Source: Archangium violaceum (GTDB lineage: Bacteria > Myxococcota > Myxococcia > Myxococcales > Myxococcaceae). Taken from it: DNA of 64,000 nt. The position numbers and the translations under genes are program-made. Location: contig NZ_CP069396.1 of assembly GCF_016887565.1 (NCBI RefSeq), positions 8,042,001 to 8,106,000 of the forward strand, given 5' to 3'. Positions 1 to 64,000 of the stretch are shown here, piece after piece. Numbering within the stretch: the first letter of the stretch is position 1; every line of letters begins with the position of its first letter. Under the pieces are notes generated by a model. The model was not told where the DNA came from, searched no databases, and was given only the letters and a program-made list of their open reading frames with translations.

Positions 1-252
1 GGCCTCCTCGGGCCGGTTGAAGGCCAGGTGCAGGAGGATGGCCGTGGCGTTGTGCGCCTCCGGGTAGTCCGGATCCAACGAGAGCGCCTTCTGCATCTCC
101 TTGTAGGCCTCCTGCACGTTCCCGAGCTGCTGGGCCTGCAGGCCGAGCTCGTAGTGGATCTCGGCGCCCTGCCGCTCCTTCTCGGAGGGGACGTGCTTGC
201 AGCCCATCAGGACGAGCGCGAGGAGCCAGGCGGGAGAGAGGCGGCGGAACAT
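1..252 (-). CDS. TPR-repeat lipoprotein, Tgl/PilF-like (3' end outside window)
   Basis: Only the first 84 codons are in the window; the frame stays open to base 1. The protein begins with a lipoprotein signal peptide: basic MFRR, a hydrophobic stretch, and a lipobox ending LMGC with Cys18 as the lipidation site. From about residue 28 it has the helix-pair pattern of tetratricopeptide repeats (AEIHYELGLQAQQLGN, then ALSLDPDYPEAHNA). Short outer-membrane TPR lipoproteins of this layout include PilF/PilW and the Myxococcus Tgl protein, which help assemble the type IV pilus secretin. That role is an inference, since a generic TPR lipoprotein would look the same over this length. The start lies 26 bases after the stop of the gene at 279-746, in the same direction. 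Confidence 0.7.
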   Translation of the reverse strand, partial: MFRRLSPAWLLALVLMGCKHVPSEKERQGAEIHYELGLQAQQLGNVQEAYKEMQKALSLDPDYPEAHNATAILLHLAFNRPEEA

Positions 253-278
253 GGTGGCGAGTCTCGTGGGGTGGAGGG

Positions 279-746
279 TCAGAAGGAGGACAGCAGCCGG
301 CCCAGGTTCGTCGAGGCGTTTCGCTTCTCCTCGGCGCGGCTCCTGGAGGCACCCGGGACCAGCTTGGGGTCCTTGTAGAAGACGGGCAATGTTTTCAGCA
401 GCTCGTCCTGGTGCGCCGCGGGCAGGCCACGGAAGTTGGCGTTGTCCATCATGAAGCCCATGGACTCCACGAAGCCGAGCGCCGCGGCCTCGTCCTGCTG
501 GTAGTCCTCCTGGCTCGCGGCGCGCCGGCCGGGCACGTACACCGCGCAGTCCTGGGCCTCGGACAGGTACAGGTAGATGAAGACGGCGAAGCCACCCGAG
601 CCGCGCAGCCCCAGCACGAAGGCCTGCGCCGGGCCCGCCGGCTTGCCGGGGATGGCCAGGTGCGGCGAGTTGATGGACTGGTACAGCGACAGGACCTGCT
701 CGCGGTTGGCCGGCAGGCCTCGGAACCTCTCGTCGATGGAGAACAC
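279..746 (-). CDS. Conserved hypothetical protein, 155 aa
   Basis: I do not recognise this family. It is a 155-residue protein without signal peptide or clear membrane segment. One fairly hydrophobic, probably buried stretch lies around residues 52-62 (GGFAVFIYLYL). Reading from GTG at 746 places it 19 bases after the stop of the gene at 766-1464 and 26 bases before the TPR lipoprotein gene, so the three probably form one transcript. No convincing ribosome-binding site marks the GTG, and the frame stays open further upstream, so the start is uncertain. Codon use is like that of its neighbours, which favours a real gene. A role linked to the adjacent envelope proteins is possible but unsupported. 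Confidence 0.6.
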   Translation of the reverse strand: MFSIDERFRGLPANREQVLSLYQSINSPHLAIPGKPAGPAQAFVLGLRGSGGFAVFIYLYLSEAQDCAVYVPGRRAASQEDYQQDEAAALGFVESMGFMMDNANFRGLPAAHQDELLKTLPVFYKDPKLVPGASRSRAEEKRNASTNLGRLLSSF

Positions 747-765
747 GTTGGGCGCGACCCCCGCG

Positions 766-1464
766 CTACCGCGTGGTGAGGGTGAACTCCTCGGATACGT
801 CCTCCGCGTCCGCCGCGGTGCGCTGGAAGCGGATGAGCGGGTTGTCGATCATCACGTTGCCCCCGCCCTCGTTGCCCTCGCCGATGATGACCTTGAAGAC
901 GTGCTGGGCAGATTGGCTCCTGCGCGAGCTGCCCGCCACTTTATGGGCCATGAGCAGCACCGTGTTCTTCCCCGGCAGCAGGCTCCGGGTGATCTCCGTG
1001 ATGACCTGGTCCTCGTTGTTGCGCAGCTTCCGCACCCACCGGGAGTTGATGTACAGGTCGATGTCGTACTCCGTCATACCCGGGACGGACTGCTCCGTGG
1101 CGAGCCAGTAGCGGCGGGTGATGCGAGCCGGGGCGGCAGGGGAAGCCGGAGCCGGGGTGGCCGCGGGCGCGATGGCCGGAGCGGGCGCGGGGGCCGGAGC
1201 GGGCGCGGTAGCCGGGGCCGCTGGAGACGGAGCCGGAGTGGCCGCCGGAGCGGGCGTGGACGGAGGGGCGTTCACCAGCTTGACGGCGTAGCCGGGCGCC
1301 TCGATGTGGACGTCCCCCTTCTCGTCGATGCGGACGGAGGTGGGCTTCTCGAACTTCTGGTTCGTCACGCCGTCGATGCGGACGCCGTTGAGGAACACCG
1401 AGCCGGCGAGGGCCGAGGCGGGAAGCAGGGCCGTGAGGGCGAGAGCGAGGGTGGATCGGCGCAT
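766..1464 (-). CDS. Secreted protein with Ala/Pro-rich linker
   Basis: This 232-residue protein starts at the ATG at 1464, chosen because GGAGGAG lies just upstream and a signal peptide follows at once (MRRSTLALALTALLP, with a likely cut after ASALA). Three parts are visible. Residues 20-65 form a short beta-rich segment with VFLNGVRIDGV. Next comes a linker of roughly 45 residues made almost wholly of Ala and Pro. The C-terminal ~120 residues form a probably beta-rich domain (YDIDLYINSRWVRKL, LLPGKNTVLLMAHK). It should act in the periplasm or outside the cell. The linker suggests a spacer crossing the envelope or peptidoglycan. I do not recognise the family and give no function. Confidence 0.7.
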   Translation of the reverse strand: MRRSTLALALTALLPASALAGSVFLNGVRIDGVTNQKFEKPTSVRIDEKGDVHIEAPGYAVKLVNAPPSTPAPAATPAPSPAAPATAPAPAPAPAPAIAPAATPAPASPAAPARITRRYWLATEQSVPGMTEYDIDLYINSRWVRKLRNNEDQVITEITRSLLPGKNTVLLMAHKVAGSSRRSQSAQHVFKVIIGEGNEGGGNVMIDNPLIRFQRTAADAEDVSEEFTLTTR

Positions 1465-1568
1465 GGGGGGACTCCTCCGGTTCAGAGCGATAGCGCACCC
1501 GCCAGGGGTGGACAAGCGCGCGCACGGGAGACCGGAGGGGCGGCCGTGAAATTCAGCCGCCCGCTTCC

Positions 1569-2315
1569 TCAGGGAGCCGCCTTCTGCTCGGGGCTCTTCT
1601 CCAGACCCTCTCGCTGGGCCAGAGCCCAATCTCCGCCCAACCCCTCCCCTTCCCGGAAGCGCCTGAAATCACGGCGGACGGCGCGGGGATAGCGGCGGAA
1701 GGTGTCCAGCTCACCGGCCTTCTTGGCCTGCCAGATGCGGGTGGGGCCGGCGTTGTAGGCCATGAGCGCCAGGTCCAGGTCGCCGAAGCGGTCGTTGAGC
1801 TCCCGCAGGTAGCGGATGCCCAGACGCACTCCGAGCGCCGGATCCGCGGCCACCTCCTCGCGAGACAGGCGCAGCCCCTGCTTCTCGGCGAGGAAGTGCA
1901 GCGTGCTGGGCTTGATCTGCATCAGCCCGCGCGCGCCCTTGTCGGAGATGGCCTCCTCGGTGAAGTCCGACTCCACGTCGATGATGGCGAGGATCAGCAG
2001 CGGGTCATACCCCGCCTGGCCGGACTCCTCGGCGATGGCGTGGACGATCTGCTGACGGAGGGTGAGACCCAGCTCCGGGGCCCGCTTGGTCAGCACCGCG
2101 TCGATCAGCGCCGCGTCGGGGGAAGCCGCCTCGAAGCGCGAGGGCTCGACCGCGAGCGGCACGTCGGGCGGGGCGAACAGGGGCACCGCCCGGGCGGACA
2201 GCACCAGGGCCAGACCCGCTACCAGGGGGAGCTTTCCACACCCGGAACCGAGCGCGTGCAGCCAGCGGAACAACCCCTCCCCGCGCCGCCCTGACGGGCC
2301 GGAGGAGGACCCCAT
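1569..2315 (-). CDS. Membrane-anchored lytic transglycosylase (SLT family)
   Basis: This is a 248-residue peptidoglycan lytic transglycosylase. These enzymes cleave the MurNAc-GlcNAc bond to form 1,6-anhydro ends. Residues 28-45 form a signal anchor or uncleaved signal peptide. The SLT domain spans about 100-215 with its hallmark motifs: catalytic Glu115 in IIDVESDF, GLMQI at 130-134, and AYNAGPTRI further on. The start at 2315 overlaps the stop of the upstream phasin-like gene by one base (TGATG), indicating translational coupling, and GGAGGAC lies on its 5' side. A frame extension upstream to 2786 is out of register with the upstream gene and rejected. The role is probably wall turnover or making room for envelope machines. 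Confidence 0.88.
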   Translation of the reverse strand: MGSSSGPSGRRGEGLFRWLHALGSGCGKLPLVAGLALVLSARAVPLFAPPDVPLAVEPSRFEAASPDAALIDAVLTKRAPELGLTLRQQIVHAIAEESGQAGYDPLLILAIIDVESDFTEEAISDKGARGLMQIKPSTLHFLAEKQGLRLSREEVAADPALGVRLGIRYLRELNDRFGDLDLALMAYNAGPTRIWQAKKAGELDTFRRYPRAVRRDFRRFREGEGLGGDWALAQREGLEKSPEQKAAP

Positions 2316-2659
2316 CACTTGCGCTGCCCCAGCGCTTCGATGCGTTCGGCCAGTCGGATCAGCCGCGCCTCGATGTCCTGCATCTCGTCCCGCCGCGGAA
2401 TCTTGAAGTGCACCAGGGCGCGCCGGACACCCTCTTCCACGTTGTGCTCGAGGTCCTTGCGCTGGCCCGCCAACCGCTCCGTGAGGAGCCGCGCCTGGCG
2501 GATCATCTCCTCGGGGCTCCAACCGGCCAGCCCGGCCACGCGCTGCACGGTGCGAGCGGCCTCCTCCTCGGCGGTGGACACGGCCAGCAAGGCCTGGCTC
2601 CACACCCGCTCGAACGTCTCCGCCAGCGGATGCTTCTGCGGGGTCTCCTGCTTGTCCAT
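2315..2659 (-). CDS. Phasin-like coiled-coil protein
   Basis: This 114-residue, strongly helical and charged protein starts at the ATG at 2659 behind GGAGAG. Its composition and pattern (an early amphipathic helix, then LAGQRKDLEHNVEEGVRRAL and a C-terminal coiled coil IEARLIRLAERIEAL) resemble phasin or polyhydroxyalkanoate-granule-associated proteins, which coat storage granules. The call rests on general character, not on a diagnostic motif; other small coiled-coil proteins would fit. It overlaps the lytic transglycosylase gene by one base, so the two are co-translated. It begins about 225 bases beyond the rpoC terminator, so it is probably a separate transcription unit from rpoBC. Confidence 0.6.
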   Translation of the reverse strand: MDKQETPQKHPLAETFERVWSQALLAVSTAEEEAARTVQRVAGLAGWSPEEMIRQARLLTERLAGQRKDLEHNVEEGVRRALVHFKIPRRDEMQDIEARLIRLAERIEALGQRK

Positions 2660-2884
2660 GAAACACTCTCCAGCACGGCCACCCGGACCTGGGGCCCGAA
2701 CGGCGGGGGTTGGGACTACCGAGGTAATCACGCCCCCTAGTCGAAGGAAACGCCCTCCACGCTCGCCCGCCTGCTCCTGCGTCCACTGCTAGATGCTCGC
2801 CCGGAAGACTTCGGGTCGAGCTCCAAGGTCCTCCCCGGATAGTTTACCGCCACACCACCCGTCAAGCTGTGAAGCCGTAAAGAA
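2660..2884. other. Intergenic region between rpoC terminator and phasin-like gene
   Basis: About 225 bases carry no gene I can support. On the minus strand this stretch must hold the promoter and leader of the phasin-like/transglycosylase pair. I see GGAGAG just before the ATG at 2659 but no confident -35/-10 pair. Confidence 0.5.
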
Positions 2885-2926
2885 CTGAAAAAAGAAAAAC
2901 CGCCACCCCGGAAGCCGGAGTGGCGG
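2885..2926 (-). terminator. Intrinsic terminator of the rpoBC transcript
   Basis: Read on the minus strand, CCGCCACTCCGG and CCGGGGTGGCGG (bases 2926-2915 and 2911-2900) form a 12-bp hairpin with a 3-base loop, with one G-U pair allowed. It is followed at once by TTTTTCTTTTTT. It begins 29 bases after the rpoC stop codon, a classical factor-independent terminator. Confidence 0.92.
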
Positions 2927-2954
2927 TGTGGGACATCAGGACCCGGGGTGCGGA

Positions 2955-7166
<4,212 letters not shown>

Positions 7167-7223
7167 GTTGCCTCCGAATTTCTTCTGAGCGCCTGAGCGC
7201 GAATTCGTTTCGCCTGACCGCCA

Positions 7224-7250
7224 GCGCCCGCCCGCTCAGGGAGCGGGCGC
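7224..7250 (-). other. Stem-loop in the rpoB-rpoC spacer
   Basis: GCGCCCGCTC and an imperfect GC-rich complement fold into a stable hairpin between the rpoB stop and rpoC start. There is no U-run after it, so it is unlikely to end transcription. It could stabilise the mRNA or act in processing. This is a structural observation only. Confidence 0.4.
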
Positions 7251-7270
7251 CGGGGGACAGGCACGCTGGA

Positions 7271-11500
<4,230 letters not shown>

Positions 11501-11517
11501 TCGAACTCCGGGGCGAG

Positions 11518-11541
11518 CAATCTCGTGGCGGGGCGAGATTG
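11518..11541 (-). other. Hairpin just upstream of rpoB
   Basis: CAATCTCG and CGAGATTG (11518-11525 and 11534-11541) form a perfect 8-bp inverted repeat with an 8-base loop. It lies about 18 bases upstream of the rpoB start codon, next to its ribosome-binding site. It may modulate translation initiation or protect a processed 5' end. Confidence 0.5.
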
Positions 11542-11589
11542 GGTAACGCGCAGCGGCAGCGGGAAATTTAGAGATACGGAAAGGGCAAA

Positions 11590-11618
11590 GCCGGCGCACC
11601 CCTTCCGGGCACGCCGGC
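11590..11618 (-). terminator. Attenuator-like hairpin between rplL and rpoB
   Basis: On the minus strand GCCGGCGTGCCC and a matching GGGGTGCGCCGGC close a strong stem with a 4-base loop, followed by the broken U-run TTTGCCCTTT. A partial terminator between rplL and rpoB is known in E. coli, where it lowers polymerase subunit output relative to ribosomal proteins. The location here is the same; the efficiency is not predictable by eye. Confidence 0.6.
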
Positions 11619-11683
11619 CTGCTCATCCGGTCAGGAAGCGTCGGGAATTTCCCGAAACCCGGCGCCTACCTGAAAACAACAAA

Positions 11684-12064
11684 TTACTTGACGTCGACCT
11701 TGGCGCCAGCCGCGGTGAGCTGGTCCTTGATCTTCTTGGCGTCGTCCTTGTTGACGCCCTCCTTGACGGTCTTGGGAGCGCCCTCGACCAGGTCCTTGGC
11801 CTCCTTCAGGCCCAGGCCGGTGATCGCGCGGATCTCCTTGATGACGTTGATCTTGTTGGCGCCGGCGTCGGCCAGAACCACGGTGAACTCCGTCTTCTCC
11901 TCGACCGGGGCGGCGGCGGCGCCACCAGCGGCGGGGCCAGCGGCCACGGCAACGGCGGCGGCGGACACGCCCCACTTGTTCTCGAGCTGCTTCACGAGCT
12001 CGGCGGCCTCCATCACCGTCAGGGTGGAGAGCTGGTCAACAATCGCGTTCAGATCAGCAGGCAT
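11684..12064 (-). CDS. rplL: 50S ribosomal protein L7/L12
   Basis: This is the 126-residue ribosomal stalk protein that recruits translation factors. It has the usual two-part form: an N-terminal dimerisation segment ([18 protein letters not shown]), an Ala/Gly-rich hinge around residues 34-52, and a C-terminal factor-binding domain with [16 protein letters not shown]. The start at 12064 gives MPADLN. It lies 86 bases downstream of rplJ in the same transcript. The usual rplJL operon is autoregulated by the L10-(L7/L12)4 complex through the leader ahead of rplJ. Confidence 0.98.
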
Positions 12065-12150
12065 TTCGATGTCCTTCGTTTTCTAACGGCCCACTTCCAT
12101 GAAGGAAGCAAGGGGCCAGAGGTTTGCGGTGGGAATGCTTCTCGGTTCGG

Positions 12151-12669
12151 TTACTTGGGCTGCTTGTCCACGTTCGCCTGGAGCACGCGGGCCAGCTGGG
12201 AGCCGGGGGCCGCGATGGTGCGAACGAGCTTGCCGGCAGGCTGGTTGAGCATGCCCAGCAGCTGGGCGCGGAGCTCGGGCAGACCGGGCATCTTCGCCAG
12301 GGCCTTGACACCCTCGACGTCGACGCGACGGCCCTGCACGGACGCGCTGCGGACCTTGATGGACTCGAGATCCTTGATGAAGTCCGTGAGGATCTTCGCC
12401 GGGGCCACGACATCGTCGTAGCTGATGGCGATGGCCACGGGACCCACGAAGTCCTCGGCGATGACCTCCACCGGGGTACCCTTCGCGGCGCGCTTGGCCA
12501 GCGTGTTCTTCAGGACCTTGTAGTCCACCTTGCCGTCGCGGAACTTCTTGCGCAGCTTGGTGACCGTCTCCACGTTCAGCTTGGAGAACTCAGCGACGAT
12601 CGCGGTCTGAGCCCGCGAAAACTTCTCGTTGAGTTCCTTGATCAGTTCTTCCTTCTCGCTCTTGATCAC
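12151..12669 (-). CDS. rplJ: 50S ribosomal protein L10
   Basis: This is the 172-residue L10, the base of the ribosomal stalk that binds 23S rRNA and carries the L7/L12 dimers. Typical segments are the N-terminal rRNA-binding region (AIVAEFSKLNVETVTKLRK), NTLAKRAAKGTP, and a C-terminal helix for L7/L12. It starts with GTG at 12669, set by the strong GGGAGGTG eight bases upstream. It is preceded by a long structured leader and followed by rplL. Confidence 0.98.
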   Translation of the reverse strand: MIKSEKEELIKELNEKFSRAQTAIVAEFSKLNVETVTKLRKKFRDGKVDYKVLKNTLAKRAAKGTPVEVIAEDFVGPVAIAISYDDVVAPAKILTDFIKDLESIKVRSASVQGRRVDVEGVKALAKMPGLPELRAQLLGMLNQPAGKLVRTIAAPGSQLARVLQANVDKQPK

Positions 12670-12950
12670 TTGGTTTCACCTCCCTTACGACACCCACCCG
12701 AAGGCGGGCTGGATTACCTGGGCCACGCAAGTGGCAGAGCGAGTAAGGAGCCCCGAGAGGCACCACACCGCACCTCCAGTCTCGGCAGGGCGACCTTTCG
12801 AGTCGTTTGAACCCTGGGGAGTGCCCGTGTCTCCGACCGGTTGTCCGGTTGCCAACGGAGGGCACGAGTCCTACCCGGGGTCCCTGCTGTCTGGGACCAG
12901 GGATGTTGAAGCGCCCGGTCTCATCGACATGGCGCCTCAATTGCAAAAGC
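12670..12950 (-). promoter_or_regulatory. Probable L10 leader (rplJL autoregulatory leader) and promoter region
   Basis: The 338 bases between the rplA terminator and rplJ hold no gene. Read on the minus strand they contain several complementary arms: CCGGACAACCGG, GTGCCTCTCGGGGC, GCCACTTGCGTGGC, and CAGCCCGCC paired near TTCGGGTGGG just ahead of the ribosome-binding site. Bacterial rplJ leaders bind the L10/L7-L12 complex and repress translation. Position and fold fit that family. I cannot test the consensus by eye, and the transcription start is not evident. Confidence 0.55.
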
Positions 12951-13007
12951 CGGGGCGCTATACCCGCGGCTTCGCGAAAGGTCCAGCGAATTTCGACAAC
13001 CGGCGTC

Positions 13008-13055
13008 AAAAAAACGACGGGGCGGGCCTCGTACCGTGAGGCTGCCCGCCCCGTC
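13008..13055 (-). terminator. Intrinsic terminator after rplA
   Basis: On the minus strand GACGGGGCGGGC (13055-13044) pairs with GCCCGCCCCGTC (13027-13016). An inner GCCTC/GAGGC extension with a one-base bulge lengthens the stem, which is followed by seven T residues (13014-13008). It begins 33 bases after the rplA stop and should separate rplKA from rplJL wholly or partly. Confidence 0.88.
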
Positions 13056-13087
13056 ATGAACCGACGACTCCCCTGCCCTACTCCTGA

Positions 13088-13801
13088 CTACCGGTGGCGG
13101 GCGAGGATTTCGGTGGTGTCGATCTTGATGCCCGGGCTCATGGTGGCGGAGATGGCCACGCCCTTGAGGTAGACGCCCTTGGCGGTGGCCGGCTTGAGCT
13201 TCATCACCAGGTCCACCAGGGTGTTGAAGTTCTCCTGGAGCTTCTCCGGGGTGAAGGAGGCCTTGCCGAGCTTGGCGTGGATGATGCCGGCCTTCTCGGC
13301 GCGGAACTCGACCTTACCGCCCTTGGCATCGCGGACGGCCTTGGCGACGTCCATGGTCACCGTGCCGACCTTCGGGTTGGGCATGAGGCCGCGGGGACCG
13401 AGCACCTTACCGAGCCGGCCGACCACGCCCATCATGTCCGGGGTGGCGATGACGGTGTCGAACTCGAGGAAGCCGCCCTCGATGCGCTTGGCCAGCTCGT
13501 CGCCGCCGACCACGTCGGCACCGGCGGTCTCGGCCTCGGTGGCGCGCTCGCCCTTGGCGAACACGGCCACGCGCACCGTGGCACCCGTACCGTGGGGAAG
13601 AACCACGGCGCCACGGACCATCTGGTCCGCGTGCTTCGGGTCCACGCCCAGGTTGAGCGCGACCTCGACGGTCTGATCGAACTTCGTGGCGCGCAGGCCC
13701 GTGGTCTCCTTCAGGAGCTGGAAGCCATCGGCGACGCTGTAACGCTTGTTGCGGTCCACCTTGGCAACGGCGGCGCGGAACTTCTTACCGGTCTGAGGCA
13801 T
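13088..13801 (-). CDS. rplA: 50S ribosomal protein L1
   Basis: This is the 237-residue L1 of the ribosomal exit-side stalk, which moves with the departing tRNA. It often represses its own rplKA mRNA. Conserved stretches include [20 protein letters not shown] near the N-terminus, the segment [14 protein letters not shown] near residue 140, and [17 protein letters not shown] near the C-terminus. The start at 13801 lies 41 bases after rplK. A strong terminator follows the stop codon. Confidence 0.98.
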
Positions 13802-13842
13802 GTTGAAAATCCTCTTTTAGAAGGGGTGGGGAGGTGGAGGAA

Positions 13843-14286
13843 TCAGACGACGTCGATGCCCATGGAGCGCGCGGTGCCAGCGATGGTGCGCTTGCAGGCG
13901 TCCAGCGATCCGGCCGTCGTGTCCTCGAGCTTCTTCTTGGCGATCTCCTCGAGCTGCTTCTGAGTGATCTGCCCCACCTTCTCCTTGCCCGGCTTCTTGG
14001 CGCCCGAGCCCTTCTTCTTCTCGGTGTGCAGGCCCGCCGCCTTCTTGATGAGGACGGCCGCGGGGGGCGTCTTCAGGATGAAGGTGAAGGAGCGATCCTG
14101 ATACACGGTGATGATCACCGGGATGATCAGACCCTCCTTGGCCTCCGCCTGGGTCTTGGCGTTGAACTGCTTGCAGAACTCCATGATGTTCACGCCCTGC
14201 TGACCGAGCGCGGGGCCGATCGGAGGAGCGGGGTTCGCCTTACCGGCGGGAATCTGCAGCTTGACCTGTCCAGTGACCTTCTTCAT
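13843..14286 (-). CDS. rplK: 50S ribosomal protein L11
   Basis: This is the 147-residue L11, part of the GTPase-associated centre and needed for RelA-type stringent signalling; thiostrepton binds nearby. It starts at the ATG at 14286 ([19 protein letters not shown]). The 21 residues that could be added upstream are not part of the family. Typical motifs are [19 protein letters not shown], the proline-rich helix before it, and [18 protein letters not shown] near the C-terminus, close to SMGI at the end. Confidence 0.98.
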
Positions 14287-14387
14287 CGGCTGACGACTGC
14301 CTTTCGAGACGGTGGTTCCTACGGGCCACTTGACGGGCGGCCCTCCCACCCTGGGACTCCCCGATCCTCACGGACCGGGGAAGACTG

Positions 14388-14930
14388 CTAGCCGGTGGTC
14401 TTCTCCACCTGCATGAAATCGAGCTCCACCGGAGTGGCGCGGCCGAAGATGCTCACGAGCACCTTCACGCGACCCTTCTCCGCGTTGACCTCCTCGACCG
14501 TGCCATTGAAGTTGGCGAACGGCCCGTCGATCACACGGACGGTATCTCCGTCGGAGAACTGCACCTTGGGCTTGGGCTTGAGCGTGCCCTCGGAGATCTG
14601 CGAGGTGAGCCGGGCCACCTCCTTGTCCGAGATAGGCGTGGGCTGCTCGTTCTGGGCCGCACCGGGGAAACCGGTGATCTTCGGCGTGTTCTTCACCAGG
14701 TGCCAGGAGCGGTCATTGAGCTCCATCTGCACGAAGATGTAGCCCGGAAAGAACTTGCGCCGGGACGTCTTCTTCTCGCCCTTCACCATCTCGACGACCT
14801 GTTCCATGGGAATCAGGATTTCGCCGAACAGGTCCTGCAACCCCTCGAGACGGATCCGCTCCTCCAGGCTCTTCTTCGCCTGGTTCTCGAAGTTCGAGTA
14901 GGTGTGGACCACGTACCATTTCATCGCCAT
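14388..14930 (-). CDS. nusG: Transcription termination/antitermination factor NusG
   Basis: This 180-residue factor binds elongating RNA polymerase. It suppresses pausing, helps Rho and couples transcription to translation. The N-terminal NGN domain begins [20 protein letters not shown]. The C-terminal KOW domain starts near residue 125 ([17 protein letters not shown]) and ends at [10 protein letters not shown]. The ATG at 14930 overlaps the secE stop by one base (TAATG), so secE and nusG are translationally coupled as in most bacteria. The length is normal for the family. Confidence 0.98.
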
Positions 14931-15373
14931 TACAGCTTCCCCCAGATGGCGGGTATCCACTCAACCATAAGGTTGTAGGCGAGGGTGTCGATGAAGAAGA
15001 GGAGAACGGCCGCCACGACCGACGCGACGATGACCGCCATGGTCGACGCCTTGGTCTCCGCCCAGGAGGGCCAGGTGACCTTCATCAGCTCCGAGGCAAC
15101 CTCGAGCGAGAGGCCATGGGTCTTGGGGTGCAGGTAGGCGCCCACGGCGAGGCCCGCGGCGAGCAGGAAGCCCACCAGCGTGGAGACCTGCCAGTCGACG
15201 CCCTCGATGACGGTGGGGTCGCTCCAGCCGGCACGCCCCCAGATGAGGCCACAGACGTGCTCGAGGAAGAGCGCGAAGATGAGACCCGCGATGAGGTAGA
15301 AGATGACCACCAGCCGCTTCGGGTCCATGCCCGAACGGTTGGCCTGCTGGCTGGCTTCGGATGCCGCTGCCAT
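14930..15373 (-). CDS. secE: Preprotein translocase subunit SecE
   Basis: This is the 147-residue SecE, the clamp subunit that stabilises SecY in the inner membrane. I start it at the ATG at 15373 behind GAGGTATC. Three membrane segments are visible, at about residues 20-43, 64-82 and 108-130. The third, preceded by the conserved amphipathic stretch [18 protein letters not shown], is the essential SecE core. The extra N-terminal pair resembles the E. coli type rather than the single-span form. It lies between tRNA-Trp and nusG. Confidence 0.95.
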
Positions 15374-15415
15374 GATACCTCGCTGACTGAGTACTAGCTG
15401 ATCCCGGAAAACACA

Positions 15416-15447
15416 GGGACCCCCGGTACGTGGGTACCGAGGGTCCC
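15416..15447 (-). terminator. Hairpin terminator/attenuator between tRNA-Trp and secE
   Basis: GGGACCCTCGGTAC and GTACCGGGGGTCCC (minus strand) form a 14-bp stem with one U-G pair and a 4-base loop, then TGTGTTTTCC. It can end or attenuate the tuf-rpmG-tRNA-Trp transcript before secE. The U-run is interrupted, so partial readthrough is likely. Confidence 0.7.
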
Positions 15448-15461
15448 TGCAACTCAACGAC

Positions 15462-15537
15462 TGGCAGGCCAGGAGGGATTCGAACCCCCAACACGCGGAT
15501 TTGGAGACCGCTGCTCTACCGTTGGAGCTACTGGCCT
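15462..15537 (-). tRNA. tRNA-Trp (anticodon CCA)
   Basis: A complete cloverleaf of 76 bases is present, with acceptor arm AGGCCAG/CTGGCCT, anticodon loop CTCCAAA reading CCA, T arm with GTTCGAATC, discriminator G and an encoded 3' CCA. It sits between rpmG and secE, the usual place of a Trp tRNA in this superoperon. Confidence 0.97.
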
Positions 15538-15564
15538 AGAGAACACCCGACCACAACAACCGAA

Positions 15565-15729
15565 CTAGACCTTACCTTCCTTATGGACGGTATGCTTCCG
15601 GTCGCGGGGGCAGAACTTGCTCAGCTCGAGCTTGTCCTGGCTCTTCCGCTTGTTCTTGGTCGTGTAGTAGTTCCGCTCCTTGCACACCGTGCACTCGAGC
15701 GAAATGATGCTGCGGTTACCCTTGGGCAT
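15565..15729 (-). CDS. rpmG: 50S ribosomal protein L33
   Basis: This 54-residue L33 starts at the ATG at 15729 and begins [19 protein letters not shown], ending at HTVHKEGKV. It is a small zinc-ribbon-like large-subunit protein. Cysteines occur at residues 13 and 16 (CTVC), with one more Cys near position 41 (KFCPRD), so only part of a zinc-binding set is visible. It lies between tuf and tRNA-Trp in the same direction, the standard bacterial order rpmG-secE-nusG with the tRNA between. Confidence 0.95.
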
Positions 15730-15827
15730 GACTTGAACTCGATAGGCACGAGGGGAAAGCTGCTTATCACAGCTCCCCCCTCGGGGTTAACCACCTGATG
15801 GGGCAGGCCCGAGGGCCCGCCAGCCAA

Positions 15828-17018
<1,191 letters not shown>

Positions 17019-17035
17019 AACGCTCCTCGAAAAAA

Positions 17036-17111
17036 TGGAGCCCCGAACCAGGATTGAACTGGTGACCTCATCCTTACCAAGGATGCGCTCTGCCAACTGA
17101 GCTATCGGGGC
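17036..17111 (-). tRNA. tRNA-Thr (anticodon GGT)
   Basis: A 76-base cloverleaf with acceptor GCCCCGA/TCGGGGC, anticodon loop TTGGTAA, T loop TTCAATC, discriminator T and encoded CCA. It is the last of four tRNAs ahead of tuf, 17 bases from the tuf start codon. Confidence 0.97.
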
Positions 17112-17133
17112 TTGTATCTGCGACTACAACAAC

Positions 17134-17210
<77 letters not shown>

Positions 17211-17217
17211 ATGCCGA

Positions 17218-17301
<84 letters not shown>

Positions 17302-17385
17302 GTGACGCTCACATCAACTACATCAAGACCGCTCTTTCTTCCTACTGCTTTTTTGCCCCGGGCCCTCATCCGCGGCCCCGTGCTT

Positions 17386-17458
17386 GGCCGGCGGCGGGAC
17401 TTGAACCCGCGACCTACTGATTACAAATCAGTTGCTCTACCGACTGAGCTACACCGGC
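17386..17458 (-). tRNA. tRNA-Thr (anticodon TGT)
   Basis: A 73-base cloverleaf with acceptor GCCGGTG/CGCCGGC (one G-U pair), anticodon loop TTTGTAA reading TGT and T loop TTCAAGT. The base in the discriminator position is C, followed by AAG, so CCA is not encoded. It is the first tRNA of the tuf cluster. Confidence 0.95.
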
Positions 17459-17538
17459 GTCCATCACTCCGGCTGCGTCCCCCGACCCGCCCTTCCCACC
17501 GCCGGGACCGCCTACCGCCCGTCCCGTCGAGGCGCGCC

Positions 17539-17567
17539 CTTTTAGAAGTCCCCGCCGTCCAAGTCAA
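17539..17567 (-). promoter_or_regulatory. Sigma-70-type promoter of the tRNA-tuf transcript
   Basis: On the minus strand TTGACT (17567-17562) and TAAAAG (17544-17539) are spaced by exactly 17 bases. They end about 80 bases before tRNA-Thr(TGT). A GC-rich GCGCGCC stretch follows the -10, as in stringently controlled promoters. Nothing else in the 128-base gap after rlmB resembles a gene. Confidence 0.75.
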
Positions 17568-17586
17568 GGAGTTTGATCCGGACGGT

Positions 17587-18432
17587 TCATCTTCCAGCAC
17601 CGGGACGCGACGTCCCCCGCTGCCGGGCGGCCTCGTATAGCAGAATCGCCGCCGAAACGGACGCATTCAGGGAACCCACCTGACCGAGCATCGGAATCCT
17701 GAGCCGGAAGTCGCAGTGCTCGAGCACCCCCTGGCGCACGCCTGCTCCCTCGGCCCCCACCACCACCGCCAACGGGCCGTCCAGCCGGGCGTTCCACATG
17801 GGCTCGTTCGAGTGGGGGTCCGCCGCGGCGATCCACACCCCGGCCTCCTTCAGCTCCTCCAGCGTCCGGGACAGGTTGACCACCCGCGCGATGGGGCAGT
17901 GCTCCACCGCTCCCGCCGAGGCCTTGGCCACCACGCCCGTCACCGGCACCGCCCGGTCCTTCGCGATGACCACTCCGTGCGCCCCCAGCGCGTGCGCCGA
18001 GCGCACGATGGCCCCGAAGTTGTGCGGATCCTGGATGCCGTCCAGGACCACCAACAGGGCAGGCCGCCCGCTCGCCTCGGCCGCGTCCAGCAGGTCCTGC
18101 ACATCCGCGTACTCGAAGCCACGCAGCTCGGCCACCACGCCCTGGTGCACTCCACCGTCCGCCAGCACCGCCAGGCGCTCCCGGGGCACCCGATCCACCC
18201 GGATGCCCGCGTCCCTCGCGCGGCTGAAGATCTCCGCCGCCGCCTTCGCCGAGAGCTGCCCCTCGGTGATGAGCAGGCGCTCCACCCGCTCCGCGTGCGC
18301 CCGCAGTGACTCGAGCACCGGGTTCACCCCGTACACGTAGCGCTGCTCGCCGCGCTCACGGTCTCCCCCGCGCTCACGGTCTCCTCCCCGCTCCCCACGC
18401 TCACTGCCCCTGGACGAACGCTGGCGTGCCAC
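17587..18432 (-). CDS. rlmB: 23S rRNA 2'-O-methyltransferase RlmB (SpoU family)
   Basis: This 281-residue SPOUT methyltransferase modifies G2251 of 23S rRNA in E. coli using S-adenosylmethionine. After a charged Arg/Asp/Gly tail (1-28) comes a substrate-binding domain beginning YVYGVNPVLESLRAH. The knotted catalytic domain has motif 1 DGIQDPHNFGAIVRSA, motif 2 VVGAEGAGVR and motif 3 IPMLGQVGSLNASVSA. The N-terminal tail contains a tandem repeat in the DNA, noted separately. It stops just upstream of the tRNA promoter and starts four bases past the stop of the gene at 18436. Confidence 0.95.
   Translation of the reverse strand: MARQRSSRGSERGERGGDRERGGDRERGEQRYVYGVNPVLESLRAHAERVERLLITEGQLSAKAAAEIFSRARDAGIRVDRVPRERLAVLADGGVHQGVVAELRGFEYADVQDLLDAAEASGRPALLVVLDGIQDPHNFGAIVRSAHALGAHGVVIAKDRAVPVTGVVAKASAGAVEHCPIARVVNLSRTLEELKEAGVWIAAADPHSNEPMWNARLDGPLAVVVGAEGAGVRQGVLEHCDFRLRIPMLGQVGSLNASVSAAILLYEAARQRGTSRPGAGR
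18350..18384 (-). repeat. 18-bp tandem repeat in the rlmB 5' end
   Basis: The 17-base string CCGCGCTCACGGTCTCC occurs at 18350-18366 and again at 18368-18384, a period of 18. It encodes GGDRER twice in the N-terminal tail of RlmB. The period is a multiple of three, so copy-number change would keep the frame. Confidence 0.85.
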
Positions 18433-18435
18433 GGA

Positions 18436-18885
18436 CTAGAGGACCTCGACAGGAATGGAGAACGTCTTCTGCTGCCGGGCGCAGAGCGACTCCGTGCAGA
18501 TGAAGAAGGTGAGCTTCGCGTCCACCGTGCCCTTGCCCGCCGCCGATGCCTTGAACGGCACCTCGAACCGCGGATCCACGAACTGCTGCCCCGCGGCCTT
18601 CTTCGCCACCGAGTCCGTCAGCGCCAGCTTCTCCTTGGCGGGCGTGAGCTGCGTGCCCTTGAGCTCCAGCTTCAGCGGCGCCTCGTCGGACACATGGGCC
18701 CCCTGCTTGCTCTTGATGGACAGCACGAACACGCCCTGCTCTCCGGCCTTCACCTGGGTGGACGTGCCTTCCGTGCTCACCTCATAGAGGGTCGTCGGAT
18801 CCACCTGCCCCTCGGCATGAGCCTGGGCGCAAGCAAGGGCCACCACCGCGGCGGCCAGCGAGGTGATGCGTCGGACGTGCAGCAT
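18436..18885 (-). CDS. Small secreted protein with C-terminal Cys pair
   Basis: This 149-residue periplasmic protein starts at the ATG at 18885, with GGAGGAAG upstream. It has a signal peptide (RRITSLAAAVVALACAQAHA, likely cut after AHA). The mature part is beta-rich and ends with LTFFICTESLCARQQ, where two cysteines seven residues apart could form a disulfide. The pattern recalls the Ig-like N-terminal domain of DsbD-type proteins, where a C-terminal CxxxxC-type pair accepts electrons. I give that only as an analogy. It ends three bases before the rlmB start region, so the two are probably co-transcribed. Confidence 0.65.
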   Translation of the reverse strand: MLHVRRITSLAAAVVALACAQAHAEGQVDPTTLYEVSTEGTSTQVKAGEQGVFVLSIKSKQGAHVSDEAPLKLELKGTQLTPAKEKLALTDSVAKKAAGQQFVDPRFEVPFKASAAGKGTVDAKLTFFICTESLCARQQKTFSIPVEVL

Positions 18886-18954
18886 GGTTCTTCCTCCTTC
18901 GTCGGTCGGGTCCACCCTATAACCGACACCCCGATGCCCGGGGGCTCTTTCTGC

Positions 18955-19923
18955 TCACGCACCGCCCGACGAGGCCTTGGAGGCACGCTTCCGCCGGGGC
19001 GGCACCGTCGGCTCCGGTTCCGCCTCCGGCAGCCCCACCCTCGGGCCCCCGGCGCCCAGTTCCTCGGCGCGCTGGATGATGATGCTGGCCAGGTCCAACC
19101 CCGTGGCCTTCTCCATCTCCGGAAGGGCCGGCGAGCTGTTGACCTCGAATACCTTGGGGTGCCCCTCCTCCACGTCGAGCAGGTCCACCGCCGCCACCTC
19201 CAGCCCCACCAGCCTAGCCGTCTTCTCCGCCGCCAGCCGGTGGGCCTCCGTGAGCTGGAGGCCCTCCAGCCGCGCTCCCCGGTTCAGCGTGTAGGACAGT
19301 CGGCCAATCCTCGGCCGGCGCCGCACCGCCGCCACCGCCCTCCCTCCCACCACCAGCACCCGCACGTCCTTCCCTGTGTTCTCCACGTACTGCTGGACGA
19401 CCAGGTTGTGCCCCAGTCCGAGAATGGCCTCGAGCGCCGCCTCCAACGACTGGAGGCTCTCGCACACCATCACCCCGTGCTTCTCCTGGCCCTGCAGCAG
19501 CTTCACCAGCACCGGCACGCCCCCCACCAGCCCCACCATGGCCTTCAGGTCCCCCGCATCGCGCGCCATCACCGTCGCCGGGATGTGGATGCCATGCGCC
19601 GACAACAGCTGCAGCGAGCGCATCTTGTTGCGCGACTCGGCGATCGCCCGCGCCGTGTTCACCAGCGGAATCCCGCACATGGCGAACTGGTTCACCACCG
19701 CCAGGCCATAGTTGCTGATCGACTGCGCGATGCGCGGGATGACCACGTCGCACGGCGACAGCTTGCGGCGCCGGTAGTAGAGGTTGGCGCTCTTCCCATC
19801 CAGGTGCATCTCCACCCGGACCGGGTTGAGCACTCGCACCTGGTGCCCTCTCGCGCGTCCAGCCTCGACAAGACGTCTGGTGGACGAAATGGAAGCGGAG
19901 CGCGAGAGGATGGTGATCTTCAT
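18955..19923 (-). CDS. RimK-family ATP-grasp ligase
   Basis: This 322-residue ATP-grasp enzyme is of the RimK type, which joins glutamate or other amino acids to a carboxyl group using ATP. The N-terminal part reads MKITILSRSASISSTRRLVEA. The ATP-binding region shows VLVKLLQGQEKHGVMV and VVQQYVENTGKDVRVLVVG. The metal-binding end has KVFEVNSSPALPEME. Family members act on ribosomal S6, on coenzyme F420, or make poly-glutamate tails. The substrate here is unknown. A Lys/Arg-rich C-terminal tail of about 35 residues is extra. It lies between the cglB-like gene and the secreted-protein gene, all in one direction. Confidence 0.85.
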   Translation of the reverse strand: MKITILSRSASISSTRRLVEAGRARGHQVRVLNPVRVEMHLDGKSANLYYRRRKLSPCDVVIPRIAQSISNYGLAVVNQFAMCGIPLVNTARAIAESRNKMRSLQLLSAHGIHIPATVMARDAGDLKAMVGLVGGVPVLVKLLQGQEKHGVMVCESLQSLEAALEAILGLGHNLVVQQYVENTGKDVRVLVVGGRAVAAVRRRPRIGRLSYTLNRGARLEGLQLTEAHRLAAEKTARLVGLEVAAVDLLDVEEGHPKVFEVNSSPALPEMEKATGLDLASIIIQRAEELGAGGPRVGLPEAEPEPTVPPRRKRASKASSGGA

Positions 19924-19983
19924 GGGCGGCGGGAGCCGGAGACATAGCCCCGACCCCTCACCGCGTAAAGCCGCCCCTGGGGG

Positions 19984-21237
19984 CTACCGCTTCCGGACGG
20001 CTCGCACTTCGATGTTCGCCGGGTTGGCCGGCGTGGACTCCCCGAGGCGCGCGCACACGGAGCCCGTGAAGCGGATGGTATCGCCCGACATGGTCCAGGT
20101 GTCCGGACCCTGATCCACACGCTCGCCGTTCAGGTACACCACCACCAGATCATCGGTGCTCGGAAGCTCCTCGGGATCGAAGGTCAGCAGGCATGGATCC
20201 GATCCGATCTTCTTGGTGATCTCCTTCAGCGCATTCACCAGCTCGGTCCTGTTGGCCGCCTGATAGAAGCCGCGGGTGCACACCCCCGCGGCCTTGTCGC
20301 ACGTGTCGCCCGTGCCACAGTCCAGGTCCACCTTGCACGTGCGCGCGAAGCCACCTGCCCTGGCCATGGCGTTGAGGGTCGCCGCGCCCTGGCGCCCCGA
20401 CTCATTGCCGGAGTTGAAGTCCGCGCCGAAGCCGATGACGATGGTCTGGATGTTCTTGGCGCGCAGCTTCTCCACCGCCACCACCGAGGCGTCCTTGTCG
20501 AGGCAGCCGTCCTCCGGAGCGTACTCGCAGCCACCTTCCAGCGTGCAGAAGCACGCGGAGTTCGGGTACGGCTTCGGGAACTGAGCGTTGCAGTTGGGCA
20601 GTCCGTCCGTCAGCACCACCACGAAGTCGGACCGTTCCTCCGTCTGCAGCTCCGGAAGCTTGCCCACGTACTCGAGGCTCAGGCCCGTGGGCGTACCACC
20701 CACCGGCACCCGGTCGTTCGACGCCGTCCTATAGGTCTTGATGCTCTGGATCTCCGCCAACACACTCTTGGCATTGGCATCGAGCGTGACATCGTCTTCC
20801 TTGTCCGCGGTGGGCAGCGGAATCGCCACCGAGCCCGTGGAGCCGCAGTAGTCATCCGACGGGTAGGTGGTGAGGCCGATGCGGGCAATCGTCCCGCTAG
20901 TGCCCAGGAAGTCTCCCATCGCCTTCTGCAGCGCGCTCCAGCGCGTGTCGCAGCCGCTCGAGATGGGGCACTGGAACGTGTCGTCGCCGCAGACCACGTT
21001 GTTCCTCTTGCAGGCCGCGAGGCTCGGGTCCGCCGGCGCCGTCATCGAGCCGGACGTGTCCACCAGCAGCATCAGGTTCGGCTTGCGCTCACGCGCCTCT
21101 ATCCGCCGCGTCTCCGTCGTCTGGGTGATGGCCAGCGGCTCCACCGGTTCGAAGTCATAGGTCTGGCATCCCGTGGCAAGCACTCCACCCAGGGTGCCCA
21201 ACACCAGGGCGCTCAGAAGATTCAGCTTGGCGCGCAT
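19984..21237 (-). CDS. cglB: VWA-domain outer-membrane lipoprotein, CglB-like gliding adhesin
   Basis: This 417-residue lipoprotein starts at the ATG at 21237 (MRAKLNLLSALVLGTL), with GAGGAG upstream and lipobox ATGC, Cys24. A von Willebrand A domain begins near residue 53 with a metal-ion-dependent adhesion site D60-x-S62-x-S64 in LLVDTSGSM, continued by ALTDGLPN-type loops. The protein is unusually rich in cysteine (for example CFCTLEGGCEYAPEDGC). Size, lipoprotein signal, VWA domain and Cys content fit CglB of Myxococcus, about 416 residues, the surface adhesin of the Agl-Glt gliding machine. CglB is known to be passed between cells by TraA/TraB outer-membrane exchange. The cglB assignment is from family knowledge; other VWA lipoproteins exist. 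Confidence 0.75.
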   Translation of the reverse strand: MRAKLNLLSALVLGTLGGVLATGCQTYDFEPVEPLAITQTTETRRIEARERKPNLMLLVDTSGSMTAPADPSLAACKRNNVVCGDDTFQCPISSGCDTRWSALQKAMGDFLGTSGTIARIGLTTYPSDDYCGSTGSVAIPLPTADKEDDVTLDANAKSVLAEIQSIKTYRTASNDRVPVGGTPTGLSLEYVGKLPELQTEERSDFVVVLTDGLPNCNAQFPKPYPNSACFCTLEGGCEYAPEDGCLDKDASVVAVEKLRAKNIQTIVIGFGADFNSGNESGRQGAATLNAMARAGGFARTCKVDLDCGTGDTCDKAAGVCTRGFYQAANRTELVNALKEITKKIGSDPCLLTFDPEELPSTDDLVVVYLNGERVDQGPDTWTMSGDTIRFTGSVCARLGESTPANPANIEVRAVRKR

Positions 21238-21614
21238 AGATTGAAGTCGCTCCTCGATCATCAGGCGCGGGACATGCCCGCGCTCACAGGGAACCGGCCC
21301 CGAAAACGCGCCGAGGATACCCTCTCGTACGCACTCTCGGCCAGCCTCCACCCCAGGCCTACCTAAAGGGCAAGGGTGCGTGCACCCTCCGTCATTCTCC
21401 ACAACGACGCCAGCCCCATCACATCCACCCCTGGCGGCGCGGGCCTTGGCGGCGCTCCCAATCCCTTCAACCCAACACCACCACGATTCAACAATCCACT
21501 CTCAATGAAAGCGACTCGCGGTTCTCAACGAAAGCACCCCGGGTGCATCCCATCCGCCCTGGTCTCCGGCCTATAACCTGGGCCCGTCGAACGTCCGTCC
21601 GAGGGAGCTTCTCC
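21238..21614. other. Divergent intergenic region, 377 bases
   Basis: No gene is supported here. The region must hold the promoters of cglB (minus) and the HEAT-repeat gene (plus). A TATAAC at 21572-21577 could be a -10 for the plus-strand gene, though no good -35 lies 17 bases upstream. An imperfect direct repeat at 21500-21535 is listed separately. Confidence 0.5.
21500..21535 (+). repeat. Direct repeat TCTCAAyGAAAGC, possible regulator site
   Basis: TCTCAATGAAAGC (21500-21512) and TCTCAACGAAAGC (21523-21535) differ at one base and are spaced 23 bases start to start, about two helical turns. They lie upstream of a possible -10 at 21572. Such paired half-sites are typical of activator binding. 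Confidence 0.45.
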
Positions 21615-22262
21615 ATGTCCTCCTCCCCTCCGCCCGCCTCCGATCGCGCCCCCCTGCCCTCCCGCGGGTGGTCCGCCCACCTCGTCCGGGCGAGCGCTCT
21701 CGCCTCCCTCCTCCTGATCAGCCCCGCCCCCTTCGGACAGGCCTCCGCCGCCAGGATGCCCCCCTCCTCCCCCAGCACGCCCAAGGCCCCCGCGTCGTTG
21801 CACCAGGAGATCCTCCGCCTGCTGGAGAGCCCCGAGTCCCTCCCGCGCGAGGCCGATTGGGCTCCCCTTGGCCCCGAGGCCCTCACCGAGCTCTCCGGGC
21901 TCGCCGGCAACCCCGACGCCCCCGAGCCCCAACGCACCCGCGCCGTCGCCGCCATGGCCGTCGTCTCCCACCCCGAGGCCTCCCAGCGGCTTCAGCAGCT
22001 CTTGCGCAGTTCCGAGGCTCCCCCCTCCCTTCGCGCCGCCGCTACCGTCGCCCTGGGCCGCCGCGCGGGTCTCGAGGCCGTTCCCCTCCTGATGCCCCTC
22101 CTGGAGGATCGGAGTGAGCAGGTGCGCGCCACCGCCGCCCAGGCCCTCGGACGCATGGGCGGCGCCGAGGCTCGCAAGGTTTTGGAGGAACGGTTGCCTG
22201 TCGAGGAGAGCCTGGAGGTTCGCGAGGCCATCCAGCGCGGGTTGAGCTACATTGAGCCGTAG
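21615..22262 (+). CDS. Exported HEAT-repeat protein
   Basis: This 215-residue protein starts at the ATG at 21615 behind GAGGGAG. A signal peptide or N-terminal anchor is visible around residues 19-44 (LVRASALASLLLISPAPFG). The mature part contains HEAT-type helix pairs: AVAAMAVVSHPEASQRLQQLL, LRAAATVALGRRAG.LEAVPLL, and VRATAAQALGRMGGAEARKVL. Such solenoids hold protein partners. No enzyme motif is seen. It stands alone between a divergent promoter region and a repeat element. Confidence 0.7.
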   Translation: MSSSPPPASDRAPLPSRGWSAHLVRASALASLLLISPAPFGQASAARMPPSSPSTPKAPASLHQEILRLLESPESLPREADWAPLGPEALTELSGLAGNPDAPEPQRTRAVAAMAVVSHPEASQRLQQLLRSSEAPPSLRAAATVALGRRAGLEAVPLLMPLLEDRSEQVRATAAQALGRMGGAEARKVLEERLPVEESLEVREAIQRGLSYIEP

Positions 22263-22297
22263 GTGGGCTCGCAGCGCGCAACTCGCGGCGCTCGCTA

Positions 22298-22344
22298 CCC
22301 TCACCCCCGACCCCTCTCCCGGAGGGAGAGGGAGGAGAGTGAGG
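22298..22344. repeat. REP-like palindromic repeat, copy 1
   Basis: CCCTCACCCCCGACCCCTCTCCC followed by a 4-base turn and GGAGAGGG...GTGAGG forms a nested inverted repeat. Related copies lie at 26872, 26938 and 30743. This copy is between two genes in the same direction. Confidence 0.8.
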
Positions 22345-22380
22345 CTCGCATCGGGACCGGCCTTCCATTACATGGGGGCC

Positions 22381-23076
22381 ATGCGCCCCACCGTCCTCCT
22401 CTTCGATATCGATGGCACCCTCGTCACCACCGGCGGCGCCGGCCGTCGCTCCATGAATCTCGCCTTCCAGAAGCTTCATGGCCGCATCGATGCCTGTGAC
22501 TCCTTCAGCATGTCCGGCATGACCGACCGCGCCATCGTCCGCAAGGCGCTCGATAACATCGGCGTCCACCCCTCCCCCGACGCCATCTCCGCCGTCATCG
22601 ACTCCTACCTCCAGTTCCTCGCCCAGGAGGTCCCCCTCGTCGATGACCGCGACTACCGCCTCCACCCCGGCATGCGCGAGGCCGTCGAGACCGCCCTCTC
22701 CCGCAAGGGCTTCGCCGTCGGCCTCGGCACCGGCAACGTGCGCGAGGGCGCTCGCATCAAGCTCGAGCGCGTCCGCATCCACGACCGCTTCTCCTTCGGT
22801 GGTTTCGGCTGCGACCACGAGGACCGCGTCGAGCTCATCCGCCATGGCGCCCGCAGCGGTGCCTCCCTGCTCGGTGCCCCCCTCGAGGAGTGTCGCGTCG
22901 TCGTCATCGGTGACACCCCCAAGGATGTCGCCGCCGCCAAGGGGATTGGCGCCACCTGCATCGGTGTCGGCACCGGCAGCTTCACCCCCGAGGCGTTGAT
23001 CGCCTCCGGCGCTGAGTACGCCTTCCCTGACTTCACCGCCCGCGAAGCGCTCGCCGCCCTGCTCGACGGGCGTTGA
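22381..23076 (+). CDS. HAD-superfamily phosphatase (phosphoglycolate phosphatase-like)
   Basis: This 231-residue hydrolase of the haloacid dehalogenase superfamily has motif I LLFDIDGTL with the nucleophile and acid Asp pair at residues 8 and 10. Motif II is in LGTGNV near 118 (Thr), followed by a lysine region GARIKLER, and motif IV is VIGDTPKD near 180. The cap insertion between motifs I and II matches phosphoglycolate phosphatases or beta-phosphoglucomutases. The real substrate is unknown. I use the ATG at 22381, with GGGGG just upstream; the ATG nine bases earlier is an alternative. The repeat element copy 1 precedes it. Confidence 0.85.
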   Translation: MRPTVLLFDIDGTLVTTGGAGRRSMNLAFQKLHGRIDACDSFSMSGMTDRAIVRKALDNIGVHPSPDAISAVIDSYLQFLAQEVPLVDDRDYRLHPGMREAVETALSRKGFAVGLGTGNVREGARIKLERVRIHDRFSFGGFGCDHEDRVELIRHGARSGASLLGAPLEECRVVVIGDTPKDVAAAKGIGATCIGVGTGSFTPEALIASGAEYAFPDFTAREALAALLDGR

Positions 23077-23159
23077 GCCGGGTTCGCTCTTCGGGCTCCC
23101 CTCCGCCCCGGGTGTGGTATCTCCCGCCGTCCCGCCCGGGACCCGAGGAGGCCCTCCCC

Positions 23160-24242
23160 ATGTCGCTGTCCACCCTGGAAGCCTACGATCTCGTCCGTTT
23201 CGCCGAGGCCTTCGACTCGCGCCTCGCCGCCGCCGACGAGCTGCTCGCGGGCCGCTCGGGCCTGGAGCGCGAGAAGGAGTGGTTGGCCACCGCCATCCAG
23301 ATCCTCCGCACCGAGCGCGCCCCCGCTGCCTCCATCCTCGAGAAGGTCCGCGATCTGCCCGAGCTCGAGGAGGTCCGCGAGGAGTTCGCCTACACCCTCC
23401 AGAACCTCTGGGTCGACTCCCTCGAGAAGCTCCACGCCGGCATCACCTTCTGCGCCAGCAGCCGCGCCCCCGTCATCGAGGCCCTCTTCCCCCACCTCAA
23501 GTTCCCCCAGCTCCGCCGAGCCTCCCGCGACGCCATCCAGGAGTTCGTCTCCGGCTACGAGCGCCGCCTCAAGTCCTCCTACGTCTCCCGCATCCTCGCC
23601 CGCGACGACTTCTCCTTCGTCCGCCCCGTCCTCGACCAGGTCGCCGCCGCCTTCTCCCAGTGGCAGTCCAGCTTCGTCCCCGTCCAGCTCCCCCACGAGC
23701 AGGCCGCTCCCCTCCGCGCCGAGCTCATCGCCCTCGGCAAGCGGTTGGATCTCGCCCTCCGTCAGGCCCGCTGTCTCGCCGAGGCCGCCCTCGCCCCCGT
23801 CCCGGATGCCTTCGAGAACTCGGGCCTCGCCGCCAAGCCTCGCAAGCGCGCCGGCCGCGGGCTGCCCTTCCTCGACTCGCCCGAGGTCAGTGACGCCGAG
23901 CTCGCCGCCGCCGAGGCCCTCGCCCCCGAGCCAGGGCCCCTTGAGACCGACTCCGTCGAGCCCAGTGCCGCCGAGCTGGCCGAGCTCGCCGCGCTCTCCG
24001 GGGCCGCTCCCGCCGACGCGCTGGCTTCCACCGAGCCCATGAGCGAGGCCTCGCTCGCGGCCCCCGAGGCCCAGCCCGCTCCCGAGCAGCCTCCCGCCCC
24101 CCCGGCCGCCGAGCCTCCTCCCGCCGAGGCCGCCGCTCCGGAGCCCTCTCCCACCCCCGAGACGAAGTCCGCCCCCAAGGCGGCCGCCAAGCGAGGACGC
24201 AAGAAGGGCGATTCCAAGTCCACGTCCTCGGAGTCGGCCTGA
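23160..24242 (+). CDS. Helical protein with disordered Ala/Pro tail and basic C-terminus
   Basis: This 360-residue protein starts at the ATG at 23160 behind GAGGAGG. Residues 1-220 are predicted helical by composition and heptad-like patterns (LVRFAEAFDSRLAAADELL; LDQVAAAFSQWQSSFV). From about 240 to 335 it becomes Ala/Pro/Glu-rich and disordered. It ends with AAKRGRKKGDSKSTSSES, a basic patch like those that bind nucleic acid. I do not recognise the family. It may be a myxobacterial lineage protein, since nothing in it points to an enzyme. It lies 38 bases upstream of hrpB in the same direction, so co-transcription is likely. Confidence 0.7.
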   Translation: MSLSTLEAYDLVRFAEAFDSRLAAADELLAGRSGLEREKEWLATAIQILRTERAPAASILEKVRDLPELEEVREEFAYTLQNLWVDSLEKLHAGITFCASSRAPVIEALFPHLKFPQLRRASRDAIQEFVSGYERRLKSSYVSRILARDDFSFVRPVLDQVAAAFSQWQSSFVPVQLPHEQAAPLRAELIALGKRLDLALRQARCLAEAALAPVPDAFENSGLAAKPRKRAGRGLPFLDSPEVSDAELAAAEALAPEPGPLETDSVEPSAAELAELAALSGAAPADALASTEPMSEASLAAPEAQPAPEQPPAPPAAEPPPAEAAAPEPSPTPETKSAPKAAAKRGRKKGDSKSTSSESA

Positions 24243-24280
24243 AAGCGAGGCCCTCCGGCCTCCGTTAAGAGGATTCGGCC

Positions 24281-26845
24281 ATGGCCGACGTCGCCCTCCC
24301 CATCGACCCGCTCCTGCCCGAGATCGTCTCCACCCTGCGTGGCGCGAAGTCGCTCGTGCTGGAAGCCCCTCCCGGCGCCGGCAAAACGACCCGAGTGCCC
24401 CGTGCCCTGCTCGAAGCCGGCCTCGGCCAGGGCAAGGAGATCGTCGTCCTCCAGCCCCGCCGCCTCCCCACCCGGCTCGCCGCCCAGCGCGTCTCCGAGG
24501 AGATCGGCGAGCGCGTGGGCGAGACCGTCGGCTACCAGGTCCGCTTCGAGGACGTCCGCGGCCCCAAGACCCGCCTCTCCTTCGTTACCGAGGGCGTTCT
24601 CGGCCGCCGCCTCCTCTCCGACCCCACCCTGCGCGACGTGGGCGTGGTCGTGCTCGACGAGTTCCACGAGCGCCACCTCTCCGCCGACATCTCGCTCGCC
24701 CTCCTGCGCCGCCTCCAGCAGGGACCCCGGCCCGACCTGAAGCTCGTGGTCATGTCCGCCACGCTCGAGGCCGCCCCCATCAGCGCCTACCTCGACGGCT
24801 GCCCCACCCTGCGCTCCGAGGGCCGCCGCTTCGACGTCAGCCTCGAGTACCTCCCCACCGCCGATGACCGCTACCTGGATGCCCAGGTGCTCTCCGCCAT
24901 CAAGCGGCTCCATTCCAACGGCCTCGACGGTGACGTGCTCGTCTTCCTCCCCGGCGCCGGAGAGATCCGCCGCGCCAGGGACACCTGCGCCGAGTTCGCC
25001 GAGCGCCATGGCATCGACCTGCTCCCCCTCCACGGCGACCTGCCCCCCGCCGAGCAGGATCGCGCCGTGCGCCGCGGCTCGCGCCGGAAGATCATCCTCT
25101 CCACCAACGTCGCGGAGACCTCCGTCACCATCGACGGTGTCGCCGCCGTCATCGACAGCGGCCTCGCCCGCGTGGCCTCGCACTCGCCCTGGTCCGGGCT
25201 GCCCATCCTCAAGCTCGCCAAGGTGAGCCGGGCCTCCGCCACCCAGCGCGCCGGCCGCGCTGGCCGCACCCGCTCCGGTCACTGTCTCCGCCTCTACACC
25301 CAGCACGACTTCGACGGCCGCCCCGAGCAGGACGCCCCCGAAATCCGCCGCATGGACCTGGCCGAGACCGTGCTCTCCCTGCGCGCCTCCGGCATCAAGG
25401 ACCTGGTCTCCTTCCCCTTCTTCGAGCCGCCTCCGCCCGCCTCGCTCGAGGCCGCGGAGACCCTGCTGCGCCGCCTGGGCGCCGTGGACTCCCAGGGCTC
25501 CGTCACGGACATCGGCCAGCGGCTTCTGCGCTTCCCCCTCCACCCGCGCCAGGCCCGCATCATCGTCGAGGGTGAGCGGCGCGGCGTCGGCGCGGACTCG
25601 GCCCTCCTCGCCGCCCTCGTCGGTGAGCGCGACATCCGCCGCGAGGCGCGCACCAACCTCTCCGGCCCCGGCCGGGCCGCCAACGTCGTCGCCGGTCCCT
25701 CGGACCTGCTGGAGCTGCTCGAGCGCTTCCGCGAGGCCGAGCGCTCCAACTTCTCCTCCGGCCGCGTGCAGTCGCTCTCCCTGGAACAGGGAGCGGTGCA
25801 GGCCGTGGACCGGGTCCAGAAACAGCTCCGGCGCGCCGTGCGCGAACAGGGCAAGCGGCCCTCTCGCCCCGAAGAGGTGGAACAGGCGCTCATGCTCAGC
25901 GTGCTCGCCGGCTACCCGGACCGCGTGGCCCGGCGCCGCAAGGCCCGCTCCCCCGAGCTGCTCCTCTTCGGCGGCGGCACCGCCCAGCTCTCCGAGGTCA
26001 GCGTCGTCCAGGAGCCCGAGCTCATGGTCGCCGTCGACGTCGAGGAGCGCCCCGGCCGCGGCGTCATCGTCCGCCTCGCCAGCTCCGTCGAGCCCGAGTG
26101 GCTCCTCGACCTGTACCCCGATGCCCTCGAGGAGGTGGACACCCTCCAGTGGAACCCCGACGCCAGGCGCGTCGAGCGCATCACCCGCCTGGCCTACGGC
26201 AACCTCGTCCTCGAGGAGACCCGCACCCCCGCCCCTCCCTCCGAGGCGGCCGCGCGCGTCCTCGTCGAGCAGGCCCTCGCCGCCGGCCCCGGCCGCTTCG
26301 CCGACCCCGAGGCCCTCCTGCAGTGGCGCACCCGCGTCGCGCTGCTCGCCCAGGCCTTCCCCGAGGCCGGGTTTCCCACCGTGGACGATTCGTTCATGCG
26401 CGATGCGCTCGCGTCCCTGTGCGCCGGTGCCCGGAGCTTCGCGGACCTCGACGGCGTGTCCCTCCTGGACGCCCTCCAGTCACGGCTCTCCTCCGATCAG
26501 GCCCGGCTCCTCGCCAACCACACCCCCGAGAAGGTCTCCCTCCCCGGTGGGCGTACCGCGAAGGTTCATTACGAGCCCGGGAAACCCCCTTGGGTCGAGT
26601 CCCGTTTGCAGGACTTCTTTGGTATGGCCCAGGGCCCCAGTGTGTGCGCCGGCAGGGTGCCCCTCGTGCTCCACCTGCTCGCCCCCAACATGCGCGCCGT
26701 CCAGGTCACCACCGACCTCGCCGGCTTCTGGGAGCGCCACTACCCGTCCATCCGCAAGGAGCTGTGCCGCAAGTATCCCAAGCACAGCTGGCCCGAGGAT
26801 CCTCGTCATGCGCAGACCCCCGCCGAGCGTGGACGGCGGATTTAG
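24281..26845 (+). CDS. hrpB: ATP-dependent helicase HrpB
   Basis: This 854-residue DExH-box helicase is of the HrpA/HrpB type. Walker A is PPGAGKTTR near residue 32, motif II is DEFH in VVVLDEFHERH near 125, motif III is MSATLEA, and motif VI is TQRAGRAGRTRSGHCLRLY. The HrpB-specific C-terminal region ends WERHYPSIRKELCRKYPKHSWPEDP-like, here split to WERHYPSIRKEL and KYPKHSWPEDP. Length and ending distinguish HrpB from HrpA. It is a non-essential RNA helicase of unclear role in most bacteria. Start ATG at 24281, with AAGAGGA upstream. Confidence 0.95.
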   Translation: MADVALPIDPLLPEIVSTLRGAKSLVLEAPPGAGKTTRVPRALLEAGLGQGKEIVVLQPRRLPTRLAAQRVSEEIGERVGETVGYQVRFEDVRGPKTRLSFVTEGVLGRRLLSDPTLRDVGVVVLDEFHERHLSADISLALLRRLQQGPRPDLKLVVMSATLEAAPISAYLDGCPTLRSEGRRFDVSLEYLPTADDRYLDAQVLSAIKRLHSNGLDGDVLVFLPGAGEIRRARDTCAEFAERHGIDLLPLHGDLPPAEQDRAVRRGSRRKIILSTNVAETSVTIDGVAAVIDSGLARVASHSPWSGLPILKLAKVSRASATQRAGRAGRTRSGHCLRLYTQHDFDGRPEQDAPEIRRMDLAETVLSLRASGIKDLVSFPFFEPPPPASLEAAETLLRRLGAVDSQGSVTDIGQRLLRFPLHPRQARIIVEGERRGVGADSALLAALVGERDIRREARTNLSGPGRAANVVAGPSDLLELLERFREAERSNFSSGRVQSLSLEQGAVQAVDRVQKQLRRAVREQGKRPSRPEEVEQALMLSVLAGYPDRVARRRKARSPELLLFGGGTAQLSEVSVVQEPELMVAVDVEERPGRGVIVRLASSVEPEWLLDLYPDALEEVDTLQWNPDARRVERITRLAYGNLVLEETRTPAPPSEAAARVLVEQALAAGPGRFADPEALLQWRTRVALLAQAFPEAGFPTVDDSFMRDALASLCAGARSFADLDGVSLLDALQSRLSSDQARLLANHTPEKVSLPGGRTAKVHYEPGKPPWVESRLQDFFGMAQGPSVCAGRVPLVLHLLAPNMRAVQVTTDLAGFWERHYPSIRKELCRKYPKHSWPEDPRHAQTPAERGRRI

Positions 26846-26871
26846 ACGGATGAACGGGAAGGAATGGGTAA

Positions 26872-26906
26872 CCCTCACCCCAGCCCTCTCCCAGAGGGAG
26901 AGGGGG
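26872..26906. repeat. REP-like palindromic repeat, copy 2
   Basis: CCCTCACCCCAGCCCTCTCCC, turn, then GGGAGAGGGGG. It lies 27 bases after the hrpB stop and in tandem with copy 3, in the gap between convergent genes. It could act as a bidirectional terminator. Confidence 0.85.
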
Positions 26907-26937
26907 CGGACACGGGATCGACCTGGGAGGCGAGGTA

Positions 26938-26971
26938 CCCTCACCCCGTCCCTCTCCCGAAGGGAGAGGGG
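26938..26971. repeat. REP-like palindromic repeat, copy 3
   Basis: CCCTCACCCCGTCCCTCTCCC, turn, then AGGGAGAGGGG. It is the second of a tandem pair with copy 2, with their starts 66 bases apart, ending 20 bases before the stop of the convergent acetyltransferase gene. Confidence 0.85.
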
Positions 26972-26991
26972 TTGTTGGGGGACCTCGGGGG

Positions 26992-27465
26992 CTACAGCTT
27001 CTTGCGCATCTCCAGGTGGTCGATGCCCGCTTCCTTGAAGACCTCGCCCAACGGCTCGTAGCCCTGCTTCTTGTAGAACTCAAGCGCGTATAGCTGCGAG
27101 TGCAGCATGATGCCGTGCACCCCACGCCTCCGCGCCTCGTCCTCCAGCGCCGTCAGCAGCAGTGAACCCACTCGCGCCTTGCGGTGCGCCTGGAGCACCG
27201 CCATGCGCCCAATCTGCGCCCACGTCCCGCGCTCTCCTGGTGGCGGCTCGGGCAGCATCACCAGACGTCCCGTCCCGATGGCGTGCCCTCCCTGGAACGC
27301 CATTACATGGTACGCCTTCGCATCCTCGGCATCTCGCTCGATGCCTTCGGGGACGTGCTGCTCCTCGATGAACACCACCTCGCGGATGGCGAGCGCCTGA
27401 AACAACTCCGCCTCGCTCTTGATCTGAGCGATGGTCACAGGCTGGGGATTCTCCGGGGTCGACAT
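26992..27465 (-). CDS. GNAT-family N-acetyltransferase (ElaA-like)
   Basis: This 157-residue acetyl-CoA-dependent acetyltransferase starts at the ATG at 27465. It begins MSTPENPQPVTIAQIKSEAE; the longer frame upstream adds non-family residues. The early segment LAIREVVFIEEQHVP is typical of the ElaA branch. Motif A for acetyl-CoA is IGRMAVLQAHRKARVGSLLL, with the R/Q-x-x-G/A pattern changed to RKARVG. Motif B is EFYKKQGYE near the C-terminus. The substrate is unknown. The gene is convergent with hrpB across two repeat elements and divergent from the MFS gene. Confidence 0.85.
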   Translation of the reverse strand: MSTPENPQPVTIAQIKSEAELFQALAIREVVFIEEQHVPEGIERDAEDAKAYHVMAFQGGHAIGTGRLVMLPEPPPGERGTWAQIGRMAVLQAHRKARVGSLLLTALEDEARRRGVHGIMLHSQLYALEFYKKQGYEPLGEVFKEAGIDHLEMRKKL

Positions 27466-27545
27466 GGCTCGGGCAAGGTACACAAAAGCTGGCGGGTCAA
27501 ACAGACCAAAAGGCACCCCCTCGTTTTAAGCGCTCCCCCGACACG

Positions 27546-28706
27546 ATGCCCCCTATCCAAGCCGCCGGACGGCTCCCGATCATCGGCTTCTACGTCCTCT
27601 ACTTCAGCGTCACCGGCATCGTCCTGCCCTTCCTCCCCGCCTACCTCAAGTCCCTCGCACTCTCCGTCACCCAGGTAGGACTCCTCCTGTGCCTCAGCCC
27701 CTTGCTGGCCCTGGGAGCTCCTCACTTCTGGGCCCATCTCGCCGATCGCACCGGCCGCCCCAACCGCGTCCTCACCGTGCTCGCCATCGGCATGTGCGCG
27801 GGCTTCAGCCCCCTGCTCTTCGTCGACCGCTTCCCCACCCTCGTCCTCACCTTCGCGGCCTACGCCTTCTTCGCCTCCTCCATCACTCCCCTGGTGGACA
27901 GCCTCGCCCTCCAGCACGTCGCCCGCACCGGGGGCTCCTATGCCCACCTGCGCCTCTTCGGCTCCCTCGGGTTCGTGCTCTCCTCCACCCTCTTCGGCCT
28001 CCTCGTGGACTCCGTGGGCCGCGCCACCGTCCTCGTTCCCCTCGCACTCCTGGCCACGCTCGCCCTCTGGAGCCTCACCCTCCAAGAGCCGGGAGTCCCC
28101 ACCCAGAGCACCCTCCACCCCCTCTCCGGTCTCAGGCTCCTGGCCGACCGCGACCTGCGCTGGCTCCTCGCCGCCTCCGCCCTCCATTGGATCGCCTGCG
28201 CGCCCTACCACGGCACCTTCTCCATCTTCGTCGGCTCGCTCGGGCTGCGTCCCTCGGTGGTGGGCCTGTCCGCCGGCCTCGGAGTCGCCGCCGAGCTGGG
28301 CGTGATGCTCCTCTACCCCCGCGTCGCCGAGCGCATCTCACCCCGCCACCTGCTGGCCCTCGCCTTCGTCGTGAGCGCCCTGCGCTGGGCGGGCCTCTCC
28401 CAGGCCACCTCGGCTCCCGTCATCGCCGCCCTCTCCTCCCTCCATGGCATGACCTTCGGCGCCTTCTACGTGTCCGCCATCGCCTTCGTGGCCCGCCGCG
28501 TCCCTCCCCACCTGCGCTCCTCCGGCCAGGGCCTCTTCGCCGCCGTCACCTTCGGGGTCGGAGGCCTGGTGGGCTATGCCTCCGCCGGGGCCGGCTACGA
28601 CTGGCTCGGGGGCCACCGCCTCTTCGCCGTCGCCAGCGTCCTCGAGCTGGCCTCCACCGCGCTCGTTCTCCGCATCACTCCCCAGGAGTCCGTCCGCCCG
28701 GCGTGA
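27546..28706 (+). CDS. MFS transporter (HcaT/nucleoside:H+ symporter-like)
   Basis: This 386-residue membrane protein has about 12 hydrophobic spans and begins with FYVLYFSVTGIVLPFLPAYL, the pattern of the MFS branch that includes phenylpropionate permease HcaT and nucleoside symporter NupG. A conserved loop lies between spans 2 and 3 (WAHLADRTGRPNR), matching the MFS motif A. A second RVAERISPRHLL follows in the C half. The substrate cannot be inferred. Its start at 27546 faces away from the acetyltransferase gene. The next gene begins 15 bases after the stop. Confidence 0.85.
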   Translation: MPPIQAAGRLPIIGFYVLYFSVTGIVLPFLPAYLKSLALSVTQVGLLLCLSPLLALGAPHFWAHLADRTGRPNRVLTVLAIGMCAGFSPLLFVDRFPTLVLTFAAYAFFASSITPLVDSLALQHVARTGGSYAHLRLFGSLGFVLSSTLFGLLVDSVGRATVLVPLALLATLALWSLTLQEPGVPTQSTLHPLSGLRLLADRDLRWLLAASALHWIACAPYHGTFSIFVGSLGLRPSVVGLSAGLGVAAELGVMLLYPRVAERISPRHLLALAFVVSALRWAGLSQATSAPVIAALSSLHGMTFGAFYVSAIAFVARRVPPHLRSSGQGLFAAVTFGVGGLVGYASAGAGYDWLGGHRLFAVASVLELASTALVLRITPQESVRPA

Positions 28707-28720
28707 TAGCCTACGGCGCG

Positions 28721-29779
28721 ATGCGATCCGCCCTCCTCGCACTCGTCCTCTGTCTCTTCTCCCTCCCCGCCGCCGCCCAGCCCGAGGTCTTCTTCGGCGC
28801 TGGCAACGACGTGCCCAACATCAAGGAGGAGGACTTCGACCGCCGCTTCCTCAAGACGGGCCTGTACAAGGCCCTCGCGCAGGGAACCAACGACCCGGGC
28901 TGTGTCCAGCTCCTCGGGGGGTTGCTGACCCTGCTCGGGGAGACGGCCCCCGTGCTCCACAAGCGTGACGAGAACTTCTACCTGGACCCCATGCTCGTCC
29001 AGGCGCTCAACACGCAGCTGAGCACTCAGCGCTTCCAGGGCAGCGCCTACATGGTGGCCATGGTCCGGCGCGTGCTGATCGACCACAAGCTGCCACCCGC
29101 GTGGATGCAGACCGCGTCCACCCTCGGGCCCGTGGTGGGCACCATCGACGTGGGCAAGCTGCGCTTCCTCTCCGAGGGGCTGCAGCCCATCGACAGCTTC
29201 TTCCTCACCCTCCCGGCCCTGCGCGAGCGCTATGAGATCGAGGTCCGCCGCGCCAACGCCACCGCCGCCAGCTCGGCCGAGAAGCAGTTCCGGGAGAACT
29301 ACCTCGATCGGCAGGTGGCCTTCGGCAACATCGAGCTGCTCGACGTGCGCATCGAGAAGCCGAAGAAGAAGCCCAAGAAGCGCAAGGGCGAGCCCGCCGA
29401 GGAGGAGGAGCCGCCCACCGCCGTGGCCCGCATGGTGTGGTACCCGCCGGATCCCAACGCCGGGCAGCTCAACATCTACGGCACGCCCACCAAGCCGCCC
29501 ATGGTCAACATCACCGCGCGGCTCGCCCAGCAGCAGTACCTGGACCTGAGCCGCATTCCCAAGGGCGCCCGGCTGATGGTGCGCGGGCGCTTCTGGGCCT
29601 TCAAGAAGGCGGTGGACGACGTGGAGATCCGCGACGCCCTCATCTTCCAGGACCGCGACTGGTCCCAGGGCGCCGTCCTGGCGGACCCCAACGTCGTGGC
29701 CCGGTGTCCCTTCGCCACCAACGATCTCATGGGCTCCTCCCCCGTTCAGCCGGGCGCCTTCGGCCAGCCGAGCCGCTAG
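28721..29779 (+). CDS. Secreted protein of unknown function, 352 aa
   Basis: It starts at the ATG at 28721, where codons give a clear signal peptide (MRSALLALVLCLFSLPAAAQ, cut after AAA). The mature protein of about 330 residues has a helical first half (LLGGLLTLLGETAPVLHKRDE) and a Lys-rich insert KPKKKPKKRKG near residue 215. The C-terminal half is beta-rich (MVWYPPDPNAGQLNIYG, GARLMVRGRFWAFKKA). I do not recognise the family. The frame continues open far upstream inside the MFS gene, but that part has no coding character. It is probably in one transcript with the MFS gene. Confidence 0.7.
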   Translation: MRSALLALVLCLFSLPAAAQPEVFFGAGNDVPNIKEEDFDRRFLKTGLYKALAQGTNDPGCVQLLGGLLTLLGETAPVLHKRDENFYLDPMLVQALNTQLSTQRFQGSAYMVAMVRRVLIDHKLPPAWMQTASTLGPVVGTIDVGKLRFLSEGLQPIDSFFLTLPALRERYEIEVRRANATAASSAEKQFRENYLDRQVAFGNIELLDVRIEKPKKKPKKRKGEPAEEEEPPTAVARMVWYPPDPNAGQLNIYGTPTKPPMVNITARLAQQQYLDLSRIPKGARLMVRGRFWAFKKAVDDVEIRDALIFQDRDWSQGAVLADPNVVARCPFATNDLMGSSPVQPGAFGQPSR

Positions 29780-29912
29780 ATCGCTCCGCTCCGTCTCACC
29801 TCGGAGCCGCCCGTCCACCGCCGGAGAGTCCTCGTCCCTGGCTCTCCGGCGTGAGCCTCCTGGCATGGGCCGTGCTCCTCCCCTCGGGTCCCACCCCGCT
29901 CCCCGAGGCTCC

Positions 29913-30683
29913 ATGAAGATCGACAATCGTGACAAGGCGGCGCCGACCCGGTCCGCGCCGGACAAGGGGCGTTTCCAGGAAGCACTGAAGAAGGCCCACC
30001 CGGAGGCGGCGAAGACGCCACTCCGAGGAGGACAGGTCGCCCGTGCGCCCGTGACACCCGCGCGTGGAGCCACCGGAACCCTGGCCACTACCGGGCTGGC
30101 CCGGACACCGCCCCGAGGGGCCTACGCCAGCAGCGAGCACCTCGGACAGGTGCGGCAAGGCATGAGCGCCGAGGCCTACCGGCTCCGGGACGTGCGCGGC
30201 GAGGCCCACCAGACACACCAGGAGCGGGCACAGCAGCGCGTGACGGAGCTCCTCGTCCGGGAGCTGGCCCGAGAGCCGCGCGCGGATCCGGTGACGCCCC
30301 ACTCCGCCCCTGTCTCTCGGGGCCCCGAGAGCGCCTCACCCACGCCCCAGGTGGAGGGGGTCTCCGCCACGGAGGCACGTCTGGGGGGCGCGGGAGGACC
30401 TGGCGCGGCGAGCGTGGACGCACCGACTCCCGAGGCCCGTGCCCAGGCGGCCCTGGAGCTCATCGAGAAGATCGAGGTCTTCGTGAAGTCGCGGCGGCCC
30501 GCCCTGGCGATGCACCTGGGCGGAGCGCTGAACGCCACGGTGGAGGTGGAGCGCACGGGCGCTCGCGAGGTGGCCCTGCGCATCCAGGGACGGCGTGGCC
30601 CCCTGCCCCAAGAGGAGCTGGCCCGGATCCGCGAGGCCCTGGCCGCACGGGGGCTGAAGCTCAGTGCCTTCCTCACCACGTGA
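29913..30683 (+). CDS. Possible FliK/SctP-like (needle/hook-length) protein
   Basis: This 256-residue protein starts at the ATG at 29913 (MKIDNRDKAAPTRSAPDK). Most of the first 180 residues are Pro/Ala/Arg-rich and disordered. The C-terminal 75 residues form a small ordered domain: ALELIEKIEVFVKSRRPALAMHL, then VEVERTGAREVALRIQGRRG and ELARIREALAARGLKLSAF. A long disordered N-terminus with such a compact, beta-then-helix C-terminal domain is the layout of FliK/SctP length-control proteins of flagella and type III systems. No T3SS genes are nearby, so this is a low-confidence guess. Confidence 0.45.
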   Translation: MKIDNRDKAAPTRSAPDKGRFQEALKKAHPEAAKTPLRGGQVARAPVTPARGATGTLATTGLARTPPRGAYASSEHLGQVRQGMSAEAYRLRDVRGEAHQTHQERAQQRVTELLVRELAREPRADPVTPHSAPVSRGPESASPTPQVEGVSATEARLGGAGGPGAASVDAPTPEARAQAALELIEKIEVFVKSRRPALAMHLGGALNATVEVERTGAREVALRIQGRRGPLPQEELARIREALAARGLKLSAFLTT

Positions 30684-30742
30684 GAGAGACTCCGGGCAGG
30701 ACAAAGGCCCTCACGCCTCTCGGCGGAGGGCCTCGGGCACGA

Positions 30743-30775
30743 CCCTCACCCTGCCCCTCTCCCAGAGGGAGAGGG
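30743..30775. repeat. REP-like palindromic repeat, copy 4
   Basis: CCCTCACCCTGCCCCTCTCCC, turn, GGGAGAGGG. It lies between the convergent stops of the FliK-like gene and the ferredoxin gene. Confidence 0.85.
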
Positions 30776-30798
30776 AATCCAGCGGAGAGTCCAGCTGC

Positions 30799-31134
30799 TC
30801 ACTTGCCGGGCTTGGGCTCCAGCATGCTGCGCTTGCCCTTCTTGTCCTTGAACGCCTCGGCGTCGGGCAGCGAGGCCTTCTTCTCCGCGATGTTCGGCCA
30901 CTGGGTGGCGAACTGCGCGTTCAGCGCCTTGTACTCGGCGTACTCGGAGGGCAGGTCCGACTCGGGGAAGATCGCCTTCGTCGGGCAGACCGGCTCACAC
31001 GCGCCACAGTCGATGCACTCGTCGGGGTGGATGACCAGGAAGTTGGACCCCTCGTAGAAGCAATTGACCGGGCAGACCTCGACACAGTCGGTGTACTTGC
31101 ACTTGATGCAAGGCTCGGTGACCACGTACGCCAT
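30799..31134 (-). CDS. fdxA: 7Fe ferredoxin ([3Fe-4S][4Fe-4S])
   Basis: This 111-residue ferredoxin starts at the ATG at 31134 behind GAGGAG. The cysteines at 9, 17 and 50 fit the [3Fe-4S] ligands and those at 21, 40, 43 and 46 the [4Fe-4S] ligands of Azotobacter vinelandii ferredoxin I, each shifted by one residue. Extra Cys12 and Cys25 also match that protein. [19 protein letters not shown] and the second motif [12 protein letters not shown] are plain. It carries electrons to unknown partners. It reads toward the repeat element and lies downstream of asd in the same direction. Confidence 0.93.
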
Positions 31135-31230
31135 TGTGAAATTCTCCTCTTGGGCTGAGTCCGTGCGCGCGCACACTAATGGGTTGTAACGGGGGTGGCA
31201 CTCCCAAATTGAGCACCTACCCCCGCCTAC

Positions 31231-32319
31231 TCACCCCAGGAGCCCTTGGGCACGCATCAGTTCGGCTACCAGGATGGCTCCCTTGGCCGCTCCCATCTTC
31301 GTGTTGTGGGAGACGAGCATGTACTTGAAGCCGTTCTCCAGCACGGCGTCCTCGCGCACCCGGCCCACCGTGGTGGCCATGCCCCCGTGGGTGTCCCGAT
31401 CCAGGCGCGGCTGCGGGCGGAAGGGCTCATCCAGCACCTCGATCCACCGCGGCGGCGCGGACGGCAGATTCCGCGACAGCTCGGCGCCCCGCCACTCGCG
31501 CATCGCCGCCACCACCTCCTGCACGGAGGCCTTGCGGGCGAGCGACACGAAGACGGACTCGGTGTGGCCCTCCATCACCGCCACGCGCGTGCAGGTGCAG
31601 GACACCCGGACGTCGTGCGGCGAGATGGCGGCGCCCCCGGCATCCAGCACGCCGAGGATCTTCTTCGTCTCCACCTGGACCTTCTCCTCCTCCTTGGGGA
31701 TGTAGGGGATGACGTTGTCCAGGATGTCCAGGCCGATGACGCCCGGCGAGCGGCCCGCGCCGGACATGGCCTGCATCGAGGTCATCAGCACCGACTTGAT
31801 GCCGAAGCGCTCGTGCAGCGGGGCCAGCGTGATGGCCAGGCCCGTGGTGGTGCAGTTGGGGATGGGGACGATGAAGCCCTTCCAGCCGCGGCGCTTCTGC
31901 TGCTCGCGCACCAGCGGGGAGTGGGCGGCGTTCACCGGAGGGATGAGCAGCGGCACGTCCGCCTCGTAGCGGAAGGCGCTGGCCGCGGAGAACACGGGGA
32001 TGTCCCGGGCCAGCCGCGGCTCCATGTCCTTGGCCACGTCCGACTCCACCGCCGAGAAGGCGATGTCGTAGTCCTTGGCCTGCACCTCCTCACCGCTCAC
32101 CACTTTCATCTTCGCGATCGACTCCGGGAGCGCCTCGGGGACGAACCAGGCGGTCATCCCGTTGGCGGTGCGGAGCGCCTCGACGTAGGCTTTGCCTGCG
32201 GAGCGCGGCGAGGCCGCCAGCCCGGTGAGCTCGATGTAGGGGTGATCCTTCAGCGCGGCGATGAACTGCTGACCGGCGAGTCCGGTGGCTCCGATGAGGA
32301 CGGCACGAAGCTTGGCCAT
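31231..32319 (-). CDS. asd: Aspartate-semialdehyde dehydrogenase
   Basis: This 362-residue NADP-dependent enzyme reduces aspartyl phosphate to aspartate semialdehyde, the branch-point for lysine/diaminopimelate, threonine and methionine. The nucleotide-binding start is RAVLIGATGLAGQQFI. The catalytic cysteine is Cys156 in IPNCTTTG. The substrate-binding MSGAGRSPG and the HTESVFVS stretch follow. The PNCTTT form and length are those of the archaeal/fungal-type ASADH, not of the E. coli type. Start ATG at 32319. No lysine riboswitch-like leader is seen in the short gap upstream. Confidence 0.94.
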   Translation of the reverse strand: MAKLRAVLIGATGLAGQQFIAALKDHPYIELTGLAASPRSAGKAYVEALRTANGMTAWFVPEALPESIAKMKVVSGEEVQAKDYDIAFSAVESDVAKDMEPRLARDIPVFSAASAFRYEADVPLLIPPVNAAHSPLVREQQKRRGWKGFIVPIPNCTTTGLAITLAPLHERFGIKSVLMTSMQAMSGAGRSPGVIGLDILDNVIPYIPKEEEKVQVETKKILGVLDAGGAAISPHDVRVSCTCTRVAVMEGHTESVFVSLARKASVQEVVAAMREWRGAELSRNLPSAPPRWIEVLDEPFRPQPRLDRDTHGGMATTVGRVREDAVLENGFKYMLVSHNTKMGAAKGAILVAELMRAQGLLG

Positions 32320-32424
32320 GGTGTCTGACTCCCTCTCCTAGGGGTCGCGGGGGGTGTGCTGCGGCGCGTCTTTACACCCTTTGGCGCCGGACTTCACGCA
32401 CGCAGGAGCGGGAACCCGCCCGCT

Positions 32425-32778
32425 TCAGCACATGCCCACCGAGGCCCCCACTTCATGGCTCTCGGTTGGCAAGCCGGTGGTGATCCATGCCTGGAGGCCG
32501 CCCTCCAGGCAGATGGCGTTGCGCCCTCGTAACTGGAGCAGGCGGCAGGCCCGGCGCGCGTCGGAACCATCCTCGGCGCACCCACACACGACGATGAGCT
32601 CGTCATCGGGGAGCACCTCCGCCTCCCGGAGGAGTTCCTCGAAGGGCATCCACAGGGCGCCAGGGATGTGCAGTCCGTAACGGACCCAGTCATCGGGATC
32701 ACGACAGTCGAGGACGAGCACCTCTTCGTCCCCGAGCCGCACGTAGAGCTCGGTACAGGGCATACGGGGATCCAGCAC
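32425..32778 (-). CDS. Rhodanese-like sulfurtransferase domain protein
   Basis: This 117-residue single-domain rhodanese has a GTG start at 32778, fixed by the strong AGGAGGT eight bases upstream. It has VLDCRDPDDWVRYGLHIPGA, then the active-site loop VVCGCAEDGSDARRA with a catalytic Cys, and GLQAWITTGLP near the end. Typical proteins move sulfur from thiosulfate or persulfide. The exact donor is unknown. It stands between the acyl-CoA dehydrogenase gene and asd, on the same strand, with gaps of about 100 bases on both sides. Confidence 0.85.
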   Translation of the reverse strand: MLDPRMPCTELYVRLGDEEVLVLDCRDPDDWVRYGLHIPGALWMPFEELLREAEVLPDDELIVVCGCAEDGSDARRACRLLQLRGRNAICLEGGLQAWITTGLPTESHEVGASVGMC

Positions 32779-32878
32779 CCGGGACCTCCTGCTGCGGTGT
32801 CTTGAGGGACAACCGGGAGCCCCCAGATGCCCTTCCCGTGAGCCCGCCTGCCCGCCCTGGCGCTGGACAGGGCCCCTC

Positions 32879-34033
32879 TTAGAGACCGAGCTGCTTGGCG
32901 ATGATCTCGTTCATGATCTCACTGGTGCCGCCGCCGATGGGGCCCAGGCGCGCGTCGCGCCAATGTCGCTGGATGTCGTACTCCATCATGTAGCCCGCGC
33001 CGCCATGGAGCTGGAGGCACGCGTCGGCGACCCGGCACGCGGTCTCGGTGGCCACCTTCTTGGCCATGGACGTCTGGGCGATGGCGAACTCGCCGCCCAC
33101 GTGCAGGCGCAGCGCGTGGTAGGTGAGCTGGCGCGCCGCCTCGAACTCCGTGGCCAGTTCGGCGATGCGGTGGCGCACCACCTGGAACTCGTTGAGCGAG
33201 TGGCCGAAGGCCCGCCGCTCGCGCACGTGGGCCATCACCACCTCGAGCATCTCCTCCATGGCGCCCACGGCCCCCAGGGCGAGCGACAGGCGCTCCCACT
33301 GGAAGTTGCCCATGATCTGATAGAAGCCCTGCCCCTCCACCCCACCGAGCAGGTTGGACGCGGGCACCCGACAATCCTCGAGGAAGAGCTCGGCGGTGTC
33401 CGAGGCGCGCCAGCCGAGCTTCTTCAGCTTCCGCCCCACCGAGAAGCCGGGGGTGCCCTTCTCCACCACCAACAGGGACAGGCCCTTGTGTCCGGCGTCC
33501 GGCTGCGTCTTCACCGCCAGGACGAGGAAGTCCGCCCGGACGCCATTGGTGATGTAGGTCTTCGAGCCGTTGACGACGTAGTGGTCCCCGTCGAGGCGGG
33601 CGGTAGTGCGCAGGCCGGCCACGTCGGAGCCCGCGTTGGGCTCGGTGATGCCGAAGGCACCGATCTTCTCCCCCCGGAGGGCGGGGACGAGGAAGCGCCG
33701 CTTCTGGTCCTCGGTGCCGTATTTGTGGAGGGGCCCGGTGGCGATGGTGTGCTGGGCCCCGAGGCTCGCGGCGAGGCCGCCCGAGCCGCAGCGTCCCATC
33801 TCCTCGAGCAGCACCGCCTCGTAGAGCTCGCCGGCGTTGGAGCCCCCGTACTCCTCGGGGTACTTGAGGCCGAGAAAGCCCAGCTCGGCGAAGCGGGTGA
33901 AGAGCTCCCGAGGGAACTCCTCCTTCTCCTCCCACTCCTGGGCGAAGGGCTTCAGCTCCTTGTCGATCACCGCCCGGACCGTGCGGCGGAAGGCCTCGTG
34001 CTCCTCCTGGTACAGCCCATATCCATGCAGCAT
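32879..34033 (-). CDS. Acyl-CoA dehydrogenase (LCAD/IVD-type active site)
   Basis: This 384-residue flavoprotein is of the acyl-CoA dehydrogenase family. FAD-binding FGITEPNAGSDVAG and the YITNG stretch are visible. At the place where medium-chain enzymes carry their catalytic Glu (YEGT), this protein has IGGGTSEIM with Gly. Glu247 in FQWERLS occupies the alternative position used by long-chain and isovaleryl-CoA dehydrogenases. That suggests a branched or long-chain substrate, plausible because myxobacteria make iso-branched fatty acids. Start ATG at 34033. It is divergent from tRNA-Cys. Confidence 0.9.
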   Translation of the reverse strand: MLHGYGLYQEEHEAFRRTVRAVIDKELKPFAQEWEEKEEFPRELFTRFAELGFLGLKYPEEYGGSNAGELYEAVLLEEMGRCGSGGLAASLGAQHTIATGPLHKYGTEDQKRRFLVPALRGEKIGAFGITEPNAGSDVAGLRTTARLDGDHYVVNGSKTYITNGVRADFLVLAVKTQPDAGHKGLSLLVVEKGTPGFSVGRKLKKLGWRASDTAELFLEDCRVPASNLLGGVEGQGFYQIMGNFQWERLSLALGAVGAMEEMLEVVMAHVRERRAFGHSLNEFQVVRHRIAELATEFEAARQLTYHALRLHVGGEFAIAQTSMAKKVATETACRVADACLQLHGGAGYMMEYDIQRHWRDARLGPIGGGTSEIMNEIIAKQLGL

Positions 34034-34120
34034 CGTGACGCCCCTCCAGTGGCAGGACCGCTCGCCCCCGATGCTACCGGGCTACCAGACACGGATGTGC
34101 TCGCCCCCCCTTCTACTGTC

Positions 34121-34149
34121 TTGACCGGGCTGTCTCGGGTTCATATAAG
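34121..34149 (+). promoter_or_regulatory. Sigma-70 promoter of tRNA-Cys
   Basis: TTGACC at 34121-34126 and TATAAG at 34144-34149 are spaced 17 bases apart, ending 18 bases before the tRNA-Cys 5' end. A GC-rich stretch follows, as in stable-RNA promoters. Confidence 0.8.
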
Positions 34150-34167
34150 GCCGTACACGGTTGTCGC

Positions 34168-34239
34168 GGCGCCATAGCCAAGTGGTAAGGCAAAGGTCTG
34201 CAAAACCTTCATTCCCCGGTTCGAATCCGGGTGGCGCCT
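34168..34239 (+). tRNA. tRNA-Cys (anticodon GCA)
   Basis: A 72-base cloverleaf has acceptor GGCGCCA/TGGCGCC, anticodon loop CTGCAAA reading GCA, T loop TTCGAAT and discriminator T. CCA is not encoded. Confidence 0.96.
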
Positions 34240-34246
34240 CAAACAG

Positions 34247-34278
34247 GGCCCGATGTGGACTCCGGTTCACATCGGGCC
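34247..34278 (+). terminator. Intrinsic terminator after tRNA-Cys
   Basis: GGCCCGATGTG (34247-34257) pairs with CACATCGGGCC (34268-34278) over 11 bases around a 10-base loop, then TTCGTGTTT. It begins 8 bases after the tRNA. Confidence 0.85.
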
Positions 34279-34309
34279 TTCGTGTTTCCGGGCTCCGAGC
34301 CGGGACGTG

Positions 34310-35920
34310 ATGCGCCTTGCCGCTCCCGGAAGGCTGGGAGGATGCTCCTCCGCCCCTCCTTCCTGGAGCCGCTGCCTGAGCACCCCCTCCTCGCGTCGAC
34401 TGGTCTCCTCCCTCCTGTCCCTCACCCTGCTCGGCTCGCCGGCCCTGGCGGAAGCGCCGAAGCCCGCGGCGAAGAGCTCGGACACCTCGCGCGCCGAGGC
34501 CTCGCGCCTGACCTCCGCCTTCCTCGGGGACACGCCGCTGCTGAGCGATCTGCAATCCCTCGTGGACGAGGTGGGCGGCCGGGCCACGGGCTCGCCCTCG
34601 AACCTGCGCTCCGTGGACTGGGCACTCGCGCGCTTCCGCGAGGCCGGGGTCGAGGCGCGCAAGGAGCCCTTCCAGATGCCGGGCCTGTGGCTGGAGCGCT
34701 CGGCGTCCGCCTCCGTGCGCGGGACGGGCGTGGGCTTCTCGCCGCGCATCGCGGCCATGCCCTTCTCCACCGCGACGCCCAAGGGAGGCATGACGGCCCC
34801 GCTGCTCGACGCGGGCAAGGGCACTGGGAAGGACTTCCAGTCGCTCGGGGAGAAGGCGAAGGGCGCGTTCCTGCTCGTCGACCAGACGGAGCTGAAGAAC
34901 GTGGACGACCTGTTCCGCGAGTACGCCGAGTCCGCCGAGATCGAACAGCGGGCCTTCGCCGCCGGCGCGGCGGGCGTGGTGTACGTGGGCTCGCGGCCCA
35001 ACAATACCCTCTACCGGCACAACGTGTCGGTGGGGATGAGCAACACGCGGCCCATGATGGTGATGGAGCGTGACGGCGCCCTGCGTGCCCAGCGCCTGCT
35101 GCGCGCGGGCAAGACGCTGACGCTCACGGCGGACATCGACATCCAGTCGGGCCCGGCCTACGAGAGCTACAACGTCATCGGGGAGCTCCGCGGGAGCACG
35201 CGTCCGGACGAGGTGGTGGTGATCGGCGCGCACCTGGACTCGTGGGACCTGGGCACGGGCGCGCTGGACAACGGGGCGAACGTGGCGATGCTCATCGACG
35301 TGGCGCGGCAGATGAAGCGGCTGGGCATCAAGCCGGCGCGCACCCTGCGCTTCGCACTGTGGAACGGCGAGGAGCAGGGCATGTACGGCTCGGCGGGCTA
35401 CGTGAAGACGCACGAGGCCGAGCTGGACAAGCACGTGATGGCGGCCTCGTTCGACATCGGCTGCGGGCGCATCAACGGCTTCTTCACGGGAGGCCGCCCC
35501 GAGCTGCCGCCGCTGGTGGACCGGGCGCTCGAGCCGGTGAAGGGACTGGGCCCCTTCACGCAGGTGGACGCGCCGATCGTGGGCACGGACAACTTCGACT
35601 TCATGCTGCACGGAGTGGCCAACCTGGTGGCCAACCAGGAACCGGCGCTGTACGGGCCGAACTACCACGCGCGCTCGGATGAGATGGACAAGTGCGATCC
35701 GCAGCAGTTGCGGCTCAACGCGGCCATCACGGGGGCACTGACGTACGGCTTCGCGCAGATGGACGCGAAGCTGCCGCGCCAGTCACGCGCCCAGATCGAG
35801 GAGCTGATGCGCACCACGGACCTGGGCCAGCAGATGAAGAATTTCAACGTGTGGGAAGATTGGGCCACCGGGAAGCGCGGGCGGAAGGGAGCCGCCACCA
35901 CGGGCTCCGAGACCCGCTGA
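34310..35920 (+). CDS. Secreted M28-family zinc peptidase
   Basis: This 536-residue exported aminopeptidase or carboxypeptidase belongs to clan MH (M28). I start it at the ATG at 34310; a signal peptide occupies about residues 27-47 (RRLVSSLLSLTLLGSPALA). The metal-binding signatures are GAHLDSWDLGTGALDNGAN, giving His and bridging Asp near residue 290-302, and NGEEQGMYGSAGY with the catalytic Glu. A late NYHARSDEMDK supplies the last His. A protease-associated (PA) domain is likely inserted around residues 180-270 (AAGVVYVG). The start has no good ribosome-binding site, so a slightly different start is possible. Confidence 0.85.
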   Translation: MRLAAPGRLGGCSSAPPSWSRCLSTPSSRRLVSSLLSLTLLGSPALAEAPKPAAKSSDTSRAEASRLTSAFLGDTPLLSDLQSLVDEVGGRATGSPSNLRSVDWALARFREAGVEARKEPFQMPGLWLERSASASVRGTGVGFSPRIAAMPFSTATPKGGMTAPLLDAGKGTGKDFQSLGEKAKGAFLLVDQTELKNVDDLFREYAESAEIEQRAFAAGAAGVVYVGSRPNNTLYRHNVSVGMSNTRPMMVMERDGALRAQRLLRAGKTLTLTADIDIQSGPAYESYNVIGELRGSTRPDEVVVIGAHLDSWDLGTGALDNGANVAMLIDVARQMKRLGIKPARTLRFALWNGEEQGMYGSAGYVKTHEAELDKHVMAASFDIGCGRINGFFTGGRPELPPLVDRALEPVKGLGPFTQVDAPIVGTDNFDFMLHGVANLVANQEPALYGPNYHARSDEMDKCDPQQLRLNAAITGALTYGFAQMDAKLPRQSRAQIEELMRTTDLGQQMKNFNVWEDWATGKRGRKGAATTGSETR

Positions 35921-35989
35921 CGTTCTCCTCGACCGTCCGGTCAGAGGCTGCCTGACCTGACGGACTCGGGATTGCAAGACGTGGGGGGC

Positions 35990-36613
35990 ATGCTGAAATC
36001 TGCACTCATGGCCCCTCGCCGTCCCGAAGATTCCGAGTCCGCCGAGCGAAACTCCCCGTCCGTGGAGGCGGCCTTCCAGGCGGCTCCACCGGAGATGGTG
36101 GCGGAGATTCTCAACGGCGAGCTGCACCTCAGCCCTCGCCCAGCCCGGCCGCACGCCAACGCGTCGACGGGCCTGGGCGCCCTCCTCACCATGCCCTTCA
36201 AGTTCGGCAGGGGAGGTCCGGGAGGGTGGGTCATCCTCGATGAACCGGAACTCCACCTCGGCCGCCGGCCGGACAAGCTCGTGCCGGACATCGCCGGCTG
36301 GCGGCGCGAGCGCCTGCCGCAGGCCATCGGCGGAGACGACGCCCCAGCGCACTACGACCTCGCCCCGGACTGGGTCTGCGAGGTCCTCTCCGAGCGCACG
36401 CGGCGCATCGACAAGGTCCAGAAGATGCGCATCTACGCTCGGGAGGGCGTACGGAACGTGTGGCACGTGGACCCGGTCGCCCGCACCCTCGACATCTTCC
36501 GGATCGAGGGGAGCCACTGGCTGCTCGTCGATTCCTTCGCCGGGGACGAGCGCGTCCGCGCCGAGCCGTTCGATGCAATCGAGCTCGAGCTGGCGCTCGT
36601 CTGGTCGGAGTAG
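35990..36613 (+). CDS. Uma2-family (DUF820) restriction-endonuclease-fold protein
   Basis: This 207-residue protein of the Uma2/DUF820 family has a PD-(D/E)xK nuclease fold. The expected residues are EILNGELHLSP, LVPDIAGW with the metal-binding Asp near residue 100, and CEVLSERTRRID with the E-x-L catalytic pair. Then come RIYAREGVRNVWHVDP and a C-terminal beta part. These proteins are often expanded in myxobacteria and cyanobacteria; their role is not established. I use the ATG at 35990, behind GTGGGGGGC. It is convergent with purL, with a 9-base gap between their stops. Confidence 0.85.
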   Translation: MLKSALMAPRRPEDSESAERNSPSVEAAFQAAPPEMVAEILNGELHLSPRPARPHANASTGLGALLTMPFKFGRGGPGGWVILDEPELHLGRRPDKLVPDIAGWRRERLPQAIGGDDAPAHYDLAPDWVCEVLSERTRRIDKVQKMRIYAREGVRNVWHVDPVARTLDIFRIEGSHWLLVDSFAGDERVRAEPFDAIELELALVWSE

Positions 36614-36622
36614 GGCTACACC

Positions 36623-39600
36623 TCAGCCCAACGCGGCGCGGGCGTTGCGGAACATCCGCATCCAGGGACCGTCCTCGCCCCACTCCGGCGGGCACCAGGA
36701 GTACTGCACGCTGCGGCTCACGCGCTCCGGGTGCGGCATCATGATGGTGACGCGCCCGTCCCGCGACGTCATGCCCGCGATTCCGTGCGGCGAGCCGTTC
36801 GGGTTCGCCGGGTACGTCTCCGTCACCCGCCCGTGGTTGTCCACGAAGCGCACCGGCACCACGCCCAGCCCGTTCACCCGTGCGGCATCCTCGGCGCTGG
36901 CGAACTCCGCCCTCCCCTCTCCGTGCGACGACGCGATGAGGATGCGGCTGCCCGCCATGCCCTTGAAGAACAGCGACGGGCTCTCCGCCACCTCCACCTG
37001 CACCAGCCGCGCCTCGAACTGCTCCGAGGCGTTGCGCACGAAGTGCGGGAAGTGCTCGGCTCCCGGGATGAGGTCGCGCAGCTGCGACATCATCTGGCAG
37101 CCGTTGCAGATGCCCAGGGCGAAGGTGCCCGAGCGCGCGAAGAACGCGGCGAACTCGTCCCGAGCCCGCGCGTTGAACAGAATCGACCGGGCCCAGCCGC
37201 CGCCCGCGCCCAGCACGTCGCCGTAGGAGAAGCCTCCGCAGGCCGCGACGCCCGTGAAGTCCTTCAACGACACCCGCCCCGCGAGGATGTCGCTCATGTG
37301 CACGTCCACCGCGTTGAAGCCCGCGCGAATGAACGCCCGCGCCATCTCGAGCTGGCTGTTCACCCCCTGCTCCCGCAGGATGACCACCCGGGGCTTCACG
37401 CCCTTGGCGATGTACGGCGCCGCCACGTCCTCCGTCGGATCGAATGTGAGCCGGGGCGACAGGCCGGGGTCGCGCGGGTCGCACTTCGCGGCGTACTCCT
37501 CGTCGGCGCAGCGCGGGTTGTCGCGCAGCTTCTGCATCTCGTAGCTGACGCGCGACCACACCTTGCGCAGCGCCACCGTGTCCTCCTCCAGGAGGACCGT
37601 CCCGCCGTGGCGCACCTGCACCGTCAGCTCCGCCCGGGGCCGGCCGAGCTCCTGGTACGCGGAGCCCAAACCATGCTTCGTCAGCACATCGCGCACGCGC
37701 GACAGATTCGTGGACTGCACCTGCAGCACCGCGCCGAGCTCCTCGTTGAAGAGCGCCGCGACGGCATCCGAGCCCAGCGCGGTCACGTCCACCTCGAAGC
37801 CGCAGTGGCCCGCGAAGGCCATCTCCACCAGCGAGGTGAGGAGGCCACCGTCCGAGCGGTCATGGTAGGCCAGCAGCAGCCCCTCCTCGTTGAGCACCTG
37901 CATCGCGGAGAAGAAGCCCTTGAGCAGCTCGGGGCTCTCCACGTCCGGGCAGCGCGGGCCCACCTGGGACCAGGTCTGCGCCAGCACCGAACCACCCAGC
38001 CGCTGCTTGCCGCCCGCGAGGTCCACGAACACCAGCCGCGTGTCCGAGTCCAGCTCGCGCAGCTGCGGCGTGAGCGACCTGCGCACGTCGAGCACCGGCG
38101 CGAAGGCCGACACGATGAGCGACAGCGGAGAGACGACCGCCTTCCGGGCCCCCTTCTCCTCCCACACCGTGCGCATGGACATGGAGTCCTTGCCCACCGG
38201 GATGGTGAGGCCCAGCGCGGGGCACAGCTCCATGCCCACCGCCTTGACCGCGGCGTACAGGTTGGCGTCCTCGCCCGGGCTGCCGGCGGCGGCCATCCAG
38301 TTCGCGGACAGCTTCACGTCCCCCAGCTTCCCGATGCGCGCCGAGGCGATGTTCGTCACGGCCTCGGCCACCGCCATGCGCGCCGAGGCGGCCGAGTCGA
38401 GGAGCGCCACCGGCGTGCGCTCGCCCATGGACATGGCCTCGCCCGTGTAGCCCGCGTGCGCCGACAGCGTCACCGCGCAGTCCGCCACCGGTACCTGCCA
38501 CGGGCCCACCATCTGGTCCCTCGCCGTCAGGCCCGACACCGTCCGGTCACCGATGGTGATCAGGAACCCCTTGTCCGCCACCGTCGGGTGCCCGAGCACC
38601 CGCGTCAGCAGCTCCTTCACCGGCGCGTCCAGCTTCAGCTCGGCGTGCGTCAGCGGGCGCGACTTCACGTCCCGGTGCATGCGCGGCGGCTTGCCGAACA
38701 GCACGTCCATCGGGATGTCGATGGGCGCGTTGCCGAACCGCTGGTCCGTCAGCTTCAGCACCTGCTCCTCGGTGGCCTCGCCCAGCACCGCGAAGGGCGC
38801 ACGCTCGCGCTCGCACAGGGCCTGGAAGCGCGGCAGGTCCTCCGGCGCGATGGCCAGCACGTAGCGCTCCTGCGCCTCGTTGCACCAGATCTCCACCGGC
38901 GCCATGCCGGGCTCGGCGTTCGGCACCTCGCGCAGCTCGAAGCGCCCACCCAGGTCGTTGTCGTGGATCAGCTCCGGCACCGCGTTGGACAGGCCGCCCG
39001 CGCCCACGTCGTGGATGGAGCGGATGGGGTTGGCCTCGCCCTGGGCCCAGCACCGGTCGATGACCTCCTGGCAGCGCCGCTCCATCTCCGGGTTGTCGCG
39101 CTGCACCGAGGCGAAATCGAGGTCCGCCGCGCTCGCGCCCTGCGCCATCGAGGACGCCGCGCCACCGCCCAGGCCGATGAGCATCGCCGGGCCACCCAGC
39201 ACGACGATCTTGTCCCCCGGCTGGAGCTGCCCCTTCTGCACGTGCTGGGCCCGGATGTTGCCCAGGCCACCGGCGATCATGATCGGCTTGTGGTAGCCGC
39301 GCACCTCGGGGCCCTCGGGGGTGGGCACCTGCAGCTCGAAGCTGCGGAAGTAGCCGCACAGGTTGGGCCGGCCGAACTCGTTGTTGAAGGCGGCGCCGCC
39401 CAGCGGGCCGTCGATCATGATGTCGAGCGCCGACACGATGCGCTCCGGTTTTCCGTAGGGCTGCTCCCAGGGCTGCTCGTAGCCGGGGATGCGCAGGTTC
39501 GACACGGAGAACCCGCTCAGGCCCGCCTTGGGCTTGGCACCCCGGCCCGTGGCGCCCTCGTCACGAATCTCTCCGCCCGCCCCCGTCGAGGCGCCCGGGT

Positions 39601-40519
39601 GCGGCGAGATGGCGGTGGGATGGTTGTGCGTCTCCACCTTCATCAGGATGTGCGCGGGCTCGCGGTGGAAGCGGTACTCGCCGCTGGCCGCGTCCGGGAA
39701 GAGGCGCTCCACCTCGAAGCCCTCCATCACCGCGGCGTTGTCCTTGTACGCCGACAGCACGCCCTCCTTGTTGGCCGCGTACGTGTTCTTGATGGACTGG
39801 AAGAGCGAGCGCTCCTGCTCCACCCCGTCGATGGTCCACGAAGCGTTGAAGATCTTGTGCCGGCAGTGCTCGCTGTTGGCCTGCGCGAACATCATCAGCT
39901 CGACGTCGGTGGGGTTGCGCTTCAGCCCCGTGAAGCGCGTCACCAGGTAGTCGATCTCATCCTCGGCCAGGGCCAGGCCCAGCTCGCGGTTCGCGGTGGC
40001 GAGCGCGGCCCGGCCTCCGCCCAGCACATCCACCGTGGTGAGCGGCCGGGGCGTGTGCTCGGCGAAGAGGATGGCGGCGTCCTCCTCGCGCCCCACCACC
40101 GCCTGCGTCATCCGGTCGTGCAGCACCGGTTGTACGCGGGCGAGCTGCCCGGGGCTCAGGGCCTTGCCGGCTCCGTCGGCGACCCACCAGGCGATGCCTC
40201 GCTCGATGCGCCGCACGCCGCGCAGGCCGCAGTTCTGGAAGATGTCCGTGGCCTTCGAGGACCAGGGCGAGATGGTGCCGGGGCGCGGGATGACGAGCTG
40301 CAGGCTGCCGCGCCGCTCGCCCCGGGCCAGCCGGGGGCCGTACTCCAGCAGCCGGTCCATCAAGGTCCGCTCGGACTCCGTGAGGGCCGTCGCGACGTCG
40401 ACGAAGTGCACGAACTCCGCGTAGACGGAGGCCACGGTCGGCTCCAGCTCACGGCAGCGAGCGAGCAACTTGGCCAGACGGAACTCGGAGAGGGCGGGGG
40501 CGCCACGCAGGGTGAGCAT
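36623..40519 (-). CDS. purL: Phosphoribosylformylglycinamidine synthase (large PurL)
   Basis: This 1298-residue single-chain FGAM synthase carries out the fourth step of purine biosynthesis, turning FGAR plus glutamine into FGAM with ATP. It combines an N-terminal PurS-like part, the central synthetase ([53 protein letters not shown]), and a C-terminal glutaminase with nucleophile Cys in [18 protein letters not shown] near residue 1140. Many other bacteria instead use three separate proteins; the fused form is the gammaproteobacterial/eukaryotic type. Start ATG at 40519, preceded by GGGGAGATTCC; ATATAA about 40 bases upstream may be part of a promoter. Confidence 0.97.
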
Positions 40520-40730
40520 GGAATCTCGGGGAGAGGGGTCCGGAAAGGTGCGTGCGTCATATAACCGGAGCCCTCGTCCTGCATCCGAAGAGATCATGTC
40601 GGGCCGCCCTCTCATGGATGGAGAGGCCGCGACTCCCGGAAAACCAGAGGGGCCCTCCCCCGCTCCCCCGTGAGCCGGGCGAACGGGAAAAGGCCCCCTG
40701 TGCGGCCGCGAAAGGCGCGCTTCTGCTGGC

Positions 40731-41567
40731 TCAGTGGCGGCGGAAGTTCCCGCTGCCGTTGAGACTCACGTCGCGCACCGAGGCATTGCCCCACAGGTCC
40801 ACGCCGCCGGAGCCGTCGATGCGCACCGCCACGCTGCCGTCCTGGACGGTGGCGCTCACCCCTCCGGAGCCGGACACGCGCAGCTCCGCGTTCGAGCTGG
40901 TGAAGCCCCGGGCATCGACATCCCCACTGGCGCGCGCCTGGGCCACCAGCTGCGGCGCCTGGCCCGTGAGGTGGATGTCGCCGGACCCGTCGCAGATCGC
41001 CTCCAGCCGCTTCGCCGAGCCGTCATAGGTGATGGAGCCGGAGCCCCCGAGCTCCAGGCTCACGCCCTCCAGCATCTGGGCCTCGGGAGTGCAGAGCGTC
41101 ATGTCCCCGGAGCCCGACAGGTTCGCGGTGAGGCTGCTCGCCGGCCCGCAGTAGCGCACCGAGCCCGAGCCATCGAGCACGAAGGTGAGCGCGTTGGCCT
41201 GGGTGACGCCCTCGACGAGGAGATCGCCGGAGCCATCGTTCCTCGCGCCCAGGAAGCGCGGCAGCGTCGCCACCACGCGGCCCTCGCCCGAGAAGGACAG
41301 GTTCGCCGAATCCTCGATGATGAGCGCCTCCCCTTGGACGCGGGCGGTCACGTAGCGCTGCAGGTTCTCGTCCAGGGTGAGGGAGACGGAGCTGGAATCG
41401 GCCTCGCGCACCACCACGTCCAGGGAGGTGTGATTCTCCACCCTGGTGAAAATCGAGGAGACCTCCCGTGATTCGGTGACCTTGCGGCCGTTCCCCTGCT
41501 CCATGAACAGCCCGCAGGCGGGCAGGAACATCAGCACGGCCACTCCCACACCCAGGCTCTTCCACAT
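40731..41567 (-). CDS. DUF2807 (GIN-domain) lipoprotein
   Basis: This 278-residue lipoprotein has lipobox LPAC with Cys18. It then has the repeating beta-helix pattern of the putative auto-transporter adhesin head GIN domain (DUF2807). Repeats end in short SGSGD/GSGS-type turns, as in [68 protein letters not shown] and [10 protein letters not shown]. At least seven such turns are visible at about 17-25 residue spacing. Its role is unknown; proteins like this are attached to the envelope. It faces away from the molybdopterin oxidoreductase gene, so the 186-base gap holds divergent promoters. Confidence 0.88.
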
Positions 41568-41753
41568 GCTGCGCCTCCACGAAAGGACGCCAGCCCACCA
41601 GGCCGCGTCGCGTTACCTGCCCCCTGGAACACCGACCCGGCGTAAAACTGTCACCCTCTGGTTGCGTTTCCGGGGAGCACCCCCCTCCGCGTCCGGATGT
41701 GGTTGAATGCCACCGCCTTCAATACCGCCGCCCGTGGTCCCTAGAGGCTCCTG

Positions 41754-43982
41754 ATGAGCAAACCCGCCGTGCCATCCGAGCTGCACTTCCGCACCTGCAA
41801 CCTCTGCGAGGCCATGTGCGGCATCCAGATCGAGACGTCCCAGGGCCGGATCACCTCCATCCGGGGCGACGAGGAGGATCCGTTCAGCAAGGGCCACATC
41901 TGTCCCAAGGCGGTCGCGCTGCAGGATCTCCACGAGGACCCCGACCGGCTGCGTCACCCGGTCCGGCGCACCGCCACCGGTTGGGAGCCCATCTCCTGGG
42001 AGGAGGCGCTGGACGAGACCGCGCGGCGCTTCCACGCCATCCAGCGGGAGCACGGCAAGGACGCCCTGGGGGTGTACGTGGGCAACCCCACCGTGCACGA
42101 CCACGGCGCGATGATGTTCCTGCCGTTCCTCCTGAGGGCGCTGCGCACGAGGAACAAGTTCTCGGCCTCGTCGGTGGACCAGCTGCCCCACCAGCTCGCC
42201 GCGTTCCTGATGTTCGGGCACCAGTTCCTCATCCCCATCCCGGACATCGACCACACGCGCTACATGCTCATCCTCGGGGCCAACCCGCTGGCCTCCAACG
42301 GAAGCCTGATGAGCGCGCCGGGCGTGCGCGACCGGCTCAAGGCCATCCAGAAGCGCGGGGGCCGGGTGGTGGTGGTGGACCCCCGGAAGACGGAGACCGC
42401 CGGCATCGCGGACGAGCACCTCTTCATCCGCCCCGGCACCGACGCCCTGTGGCTCTTCTCCCTGCTGCACGTGCTGTTGGAGGAGGCGGGCCCGAAGCTC
42501 GGACGGCTCGCGGAGCTCTCCGACGGACTGGCCTCCATCCGCGAGCTGGCGCGCGACTTCACCCCCGAGCGCGCCGCGCCCCACACCGGCGTGCCGGCGG
42601 ACACCACCCGGCGGATCGCCCGCGAGCTGTCCGCCTCGGAGTCCGCCGTCTGCTACGGCCGCGTCGGCGTCTCCACGCAGGCCTTCGGCGCGATGTGCCA
42701 GTGGCTCATCAACCTCATCAACATCGTGACGGGGAACTTCGACCGCCAGGGAGGCGCCCTCTTCACCCGGCCGGCCTTCGACGTCGTGGGCGGGCCGCGC
42801 GCCATGTCCATGAACCGCGGCGGCTTCGCCCGCTTCAGGAGCCGGGTGCGCGCGCTGCCCGAGTTCGCCGGTGAGCTGCCGGTGTCCGCGCTCGGCGAGG
42901 AGATCCTCACCGACGGCCCCGGGCGCATCCGCGCGATGCTCACCTCCGCGGGCAACCCGGTGGTGTCCACGCCCAACGGACGGCAGCTCGACAAGGCGCT
43001 CGCGTCGCTGGACTTCATGGTGTGCATCGACCCGTACATCAACGAGACGACGCGGCACGCGCACCTCATCCTCCCCCCCACCACGCACCTGGAGCGGAGC
43101 CACTACGACATCGCGTTCCACGCGCTGGCGGTGCGCAACACGACGAAGTACTCGCCGCCGCTCTTCACGCCCGGCCCGGACTCGCGCCACGACTGGGAGA
43201 TCTTCCTGGAGCTGAAGCACCGCCTGGAGACGCTCCGGGGCGCGCCCCGCGTGCGCGGCGAGTTGACGTACCGCGCGCTCAAGGCGCTCGGCCCCGACGG
43301 CATCCTGGACCTGGGACTGCGCGCGGGCCCGTACGGCATGAAGCTCCGCCCCTTGCGCAAGGGCCTGAGCCTCGCGAGCCTGAAGGCGAAGCCGCACGGG
43401 GTGGACCTGGGGCCCCTGAAGCCGAGCCTGCCCGGGCGGCTGGCCACGAAGGATCGCCGCATCCACCTCGCCCCGGACGTGCTGGTGGCGGACGTGCACC
43501 GGCTGCGCCGCACCTTCCTGGAAGCAGAGCGGGCCCCCGAGGAGGGGGAGCTGCTGCTCATCGGGCGGCGCCACCTGCGGGACAACAACTCCTGGCTGCA
43601 CAACGTGCCCCGTCTCATCAAGGGCAAGCCCCGGTGCACGCTGATGGTGCACCCGGAGGATGCCCGGCGGCTGGGACTGAGCGAGGGCGAGGAGGCTGTG
43701 ATCACTTCCCGGGTTGGGGAGGTCCAAGCTCCCGTGAACGTGACGGAAGAAGTCATGCCCGGAGTGGTGAGCCTGCCCCACGGCTACGGGCATGGGCGCG
43801 AGGGTGTGCGGCTCCGGGTCGCCGGAGAGCACGCGGGCGTGAGCATCAACGATCTCACGGACGATCGCGCCCTCGATGCCATCAGCGGCAATGCCGCATT
43901 CAGTGGAGTCCAGGTGCGTGTCCGGCCAGCGGCACGGGCGGCGCGCACGGATGAACAACTCGAGCAGTCTGCGACAGGATGA
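41754..43982 (+). CDS. Molybdopterin-dependent oxidoreductase (MopB family)
   Basis: This 742-residue molybdenum/tungsten enzyme is of the formate dehydrogenase/nitrate reductase superfamily. The N-terminal [4Fe-4S] site has Cys15, Cys18, Cys22 and Cys50 (TCNLCEAMCG...GHICPK). The bis-MGD-binding regions include LGANPLASNGS, VVDPRKTETA and ending VSLPHGYGHGREG in the C-terminal domain. No Tat signal is seen, so it probably is cytoplasmic. The substrate is not evident. A GST-like gene follows 10 bases later. Confidence 0.9.
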   Translation: MSKPAVPSELHFRTCNLCEAMCGIQIETSQGRITSIRGDEEDPFSKGHICPKAVALQDLHEDPDRLRHPVRRTATGWEPISWEEALDETARRFHAIQREHGKDALGVYVGNPTVHDHGAMMFLPFLLRALRTRNKFSASSVDQLPHQLAAFLMFGHQFLIPIPDIDHTRYMLILGANPLASNGSLMSAPGVRDRLKAIQKRGGRVVVVDPRKTETAGIADEHLFIRPGTDALWLFSLLHVLLEEAGPKLGRLAELSDGLASIRELARDFTPERAAPHTGVPADTTRRIARELSASESAVCYGRVGVSTQAFGAMCQWLINLINIVTGNFDRQGGALFTRPAFDVVGGPRAMSMNRGGFARFRSRVRALPEFAGELPVSALGEEILTDGPGRIRAMLTSAGNPVVSTPNGRQLDKALASLDFMVCIDPYINETTRHAHLILPPTTHLERSHYDIAFHALAVRNTTKYSPPLFTPGPDSRHDWEIFLELKHRLETLRGAPRVRGELTYRALKALGPDGILDLGLRAGPYGMKLRPLRKGLSLASLKAKPHGVDLGPLKPSLPGRLATKDRRIHLAPDVLVADVHRLRRTFLEAERAPEEGELLLIGRRHLRDNNSWLHNVPRLIKGKPRCTLMVHPEDARRLGLSEGEEAVITSRVGEVQAPVNVTEEVMPGVVSLPHGYGHGREGVRLRVAGEHAGVSINDLTDDRALDAISGNAAFSGVQVRVRPAARAARTDEQLEQSATG

Positions 43983-43992
43983 GACAACAGCG

Positions 43993-44718
43993 ATGATCAC
44001 CCTCTATCAGACCCCCACCGCCTGGGGTACCCCCAACCTCAGCCCGTTCTGTATCAAGCTGGAGTCCTACCTGCGCATGACGGGCCAGAACTACCAGGTG
44101 CAGCCGGCCGACCTGCGCAAGGCGCCCAAGGGCAAGGTGCCCTACGTCGACGTCGACGGACGGCTCATGGGCGACTCCCAGTTCATCATCGAGTACCTCA
44201 AGCAGAAGTTTGGGGACACGCTCGACAGCAAGCTGACGGATGAGCAGAAGGCGATCGGCCACACGGTCCGGCGCATGTTGGAGGAGTCCACCTACTGGAA
44301 CATCGTGTACACGCGCTGGGTGGACGAGGCGGGCTGGCGCGCCTACGTGCCGGTGCTCGAGACGATGCTGCCGGTGGTCCTGGGCAACGTCATGCTGCCG
44401 GTGCTGCGCCGCAAGATGTTCAAGACGCTCCATGCCCAGGGCATGGGCCGCCACAACTTCGATGAGGTGCAGAAGCTGGGCAAGGACGACATCACCGCGG
44501 TGTCGACGATCATGGGCAGCAGGCCGTTCCTGCTCGGCGAGACGCCCACCTCCTTCGACGCGTCGGTGTACGCGTTCCTGGTGGGCATCATCGCCTTCCC
44601 GGTGGACTCGGACTTCAAGCAGCACACCCTGTCCCAGGGCAACCTCGTGGAGTACTGCGCCCGGTTCAAGTCGCGCTTCTTCGCCAACTGGAAGCCGTCC
44701 GGCTCCAGGGCCGCCTAG
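43993..44718 (+). CDS. GST-fold protein (metaxin/FAXC-like)
   Basis: This 241-residue glutathione S-transferase-like protein starts at the ATG at 43993. The N-terminal thioredoxin fold begins TLYQTPTAWGTPNLSPFC and has the usual VPYVDVDGRLMGDSQ (Pro and Ser for glutathione). The C-terminal helical part contains GSRPFLLGETPTSFDASVYAFL. The SPFCIKLESYL pattern and length are those of the metaxin/failed-axon-connections branch, not of zeta-class maleylacetoacetate isomerase. Its active site is uncertain. It is 10 bases downstream of the molybdopterin oxidoreductase gene, so the two are likely co-transcribed. Confidence 0.82.
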   Translation: MITLYQTPTAWGTPNLSPFCIKLESYLRMTGQNYQVQPADLRKAPKGKVPYVDVDGRLMGDSQFIIEYLKQKFGDTLDSKLTDEQKAIGHTVRRMLEESTYWNIVYTRWVDEAGWRAYVPVLETMLPVVLGNVMLPVLRRKMFKTLHAQGMGRHNFDEVQKLGKDDITAVSTIMGSRPFLLGETPTSFDASVYAFLVGIIAFPVDSDFKQHTLSQGNLVEYCARFKSRFFANWKPSGSRAA

Positions 44719-44819
44719 TCCCGCCCCCCTCCCGGCGCCGTGCTCCGGACCGCTTCGGCGATTCCCGGTGCGGCGCCGGTTGCCCCCGCCCCGGCCCCCT
44801 CGTACCCTGCGGACGTACC

Positions 44820-45275
44820 GTGGCGCGCTCTCCTCTCAATCTCGACGAATTCCTGCCGTACCGGCTCTCGCTCGCCTCCAACGCGGTGAGCCAGGTCATC
44901 GCCCGAGCATATGAGGAGCACTTCGGCCTCAAGGTGAACGAGTGGCGCGTCATCACCGTGCTGGCGGAGAACGACGAGCTCACTCAACAGGAGATCGTCG
45001 GCCGTACGAAGATGGACAAGGTGACGGTGAGCCGCGCCGCGCAGGTGCTCGAACGGCGCAGGCTCCTGCGTCGCGTGACGAACACCGACGATGGCCGCTC
45101 CCTCCGGCTCTCGCTCACGGCCGAGGGGCAGAAGCTCTACGCCCGGGTCGTGCCCGCGGTGCTCGAGCTCGAGGCCGAGGTGCTGAAGGGACTCGGTGAG
45201 CAGGAGATCGCCGAGCTCAAGGACGTGCTCCGCCGCCTGGAAGCCGCCGCCGAGCGCGTGCTCACCCGCCGCTGA
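44820..45275 (+). CDS. MarR-family transcriptional regulator
   Basis: This 151-residue winged helix-turn-helix regulator is of the MarR type. Its features are an N-terminal dimer helix (FLPYRLSLASNAVSQVIARAY), then recognition helix region LTQQEIVGRTKMDKVTVSRAAQVLERR, wing NTDDGRSLRLSLT, and a long C-terminal dimer helix. It is transcribed toward and lies 177 bases from hpd, with a 20-base palindrome in between. It probably represses the homogentisate genes and responds to an aromatic intermediate. The GTG start at 44820 lacks a clear ribosome-binding site. Confidence 0.88.
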   Translation: MARSPLNLDEFLPYRLSLASNAVSQVIARAYEEHFGLKVNEWRVITVLAENDELTQQEIVGRTKMDKVTVSRAAQVLERRRLLRRVTNTDDGRSLRLSLTAEGQKLYARVVPAVLELEAEVLKGLGEQEIAELKDVLRRLEAAAERVLTRR

Positions 45276-45396
45276 CGCATCGCATCAGCCCGGCGACAAC
45301 AACTCCTTATCAATCCCGTCAGTGCCGCTCGTCTGTCTGACAAGCACTGAACCAGGGGCCTGCTCGTCACCCATTTGACATGCCCTCAGCAATGTC

Positions 45397-45429
45397 TTGC
45401 GTGGTTAGTTTCAGATGTTACTATCTGAA
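45397..45429 (+). promoter_or_regulatory. Candidate MarR operator overlapping the hpd promoter
   Basis: A perfect inverted repeat, TTCAGAT (45410-45416) and ATCTGAA (45423-45429), separated by 6 bases, lies 23 bases before the hpd start codon. A possible -10 TACTAT (45419-45424) with TTGCGT (45397-45402) 16 bases upstream would overlap it. Another TTGACA at 45375 has no good -10. Repressor binding would block polymerase. Confidence 0.65.
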
Positions 45430-45452
45430 GAGACTACGGAGGCAGCCAGGTC

Positions 45453-46526
45453 ATGAGCAACGTGGCGGAGAATCCCCTCGGGTTGAATGGTTTCGAGTTC
45501 GTCGAGTTCACCTCGCCGGAGCCCGGCAAGATGATCGATCTCATCGAGCGGCTGGGCTTCACGGCCTACGCGATGCACCCGACGAAGGACGTCGTCCGCT
45601 ACAAGCAGGGCGGCATCAACCTGCTGGTGAACCGCGAGCCGACCGGGCAGGCGGCCGAGTTCCGGGCGCTGCACGGCCCGTCGGCCAACGGCATGGCGTT
45701 CCGCGTGGACAACGCGAAGAAGGCGTACGAGCTGGCGATCGAGCGCGGTGCGCGCCCGGCGGATCCGCTCGCGGGCACGCTCGGCCCGGACAGCTATGTC
45801 CTCCAGGGCATCGGTGGCAGCCTCCTCTATCTCGTCGACCGCTACGGGGCGAAGGGCTCGCTCTATGACGGCTGGCGCCAGATTCCCGGGGCCGCGGAGG
45901 CGGAGGCGAAGAACAGCACGGGCCTCGACATCCTCGACCACCTCACGCACAACGTGCGCCGGGGCGAGATGCGCACCTGGTCGAGCTTCTACAACCGGGT
46001 GTTCGGGTTCACCGAGCAGAAGTACTTCGACATCAAGGGCCAGGCGACCGGCCTGTTCTCTCAGGCGATGATCGCCCCCGACCGGGCCATCCGCATCCCG
46101 CTCAACGAGAGCCAGGACGACAAGTCGCAGATCGAGGAGTTCATCCGCCAGTACAACGGCGAGGGCATCCAGCACCTGGCGCTGACCACCGACGACATCT
46201 ACGGGACGGTGGAGAAGCTGCGCCAGCGCGGGGTCATCTTCCAGGACACCATCGAGACCTACTACGAGCTGGTGGACAAGCGGGTGCCGGGCCACGGCGA
46301 GGATCTGGAGCGGATGAAGAAGAACCGCATCCTCATCGACGGCAGCAAGTCGGAGGGCTTCCTGCTGCAGATCTTCACCGAGAACCTCTTCGGGCCGATC
46401 TTCTTCGAGATCATCCAGCGCAAGGGGAACGAGGGGTTCGGCAACGGCAACTTCCAGGCGCTGTTCGAGTCCATCGAGCTCGACCAGATCCGGCGCGGCG
46501 TCATCCAGGTGACGACGCGGCGGTAG
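45453..46526 (+). CDS. hpd: 4-Hydroxyphenylpyruvate dioxygenase
   Basis: This 357-residue non-haem iron dioxygenase converts 4-hydroxyphenylpyruvate to homogentisate in tyrosine degradation. Iron ligands are His163 (LDHLTHNV), His241 (GIQHLALTTDDI) and Glu319 (IFFEIIQRKGNEGFG). The GNGNFQALFESIE ending is typical. It starts at the ATG at 45453, with GGAGGCAGCC upstream. It is the first gene of the catabolic run controlled by the palindrome upstream, and hmgA follows 33 bases after its stop. Confidence 0.97.
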   Translation: MSNVAENPLGLNGFEFVEFTSPEPGKMIDLIERLGFTAYAMHPTKDVVRYKQGGINLLVNREPTGQAAEFRALHGPSANGMAFRVDNAKKAYELAIERGARPADPLAGTLGPDSYVLQGIGGSLLYLVDRYGAKGSLYDGWRQIPGAAEAEAKNSTGLDILDHLTHNVRRGEMRTWSSFYNRVFGFTEQKYFDIKGQATGLFSQAMIAPDRAIRIPLNESQDDKSQIEEFIRQYNGEGIQHLALTTDDIYGTVEKLRQRGVIFQDTIETYYELVDKRVPGHGEDLERMKKNRILIDGSKSEGFLLQIFTENLFGPIFFEIIQRKGNEGFGNGNFQALFESIELDQIRRGVIQVTTRR

Positions 46527-46559
46527 TCATCCGGTAGCGCGAAACGCACGGAGGGGCAC

Positions 46560-47873
46560 ATGGCGATGGACGGATACATGTCGGGATTCGGCAACGAGCT
46601 GGCGACCGAGGCCGTCAAGGGCGCGCTTCCGGAGGGGCAGAACTCTCCCCAGCGCGTGCCGTACGGACTGTACGCGGAGCAGCTCTCGGGCACGGCGTTC
46701 ACCGCGCCCCGGCGGGAGAACCGCCGCAGCTGGCTGTACCGGCTCCGTCCCAGCTCGAGCCATGCGCCCTTCCGCCCGCATCCGGAGGGCCTTCTGAAGA
46801 GCGGGCCCTTCACCGAGGCGCCCGTCACGCCCAACCGCCTGCGCTGGAGCCCGCTCCCGCGCCCGACGCAGCCGACCGACTTCATCGAGGGACTGGTCAC
46901 GTTCGCGGGGAACGGCGCGCCCGCGCACGGCACGGGCGTGGCGGTCCACCAGTACCTCGCCAACCGGTCGATGACGGACACGGTGTTCTTCAACGCGGAT
47001 GGAGAGCTGCTGCTCGTTCCGCAGTCGGGGCGGCTCCGGCTGGTGACCGAGATGGGCGTGCTCGGGCTCGCGCCGGGTGAGGTGGGCGTGGTGCCGCGCG
47101 GCGTGCGCTTCCGCGCCGAGCTGCCCGACGGCGAGGCGACCGGGTACATCTGCGAGAACTACGGCGCGCTGTTCCGGCTCCCCGAGCTGGGGCCGATCGG
47201 CTCGAACGGGCTCGCCAACCCGCGCGACTTCCTCACGCCGGTGGCCGCGTTCGAGGACGTGGACCGGCCGACGCGCGTCATCCAGAAGTTCCAGGGCCGC
47301 CTCTGGGTGGCCGAGCTCGACCACTCGCCGCTCGACGTGGTGGCCTGGCACGGCAACCTGGCGCCGTACAAGTACGACCTGGCGCGCTTCAACACGATCG
47401 GCACGGTGAGCTACGACCACCCGGATCCGTCGATCTTCACGGTGCTCACCTCGCCGAGCGAGAGCCCCGGGGTCGCCAACTGCGACTTCGTCATCTTCCC
47501 GCCGCGGTGGATGGTCGCCGAGAACACCTTCCGCCCGCCCTGGTTCCACCGCAACATCATGAGCGAGTTCATGGGACTGGTGCACGGCGCGTACGACGCG
47601 AAGGCCGAGGGCTTCCTGCCGGGCGGCGCGTCGCTGCACAACTGCATGAGCGGCCACGGCCCCGACCGTGAGACCTACGAGCGGGCGGTGGAAGCCCGGC
47701 TCGCGCCCCACAAGATCGCGGACACGCTCGCGTTCATGTTCGAGTCGCGCTGGGTATTCGCCCCGACGCCCTTCGCGATGGAGACGCCCGCCCTGCAGCG
47801 CGACTACGACGCCTGCTGGTCGAACTTCCAGAAGGCCCGGCTGCCCGGGACGGACGCGGAGAAGCCCCGGTGA
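46560..47873 (+). CDS. hmgA: Homogentisate 1,2-dioxygenase
   Basis: This 437-residue iron dioxygenase opens the homogentisate ring to give maleylacetoacetate. The N-terminus is [16 protein letters not shown]. Signature stretches are [18 protein letters not shown] and [17 protein letters not shown] with the ligand residues. The length is the family norm. It overlaps the next gene by four bases (GTGA), so coupled translation is likely. Confidence 0.97.
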
Positions 47874-48883
47874 AGCTCGCATCGCTGAAGTCGGGGCGCG
47901 ACGGCCGGCTGGTCGTCGTCTCGGATGACCTGTCCTCGTATGCCGACGCCACGGCGATCGCGCCGACGCTGCAGCGCGCGCTGGACGAGTGGGAGCGCTG
48001 CGAGGGGCCGCTCCGGGCGCTCGCCGCGGCACTGAATCGGGGCGAGGCGCCGGGCAAACCGTTCTCCGAGGAGGAGTGCGCCGCGCCGCTGCCACGTGCC
48101 TACCAGTGGGCGGACGGCTCGGCGTACGTGAACCACGTGGCGCTCGTGCGCAAGGCGCGCAAGGCCGAGATGCCCGAGAGCTTCTGGACCGACCCGCTCA
48201 TGTACCAGGGCGGCTCGGACGGATTCATCGGACCTCGTGAGCCCATCCCGCTCGCGGACGAGAGCTGGGGCTGCGACCTCGAGGGAGAGGTCGCGGTCAT
48301 CACCGGCGACGTGAGGCAGGGAGCGACGCGCGAGGAGGCACTGCGGGCGATCCGGCTCGTCCTGCTGGTCAACGACGTGTCGCTGCGGAACCTCATTCCG
48401 GCGGAGCTGGCCAAGGGGTTTGGGTTCTTCCAGTCCAAGCCGGCCTCCTCCTTCTCGCCGGTTGCCGTCACGCCCGATGCGCTCGGCCATGCGTGGCGCG
48501 AGGGCAAGCTGCACGGGGCGCTGCGCGTCTCGTTGAACGGAGAGCCCTTCGGGCGCGCGGACGCGGGCGTGGACATGACGTTCGACTTCGGCACGCTGGT
48601 CGCGCACGCCGCCAGGACGCGCGACCTGTGCGCGGGGTCCATCATCGGCTCGGGCACGGTGTCGAACCGCGATGCGGATGGCGGTCCCGGGAAGCCCATC
48701 CGTGACGGAGGGCTCGGCTACTCCTGTATCGCCGAGGTGCGGACGGTCGAGACGCTGCTGACGGGGGCGCCGAAGACGCCCTTCCTCCGCCGGGGCGACC
48801 GCGTGCGCATCGAGATGAAGGACGAGGCGGGCCGCTCCATCTTCGGAGCGATCGACCAGGCCGTGACGGAGCCGCGTCGATGA
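47870..48883 (+). CDS. fahA: Fumarylacetoacetate hydrolase family protein
   Basis: This 337-residue FAH-family hydrolase is the likely final enzyme that splits fumarylacetoacetate to fumarate and acetoacetate. The metal-binding region is [16 protein letters not shown]; before it [10 protein letters not shown] and after it [20 protein letters not shown] follow the family pattern. It has a GTG start overlapping hmgA by four bases, and its own stop overlaps the next gene by four bases (ATGA). The operon setting supports fumarylacetoacetase over other family functions. The family also contains decarboxylases and hydratases. Confidence 0.88.
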
Positions 48884-49245
48884 CCGGAGGACGCACGCGC
48901 GTCTTCGAGACTCCCGCTGGCGTCGCACTCTGCACGCTCGACGCACTCAAGGATCCCGGAGCGCGCAACTTCGTCCTTCAGATCGATGACGCCTTCTTCC
49001 ACGGCTTCCTGGTGCGCACCGGGGAGGTCGTCCGGGGCTACGTGGACCGCTGCCCGCACCAGGGGCTGCCGCTGGCGCAGAAGCTCGACGACTACCTGAC
49101 GCCCGATGCCCGGCTGATCGCCTGTTCGTGGCACGGAGCGCTCTTCCAGCTCGACGACGGGGTGTGCGTCGGCGGCCCGTGTGCCGGCCAGAGGCTGACG
49201 CCGTGGCCCGTCACGGTCGAGCGGGGCATTATCAGGACCGCCTGA
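48880..49245 (+). CDS. Rieske [2Fe-2S] domain protein
   Basis: This 121-residue single-domain Rieske protein has cluster ligands in CPHQGLPL and ACSWHGALF (C-x-H and C-x2-H), 18 residues apart, with the family's flexible Gly-Pro loop CVGGPCAGQ following. It lacks a signal peptide, so it is cytoplasmic. It starts at the ATG at 48880, overlapping the previous gene by four bases. An electron-transfer protein tied to this operon is unusual, since none of the three known enzymes here needs a Rieske partner. Confidence 0.9.
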   Translation: MTGGRTRVFETPAGVALCTLDALKDPGARNFVLQIDDAFFHGFLVRTGEVVRGYVDRCPHQGLPLAQKLDDYLTPDARLIACSWHGALFQLDDGVCVGGPCAGQRLTPWPVTVERGIIRTA

Positions 49246-49281
49246 GCTGTCGTGGCTCCCATGGAGCCTGAGGGTGGAACA

Positions 49282-50730
49282 ATGCGCACTGACTCGTCGA
49301 GGGCCCGGTGGGCAGGCCTGCTGCTCGCCATGGTCCTACTGTCCACCGGCTGTACGTCGCTGACGCCACCGCCCGGCCAGAGGGTGAACCTGCGCTACAT
49401 GCCGCGTGAGATCGCGGAGCCTACGTTGGCCAAAAGGCCGACTGTGATGGCGGCGGGCTCTGACAATGCAGCGGGGACCGAGTGGCAGAACGCCCTCGCG
49501 GCCCACCTGGCGTTTCGCGGTGCCGTTGGCGACGTGTCCGGCTCCACCCGCCGGCTCTCCGGCGAGCTCTCCAGACTCAAGACCAGCAACCCGGGCATCG
49601 CTGGGGGAGGCGGCGGCATCTTCCTCCGCTACGTCGAGCATGGTGAACGCCAGCTTCGGTGGATTGAAGCAGAACTCGTTGCCGCCACCCGACTGGCCAA
49701 CGCGGCCTCGGAGGTGGATGACCTTGACATGCAGCTCGCCCTGCTGCGCCTCGCGGGCCCGCGACTCGAGGCAGCGATGCTCGGCTCCCTCCTGCTCGCC
49801 GGATGGCTCGACTTCCTCAACCTCGTCGATGTCGTACTCAAGCAGGGCTTCAACCGCGTGGAGACGCTGTTCGCGAACATGGACCGCTTGCAGAAGATGC
49901 TCGAGCCCTCCATGACGGCACTCTCCTCACTCGATCCAGGACAAATGGAGGCTGCGGCGAAAGACCTCCCCTCGCTGATGGGCCAGCTTTCCGGCGAGTT
50001 CAATTCGACTTGTGAGACCGTGCGCGTGGCGATGAAGCGCGGCGAGCAGGTGATGCTGTTGGCGCAGCTCGTCGAGACGGTCGCCATGGTGTCGACGCTG
50101 AAGATGCCACTGCCAAGGCTGCCACCGAGCGCTCCCGCCACGCTCGGGGTGAGTCTCATGGTGGGTTCCAACGGCGTGATGACGGGCACGCGGATGGTCG
50201 TCTCCGCCGAATGGGTGGAGATGATGCGCCGGCTGGTGCGGGCGAGCGTCATCTCCCTTCCCGTCGTTAGCGCCACTGTCCGGATTCAGGCTGGCCAGGT
50301 GATGATGGCGCAGTCTCACGACGAGCTGCCACGGGGCGTGCGCGACGCGCTCGGCGACGGGCCCGAGGTGCAGGGCATGCGGGTGACGAACAGAGCTGGT
50401 GCCGGCATGACCGAGCCACCGAGACACCACGTCCTGCCGCGAGAGTTCCGCGAGTGGTTCGAGCAGCGCGGCTTCACCGGCGAAATGAGCATCGACCAGT
50501 TCTGCGTCCGAATGGAGCAGGCAAAGCACGAGGCGATCCATGGAGGTGGCAATTGGCGCTTGGGCCGCACATGGCCCGGTGAATGGAACCGGATGCTCAT
50601 GAAGACCCTGCGCGACGCCGAGGTCGATGCTGGCCGGATGTTGACGCGGAACGAAATCCTGAGGCTCGTCGCGAAGAACATGAGGGACTATAGAATCCCG
50701 GTGAACTTCACCCCTTGGATGGGAAGATGA
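49282..50730 (+). CDS. SitA/DUF2380-like lipoprotein, candidate polymorphic toxin
   Basis: This 482-residue lipoprotein starts at the ATG at 49282, with lipobox LSTGC and Cys24. Residues 30-370 are a long helical body with several hydrophobic patches. The last ~100 residues differ: PRHHVLPREFREWFEQRGF, then AKHEAIHGGGNWRLGRTWPG with further His, Trp and Asn, a pattern recalling compact HNH/AHH-type nuclease toxins and the DUF2380 family of myxobacterial lipoproteins. In Myxococcus, SitA toxins are lipoproteins with variable C-termini that pass between cells by TraA/TraB outer-membrane exchange and are neutralised by a linked SitI. The match to that class is an inference. It is 36 bases downstream of the Rieske gene. 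Confidence 0.6.
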   Translation: MRTDSSRARWAGLLLAMVLLSTGCTSLTPPPGQRVNLRYMPREIAEPTLAKRPTVMAAGSDNAAGTEWQNALAAHLAFRGAVGDVSGSTRRLSGELSRLKTSNPGIAGGGGGIFLRYVEHGERQLRWIEAELVAATRLANAASEVDDLDMQLALLRLAGPRLEAAMLGSLLLAGWLDFLNLVDVVLKQGFNRVETLFANMDRLQKMLEPSMTALSSLDPGQMEAAAKDLPSLMGQLSGEFNSTCETVRVAMKRGEQVMLLAQLVETVAMVSTLKMPLPRLPPSAPATLGVSLMVGSNGVMTGTRMVVSAEWVEMMRRLVRASVISLPVVSATVRIQAGQVMMAQSHDELPRGVRDALGDGPEVQGMRVTNRAGAGMTEPPRHHVLPREFREWFEQRGFTGEMSIDQFCVRMEQAKHEAIHGGGNWRLGRTWPGEWNRMLMKTLRDAEVDAGRMLTRNEILRLVAKNMRDYRIPVNFTPWMGR

Positions 50731-51197
50731 GCGAGGACCGTTCCTGGGAGGGCAACTGGAAGGTCCGCCTGTATGAGCGGGTCCGCGAGCGGGGCTTCGA
50801 TTCGCTCACCGCTTTCGCCGAGGCGCGTCCCGCCGTCCCGCTCTATCTGCTGGCCGAGGAGCTGGGCGAGGAGGACGTCGCCGCGGTGCAGGTGTTCAGC
50901 GCATTGCTCGCCGAGGCGGAGCGGCGCAAGCAAGTCACTCGCCTGGTGCGCGATGTTCTCGTACGTGAGTTCGCCGAAGGACTCCCCGGCGGCTGGCCGG
51001 CCATGATGGACGACGCCAACCGCTTCGAGGTCGCCATGGCGCTTGGCCGCTGGTCCGCTTATACCCCAGAGACCCATCAGAAGCGCGTCGAGCAGGCCAG
51101 GGCAACGCTCCGCACCACACCGCCTCCGCCCGGTTGGCGCCCTCTTGACCCCGATGACGAACTGCTGCGGACGCTCCTACCCGACGAAGAAGCCTGA
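50727..51197 (+). CDS. Candidate immunity protein for the adjacent toxin
   Basis: This 156-residue acidic, soluble protein starts at the ATG at 50727 (MSEDRSWEGNWKVRLYERV), overlapping the stop of the lipoprotein toxin gene by four bases. No signal peptide is present. Nothing in the sequence matches a family I can name. The tight coupling, small size, acidity and position right after a candidate toxin fit a SitI-type immunity protein that would protect the producer. A second accessory role in delivery is an alternative. Confidence 0.5.
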   Translation: MSEDRSWEGNWKVRLYERVRERGFDSLTAFAEARPAVPLYLLAEELGEEDVAAVQVFSALLAEAERRKQVTRLVRDVLVREFAEGLPGGWPAMMDDANRFEVAMALGRWSAYTPETHQKRVEQARATLRTTPPPPGWRPLDPDDELLRTLLPDEEA

Positions 51198-51319
51198 ACT
51201 TCACCCGCCAAGTCCATCGCCACGCCGTCATTTCCCAAGAAATGTCACAAAGAATGACCCGGGTCGTCTTCCGGGGTGCGAACGGCGGAACCCGCTCCAC
51301 CCACAAGGAAGAGGTTGCA

Positions 51320-51925
51320 ATGGCTGACCTGGTCATGAACGCGTCCGATACCCTCAACACCGTCAACAACGTCGCCTACAAGGTCGAGCTGGCGCTCTAC
51401 AAGCTCTACAAGGCGGTCACCGGCGCTGGCTACAAGAAGCTGATGGACGGCTTCAAGGACCCCCTCAAGTCCATGCTGACCAAGGTCCAGGACGTCCTGA
51501 AGACGGTCCTGACCAAGGTCCAGGAGGTCATCGAGCCGTTCCTGGACAAGGACGTCCTGACGATGTTCAAGGAGGTCCTCGGCGCGGGCAGGGATCTGGT
51601 CAACTCGACGCTCGACCTGCTGCCCGCCGCCGTGCAGAACGTCGTCGAGACCAGCCGGCGCTTCCTCAACGTGATCGTCGACTTCGTGAGCATCGGCATC
51701 GATCACATCGCGGCCATCGTGGACCTGCTCATGAATGTCGGCCTCGCGCTCGCCGGTCAGCCCCCGACCCTCAAGCCGATCACCCTCGAGATGGTGAAGA
51801 AGACGGAGGTCCTGCTGCTGCCGGAGCCGATCACCGTCGACGCCAAGGCCCTCCCCTCGGGCTCCAACACGACCCCGGGCTCCAACACGACCCCGGGTTC
51901 CAACACGACCCCGGCCAAGAGCTGA
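51320..51925 (+). CDS. Amphipathic helical protein with GSNTTP repeat tail
   Basis: This 201-residue protein starts at the ATG at 51320 behind AAGGAAGAGG. It is strongly helical with repeating amphipathic pieces (SMLTKVQDVLKTVLTKVQEVIEP) and several Ile/Val/Leu-rich segments near residues 95-150 (LLPAAVQNVVET, NVIVDFVSIGIDHIAAIVDLL). The last 25 residues hold three identical GSNTTP hexapeptides. It could be a structural or inner-tube protein of the following tail operon, a membrane-active effector, or unrelated. The 155-base gap to the sheath gene has a hairpin, so it may be separately regulated. Confidence 0.6.
   Translation: MADLVMNASDTLNTVNNVAYKVELALYKLYKAVTGAGYKKLMDGFKDPLKSMLTKVQDVLKTVLTKVQEVIEPFLDKDVLTMFKEVLGAGRDLVNSTLDLLPAAVQNVVETSRRFLNVIVDFVSIGIDHIAAIVDLLMNVGLALAGQPPTLKPITLEMVKKTEVLLLPEPITVDAKALPSGSNTTPGSNTTPGSNTTPAKS
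51860..51913 (+). repeat. Three tandem 18-bp units encoding GSNTTP
   Basis: GGCTCCAACACGACCCCG occurs at 51860, 51878 and 51896 (the last with one change, C to T). It encodes GSNTTP three times at the C-terminus of the protein at 51320-51925. The near-identity suggests recent duplication. Confidence 0.9.
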
Positions 51926-51966
51926 TCCCAGCCGGCCGGTCGCGTTCCACATCCATCTGAAACACA

Positions 51967-52016
51967 GGACCGCGTGCGCCTTCAGGGCGTGCGTGAACCG
52001 CCAAGGCGCGCGGTCC
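51967..52016 (+). other. Leader hairpin upstream of the sheath gene
   Basis: GGACCGC...GCGCC pairs with GGCGC.GCGGTCC, a 12-bp stem with a 2-base bulge and a loop of about 24 bases, in the gap before the tail sheath gene. No U-run follows. It may be a leader structure controlling tail-operon expression. Confidence 0.5.
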
Positions 52017-52077
52017 GGGGAACCTGCACCCTGAGCAGGGTCATCCACCCCCTCGTCCCCGAGGGTCCGGAGAGCAC

Positions 52078-53508
52078 ATGGCCAGTGGCCTCATCATTCC
52101 TGGAGTCCAGGTAACCGTCGTCAAGGAAGTCCTTCCCCAGCAACTCGCGCCGTCCGGAGTGCTGGGCCTCATCGGGTTCACGGAGGAGAACCCCGGCAAG
52201 GTGGTGCGCGCGAGCAACTGGTCGCGCTTCGTGGGAGTGCTGGGCCGCGCGAGCGCCTACAGCCTGCCCGAGGCGAAGCAGGCGCTCGACAACGGCGTCT
52301 CCGAGCTGGTCGTCTCGCCGCTTCCCGCCAGCGCCGGGGCCACCGCGAAGGTGGTCATCCCGGCGGACGCCACCAAGGGCGCGAGCCCGGCGGAACCGGC
52401 CAAGGACGCGCCCAAGGACACGCCCAAGGGCAAGGACGCCAAGGCTGGCGCCGGCATCACCCTCCTGGCGCGCGCCCCGGGGCCCTGGGCCAACGGCATC
52501 GGCATCAAGATCGAGTACCGCAACAACCTCGACCAGAGCATCTCGTTCGACCTGCAGGTCCTGGGCGAGAGCAACGGCAAGGAAGTCGTCCTCGAGGTGC
52601 ACCGCAACCTCACCCTGGAGTCGCTGACCGCGACGCTGAAGGCGGGCTCCGCCTACGTGAAGGTGGACGAGTCGAAGGCGATCGGCTGGCCCGCCGCGGA
52701 GGTGTACACGCTCGCGGGAGGCAAGGACGCGACCGCCGATGACTATGCCGCCGCGCTCCGCCGCCTCCAGGACGAGCCCGACGTGGACATGGTCCTCGCC
52801 GCCATCCAGGACTTCTCGGATCGGGCGAAGGTGACGCGCATCTACGGCGACGTCATCAGCCACTGCAACAACCTGAGCGACGACTGCAAGGGCCGCCTCG
52901 GCTTCGGCCAGGTGCCGGACGCGGGCACCATGGAGGAGTACGTGCAGCTCGCCAGCAACCTGGTGAGCGACCGGTTCGTGCTGGTGGCGCCCAACGGCGT
53001 GGCGGGCGCGGTGGCCGGCCTCGTGGGCAACCTCCCCTACTTCTACTCGCCCACCTTCAAGCGCATCTCCGGCGCGGGCGAGCTGCCGCCCATCCCGGTG
53101 GATGACCAGAAGACCCTGCTCAAGGGCAACGTGGTCCCCGTGGTGCTCGAGCGCGGCCGCGGCACCATCGTGCTGCGCGGGCTCACCACGGATGGCGACC
53201 AGATCAACGTGCGCCGCGTGGCCGACCGGGCCGTGCGCACCCTGAAGATGATCGGCAACCTCTTCATCGGCCAGCTCAACACCGCGGACGGGCGCAGCGC
53301 GCTCAAGCAGAAGCTGACCGAGGCCATGCTCCAGATGGAGAAGGACGGAGCCATCGTCCCCTCCACGGATGGGAAGGATCCCGCCTTCAAGGTGGAGGTC
53401 TATTCCTCTCAGGAGGACTTCGCGCTGGGCATCGTCAGGGTGAACCTGGCCGTGCGGCCCGTGCGAGCCATTGACTACGTCTACGCGACCATCACGGTCC
53501 AGGTCTGA
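52078..53508 (+). CDS. Contractile tail sheath protein
   Basis: This 476-residue phage-tail sheath protein forms the contractile outer tube. It begins MASGLIIPGVQVTVVKEVLPQQ, continues with VLGLIGFTEENPGKV and has an Ala/Lys/Asp/Pro-rich insert about residues 95-125. Its C-terminal part has DFALGIVRVNLAVRPVRAIDYVYATITV, the usual core of sheath proteins that joins neighbours by strands. It is related to the XkdK/gpFI-type sheath. A single sheath gene is visible, unlike the two or three of many extracellular injection systems. The start follows the leader hairpin; the tube gene begins 15 bases later. Confidence 0.85.
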   Translation: MASGLIIPGVQVTVVKEVLPQQLAPSGVLGLIGFTEENPGKVVRASNWSRFVGVLGRASAYSLPEAKQALDNGVSELVVSPLPASAGATAKVVIPADATKGASPAEPAKDAPKDTPKGKDAKAGAGITLLARAPGPWANGIGIKIEYRNNLDQSISFDLQVLGESNGKEVVLEVHRNLTLESLTATLKAGSAYVKVDESKAIGWPAAEVYTLAGGKDATADDYAAALRRLQDEPDVDMVLAAIQDFSDRAKVTRIYGDVISHCNNLSDDCKGRLGFGQVPDAGTMEEYVQLASNLVSDRFVLVAPNGVAGAVAGLVGNLPYFYSPTFKRISGAGELPPIPVDDQKTLLKGNVVPVVLERGRGTIVLRGLTTDGDQINVRRVADRAVRTLKMIGNLFIGQLNTADGRSALKQKLTEAMLQMEKDGAIVPSTDGKDPAFKVEVYSSQEDFALGIVRVNLAVRPVRAIDYVYATITVQV

Positions 53509-53523
53509 TGAGGAAACACCCAG

Positions 53524-53913
53524 ATGCCAACGGTATTCTCCGCCAATCGCAGCAGCATCCTCGTCGACGGTGAGGCCGTCGAGGGACTCCAGTCGCTCGT
53601 CTTCCGCGTCGTCACCGAGCGCGAGGACATCCGGGCCATCGGCTCCAACGAGCGGGTCGAGGTCATCTTCGGCCTGCGCACCGTGCAGGGCGAGCTGGTG
53701 ATCCGCTCCGCCAGCGTCAAGCTCGACACGCTGTTGCAGAACCGCGCGAAGTTCCAGCTCGTCGCGAGCCTCAAGCGCACCGAGGGCAACGACGAGACGC
53801 GCACGGTGTCGTTCGACGACTGCTTCGTGGAGGGCAAGTCCTTCCGCCTGGACGCGCACGGCAGCGCGGCCACCAGCTACGCGTTCACCGCCACGCGGGT
53901 GCGCGAGGAATAG
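53524..53913 (+). CDS. Tail tube protein (XkdM-like)
   Basis: This 129-residue beta-rich protein occupies the slot right after the sheath, normally that of the inner tube. The pattern SSILVDGEAVEGLQSLVFRV, then VIRSASVKLDTLLQ and TVSFDDCFVEGKSFRLD, resembles the XkdM-type tube proteins of PBSX-like tails. It is on the short side for that family. The start ATG at 53524 is 15 bases after the sheath stop. The tube call is based on position and fold character. Confidence 0.7.
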   Translation: MPTVFSANRSSILVDGEAVEGLQSLVFRVVTEREDIRAIGSNERVEVIFGLRTVQGELVIRSASVKLDTLLQNRAKFQLVASLKRTEGNDETRTVSFDDCFVEGKSFRLDAHGSAATSYAFTATRVREE

Positions 53914-53916
53914 TCC

Positions 53917-54789
53917 ATGGGAGCGGAGCCCGCGCACATGGAGGCCACGGAGGAGGCCGGCACCCCGGCCGCCTCCCGCATCGAGGTGGACGGCAGGTGT
54001 TTCTCCGTCCACTTCGAGGGCCCGGACGAACACGTGGTGCGGGTGGATACGGGCTCGGGGGAGCGCGTCCAACTGCGCCGCTGGGGGTTCGACGAGCACC
54101 TGCGGGCGCTCGACCGGCATGCCTGGGCCGATGAGCGCGGGCTCCGCTTCGATCACGAAGGTTTCTCGCGCGACGTGCTGCGCGACTCCGGTGTGCCGGA
54201 ACCGCTCCACGAGGAGCTGGCACCCCTGGCCCTGTGGTGGGCCACCGGTGGAGACCGGGAACCAACCTCTGGCGTGGGACCTGACGGATGGCTGCGCATC
54301 GGAGCCATCCGCGCCCGGCTCCGGCCGTGGACATTCTCGGAGCGTTCGAGGGCCATGGGCCAGAGCCTCACCGCGCGTCCCGATGGCTCCCGGGAGCTCG
54401 GGCTCGAGCGCTATCTGCGAGCGATGCTCGCCGCGTCCGTCGTGGCGTTCGAGCCGGCGGGGGTGGAGCTGTCGATGCTGGACGGAGCCACCACGGCCGC
54501 GCTGCTCGACGCGGTCGTCGCGCTCAACACGGCTGGAGAGCGCGACGAGGACAAGAAGATGAGGGCCTCCGATGCCGGGGGCCAGGCGCTGGCGCGAATG
54601 ACGCTGCTCCTGTGCCGGACACTCGGGTGGACGCCCTCGCAGGTGTGGGAGGCACCGGCGGCGGAGATCGACCGGCTGCTCTCGATTCTGGCTGTGACGG
54701 AGGCATCGGCTCCGTCACCGGCGGCGCCTCGGACCCCGGGGCTCGCTGATTACCCCGATGCGGTGGTGATCCAGGTGGAGGCAGGGTGA
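53917..54789 (+). CDS. Tail-assembly chaperone-like protein
   Basis: This 290-residue protein lies in the position of tail-assembly chaperones, between the tube and the tape-measure slot. It has an N-terminal beta part (RIEVDGRCFSVHFEGPDEHVV), a middle AMLAASVVAFEPAGVELSML, and a final ARMTLLLCRTLGWTPSQVWEAPAAEIDR that fits the short helical chaperone domain of XkdN-like proteins. It is longer than a typical chaperone, so the N-terminal half may be an added domain. No frameshift product is evident, unlike in many phages. It overlaps the next gene by one base. Confidence 0.6.
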   Translation: MGAEPAHMEATEEAGTPAASRIEVDGRCFSVHFEGPDEHVVRVDTGSGERVQLRRWGFDEHLRALDRHAWADERGLRFDHEGFSRDVLRDSGVPEPLHEELAPLALWWATGGDREPTSGVGPDGWLRIGAIRARLRPWTFSERSRAMGQSLTARPDGSRELGLERYLRAMLAASVVAFEPAGVELSMLDGATTAALLDAVVALNTAGERDEDKKMRASDAGGQALARMTLLLCRTLGWTPSQVWEAPAAEIDRLLSILAVTEASAPSPAAPRTPGLADYPDAVVIQVEAG

Positions 54790-56378
54790 TGCGCGCGAAC
54801 ACCACGACACTGGGAATCGTCTCATTCCTCTCCCGCCCGGCATTCCGGGTGATGGAAGACATCGCGCGGCAACTGGGAACCCGGCTTCCCGAGGAGCCCT
54901 CCGGCACCAGCACCGAAGGCACTCAGGAGTTGCCTGCTTCCGAGCAGCAGGTGAGCGCGCGAACGGAGCCTGGCTCGTCGCCCGCCGCCACCTCGCGTGC
55001 CGGGACGGCGGAGGCCACGCAGACCCTGTCCCCATCACATTCCCTTGTCGGCATGGAGACCGTCAGCAGATCCTCATCCGAGCCCGCCACCTCGCGTGCC
55101 GAGATCCGGAGCCTCGATCCACTCCCGGCTGGCTCCGAGGCCCCTTCCATCCAGGACGCAATCACGGAAGCTGGAACACGCGCGCCTGTTACCTCGCGTC
55201 CCCTGTCCGCTCCTCGTGCGGAGGTCCGGAGCAGCGACCCCATGGCGCGGACAGGCGCCGTCACTCCGGGTGCGCAGGAGCGCGACAAGCGCATCGTTCG
55301 GCTCCTGCCTCGTACCGCACCAGGTGCGGAAGCCCCAACTTCGAGCACCTCGCGCCCCTTCGTGCCCCTCGAGGACACGACCCATTCCTCCACCTCGAGC
55401 CAGCCCCCCGGCATTCAAGCGAAGGCATCGGTTCCGTCCACCGCGCCCTCCCCTGCCTGGGCCGAAACTTCGTCATCGCCTTCGCCCTCCATCGTCCGTG
55501 CCGAAATGCTCCCGGCGTCGCCGGCCATCGCTCGCGCCGAAGCTCCGCCATCGCTTTCGCATTCCGTCGCTCGCGCCGAGACACACCCGGCTTCTCCTTC
55601 CGTGGCCCGTGCAGAAGCCCCGTCATCGCTTTCGCCCTCCGTCGCCCGCGCTGAAGTGCCACCGGCATCCGCATCCGTGGCTCGAACTGAAGCGCTGTCC
55701 CCTCTCCCGAGCTCGGCTGGAGAGAGCGGGTCTCGGAAGCAGGCTGCTCCGTCGCCCGCACAGCGCGCGGATGTGCGGAGCACGCCAGGCCCGCGCGTCG
55801 TCCGTATCCTCCCTCGCGCCGAGTCATCCACCGAGCCCCCCGCCCGCGCTTCTTCGCGGCAGGACGTCGACACCGGGCAGGAACTCCGACCCACCTCCTC
55901 CATCGAGCCCACCGCCGCCCGCGCCGCCACGTCTGGCTCCGGGCCGGAGTCGGGCGGAAGCGCGAGCCCCAGGACCCGTCTCACGTTCCTCCCGACTCCC
56001 GAGTCCCCCGCATCCCCGGCCCTCGAGTCCCCTGCTTCCCGAGCGCCCGTGACCTCGCCGCTCCCCACCTCCGAAGGCATCAGCGGCCCTCGGCCCGGCG
56101 CAGTCCCCGCCGCTCTCGCCGAGCAGGTCACGCGAGGTCTGTCGCCCGTCTGGGAGCAGGCCCACCAGCTCACGCACACCGCGCTCACCGTGGAGCGGGC
56201 CTCGACTCCCGCGAGCACCGTGACGGCTCCTCCGAGCGGCGCCGTGCGCAACACGTTCAACGTCAACGTCCACCTGGATCCCTCCGCACCCCAGGAGGGC
56301 CTGGACCGGCGCACGTTGGAGGACGCGCTGGTCGACATCCTTCGCGAGACGGCACGCCGTCATGGGTTGGAGGTCTGA
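54789..56378 (+). CDS. Long disordered Ser/Pro/Ala-rich protein in the tape-measure position
   Basis: This 529-residue protein starts at the ATG at 54789 (TGATG overlap with the previous gene); GTG at 54786 is the alternative. Residues about 30-470 are almost entirely Ser, Pro, Ala, Thr, Arg and Glu, with repeated xRAE cores. The ordered ends are MRANTTTLGIVSFLSRPAFRV and, at the C-terminus, NTFNVNVHLDPSAP.GLDRRTLEDALVDIL. Its place after the chaperone-like gene is where a tail tape-measure gene normally sits, but classical tape measures are helical. The protein may set tail length, act as a scaffold, or be a disordered linker. The function is unproven. Confidence 0.6.
   Translation: MRANTTTLGIVSFLSRPAFRVMEDIARQLGTRLPEEPSGTSTEGTQELPASEQQVSARTEPGSSPAATSRAGTAEATQTLSPSHSLVGMETVSRSSSEPATSRAEIRSLDPLPAGSEAPSIQDAITEAGTRAPVTSRPLSAPRAEVRSSDPMARTGAVTPGAQERDKRIVRLLPRTAPGAEAPTSSTSRPFVPLEDTTHSSTSSQPPGIQAKASVPSTAPSPAWAETSSSPSPSIVRAEMLPASPAIARAEAPPSLSHSVARAETHPASPSVARAEAPSSLSPSVARAEVPPASASVARTEALSPLPSSAGESGSRKQAAPSPAQRADVRSTPGPRVVRILPRAESSTEPPARASSRQDVDTGQELRPTSSIEPTAARAATSGSGPESGGSASPRTRLTFLPTPESPASPALESPASRAPVTSPLPTSEGISGPRPGAVPAALAEQVTRGLSPVWEQAHQLTHTALTVERASTPASTVTAPPSGAVRNTFNVNVHLDPSAPQEGLDRRTLEDALVDILRETARRHGLEV
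55484..55700 (+). repeat. Alternating 12/13-residue RAE repeats
   Basis: Within the disordered protein the cores VRAE, ARAE, ARAE, ARAE, ARAE and ARTE follow each other at 12, 13, 12, 13 and 12 residues, a higher-order period of 25 residues (75 bases). The repeats are diverged in third positions, so the expansion is old. Confidence 0.8.
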
Positions 56379-56381
56379 GCC

Positions 56382-57410
56382 ATGGCTGGAATCGCCTACG
56401 AAGTGACGATCGGCTCCTTCCAGGCCTCGAGCCAGGCCGGCCAGGGCAACGGGTACGTCCGCTCCATCGTCAGCGAGCTGACCATGGATGGTGTCGGTGG
56501 ACGCTGCTACCTGGAGCTGGTGGCCTCGGACTCGGAGCCACCCGCGCCCGGGGACGAGACAACGGTCTCCCTCGACGACGGAAACGGCGCCGTCACGGTC
56601 TTCACCGGCACGGTGCTGGAGACGAAGGCTTCGCCGGACACGACCCTCATCGTGGGCACCGATGCGCTGGCGAAGCTCGCCCGGATCGACGTGAGCGGCT
56701 CCTACGAGCAGACGTCGGCCGGCTCCATCGTCAGCGAGCTGGTCCAGCAGGCCGGAGCCACCGCGGGCACCGTCGAGGACGGTCCCACGTTCACAAGCTA
56801 CGTGCTCCACCGCGGACCGAGGGCGCTCCGCCACATCCACCGTCTGGCCGAGCAGTGCGGCTTCGACGTGTACACGGATGGAGAGGGCAAGGTGCACTTC
56901 GCCGCGCCGAAGCAGGGCGGGCCGGACCACACCTTCGTCTATCGGGAGCAGGTCCTGAAGATCGAGCTCCTGCGCACTCCGCTGGCCTACGACGGCGTGG
57001 AGGTCTGGGGCGAGGGCGCCGCGAGCACCCAGGGCTCCGAGAAGTCCCACTGGCTCGTCGCCGATCTCTCGTCGGTCAGCGGCAAGGCCGCCGCCGATGC
57101 GGACTTCAGCGTGCAATCCGGCAGCGAGGGTGAGCGCTCGCGCGAGGTGCGGGACGGCGCGGTGCGGACCGGCGACGACGCGACCGCCCAGGCCCAGGCG
57201 CGGATGACGGCGCTGGCCTCACGCGCCCTGCGTGGCTTCGCCGTGGTGCTCGGCGCCCCGGCCGTGAAGCCGGGGGACCTCGTGAAGTTCGATGACATCC
57301 CCGCCACGCACGCGGTGCATGCGCTGGCCTCCGACAAGGTGCTCCGCGTGCGCGCGGTGCGGCACACGCTGAATGCCCGGTCGGGCTTCGTCACCCGGAT
57401 GGAGTTCTGA
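56382..57410 (+). CDS. Tail hub protein (gpD-like)
   Basis: This 342-residue protein resembles the phage late-control gpD hub that links the tube to the spike. It has an N-terminal beta region (YEVTIGSFQASSQAG), then SGSYEQTSAGSIVSELVQQAG, FTSYVLHRGPRALRHIHRLAEQCGFDVYTDGEGKVHFAAP, and a C-terminal FDDIPATHAVHALASDKVLRVRAVRHTLNARSG. The helix with LAEQCGFDVY is typical of gpD/VgrG hub cores. The start ATG lies 4 bases after the previous stop. It precedes the DNA_circ_N-like gene, whereas PBSX has the two in the opposite order. Confidence 0.75.
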   Translation: MAGIAYEVTIGSFQASSQAGQGNGYVRSIVSELTMDGVGGRCYLELVASDSEPPAPGDETTVSLDDGNGAVTVFTGTVLETKASPDTTLIVGTDALAKLARIDVSGSYEQTSAGSIVSELVQQAGATAGTVEDGPTFTSYVLHRGPRALRHIHRLAEQCGFDVYTDGEGKVHFAAPKQGGPDHTFVYREQVLKIELLRTPLAYDGVEVWGEGAASTQGSEKSHWLVADLSSVSGKAAADADFSVQSGSEGERSREVRDGAVRTGDDATAQAQARMTALASRALRGFAVVLGAPAVKPGDLVKFDDIPATHAVHALASDKVLRVRAVRHTLNARSGFVTRMEF

Positions 57411-57411
57411 G

Positions 57412-58302
57412 ATGCCCGTACGCATTGGAAAGATCGAGCTCATCGGTCTCACCAACATCTACACCGAGGACACCCGCAACCTGGTGCAGCAGCGCGTGCC
57501 GGGGCAGTCGGGCAACATCTTCCAGGACCTCGGCCGTGAGCCCGTCACCGTCGTCATGGAGGGCATCCTCCTGGGCGAGGACACGCAGGGTGCCCTCGAG
57601 GAGCTGCGCCAGGCGCAGATGAAGGCCACGCCGATGGCGTTCGCCGCGGACGCCATCGCCGGTGCCGATCTGACGGACGTGCTCATCGCCGACTTCCAGG
57701 TGAAGCAGCTCGCCGGCCACGAGAGCCGCTACAGCTTCTTCCTGAAGGTGAAGGAGTACGTGGAGCCGCCGGCCTCCGAGGACGCGGGCGCCGCCGCCGT
57801 GGACGAGGCCGCCGCCGAGGATGCCGCCGCCTGGGCCCAGGGCTCCACCGACGCCGCCGCCGTGCTGCAGAACCCCGACTCCCTCATGGAGGCCGTCGAC
57901 AGCAACCCCGAGGTGCTCGCCCACCTGAGCCCGGACGAGCTCGGCTCCGTCGTCACCCAGACCCAGGACAAGCTGAGCGGGGAGAACTTCGGCAACCTCG
58001 TCGGCGCGCTCGGCAAGACCAATCCCGGGGCGGTCGGTGGCTTCCTCGACTCGCTGAAGAACTCCGGCAGCCTGGGCGGCTTCATCCAGAAGCTCGCCGC
58101 CGAGGGTGTCAACCTCATGCAGAAGCTCAAGGGCATCGACCTGGGCGCGGCGCTCAGCCTCGTCAAGGCGATCGCCGGCGCGGGCGACTTCCTCGCGAAG
58201 CTGAAGCGCGTGGTCGACGAGGCCACGGCCCTGGGCGATGCGGTGGGCAACTTCGATCCGCTCGGGCCCTTCAAGGAGCTCGATATGGGGGCCAACCCGT
58301 GA
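57412..58302 (+). CDS. DNA_circ_N-like baseplate/tail protein with helical C-terminus
   Basis: This 296-residue protein starts at the ATG at 57412, one base after the hub stop. Residues 1-115 resemble the short beta domain named after the Mu gpN-type/DNA-circulation N-terminus (PVRIGKIELIGLTNIY, EPVTVVMEGILLGED, HESRYSFFLKVKEYVEP), which in tails connects tube and baseplate. Residues 120-296 are helical and Ala/Gly/Leu-rich (GALGKTNPGAVGGFLDSLKNSG, AALSLVKAIAGAGDFLAKLK). It overlaps the next gene by four bases. The family name is from pattern only. Confidence 0.6.
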   Translation: MPVRIGKIELIGLTNIYTEDTRNLVQQRVPGQSGNIFQDLGREPVTVVMEGILLGEDTQGALEELRQAQMKATPMAFAADAIAGADLTDVLIADFQVKQLAGHESRYSFFLKVKEYVEPPASEDAGAAAVDEAAAEDAAAWAQGSTDAAAVLQNPDSLMEAVDSNPEVLAHLSPDELGSVVTQTQDKLSGENFGNLVGALGKTNPGAVGGFLDSLKNSGSLGGFIQKLAAEGVNLMQKLKGIDLGAALSLVKAIAGAGDFLAKLKRVVDEATALGDAVGNFDPLGPFKELDMGANP

Positions 58303-58844
58303 GCACCACCACGGCGGACATCATCGACGGCATCGCCCGGCTCATCACCGCGCTCAAGGAGCTGCTCGAGACCGATACGGTCGAGGCGCTGGTGGACCTG
58401 GTGAAGAAGCTCGGCATCGGCCAGCCGGTGAAGGTCGGGCTCCAGGCGCTCGCCCGGGTGCTCGACATCCTCGTCGGGTGGATCGAGAAGCTGGAGCAGG
58501 TGGCGCGCATCCCAGCGTTCCTCGAAACCCTGGATCCAGCCTTCGAGCAGGTGAAGGAGCTGGCGAGCAGCTCGGGTCAGGAGATGCGGGACATGGGGCT
58601 CGGCTCACTGGCGCCCGTGGTCGACGCATCCCGGGCGGCGATCGATCTCGCGGACAAGATCCGGCGCGGTGCCGAGATCATCCTGAAGGGTTACCTGCCC
58701 GAGCAGTCCATCGTGCACCTGCGGGAGTCCGTCCAGGGCCTCGCCAACAGGCTTCGGCAGATGCAGCAGAAGCTCGATGCCCCGGCGGCGGCCCCCGCCG
58801 CGACCGCGAACAAGTCCCTCCTTCCCGCCGGAGCCATTCCATGA
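58299..58844 (+). CDS. Helical protein in the tail operon
   Basis: This 181-residue protein has a GTG start (GTGA overlap with the previous gene). It is nearly all amphipathic helix: IIDGIARLITALKELLET, ALARVLDILVGWIEKLEQ, LADKIRRGAEIILKGYLPEQS, LANRLRQMQQKLD, then an Ala/Pro tail. I do not recognise a family. It lies between the gpN-type gene and the spike gene and overlaps the latter by four bases, so it is probably an integral baseplate or assembly component. Confidence 0.6.
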   Translation: MSTTTADIIDGIARLITALKELLETDTVEALVDLVKKLGIGQPVKVGLQALARVLDILVGWIEKLEQVARIPAFLETLDPAFEQVKELASSSGQEMRDMGLGSLAPVVDASRAAIDLADKIRRGAEIILKGYLPEQSIVHLRESVQGLANRLRQMQQKLDAPAAAPAATANKSLLPAGAIP

Positions 58845-59473
58845 GCGACCTCGTGACCATCATCCGTGCCCTCATCCGCGACGAGCTCGCGAGCCTGCGC
58901 CTCGGCGACATCGGCGTGGTGACCAGCTCCTTCCCCCATGCGGACGGGGACGAGAACAACCTCGAGTGCAACGTGAAGCTGCGCGAGAGCGACGTGGAGC
59001 TGCGCAAGGTGCCCATCGTCACCCCGCACATCGGGATGGTGAGCGCGCCGCGTACGGGAGAGCTGGTCCTCATCTCCTACGTGGCAGGGGATCCCAACCG
59101 CCCCATCGTGGTGGGCCGGCTCTACTCGGACGAGGTCAACCCGCCCGTCCACGAGGCGGACGAGTGGCGCGTCGTGGCGCCTCCGGGGGGCACCACCTCC
59201 ATCGCCATCGACAAGGACCAGTCCATCGTCTTCACCGCCGGGGAGAACGTGGTGACGATCAAGCAGGACGACGTCATCACCATCCAGGGCAAGGCGGACC
59301 TGACCATCCAGGTGGACGGCAACGTCGAGCTCAAGTGCCAGGACTGCAAGATCGACGCGTCCGGCAACATCGACCTGGGCAGCAGTGGCAGTGGCGTCAT
59401 CACCGAGAAGAGCCACAAGTGCTACTTCACCGGCGAGGCGCTCAAGGGCTCGCAGAGCGTGAAGGCGAAGTGA
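58841..59473 (+). CDS. Baseplate spike protein (gpV-like)
   Basis: This 210-residue spike starts at the ATG at 58841. An OB-fold (VTSSFPHADGDENNLECNVKLR; GELVLISYVAGDPNRPIVVGRLYSDE) is followed by a beta-helix of short strands (AGENVVTIKQDDVITIQGKADLTIQVDGN; CQDCKIDASGNIDLGSSGSG), the structure of P2 gpV/Mu gp45 trimeric spikes. The C-terminal Cys pairs CQDC and KC may bind a metal at the tip, as in other spikes. The next protein probably caps it. It overlaps the previous gene by four bases. Confidence 0.8.
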   Translation: MSDLVTIIRALIRDELASLRLGDIGVVTSSFPHADGDENNLECNVKLRESDVELRKVPIVTPHIGMVSAPRTGELVLISYVAGDPNRPIVVGRLYSDEVNPPVHEADEWRVVAPPGGTTSIAIDKDQSIVFTAGENVVTIKQDDVITIQGKADLTIQVDGNVELKCQDCKIDASGNIDLGSSGSGVITEKSHKCYFTGEALKGSQSVKAK

Positions 59474-59476
59474 GCC

Positions 59477-60127
59477 ATGCCCGCACCGAGCGCATCCGAG
59501 ATCGAGAACCTCGCCAAGGGCGCCATGCAGTCGGCGAGCCTGCGGGGCGAGAACGCCCCGGACCTGGCGGCCGCGCTGGGACAGGCCTGCGGACAGGCCT
59601 TCACCCTGTTCGTGTCCCTGGCCATGGTGGCTCCCGGCATCCCCGCGGCGGCGCCCCCTCCGGCCGGCTCCGGCAGCACCGCGGGGCCGGGAACGCTGCT
59701 GCCCCCGCCCGCGGGCGGACCCGGCGCGTCGATGATCGAGCCCATCGCCATGGGCATGCTCGCCTCGAACAAGATTCGAGGTGAGAAGCAGAGCGCGCTG
59801 GCCAAGGCCATCGCCCAGTCCATCGAGCAGGCGCTCACCCTCTTCACCACGCAGGTGAAGGTCGCGCCGGGGATGGCCATCGCCGGCTTCACCACCACGG
59901 CTCCGGGCAACCTCATGGGCGCGGCACCCGCCAAACCCATGCTCCAGCCCATCGTCCTGGGCTTCCTCCAATCGGGAGGCATGCGCGGGCAGAACGCCCC
60001 GGACCTGGCCGGAGCCATCGCCGAAACGCTGTCCAACGCGCTCACCCAGATGATGACGCGGCTCAAGGTGACCCCGGGCATTCCGTGCACGCCCGCGGCC
60101 ACCGCCGGGCCCGGGAGGTTGGTGTGA
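59477..60127 (+). CDS. Triplicated-domain protein downstream of the spike
   Basis: This 216-residue protein consists of three tandem, diverged copies of one ~60-residue unit, at about residues 9-74, 87-146 and 156-216. Shared features in order are I-x-x-[IL]-[AV]-x-G, then a short [ML]-x-S, [LIM]RG[EQN], a helix such as ALGQACGQAF / AIAQSIEQAL / AIAETLSNAL, then V[AT]PG[IM] and TA[GP]PG near each end. Units 1 and 3 also share NAPDLA. I know no family for this. Its place right after the trimeric spike and its threefold internal repeat suggest a pseudo-threefold cap or adapter, as with PAAR proteins, which is an inference. Confidence 0.65.
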   Translation: MPAPSASEIENLAKGAMQSASLRGENAPDLAAALGQACGQAFTLFVSLAMVAPGIPAAAPPPAGSGSTAGPGTLLPPPAGGPGASMIEPIAMGMLASNKIRGEKQSALAKAIAQSIEQALTLFTTQVKVAPGMAIAGFTTTAPGNLMGAAPAKPMLQPIVLGFLQSGGMRGQNAPDLAGAIAETLSNALTQMMTRLKVTPGIPCTPAATAGPGRLV

Positions 60128-60537
60128 TGGCGGACGAGCTGAAGACAGACTTGAAGCTGGCCTTCAAGGACACGGGCGAGATCGACCTCGACTGGAGCAC
60201 CGACACCGGGGCGGCCACGGTGAGCGGCAAGGACAACCTCGTCCAGGCCCTGACGATGCGGCTGATCGTCTACCGGGGGCACCTGGAGCAGCTCGGCCAT
60301 GGCCGCTACGGCAGCCGGGTGGCGGACCTCATCGGCGAGCCGTTGGATCGCCAGAACCTCGAGCTGCTGCGCCGCTACGTGCGCCAGGCGCTCAAGGAGG
60401 ACCCGCGCGTCCAGGAGGTGACGTCCCTGCGCGTCAGCGCCCGTCCCGATCTGCCGGGAGCGGTGGATGTGCGGGCCAGCGTCCGGGCCATCACTGGCGA
60501 CGAAGTGGAGCTGGGCCTCGCGCTCGACCTCGGGTGA
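60127..60537 (+). CDS. Baseplate wedge protein W/gp25-like
   Basis: This 136-residue gp25/gpW-type wedge protein has IDLDWSTDTGAATVSGKDNLVQALTMRL and LGHGRYGSRVADLIGEPLDRQN with the conserved 'G-x-x-x-x-x-L-x-R' area, then LRRYVRQALKEDPRVQEV and ELGLALDL at the end. gp25-like proteins join the baseplate to the sheath. The ATG at 60127 overlaps the previous stop by one base (TGATG). Position next to spike and J is standard in P2/Mu-like tails. Confidence 0.85.
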   Translation: MADELKTDLKLAFKDTGEIDLDWSTDTGAATVSGKDNLVQALTMRLIVYRGHLEQLGHGRYGSRVADLIGEPLDRQNLELLRRYVRQALKEDPRVQEVTSLRVSARPDLPGAVDVRASVRAITGDEVELGLALDLG

Positions 60538-60585
60538 GCACGAGCGGCCGTCATTCAATCCAAGACACGACTTCGGGAGAGCACC

Positions 60586-61080
60586 ATGGACCTCAGTGAA
60601 AAGCCAGGCATGAACGGAGTGCTGACCATCGAGCTGCTCGACACGAGCGGAGCGCTGGTGGAGCAGCGCCGGGTCAACAACCTCATCACCACGGCGGGCA
60701 AGCAGTTGCTGGCCAACCTGCTGCTGGGAAAGGTGAACGCGCTGCCCACGCGCTGGGCCATCGCGGTGGGCACGGGGGTGGAGGCCGCGAACATCGCGGA
60801 CACCGCGCTCAAGACCAGGGTGGACGAGGCGGTGGATCCCTCTCCCAAGGTGGAGGTCATCACGCGCGACGGGGCGAGCGTCGTCCGGGCCACGGTGTCC
60901 GCCACCCTGCCCGTCCCCGCCCTGGCCGCCAATGACAAACCCCAGGCCCTCTCCGAGGCGGGGATTCAAATCACCCAGGGCAACGGCACCGCCCCCATCC
61001 TCTTCAACCGCGTGCAGTTCGCGCAGGTCAACCGTGGCGCCAACATGGTCATGAAGATGACCTGGGAGATCACGTTTTGA
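60586..61080 (+). CDS. Uncharacterised tail-operon protein, beta-rich
   Basis: This 164-residue protein starts at the ATG at 60586, 48 bases after the gp25 stop, a larger gap than others in the operon. It is mostly beta-strand: VLTIELLDTSGALVEQRRVNN, AGKQLLANLLLGK with one helix, WAIAVGTGVEAANIADT, VRATVSATLPVPALA, FNRVQFAQVNRGANMVMKM. Similar VNN-then-helix-then-strand patterns occur in phage virion proteins I cannot name. It overlaps the baseplate J gene by four bases. Confidence 0.55.
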   Translation: MDLSEKPGMNGVLTIELLDTSGALVEQRRVNNLITTAGKQLLANLLLGKVNALPTRWAIAVGTGVEAANIADTALKTRVDEAVDPSPKVEVITRDGASVVRATVSATLPVPALAANDKPQALSEAGIQITQGNGTAPILFNRVQFAQVNRGANMVMKMTWEITF

Positions 61081-62621
61081 GCCTCGAATCGCTCGATACC
61101 TCGTTCAGCGCCATCGTCGACCGGCTGCTGTCGAACCTCGGGCCGGGTCTCGACACGAACACCGGGAGCATGGCGCGCACCCTGGCGGAGTCCTACGCGC
61201 GGGAGATGGCCACCTTCTACGTCATGCTCGAGCTCGCCCACCGCTCGGGCTATGTCGACACGGCCGAGGGCGATGCCCTGGACAACGTCGTGGCCGTGCT
61301 GGGCATCGACCGCGCCCGGGCGGGCCGGCTCACCGGAGAGGTGGAGTTCAGCCGCAACTCGCCCGCGCCGGATGACATCGGCATTCCCGCGGGCCGGCTG
61401 GTGACGGGTCTGCCCTCGGACTCCACGCCCCTGCCCCTGTTCGAGACCCTGGAGGACGCCACGCTCCGCCGGGGAGAGACGCGGGTCACCGTCCGGGTGC
61501 AGCAGGTCCAGGACGACGCGAAGGACGCGAAGAAGGCGCCCCCCGTCATCGATCCCGGAAAGCTCATCGTGATGCCCCGGCCCGTGCTGGGCATCGAGGC
61601 CGTCACCAACCGCGCTCCCATCCGTCGCACCGGAGAGGACGAGACGGACGAGAGCTTTCGCGCCCGGGCCCGCACCGCCCTGCGGGATGGAGAGAAGGGC
61701 ACGCTCGAGGCCATCGCCTCCGCCGTGCGCCAGCAGGGCGTCCAGCGGGTGACCGTGCGCGAGCCGCCAGACGCTCCCGCCGGGGTGGTCGACGTGCTGG
61801 TGGGAGATCCCGACTTCAGCCAGGACCCCAGCGGCGTCCAGCGGGTCTGGGACGCCATCCGTGGCTCCAAGGCCGCCGGCATCCAGGTGCGGCTCCAGTA
61901 CGCGCGCACCATCTACTTCCAGGTCGAGCTCCAGATTGAGCCCGCGGACCCGGATGTGGACGAGGCCGCGTTCGACCGACTGCGGCGCGAGCTCCAGCAA
62001 TCCCTCTCCCGCTTCGCCCAGGGTCTGCCCGCGGGCGAGACGGTGCGCCGCCGCAAGCTCGAGGCCGTCCTCTACGCCAACCCGGCCGTCCGCCACATCG
62101 ACGGCCTGCGCGTGCTCACCTACGTCTGGGGTGTCGATCGGGACGATCCCCAGAAGTCCGCGCTCGTCCTCGAGGCGAAGAGCCGGGAGTACGGGCCCGA
62201 TCGTGACTGGCGGCTCGACAACCTCGAGACGGTGGCGATCGACCTGGAGAAGAAGCCACCGCTCATCTCCCGGCTGCGGCCGTCCATCTACCGCATCGAC
62301 CTGGTCGTCTCCGCCCGGCGCGCCGATCCGCGCACGCCCGAGCAGATCCGCCAGGCGCTGCGCGGCGCGGTGGAGCAGTACGCGGCCCGGCTCGCCAAGG
62401 AGGCGCAGGCCACGAACAAGCCCCAGGCGATCCTCTGGGAGGACCTCCAGATGACGCTCAAGCAGCAGGCCGAGGTGGAGCAGCTGCTCTCCGCGGTGGT
62501 CACCCCGGATGACGGCCTCGCCCAGGTGCTGGCGCAGTCCAGCGGGAAGCAGGCGGCCCTCACCCTCGATCAGGGCACGCGCATGGAGCTCGGCGGCGCC
62601 GAGATGGTGGGATTGGGATGA
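61077..62621 (+). CDS. Baseplate J/gp47-family protein
   Basis: This 514-residue baseplate J-like protein has a TTG start at 61077 (TTGA overlap with the previous gene). It has an N-terminal helical part MARTLAESYAREMATFYVMLELA, YVDTAEGDALDNVVAVLGIDR, and then GEVEFSRNSPAPDDIGIPAGRLV. The typical J core, with DESFRARARTALRDGEKGT near residue 190, is followed by a C-terminal region of alternating strands. It forms the baseplate wedge together with gpW. The length is larger than phage P2 J (about 300), nearer to Afp11-type proteins. Confidence 0.82.
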   Translation: MSLESLDTSFSAIVDRLLSNLGPGLDTNTGSMARTLAESYAREMATFYVMLELAHRSGYVDTAEGDALDNVVAVLGIDRARAGRLTGEVEFSRNSPAPDDIGIPAGRLVTGLPSDSTPLPLFETLEDATLRRGETRVTVRVQQVQDDAKDAKKAPPVIDPGKLIVMPRPVLGIEAVTNRAPIRRTGEDETDESFRARARTALRDGEKGTLEAIASAVRQQGVQRVTVREPPDAPAGVVDVLVGDPDFSQDPSGVQRVWDAIRGSKAAGIQVRLQYARTIYFQVELQIEPADPDVDEAAFDRLRRELQQSLSRFAQGLPAGETVRRRKLEAVLYANPAVRHIDGLRVLTYVWGVDRDDPQKSALVLEAKSREYGPDRDWRLDNLETVAIDLEKKPPLISRLRPSIYRIDLVVSARRADPRTPEQIRQALRGAVEQYAARLAKEAQATNKPQAILWEDLQMTLKQQAEVEQLLSAVVTPDDGLAQVLAQSSGKQAALTLDQGTRMELGGAEMVGLG

Positions 62622-64000
62622 GACCGGAACAGCGCGCACGACGGATGGTGGGCTACCTCCCGCCAGTCCTCCAGACGGGCAGGCAGCTCAACCTCTTCTT
62701 CGAGACGCTCGGTCAGGAGCTCGGCCAGATGGAGCTCTGGCTGACGCGCCTCATGCGCTCGCGGTGGTACACGCTCGCGCGGGGCTTCCGCCCGGATGAC
62801 TCGCTCTCGGTCAAGGCGGCGAGCGAGCTGGGCCGGCTGGGCGCGCTCTACGGCCTCGTGCCCCGCCGGGGCGAGAGCGACACCTACTTCCGCCAGCGCA
62901 TCGCCGCGCTCGTGGAGCTGCATCGCACCGGACTGAGCACCGCCCCGTCGCTGCTCGGGCTGGTGTCGCTGGTGTACATGGCCCAGCAGCCCCCGGAGCT
63001 CTCCTGGGAGGGTGAGATCGCCATCGGGACCTTCCAGGTGCCGGAGGCGGATGGCTCGACGCGCGAGATGCGCGTCACCCTCGCCGACAAACCGCTCACG
63101 CCCGCCTCGACCCGGTTCCTCGGCATCGGCGCGGGACAGCAGCTCCTCACGACCAACAACGGCCTGGAGGAGGCCATCCCGGAGATCTGCCTGAAGGCGG
63201 CCGAGGCGGACATCCCCATCCCCCTGCTGCACCACGAGGAGTCCGGGCTCGATGTGATCTTCCTGGGGCTCGTTCCCAAGGGACAGACCCTCACGCTGCG
63301 CGACAAGTACGTCCCCCTGCTCGACGGCCGCCCGGTGAAGGAGCCGGTGATCGTGGCGCATCCCACGCGCTTCTCGGGCAGGGAGGACCAGGGCCCGCGA
63401 GCCCGCTTCAATGCCCCGGACTCCCGCTTCGCCGTGTTCAAGCAGGACAACGAGCTGCCCCCGCTCGTGCCGGGAAGGAATCACTGGAGCTACGAGACGC
63501 TGACGCGCGCGAAGCTCACGTCCTATCTCCGGGGCACGCCGGGCCTGGAGCTGGACAAGGCGCTGGCGCTGATCCCTGAAGGCAAGCCCTCGCCTCGCGC
63601 CGACCTCCAGTTCAACTGGATCGAGCTCGCTCCCGCGACCTTCACGCTGAGCATCCCGGTGGACTACGTGCCACCGCACCTCCAGGTGCCCGGCGAGGAT
63701 GGCACGGTGCCGGGACTGCCCGGCCTGGTCCGGGAGCTCGCGGCCGCGCTGACCTACGGCCGGGCCGCCGGGGTGCGCTGGCGCATCGAGCTCATCCTGC
63801 CGATGCCGGCGGAAGAGGTCTCCCTGGGCGAGAGCCCCGCCCTGATGGAGCTCGCCACGTCCTTCACCGAGGAGGCCCGGGCCACCGACTCCCCCATCGC
63901 CGTCGCCCCCAACCTCATCCTCACGGAGCAGGTCGGGGAGCTCGATGACTCCCGTCTCACCTGGTCCGGATTCTTCGATCACACCCGCTTCAACACCTCG
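62618..64000 (+). CDS. gpI-like baseplate/tail protein (3' end outside window)
   Basis: The first 461 codons of this gene are in the window and the frame is open to the end. The ATG at 62618 overlaps the J stop by four bases. The start ARRMVGYLPPVLQTGRQLNLF and then FRPDDSLSVKAASELGRLGALYGLVPRRGESDTYFRQRIAALVE have the pattern of phage gpI-type wedge proteins, which begin with a positional helix region and bind J. The later part (VTLADKPLTPASTRFLGIG, FSGREDQGPRARFNAPDSRF) is unfamiliar and probably extended, so it may be a fused fibre or second baseplate domain. Confidence 0.7.
   Translation, partial: MRPEQRARRMVGYLPPVLQTGRQLNLFFETLGQELGQMELWLTRLMRSRWYTLARGFRPDDSLSVKAASELGRLGALYGLVPRRGESDTYFRQRIAALVELHRTGLSTAPSLLGLVSLVYMAQQPPELSWEGEIAIGTFQVPEADGSTREMRVTLADKPLTPASTRFLGIGAGQQLLTTNNGLEEAIPEICLKAAEADIPIPLLHHEESGLDVIFLGLVPKGQTLTLRDKYVPLLDGRPVKEPVIVAHPTRFSGREDQGPRARFNAPDSRFAVFKQDNELPPLVPGRNHWSYETLTRAKLTSYLRGTPGLELDKALALIPEGKPSPRADLQFNWIELAPATFTLSIPVDYVPPHLQVPGEDGTVPGLPGLVRELAAALTYGRAAGVRWRIELILPMPAEEVSLGESPALMELATSFTEEARATDSPIAVAPNLILTEQVGELDDSRLTWSGFFDHTRFNTS

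What the first reader, a model, noticed from the sequence alone, without database searches (positions are those of the whole stretch)
52078..64000. Complete contractile-tail module without capsid genes: a tailocin or extracellular injection particle
In one coupled run the window shows sheath, tube, chaperone-like, tape-measure slot, hub, gpN-like, spike, cap-like, gp25, J and gpI-like genes. The order follows PBSX/P2 tails, with the hub and gpN-like genes swapped relative to PBSX. No terminase, portal, capsid, integrase or lysis gene is visible, and no T6SS membrane-complex gene. Established knowledge: tails that lost their head become tailocins or contractile injection systems, and myxobacteria have long been reported to make tail-like particles (rhapidosomes). 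The rest lies beyond 64 kb.
Basis: partly seen in the sequence, partly recalled or inferred. Interest (0 to 1): 0.75.

Follow-up and report, generated by a model that had tools for sequence, protein, structure and literature searches.

The report
Headless contractile tail particle, new lineage
A soil myxobacterium carries a complete, actively maintained set of genes for a spring-loaded, virus-tail-like puncturing particle with no virus head. It belongs to a family of such particles that is separate from the well-studied ones and may explain the tail-like rods seen in these bacteria since the 1960s.

Summary
Sheath, tube, chaperone-like, tape-measure-slot, hub, gpN-like, spike, gp25, J and gpI genes form one tightly coupled run. 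Past 64 kb it continues with a fibre, a small coiled-coil gene, a glycan-binding-type baseplate protein and a tail terminator, and stops at extension coordinate 68706. No head, terminase, lysis or AAA+ ATPase gene follows; beyond lie IS elements, a CRISPR array and ordinary chromosome. Portal, HK97 capsid and TerL profiles find nothing in the whole 13.2-Mb genome. The block occurs in 24 of 96 sampled family genomes, in fixed gene order, under purifying selection and at several chromosomal sites. The complete block, again ending at the terminator and again headless, also occurs in Zoogloea, Chitinibacteraceae, Polyangia and Desulfobacterales; more distant sheaths are archaeal. Its sheath has no relative among 50,697 phage records and is unlike the genome's own two canonical eCIS. 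Best reading: a free, headless contractile particle of the tailocin/CIS kind, from a lineage separate from P2-type R-pyocins, Afp/PVC-type eCIS and T6SS. Target and cargo are unknown. Tail- or sheath-like structures are reported from Archangium violaceum, increased by mitomycin C (PMC6070905), so the locus is a testable candidate for 'rhapidosomes'.

The parts
51320..51925 (+). A3: 201-aa amphipathic helical protein, first gene of the block; weakly tape-measure-like; candidate cargo or membrane-active accessory (inference)
   Evidence: tblastn 40-95% in 14 family loci, seen as an ORF in two more; not found in loci outside the family
52078..53508 (+). contractile sheath, 476 aa
   Evidence: PHROG tail sheath 1.5e-19; Pfam Phage_sheath_1C 1.7e-6; 60-97% identity in family loci, 49-59% in other phyla
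53524..53913 (+). inner tube protein, 129 aa (by position and size; 65-100% conserved)
   Evidence: position directly after sheath; conservation; no significant profile match
53917..54789 (+). tail-assembly-chaperone-like protein, 290 aa
   Evidence: position between tube and tape-measure slot; weak PHROG tail assembly chaperone match (0.051)
54786..56378 (+). tape-measure-slot protein, 530 aa: conserved N- and C-terminal ends, low-complexity P/S/T/A/G-rich middle of variable length
   Evidence: length 351 to about 610 aa in loci read in full, composition and disorder scores, high dN/dS
56382..57410 (+). baseplate hub (gpD/gp44/VgrG-N type), 342 aa
   Evidence: PHROG hub 8e-10; Phage_GPD 4.3e-5; VgrG_rel 5.5e-11
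57412..58302 (+). gpN-like baseplate protein (DNA_circ_N), 296 aa
   Evidence: Pfam DNA_circ_N 1.8e-3, DUF6046 1.5e-3 (weak); conserved in 16 of 17 readable loci at 59-95%, 43% in G039
58299..58844 (+). small helical baseplate-region protein g7, 181 aa, function unknown
   Evidence: conserved position
58841..59473 (+). spike (gpV / gp5 OB domain), 210 aa, with conserved Cys/His C-terminal region
   Evidence: Phage_base_V 1.1e-5; profile matches VgrG, Pvc8, Afp8 chains in PDB
59477..60127 (+). g9: three-repeat protein next to the spike, 216 aa, lineage-specific, possible tip protein (inference)
   Evidence: mean column identity 82%; no PDB or Pfam relative; two-repeat version in some loci
60127..60537 (+). 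gp25-type sheath initiator / baseplate wedge, 136 aa
   Evidence: PHROG 2.2e-15; Sheath_initiator 1.2e-5
60586..61080 (+). g11, 164 aa, PHROG 5417 family; similarity to tail fibre proteins
   Evidence: 2.7e-20 to phrog_5417, 1.1e-5 to tail fiber phrog_4176
61077..62621 (+). baseplate J, 514 aa
   Evidence: Baseplate_J 1.4e-11; PHROG 1.2e-33
62618..64000 (+). gpI-type baseplate protein (gene runs to extension coordinate 64015)
   Evidence: PHROG 2.3e-4; conserved at 51-96% in 16 of 17 readable family loci. Beyond the window, same strand: fibre 64012-65982, coiled coil 66022-66231, discoidin/CBM-like protein 66271-67932, tail terminator 67945-68706

Best explanation
The locus encodes a complete, free-standing, headless contractile tail particle. 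A tube and sheath assemble on a spike-tipped baseplate and are closed at the far end by the particle's own terminator (last gene). They are aimed by a trimeric-type fibre with swappable tips and by a second, glycan-binding-type baseplate protein. On binding, the sheath contracts and drives tube and spike through the target's envelope. Shown here: the gene set, fixed order, absence of head, lysis and ATPase genes, purifying selection, spread as a unit, folds of the last two genes. Inferred: that particles are made and released, that contraction punctures another bacterium's envelope, and that killing follows from the puncture itself (tailocin-like) or from a small cargo. Within that, I lean to a tailocin-like weapon against other bacteria (about 0.5).
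For: Gene identities. Terminator fold of the last gene: lambda gpU Z 12.9, monocin cap Z 10.7, R2-pyocin collar Z 10.3, diffocin Z 9.6, Afp cap Z 8.4. The penultimate gene has a discoidin/CBM32-like domain (residues 53-178, Z up to 11.3) and a domain like a phi812 baseplate protein (residues 297-464, Z 15.7, rmsd 2.5). Fibre: conserved N-terminus, exchanged C-termini, S74 chaperone in L040 and L128. Same block in 24 family genomes; sheath and spike searches ring in the same 24. dN/dS mostly 0 to 0.4 in five genome pairs, higher for fibre and tape-measure slot. All nine distant loci extended downstream end the block at the terminator, with no head gene in view. No portal, HK97 capsid or TerL profile match in the genome.
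Against: No particle has been seen from this strain. No lysis cassette or export route is in the block. No toxin-like cargo is in the block. A divergent sister locus in relatives holds RHS-repeat and phospholipase-C-like genes, which would favour effector delivery over simple puncture. No LexA-like site is shared upstream.
Confidence: 0.78

Rival explanations
1. An effector-injecting particle: the tube or spike carries a protein payload (candidate: the first gene A3, or cargo encoded elsewhere) into prey or competitor cells, and the payload does the damage.
For: A3 is co-encoded at the 5' end and is amphipathic and weakly tape-measure-like; tape-measure-related CIS effectors are known in Streptomyces (PMC11126660, PMC13277306). 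Sister loci carry RHS-repeat and Zn-dependent phospholipase-C-like genes near the gpN-like gene.
Against: No AAA+ ATPase of the Cis15 kind near the locus and no DUF4157 or toxin domain in the block; A3 is absent outside the family.
Confidence: 0.33
2. A particle that acts inside or at the envelope of its producer, in lysis or development, as reported for Streptomyces CIS.
For: No release cassette in the block; myxobacteria have lytic development (general knowledge); Streptomyces precedents (PMC10066040, PMC10020575, abstracts seen).
Against: Fast-evolving fibre tips and a glycan-binding-type protein point to foreign or variable targets; only a quarter of sampled family genomes hold the block.
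Confidence: 0.1
3. A decaying prophage whose head half was lost recently.
For: Phage-type gene order and gene kinds.
Against: Intact frames and purifying selection over long divergence; the same headless block with the same end in several bacterial phyla; no phage record holds a related sheath; one of 2.9 million viral contigs does, a 15-kb fragment without head genes in the 13.6 kb held.
Confidence: 0.03
4. A tail that joins a capsid encoded elsewhere in the genome (satellite or gene-transfer-agent type).
For: The terminator fold is also the part that meets the neck in phages.
Against: No portal, HK97 capsid or TerL match in 13.2 Mb (divergent families cannot be excluded).
Confidence: 0.03

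Closest known systems
Phage Mu / PBSX / P2 tail modules and P2-derived R-pyocins
   Same: Order sheath, tube, chaperone, tape measure, hub, spike, gp25, J, I, fibre; headless in R-pyocins; terminator/collar fold
   Different: Family sheath profile does not hit P2; hub and gpN-like order reversed (Mu and PBSX orders from memory); terminator at the 3' end; disordered protein in the tape-measure slot; no lysis cassette
Canonical eCIS (Afp, PVC, AlgoCIS, Streptomyces CIS)
   Same: Headless contractile particle encoded as one block; spike matches Pvc8/Afp8 weakly; terminator fold shared with Afp16-type caps
   Different: Sheath profile does not hit the genome's own two eCIS loci; J scores 116 bits against phage phiH but 16 against its own eCIS; no AAA+ ATPase, no LysM protein found
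Haloarchaeal myoviruses (phiH, ChaoS9, HGTV-1)
   Same: Nearest phage relatives of J and V by sequence; similar order sheath-tube-tape measure-hub-gp25-J
   Different: Full viruses with terminase, portal and capsid; about 30% identity over part of the protein; sheath not recognisably similar
Archaeal chromosomal sheath loci (Nitrososphaera MAG L108, low-GC contig L109)
   Same: Sheath 36-37% identical, about 400-bit profile match; tube and gpN-like also match, and in L109 hub, spike, gp25 and J
   Different: gpN before hub in L109; no three-repeat protein next to the spike in L109. A sheath gene in 'Candidatus Nitrososphaera evergladensis' is listed in PMC9230969, without a locus description in the passages read

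Membership tests
Headless contractile particle (tailocin / contractile injection system, broad sense) | Sheath, tube, spike and baseplate genes in one block | tested here: met
Headless contractile particle (tailocin / contractile injection system, broad sense) | No capsid, portal or terminase in the block or its flanks | tested here: met
   genome-wide profiles
Headless contractile particle (tailocin / contractile injection system, broad sense) | Own terminator/cap closes the tube | tested here: met
   fold match of the last gene to gpU, pyocin collar, monocin cap
R-type tailocin (P2/pyocin kind) | Sheath/baseplate of the P2 lineage | tested here: not met
   family sheath profile has no hit in P2 tail region; spike 14 bits only
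R-type tailocin (P2/pyocin kind) | Lysis cassette with the tail genes | tested here: not met
   no holin/endolysin gene recognised in the block or flanks read
R-type tailocin (P2/pyocin kind) | DNA-damage induction | tested here: inconclusive
   no LexA-like motif shared upstream; expression not testable
R-type tailocin (P2/pyocin kind) | Kills bacteria by puncture without payload | not testable with these tools
   needs purified particles
Canonical eCIS (Afp/PVC type, subtypes I and II) | AAA+ ATPase (Cis15) in the cluster | tested here: not met
   nearest AAA match is IstB of an IS element at 8114821, next about 87 kb away
Canonical eCIS (Afp/PVC type, subtypes I and II) | Sheath related to eCIS sheaths | tested here: not met
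   family sheath profile does not hit the sheaths of the genome's own two eCIS-like loci; no solved sheath matched by sequence. Only these eCIS were compared
Canonical eCIS (Afp/PVC type, subtypes I and II) | Loci present in published eCIS catalogues | not tested
   catalogue data not available here
Type VI secretion system | TssJLM membrane complex, ClpV, two-part TssBC sheath | tested here: not met
   single Phage_sheath_1-type sheath; no such genes among the ORFs read in the block or flanks
Intact prophage | Head and packaging genes, integrase, lysis | tested here: not met

The most novel reading that the evidence does not exclude
This is an undescribed clade of contractile injection systems, domesticated independently of R-pyocins, eCIS and T6SS. 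It spans Myxococcota, Pseudomonadota, Desulfobacterota and Planctomycetota with archaeal sister loci, and it is the genetic basis of the myxobacterial 'rhapidosomes'.
Probability: 0.3. Interest if true: 0.82.

Novelty: new variant of a known kind. Interest (0 to 1): 0.6.

Why it matters
It gives a defined gene cluster to test against a 60-year-old observation (tail-like rods from myxobacteria, increased by mitomycin C in Archangium violaceum, PMC6070905). It adds a lineage whose sheath and baseplate lie apart from the eCIS, P2/R-pyocin and phage sheaths compared here, so surveys built on Afp-type profiles and on the ATPase may have missed it (not tested here). One genome holding this block plus two canonical eCIS would be a good system for asking what a predatory, multicellular bacterium does with several such machines.

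Tried and rejected
hhalign of the sheath alignment against single sheaths of phiH and the two eCIS gave no usable signal because the alignment was too uniform; profile scoring was used instead. A Myxococcus-type LexA motif upstream of A3: scattered matches with mismatches, no shared position. PADLOC: nothing. PDB sequence search for sheath and three-repeat protein: nothing. Naming the host: the family is shown by named relatives (Myxococcus, Corallococcus, Pyxidicoccus). The genus is only inferred to be Archangium-like (a same-genus genome has 12,489,432 bases, which I remember as A. gephyra; the paper was not held). Prophage remnant and helper-head ideas were rejected. A1/A2 (49252-51197) were considered part of the block and dropped: the G004 orthologue lacks them and its flank abuts the block.

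Full report
What is there. The window lies at 8,042,001-8,106,000 of a single 13.2-Mb contig. From 52078 to the window's end there is one run of same-strand genes with junctions of -4 to +48 bp. Pfam, PHROG and NCBIfam profiles identify sheath, hub, spike, gp25, J and gpI. Tube, chaperone-like and tape-measure-slot genes follow from position and conservation. The gpN-like call is weak by profile (DNA_circ_N 1.8e-3) but the gene is conserved in all loci long enough to show it.

Past the window. Fetching the next 40 kb shows the run continuing as fibre (64012-65982), 69-aa coiled coil (66022-66231), a 553-aa protein (66271-67932) and a 253-aa protein (67945-68706), where it stops. Then come a CRISPR array of 19 repeats (69924-71239), IS elements and ordinary chromosomal genes. 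No head, terminase, integrase or lysis gene was recognised on either side. Portal, HK97 capsid and TerL profiles find nothing in the genome, whereas control genomes match. The nearest AAA domain is the IstB of an IS element.

The two last genes. AlphaFold2 gives the 253-aa protein a confident model (pLDDT 86) whose best structural matches are tail terminators: lambda gpU (Z 12.9), monocin cap, R2-pyocin and diffocin collars, Afp and PVC caps. The block thus carries its own cap. The 553-aa protein (pLDDT 83) contains a discoidin/CBM32-like domain and a domain very like part of a phi812 baseplate protein (Z 15.7, rmsd 2.5). A role in glycan recognition is inferred from the fold.

Relatives in the family. 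The sheath is found in 24 of 96 genomes of the family, and the spike in exactly the same 24 of 195 genomes of the phylum. Eighteen loci were fetched and compared. G016 is cut by its contig end; of the 17 readable through, 16 have every gene from sheath to terminator in the same order, and G039 is divergent and partly rearranged. The first gene A3 is matched in 14 loci by tblastn, in two more as an ORF, and not in G039. Flanks of the nine loci read with 20 kb either side are housekeeping genes and differ between clades. In the window's genus, four genomes without the block share the left flank up to 49222 and then diverge, and G004 has the block next to that flank. dN/dS is mostly 0 to 0.4 with the fibre and tape-measure slot highest. 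So the block is a maintained machine, moved as a unit, with fast-changing fibres. Fibre N-termini are conserved and C-termini are exchanged, S74 type in many and a different domain in the window.

Relatives further away. A scan of 84,980 species genomes found 35 sheath relatives, including Zoogloea, Chitinolyticbacter, Chitiniphilus, Thiodictyon, Methylumidiphilus, Rhodopila, Desulfobacterales, Planctomycetota, Polyangia and two archaeal MAGs. Gene order is the same through J wherever the held sequence reaches. Nine loci extended downstream end the block at the terminator, without head or lysis genes, except that one Polyangia locus is followed by a VanY-type gene. The distant bacterial loci examined hold one more gene, with a peptidoglycan-binding domain, between g7 and the spike; it is also in G039 and missing in the window's clade. 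Only one of 2.9 million viral contigs matched, a low-GC fragment without head genes in the stretch held. No phage record matched the sheath or tube. J and spike match only haloarchaeal viruses at about 30%, apart from one J record of other name.

Which lineage. Profiles built from the family score archaeal sheaths at about 400 bits but do not hit the sheaths of P2, phiH or the genome's own two eCIS-like loci. J scores 116 bits to phiH and 16 to one of those eCIS. A J tree separates most Myxococcaceae from the proteobacterial loci, with G039 on the proteobacterial side by a long branch, and mixes two genera slightly, which fits some transfer. This supports a lineage distinct from those compared; T6SS and jumbo-phage sheaths were not placed on a tree.

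How it most likely works. Tube and sheath polymerise from the baseplate, the slot protein spans the tube, and the terminator caps it. Fibre and discoidin-like protein bind the target surface, and contraction drives the spike through the envelope. Everything after assembly is inference. No payload is encoded in the block apart from the possible candidate A3. A divergent sister locus in G068 and G073 carries RHS-repeat and phospholipase-C-like genes next to the gpN-like gene, so effector delivery remains a serious rival.

Literature. A review of Myxococcus phages states that structures resembling phage tails or sheaths are produced by Archangium violaceum and increase with mitomycin C, citing Reichenbach 1967 on 'rhapidosomes' (PMC6070905). 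[quoted passage not shown] A sheath-evolution study lists archaeal chromosomal sheaths including Nitrososphaera (PMC9230969). Searches of the held library for myxobacteria, Zoogloea or Myxococcota with contractile systems showed no description of this block; subscription papers and published eCIS catalogues were not searched, so novelty is provisional.

Noticed in passing
L006 (own genome about 1.94 Mb) and L007 (about 7.05 Mb): Two further contractile loci of canonical eCIS appearance (large J proteins, Pvc16_N-like cap in L006, several sheath- and tube-like genes in L007) in the same genome.
   Followed up: partly
window extension 69924-71239 (L004:7924-9239): CRISPR array of 19 repeats (GTGCTCAACGCCTCTCGGCATCACGGCGAGCGGGAC type) beside IS elements, inside a stretch of about 13 kb that the close relative G004 lacks.
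   Followed up: no
49246-51223: Lipoprotein gene (DUF2380) and a small gene inserted between the left flank and the tail block; absent in G004.
   Followed up: partly
L133-L135 (G068) and L136-L137 (G073): Second, divergent headless tail locus with RHS-repeat (L134:7355-9586) and Zn-dependent phospholipase-C-like (L137:7577-10423, minus) genes plus 1.1-kaa helical proteins; G068's copy lies among polyketide/nonribosomal peptide-type genes.
   Followed up: partly
L124, L126, L072:15003-16436: Genes with weak to clear Peptidase C25 (gingipain/caspase-like) similarity near the block in two Polyangia loci and in G063.
   Followed up: no
L109: Contig filed as viral encodes the same type of tail without any head gene in the 13.6 kb held; probably an archaeal chromosome fragment.
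   Followed up: partly
   Followed up: no
L091:16481-17542, L089:16308-17489, L082:17240-19306, L053:7818-9794: Conserved peptidoglycan-binding-domain gene (same protein family in L053 by sequence) between g7 and spike in distant relatives and G039, lost in the window's clade.
   Followed up: partly

What the first reader, a model, noticed from the sequence alone, without database searches (positions are those of the whole stretch)
59477..60127. Three tandem ~60-residue repeats in the protein after the spike: a possible pseudo-threefold cap
The three units (about 9-74, 87-146 and 156-216) share the order of motifs [LIM]RG[EQN], an amphipathic helix, V[AT]PG[IM] and TA[GP]PG. The gene directly follows the gpV-like spike, which is a trimer in this family. 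PAAR proteins cap such spikes with a threefold-symmetric cone made by internal repeats. A triplicated chain would give the same symmetry match from a different fold. I do not know any described family like it.
Basis: partly seen in the sequence, partly recalled or inferred. Interest (0 to 1): 0.75.

Follow-up and report, generated by a model that had tools for sequence, protein, structure and literature searches.

The report
Fused triplet beside a tail spike
A myxobacterial phage-tail-like injection machine carries, right after its three-chain spike, a protein made of three fused copies of a small unit that many phages encode singly at the same place, which suggests a non-PAAR partner of the spike tip with one unit per spike chain; the contact itself has not been shown.

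Summary
The repeats are real. P0001 (59477-60127) holds three ~65-residue units far above chance. All 26 distinct loci examined in Myxococcaceae and Chitinibacteraceae have exactly three, even where the gene is split 2+1. The gene always lies between the gpV-like spike and the gp25-like wedge gene of a headless contractile tail. It is not PAAR, DUF4150 or DUF4280 by sequence, and no such gene lies in the cluster in the ten genomes searched. In two sister tail systems the same slot encodes a weak PAAR-motif protein, as it encodes an annotated PAAR protein in phage WO.

The triplet is not an orphan. Phages of Vibrio, Helicobacter and others, and most IMG/VR spikes with the same apex motif (69 of 74), have in this slot a single-unit 57-89 aa protein (phrog_5576, function unknown). 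The spike apex is clearly homologous to theirs (hhalign 96.6%, P 5e-10). The units match weakly but well above permuted controls.

Best reading: a non-PAAR partner of the spike apex, one unit per spike chain, free in phages and fused into a covalent trimer here. Threefold geometry and contact with the spike are inferred. A chaperone role remains possible.

The parts
59477..60127 (+). Triplicated slot protein P0001 (216 aa), candidate spike-apex partner
   Evidence: three units; 26 loci with exactly three units
59489..59701 (+). Unit 1 (residues 5-75), with a longer PG...PG arm (PPPxGSGS insertion)
59723..59917 (+). Unit 2 (residues 83-147)
59930..60124 (+). Unit 3 (residues 152-216)
58841..59473 (+). 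gpV-like spike (OB + beta-helix) with C-terminal apex GVITEKSHKCYFTGEALKGSQSVKAK
   Evidence: apex homologous to phage FTG-PH apex, hhalign 96.6%
60127..60537 (+). gp25-like sheath initiator / baseplate wedge (gpW)
   Evidence: Sheath_initiator E 1.2e-5; phrog_975 E 2.2e-15
56382..57410 (+). gpD-like hub
   Evidence: phrog_196 E 8e-10
61077..62621 (+). Baseplate J-like (gp6-type) wedge
   Evidence: Baseplate_J E 1.4e-11
52078..53508 (+). Contractile tail sheath
   Evidence: phrog_279 E 1.5e-19
53524..53913 (+). Likely tail tube protein (by position after the sheath and conservation)
   Evidence: Position; 65-85% identity to the other loci; no family match

Best explanation
P0001 is a structural or assembly partner of the apex of the trimeric gpV-like spike of a headless contractile tail. 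Each ~65-residue unit is a helical hairpin followed by a short V-x-PG...PG-x-L arm. One unit serves one spike chain. In Vibrio, Helicobacter and many uncultured phages the partner is a single-unit protein that would be needed in three copies. In myxobacteria and Chitinibacteraceae it was triplicated in one chain, a covalent trimer (with a 2+1 split in two genomes). It sits in the slot used for PAAR tips in sister systems, and most likely works like PAAR: it covers and stabilises the tip that goes through the target envelope. Shown here: repeats, strict number three, slot, co-occurrence with the apex motif, one-unit relatives (unit-level homology moderate). Inferred: contact, threefold packing, tip function.
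For: Repeats far above chance. Exactly three units in all 26 distinct loci, grouped by position in the tree, so the triplication is old and kept (support for the unit 1 and unit 3 groups is weak). Split 2+1 over two ORFs in G008 and G109, still three units. Spike-P0001-gp25 order in 27 of 27 loci, with a gap of 2-5 nt in most; spike and P0001 present in the same 24 genomes of 195 in the phylum sample. All 27 spikes end in a GVIT...HKCYFTG apex; four sister spikes without it have a weak PAAR_motif protein in the slot (E 0.0024 and 0.0083, below cut-off); phage WO has an annotated PAAR-family protein there. Phage spikes with the homologous apex (hhalign 96.6%, P 5e-10; score 45 against a permuted maximum of 20) are followed by a single-unit protein in 69 of 74 loci. 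Single-unit family versus triplet units: hhalign score 23.8 against a maximum of 14.3 in 200 permuted alignments, P 2e-4. AF2 monomer: helix-helix plus short strands per unit, pLDDT 74, pTM 0.74. No PF05488, PF13665 or PF14107 gene inside the cluster in the ten genomes searched.
Against: No complex was modelled and threefold symmetry was not measured. The spike has a conserved H/C-rich apex of its own and might need no cap. The unit-level homology to phrog_5576 is weak taken alone (hhalign probability 46%, aligned region mainly the helices). The second AF2 run, on one unit alone, gave low confidence for the arm (pLDDT 42-45).
Confidence: 0.55

Rival explanations
1. Assembly chaperone: the units hold or help fold the spike C-terminus during trimer assembly and are absent from the finished tail. 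The apex is self-capped by its own H/C-rich motif.
For: The apex motif is long and invariant; phages with an HxH spike apex have no slot gene; small helical proteins are typical of chaperones; DUF2169 is a known chaperone for non-canonical spike tips (PMC11883445).
Against: The slot is filled by PAAR in related systems, where it is a structural tip. A chaperone does not obviously need exactly three fused units.
Confidence: 0.27
2. Adaptor that loads an effector or other cargo on the spike tip, with three units as three docking sites.
For: PAAR proteins do this in T6SS (PMC8651079).
Against: No fused toxin or variable domain in any homologue; units are conserved and the next gene is the gp25-like wedge gene. 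The proposed relatives occur in ordinary phages that inject DNA.
Confidence: 0.08
3. Three-unit protein that binds elsewhere in the baseplate (hub or wedge), with gene order and apex correlation due to shared ancestry of the module.
For: The neighbouring gene is a wedge protein; the modules are inherited together.
Against: The slot protein changes with the spike apex type across distant lineages, while the wedge gene stays.
Confidence: 0.1

Closest known systems
phrog_5576, single-unit slot protein of VHML, VP882 (gp17), VP58.5 and Helicobacter prophages (function unknown)
   Same: Gene position between gpV and gpW; homologous spike apex; probable helical hairpin plus short V...G arm; about 65 residues per unit
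   Different: One unit instead of three fused; arm is VPVTGGSSAGTYKV rather than VxPGI...TAGPGxL; sequence similarity weak taken alone
PAAR-repeat tip proteins (PF05488), e.g. phage WO and T6SS
   Same: Slot after the spike; proposed match of an internally threefold chain to a trimeric spike; likely tip role
   Different: No PAAR family match; mostly helical in prediction rather than a beta cone; the spike has its own apex motif
DUF4150 / PIPY (PF13665) and DUF4280 (PF14107) PAAR-like tips
   Same: Small, proline/glycine-rich spike-tip proteins
   Different: No family match and no such gene in this cluster
P2 gpV self-capped spike (HxH apex)
   Same: gpV-type spike with conserved metal-ligand-like residues near the end
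   Different: P2-type loci have no slot gene; here the apex is HKCYFTG and a slot gene is always present

Membership tests
PAAR-repeat proteins (PF05488) | Match to the PAAR_motif profile | tested here: not met
   No PAAR_motif match up to E 1 for P0001 or for 18 single units (E up to 5)
PAAR-repeat proteins (PF05488) | Gene beside the spike gene | tested here: met
   the same slot holds PAAR-like genes in sister loci and phage WO
PAAR-repeat proteins (PF05488) | Beta-cone fold bound to the trimeric spike tip | tested here: inconclusive
   AF2 monomer is mainly helical; Foldseek gave no significant match; no complex could be modelled
DUF4150/PIPY (PF13665) | Match to the family profile | tested here: not met
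   No match in P0001; none in the own genome
DUF4280 (PF14107) | Match to the family profile | tested here: not met
   No match in P0001; the two genome copies lie far from the cluster
phrog_5576 single-unit slot proteins | Direct profile match (hmmscan) | tested here: not met
   No phrog_5576 match for P0001 or for single units
phrog_5576 single-unit slot proteins | Profile-profile similarity to the family | tested here: inconclusive
   Score 23.8 against a permuted maximum of 14.3, P 2e-4, probability 46%
phrog_5576 single-unit slot proteins | Encoded between gpV carrying the FTG apex and gpW | tested here: met

The most novel reading that the evidence does not exclude
An undescribed, widespread family of non-PAAR spike-tip proteins, free single units in many phages, which bind a distinct H/C-rich spike apex as homotrimers; in myxobacteria and Chitinibacteraceae evolution has fused three of them into a natural covalent trimer that matches the spike's symmetry.
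Probability: 0.42. Interest if true: 0.75.

Novelty: new variant of a known kind. Interest (0 to 1): 0.6.

Why it matters
The tip is the first part of a contractile tail to meet the target envelope, and PAAR and its PAAR-like relatives are the main described solution to placing one chain on a trimeric spike. A second solution, free in phages and fused in bacteria, would give a name and a testable role to a small phage protein family of unknown function, and a natural case of a homotrimer turned into a single chain.

Tried and rejected
Direct relatives of P0001 in INPHARED phages, PLSDB plasmids, IMG/VR: none. Pfam, PHROGs, NCBIfam, PDB sequence: no convincing match (the best was phrog_31301 at E 0.0026 over 26 residues). 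Foldseek PDB and viral library: nothing at E 0.001; VIA best Z 5.2 to the CAP1 six-helix domain, within the range of a common helical arrangement. Single-unit AF2 model: low confidence, no useful fold match. Cryo-EM paper on Vibrio phage XM1: the spike stack was not resolved, and the numbering given (gp14 spike, gp15 sheath initiator) leaves no slot gene, so it does not bear on the question. The idea that the protein is a lone invention of this genome was rejected. Full prophage with head genes: no head gene was recognised among the cluster genes scanned, and homology between most loci ends at the tail cluster, about 51-69 kb in window numbering.

Full report
Observation. The ORF at 59477-60127 encodes 216 residues with three units of about 65 residues. 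Pairwise scores are 108, 125 and 123 against a best of 53-60 in 2000 shuffles per pair. The gene follows the gpV-like spike by 3 nt and precedes a gp25-like gene. Substitution patterns show purifying selection.

Surroundings. The region encodes a contractile tail: sheath, a likely tube protein, gpD-like hub, a circularisation-protein-N-like gene, spike, P0001, gp25-like, a gene with a tail-fibre-like match, gpJ-like and further fibre genes. Comparison with other genomes delimits a cluster of about 17 kb, 51-69 kb in window numbering and running past the window end into L046. No head gene was recognised in it, and the flanks differ between most genomes, so it looks like a headless tail (tailocin or contractile injection system) rather than a complete prophage.

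Relatives with three units. Profile searches found the protein in Archangium, Myxococcus, Corallococcus and Pyxidicoccus, in other genomes of the same family known here only by handle, and in Chitinolyticbacter and Chitiniphilus of the Betaproteobacteria. Every one of 26 distinct loci has three units. In a tree the units group by position 1, 2 and 3, although support for the groups of units 1 and 3 is weak; identity within a position averages 67-72% and between positions 37-43%. In genomes G008 and G109 the protein is split into a two-unit and a one-unit ORF, so a single unit can be its own chain and the total stays three. Order spike, P0001, gp25 holds in 27 of 27 loci.

What the slot is. Four related tail clusters in the same family of bacteria (L117-L120, two types) have spikes 30-40% identical to this one over residues 1-184 but without the C-terminal apex GVITExSHKCYFTG. 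In their slot is a protein with a weak PAAR_motif match (E 0.0024 and 0.0083, below the curated cut-off). Phage WO has an annotated PAAR-family protein in the same slot after a spike that ends without an apex motif. Spikes with an HxH apex are followed directly by gpW. P0001 itself has no PAAR, DUF4150 or DUF4280 match, and none of these families has a member inside the cluster in ten genomes; the own genome has DUF4280 proteins elsewhere.

Single-unit relatives. The last 48 residues of the spike led to Helicobacter prophages whose gpV ends in CAFTGSPHPQGS and CPFTGSPHTQGS. In H. apodemus, H. pullorum, VP882 and VHML the slot holds one small protein of 65-72 residues, by eye two helix-like stretches and a V...G...G arm; all four match phrog_5576, function unknown. 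In IMG/VR, relatives of the VHML protein lie directly after a spike with this apex in 50 of the 53 loci; the other three are two truncated matches and one where my script picked a wrong frame. An independent scan by apex pattern gave 80 loci; of 74 with enough sequence downstream, 69 have the single-unit protein, 57-89 residues, never two or three units. Of the five others, L220 goes straight to a gp25-like gene, L269 looks like a divergent unit, and the rest are unexplained.

Strength of the link. The spike apexes are homologous: hhalign 96.6%, P 5e-10, against a maximum score of 20 in 200 permuted alignments (real 45). The units themselves match weakly: hhalign P 2e-4, probability 46%, score 23.8 against a maximum of 14.3 in 200 permuted alignments and 11.3 reversed; by hmmsearch the 20 best of the database are real units, ahead of some 3500 shuffles, though real units are not independent of one another and the E-values are modest (0.03 at best). 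Together with gene position and apex I take them as one family with moderate confidence. Direct hmmscan membership in phrog_5576 is not met.

Structure. AlphaFold2 with 11 sequences gave pLDDT 74, pTM 0.74: per unit two helices and short strands around the V-x-PG and PG-x-L segments; the five models varied from 57 to 74. The single unit alone was poor, with the arm below 50. Coordinates are not released, so pseudo-threefold symmetry was neither confirmed nor excluded. Fold searches gave nothing significant.

Interpretation. The simplest account is that each unit interacts with one spike chain at or near the apex; phages would need three copies, and here three are fused. That fits the constant number three, the 2+1 splits, the exchange with PAAR in the slot, and the tie to one apex type. 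Whether the protein is part of the tip or a chaperone of the apex cannot be told from sequence. The spike has its own conserved H/C apex, which is an argument for the chaperone reading. I give 0.55 to the tip-partner reading and 0.27 to the chaperone.

Caveats. Few independent lineages carry the triplet; clusters are inherited as modules, so part of the correlation is shared ancestry. That the spike is a trimer, and metal binding at its apex, are analogies with P2 gpV and VgrG from general knowledge and were not tested.

Noticed in passing
L046 6143-7261 (genome 8112143-8113261, about 6 kb past the window end): CRISPR array of at least 16 repeats of 36 nt (GTGCTCAACGCCTCTCGGCATCACGGCGAGCGGGAC) with about 33-37 nt spacers, close after the tail cluster.
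   Followed up: partly
L046 8569-11017, - strand: ORFs that look like an IS21-type IstB/IstA transposase pair downstream of the CRISPR array (by eye from the translation).
   Followed up: no
window 54786-56378: 530-aa Pro/Ser/Ala-rich protein between the likely assembly chaperone and the hub; only about 80-110 residues are matched in other loci.
   Followed up: no
L044 (BNCN01000016.1): Record named 'Comamonas sp. KCTC 72670' belongs to a 9.0-Mb genome whose tail cluster matches the Myxococcus-group genome G124 (same place and E-values); the organism name is probably wrong.
   Followed up: partly
L136 1946-2140 (AY133112.1 24398-24592): Unannotated 65-aa ORF in Vibrio phage VHML, the single-unit slot protein between ORF30 and ORF31.
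   Followed up: yes
window 60586-61080: 164-aa protein with a good match to phrog_5417 (unknown function, E 2.7e-20) between the gp25-like and gpJ-like genes in Myxococcaceae, but further downstream, after gpJ, in Chitinibacteraceae and G109.
   Followed up: no
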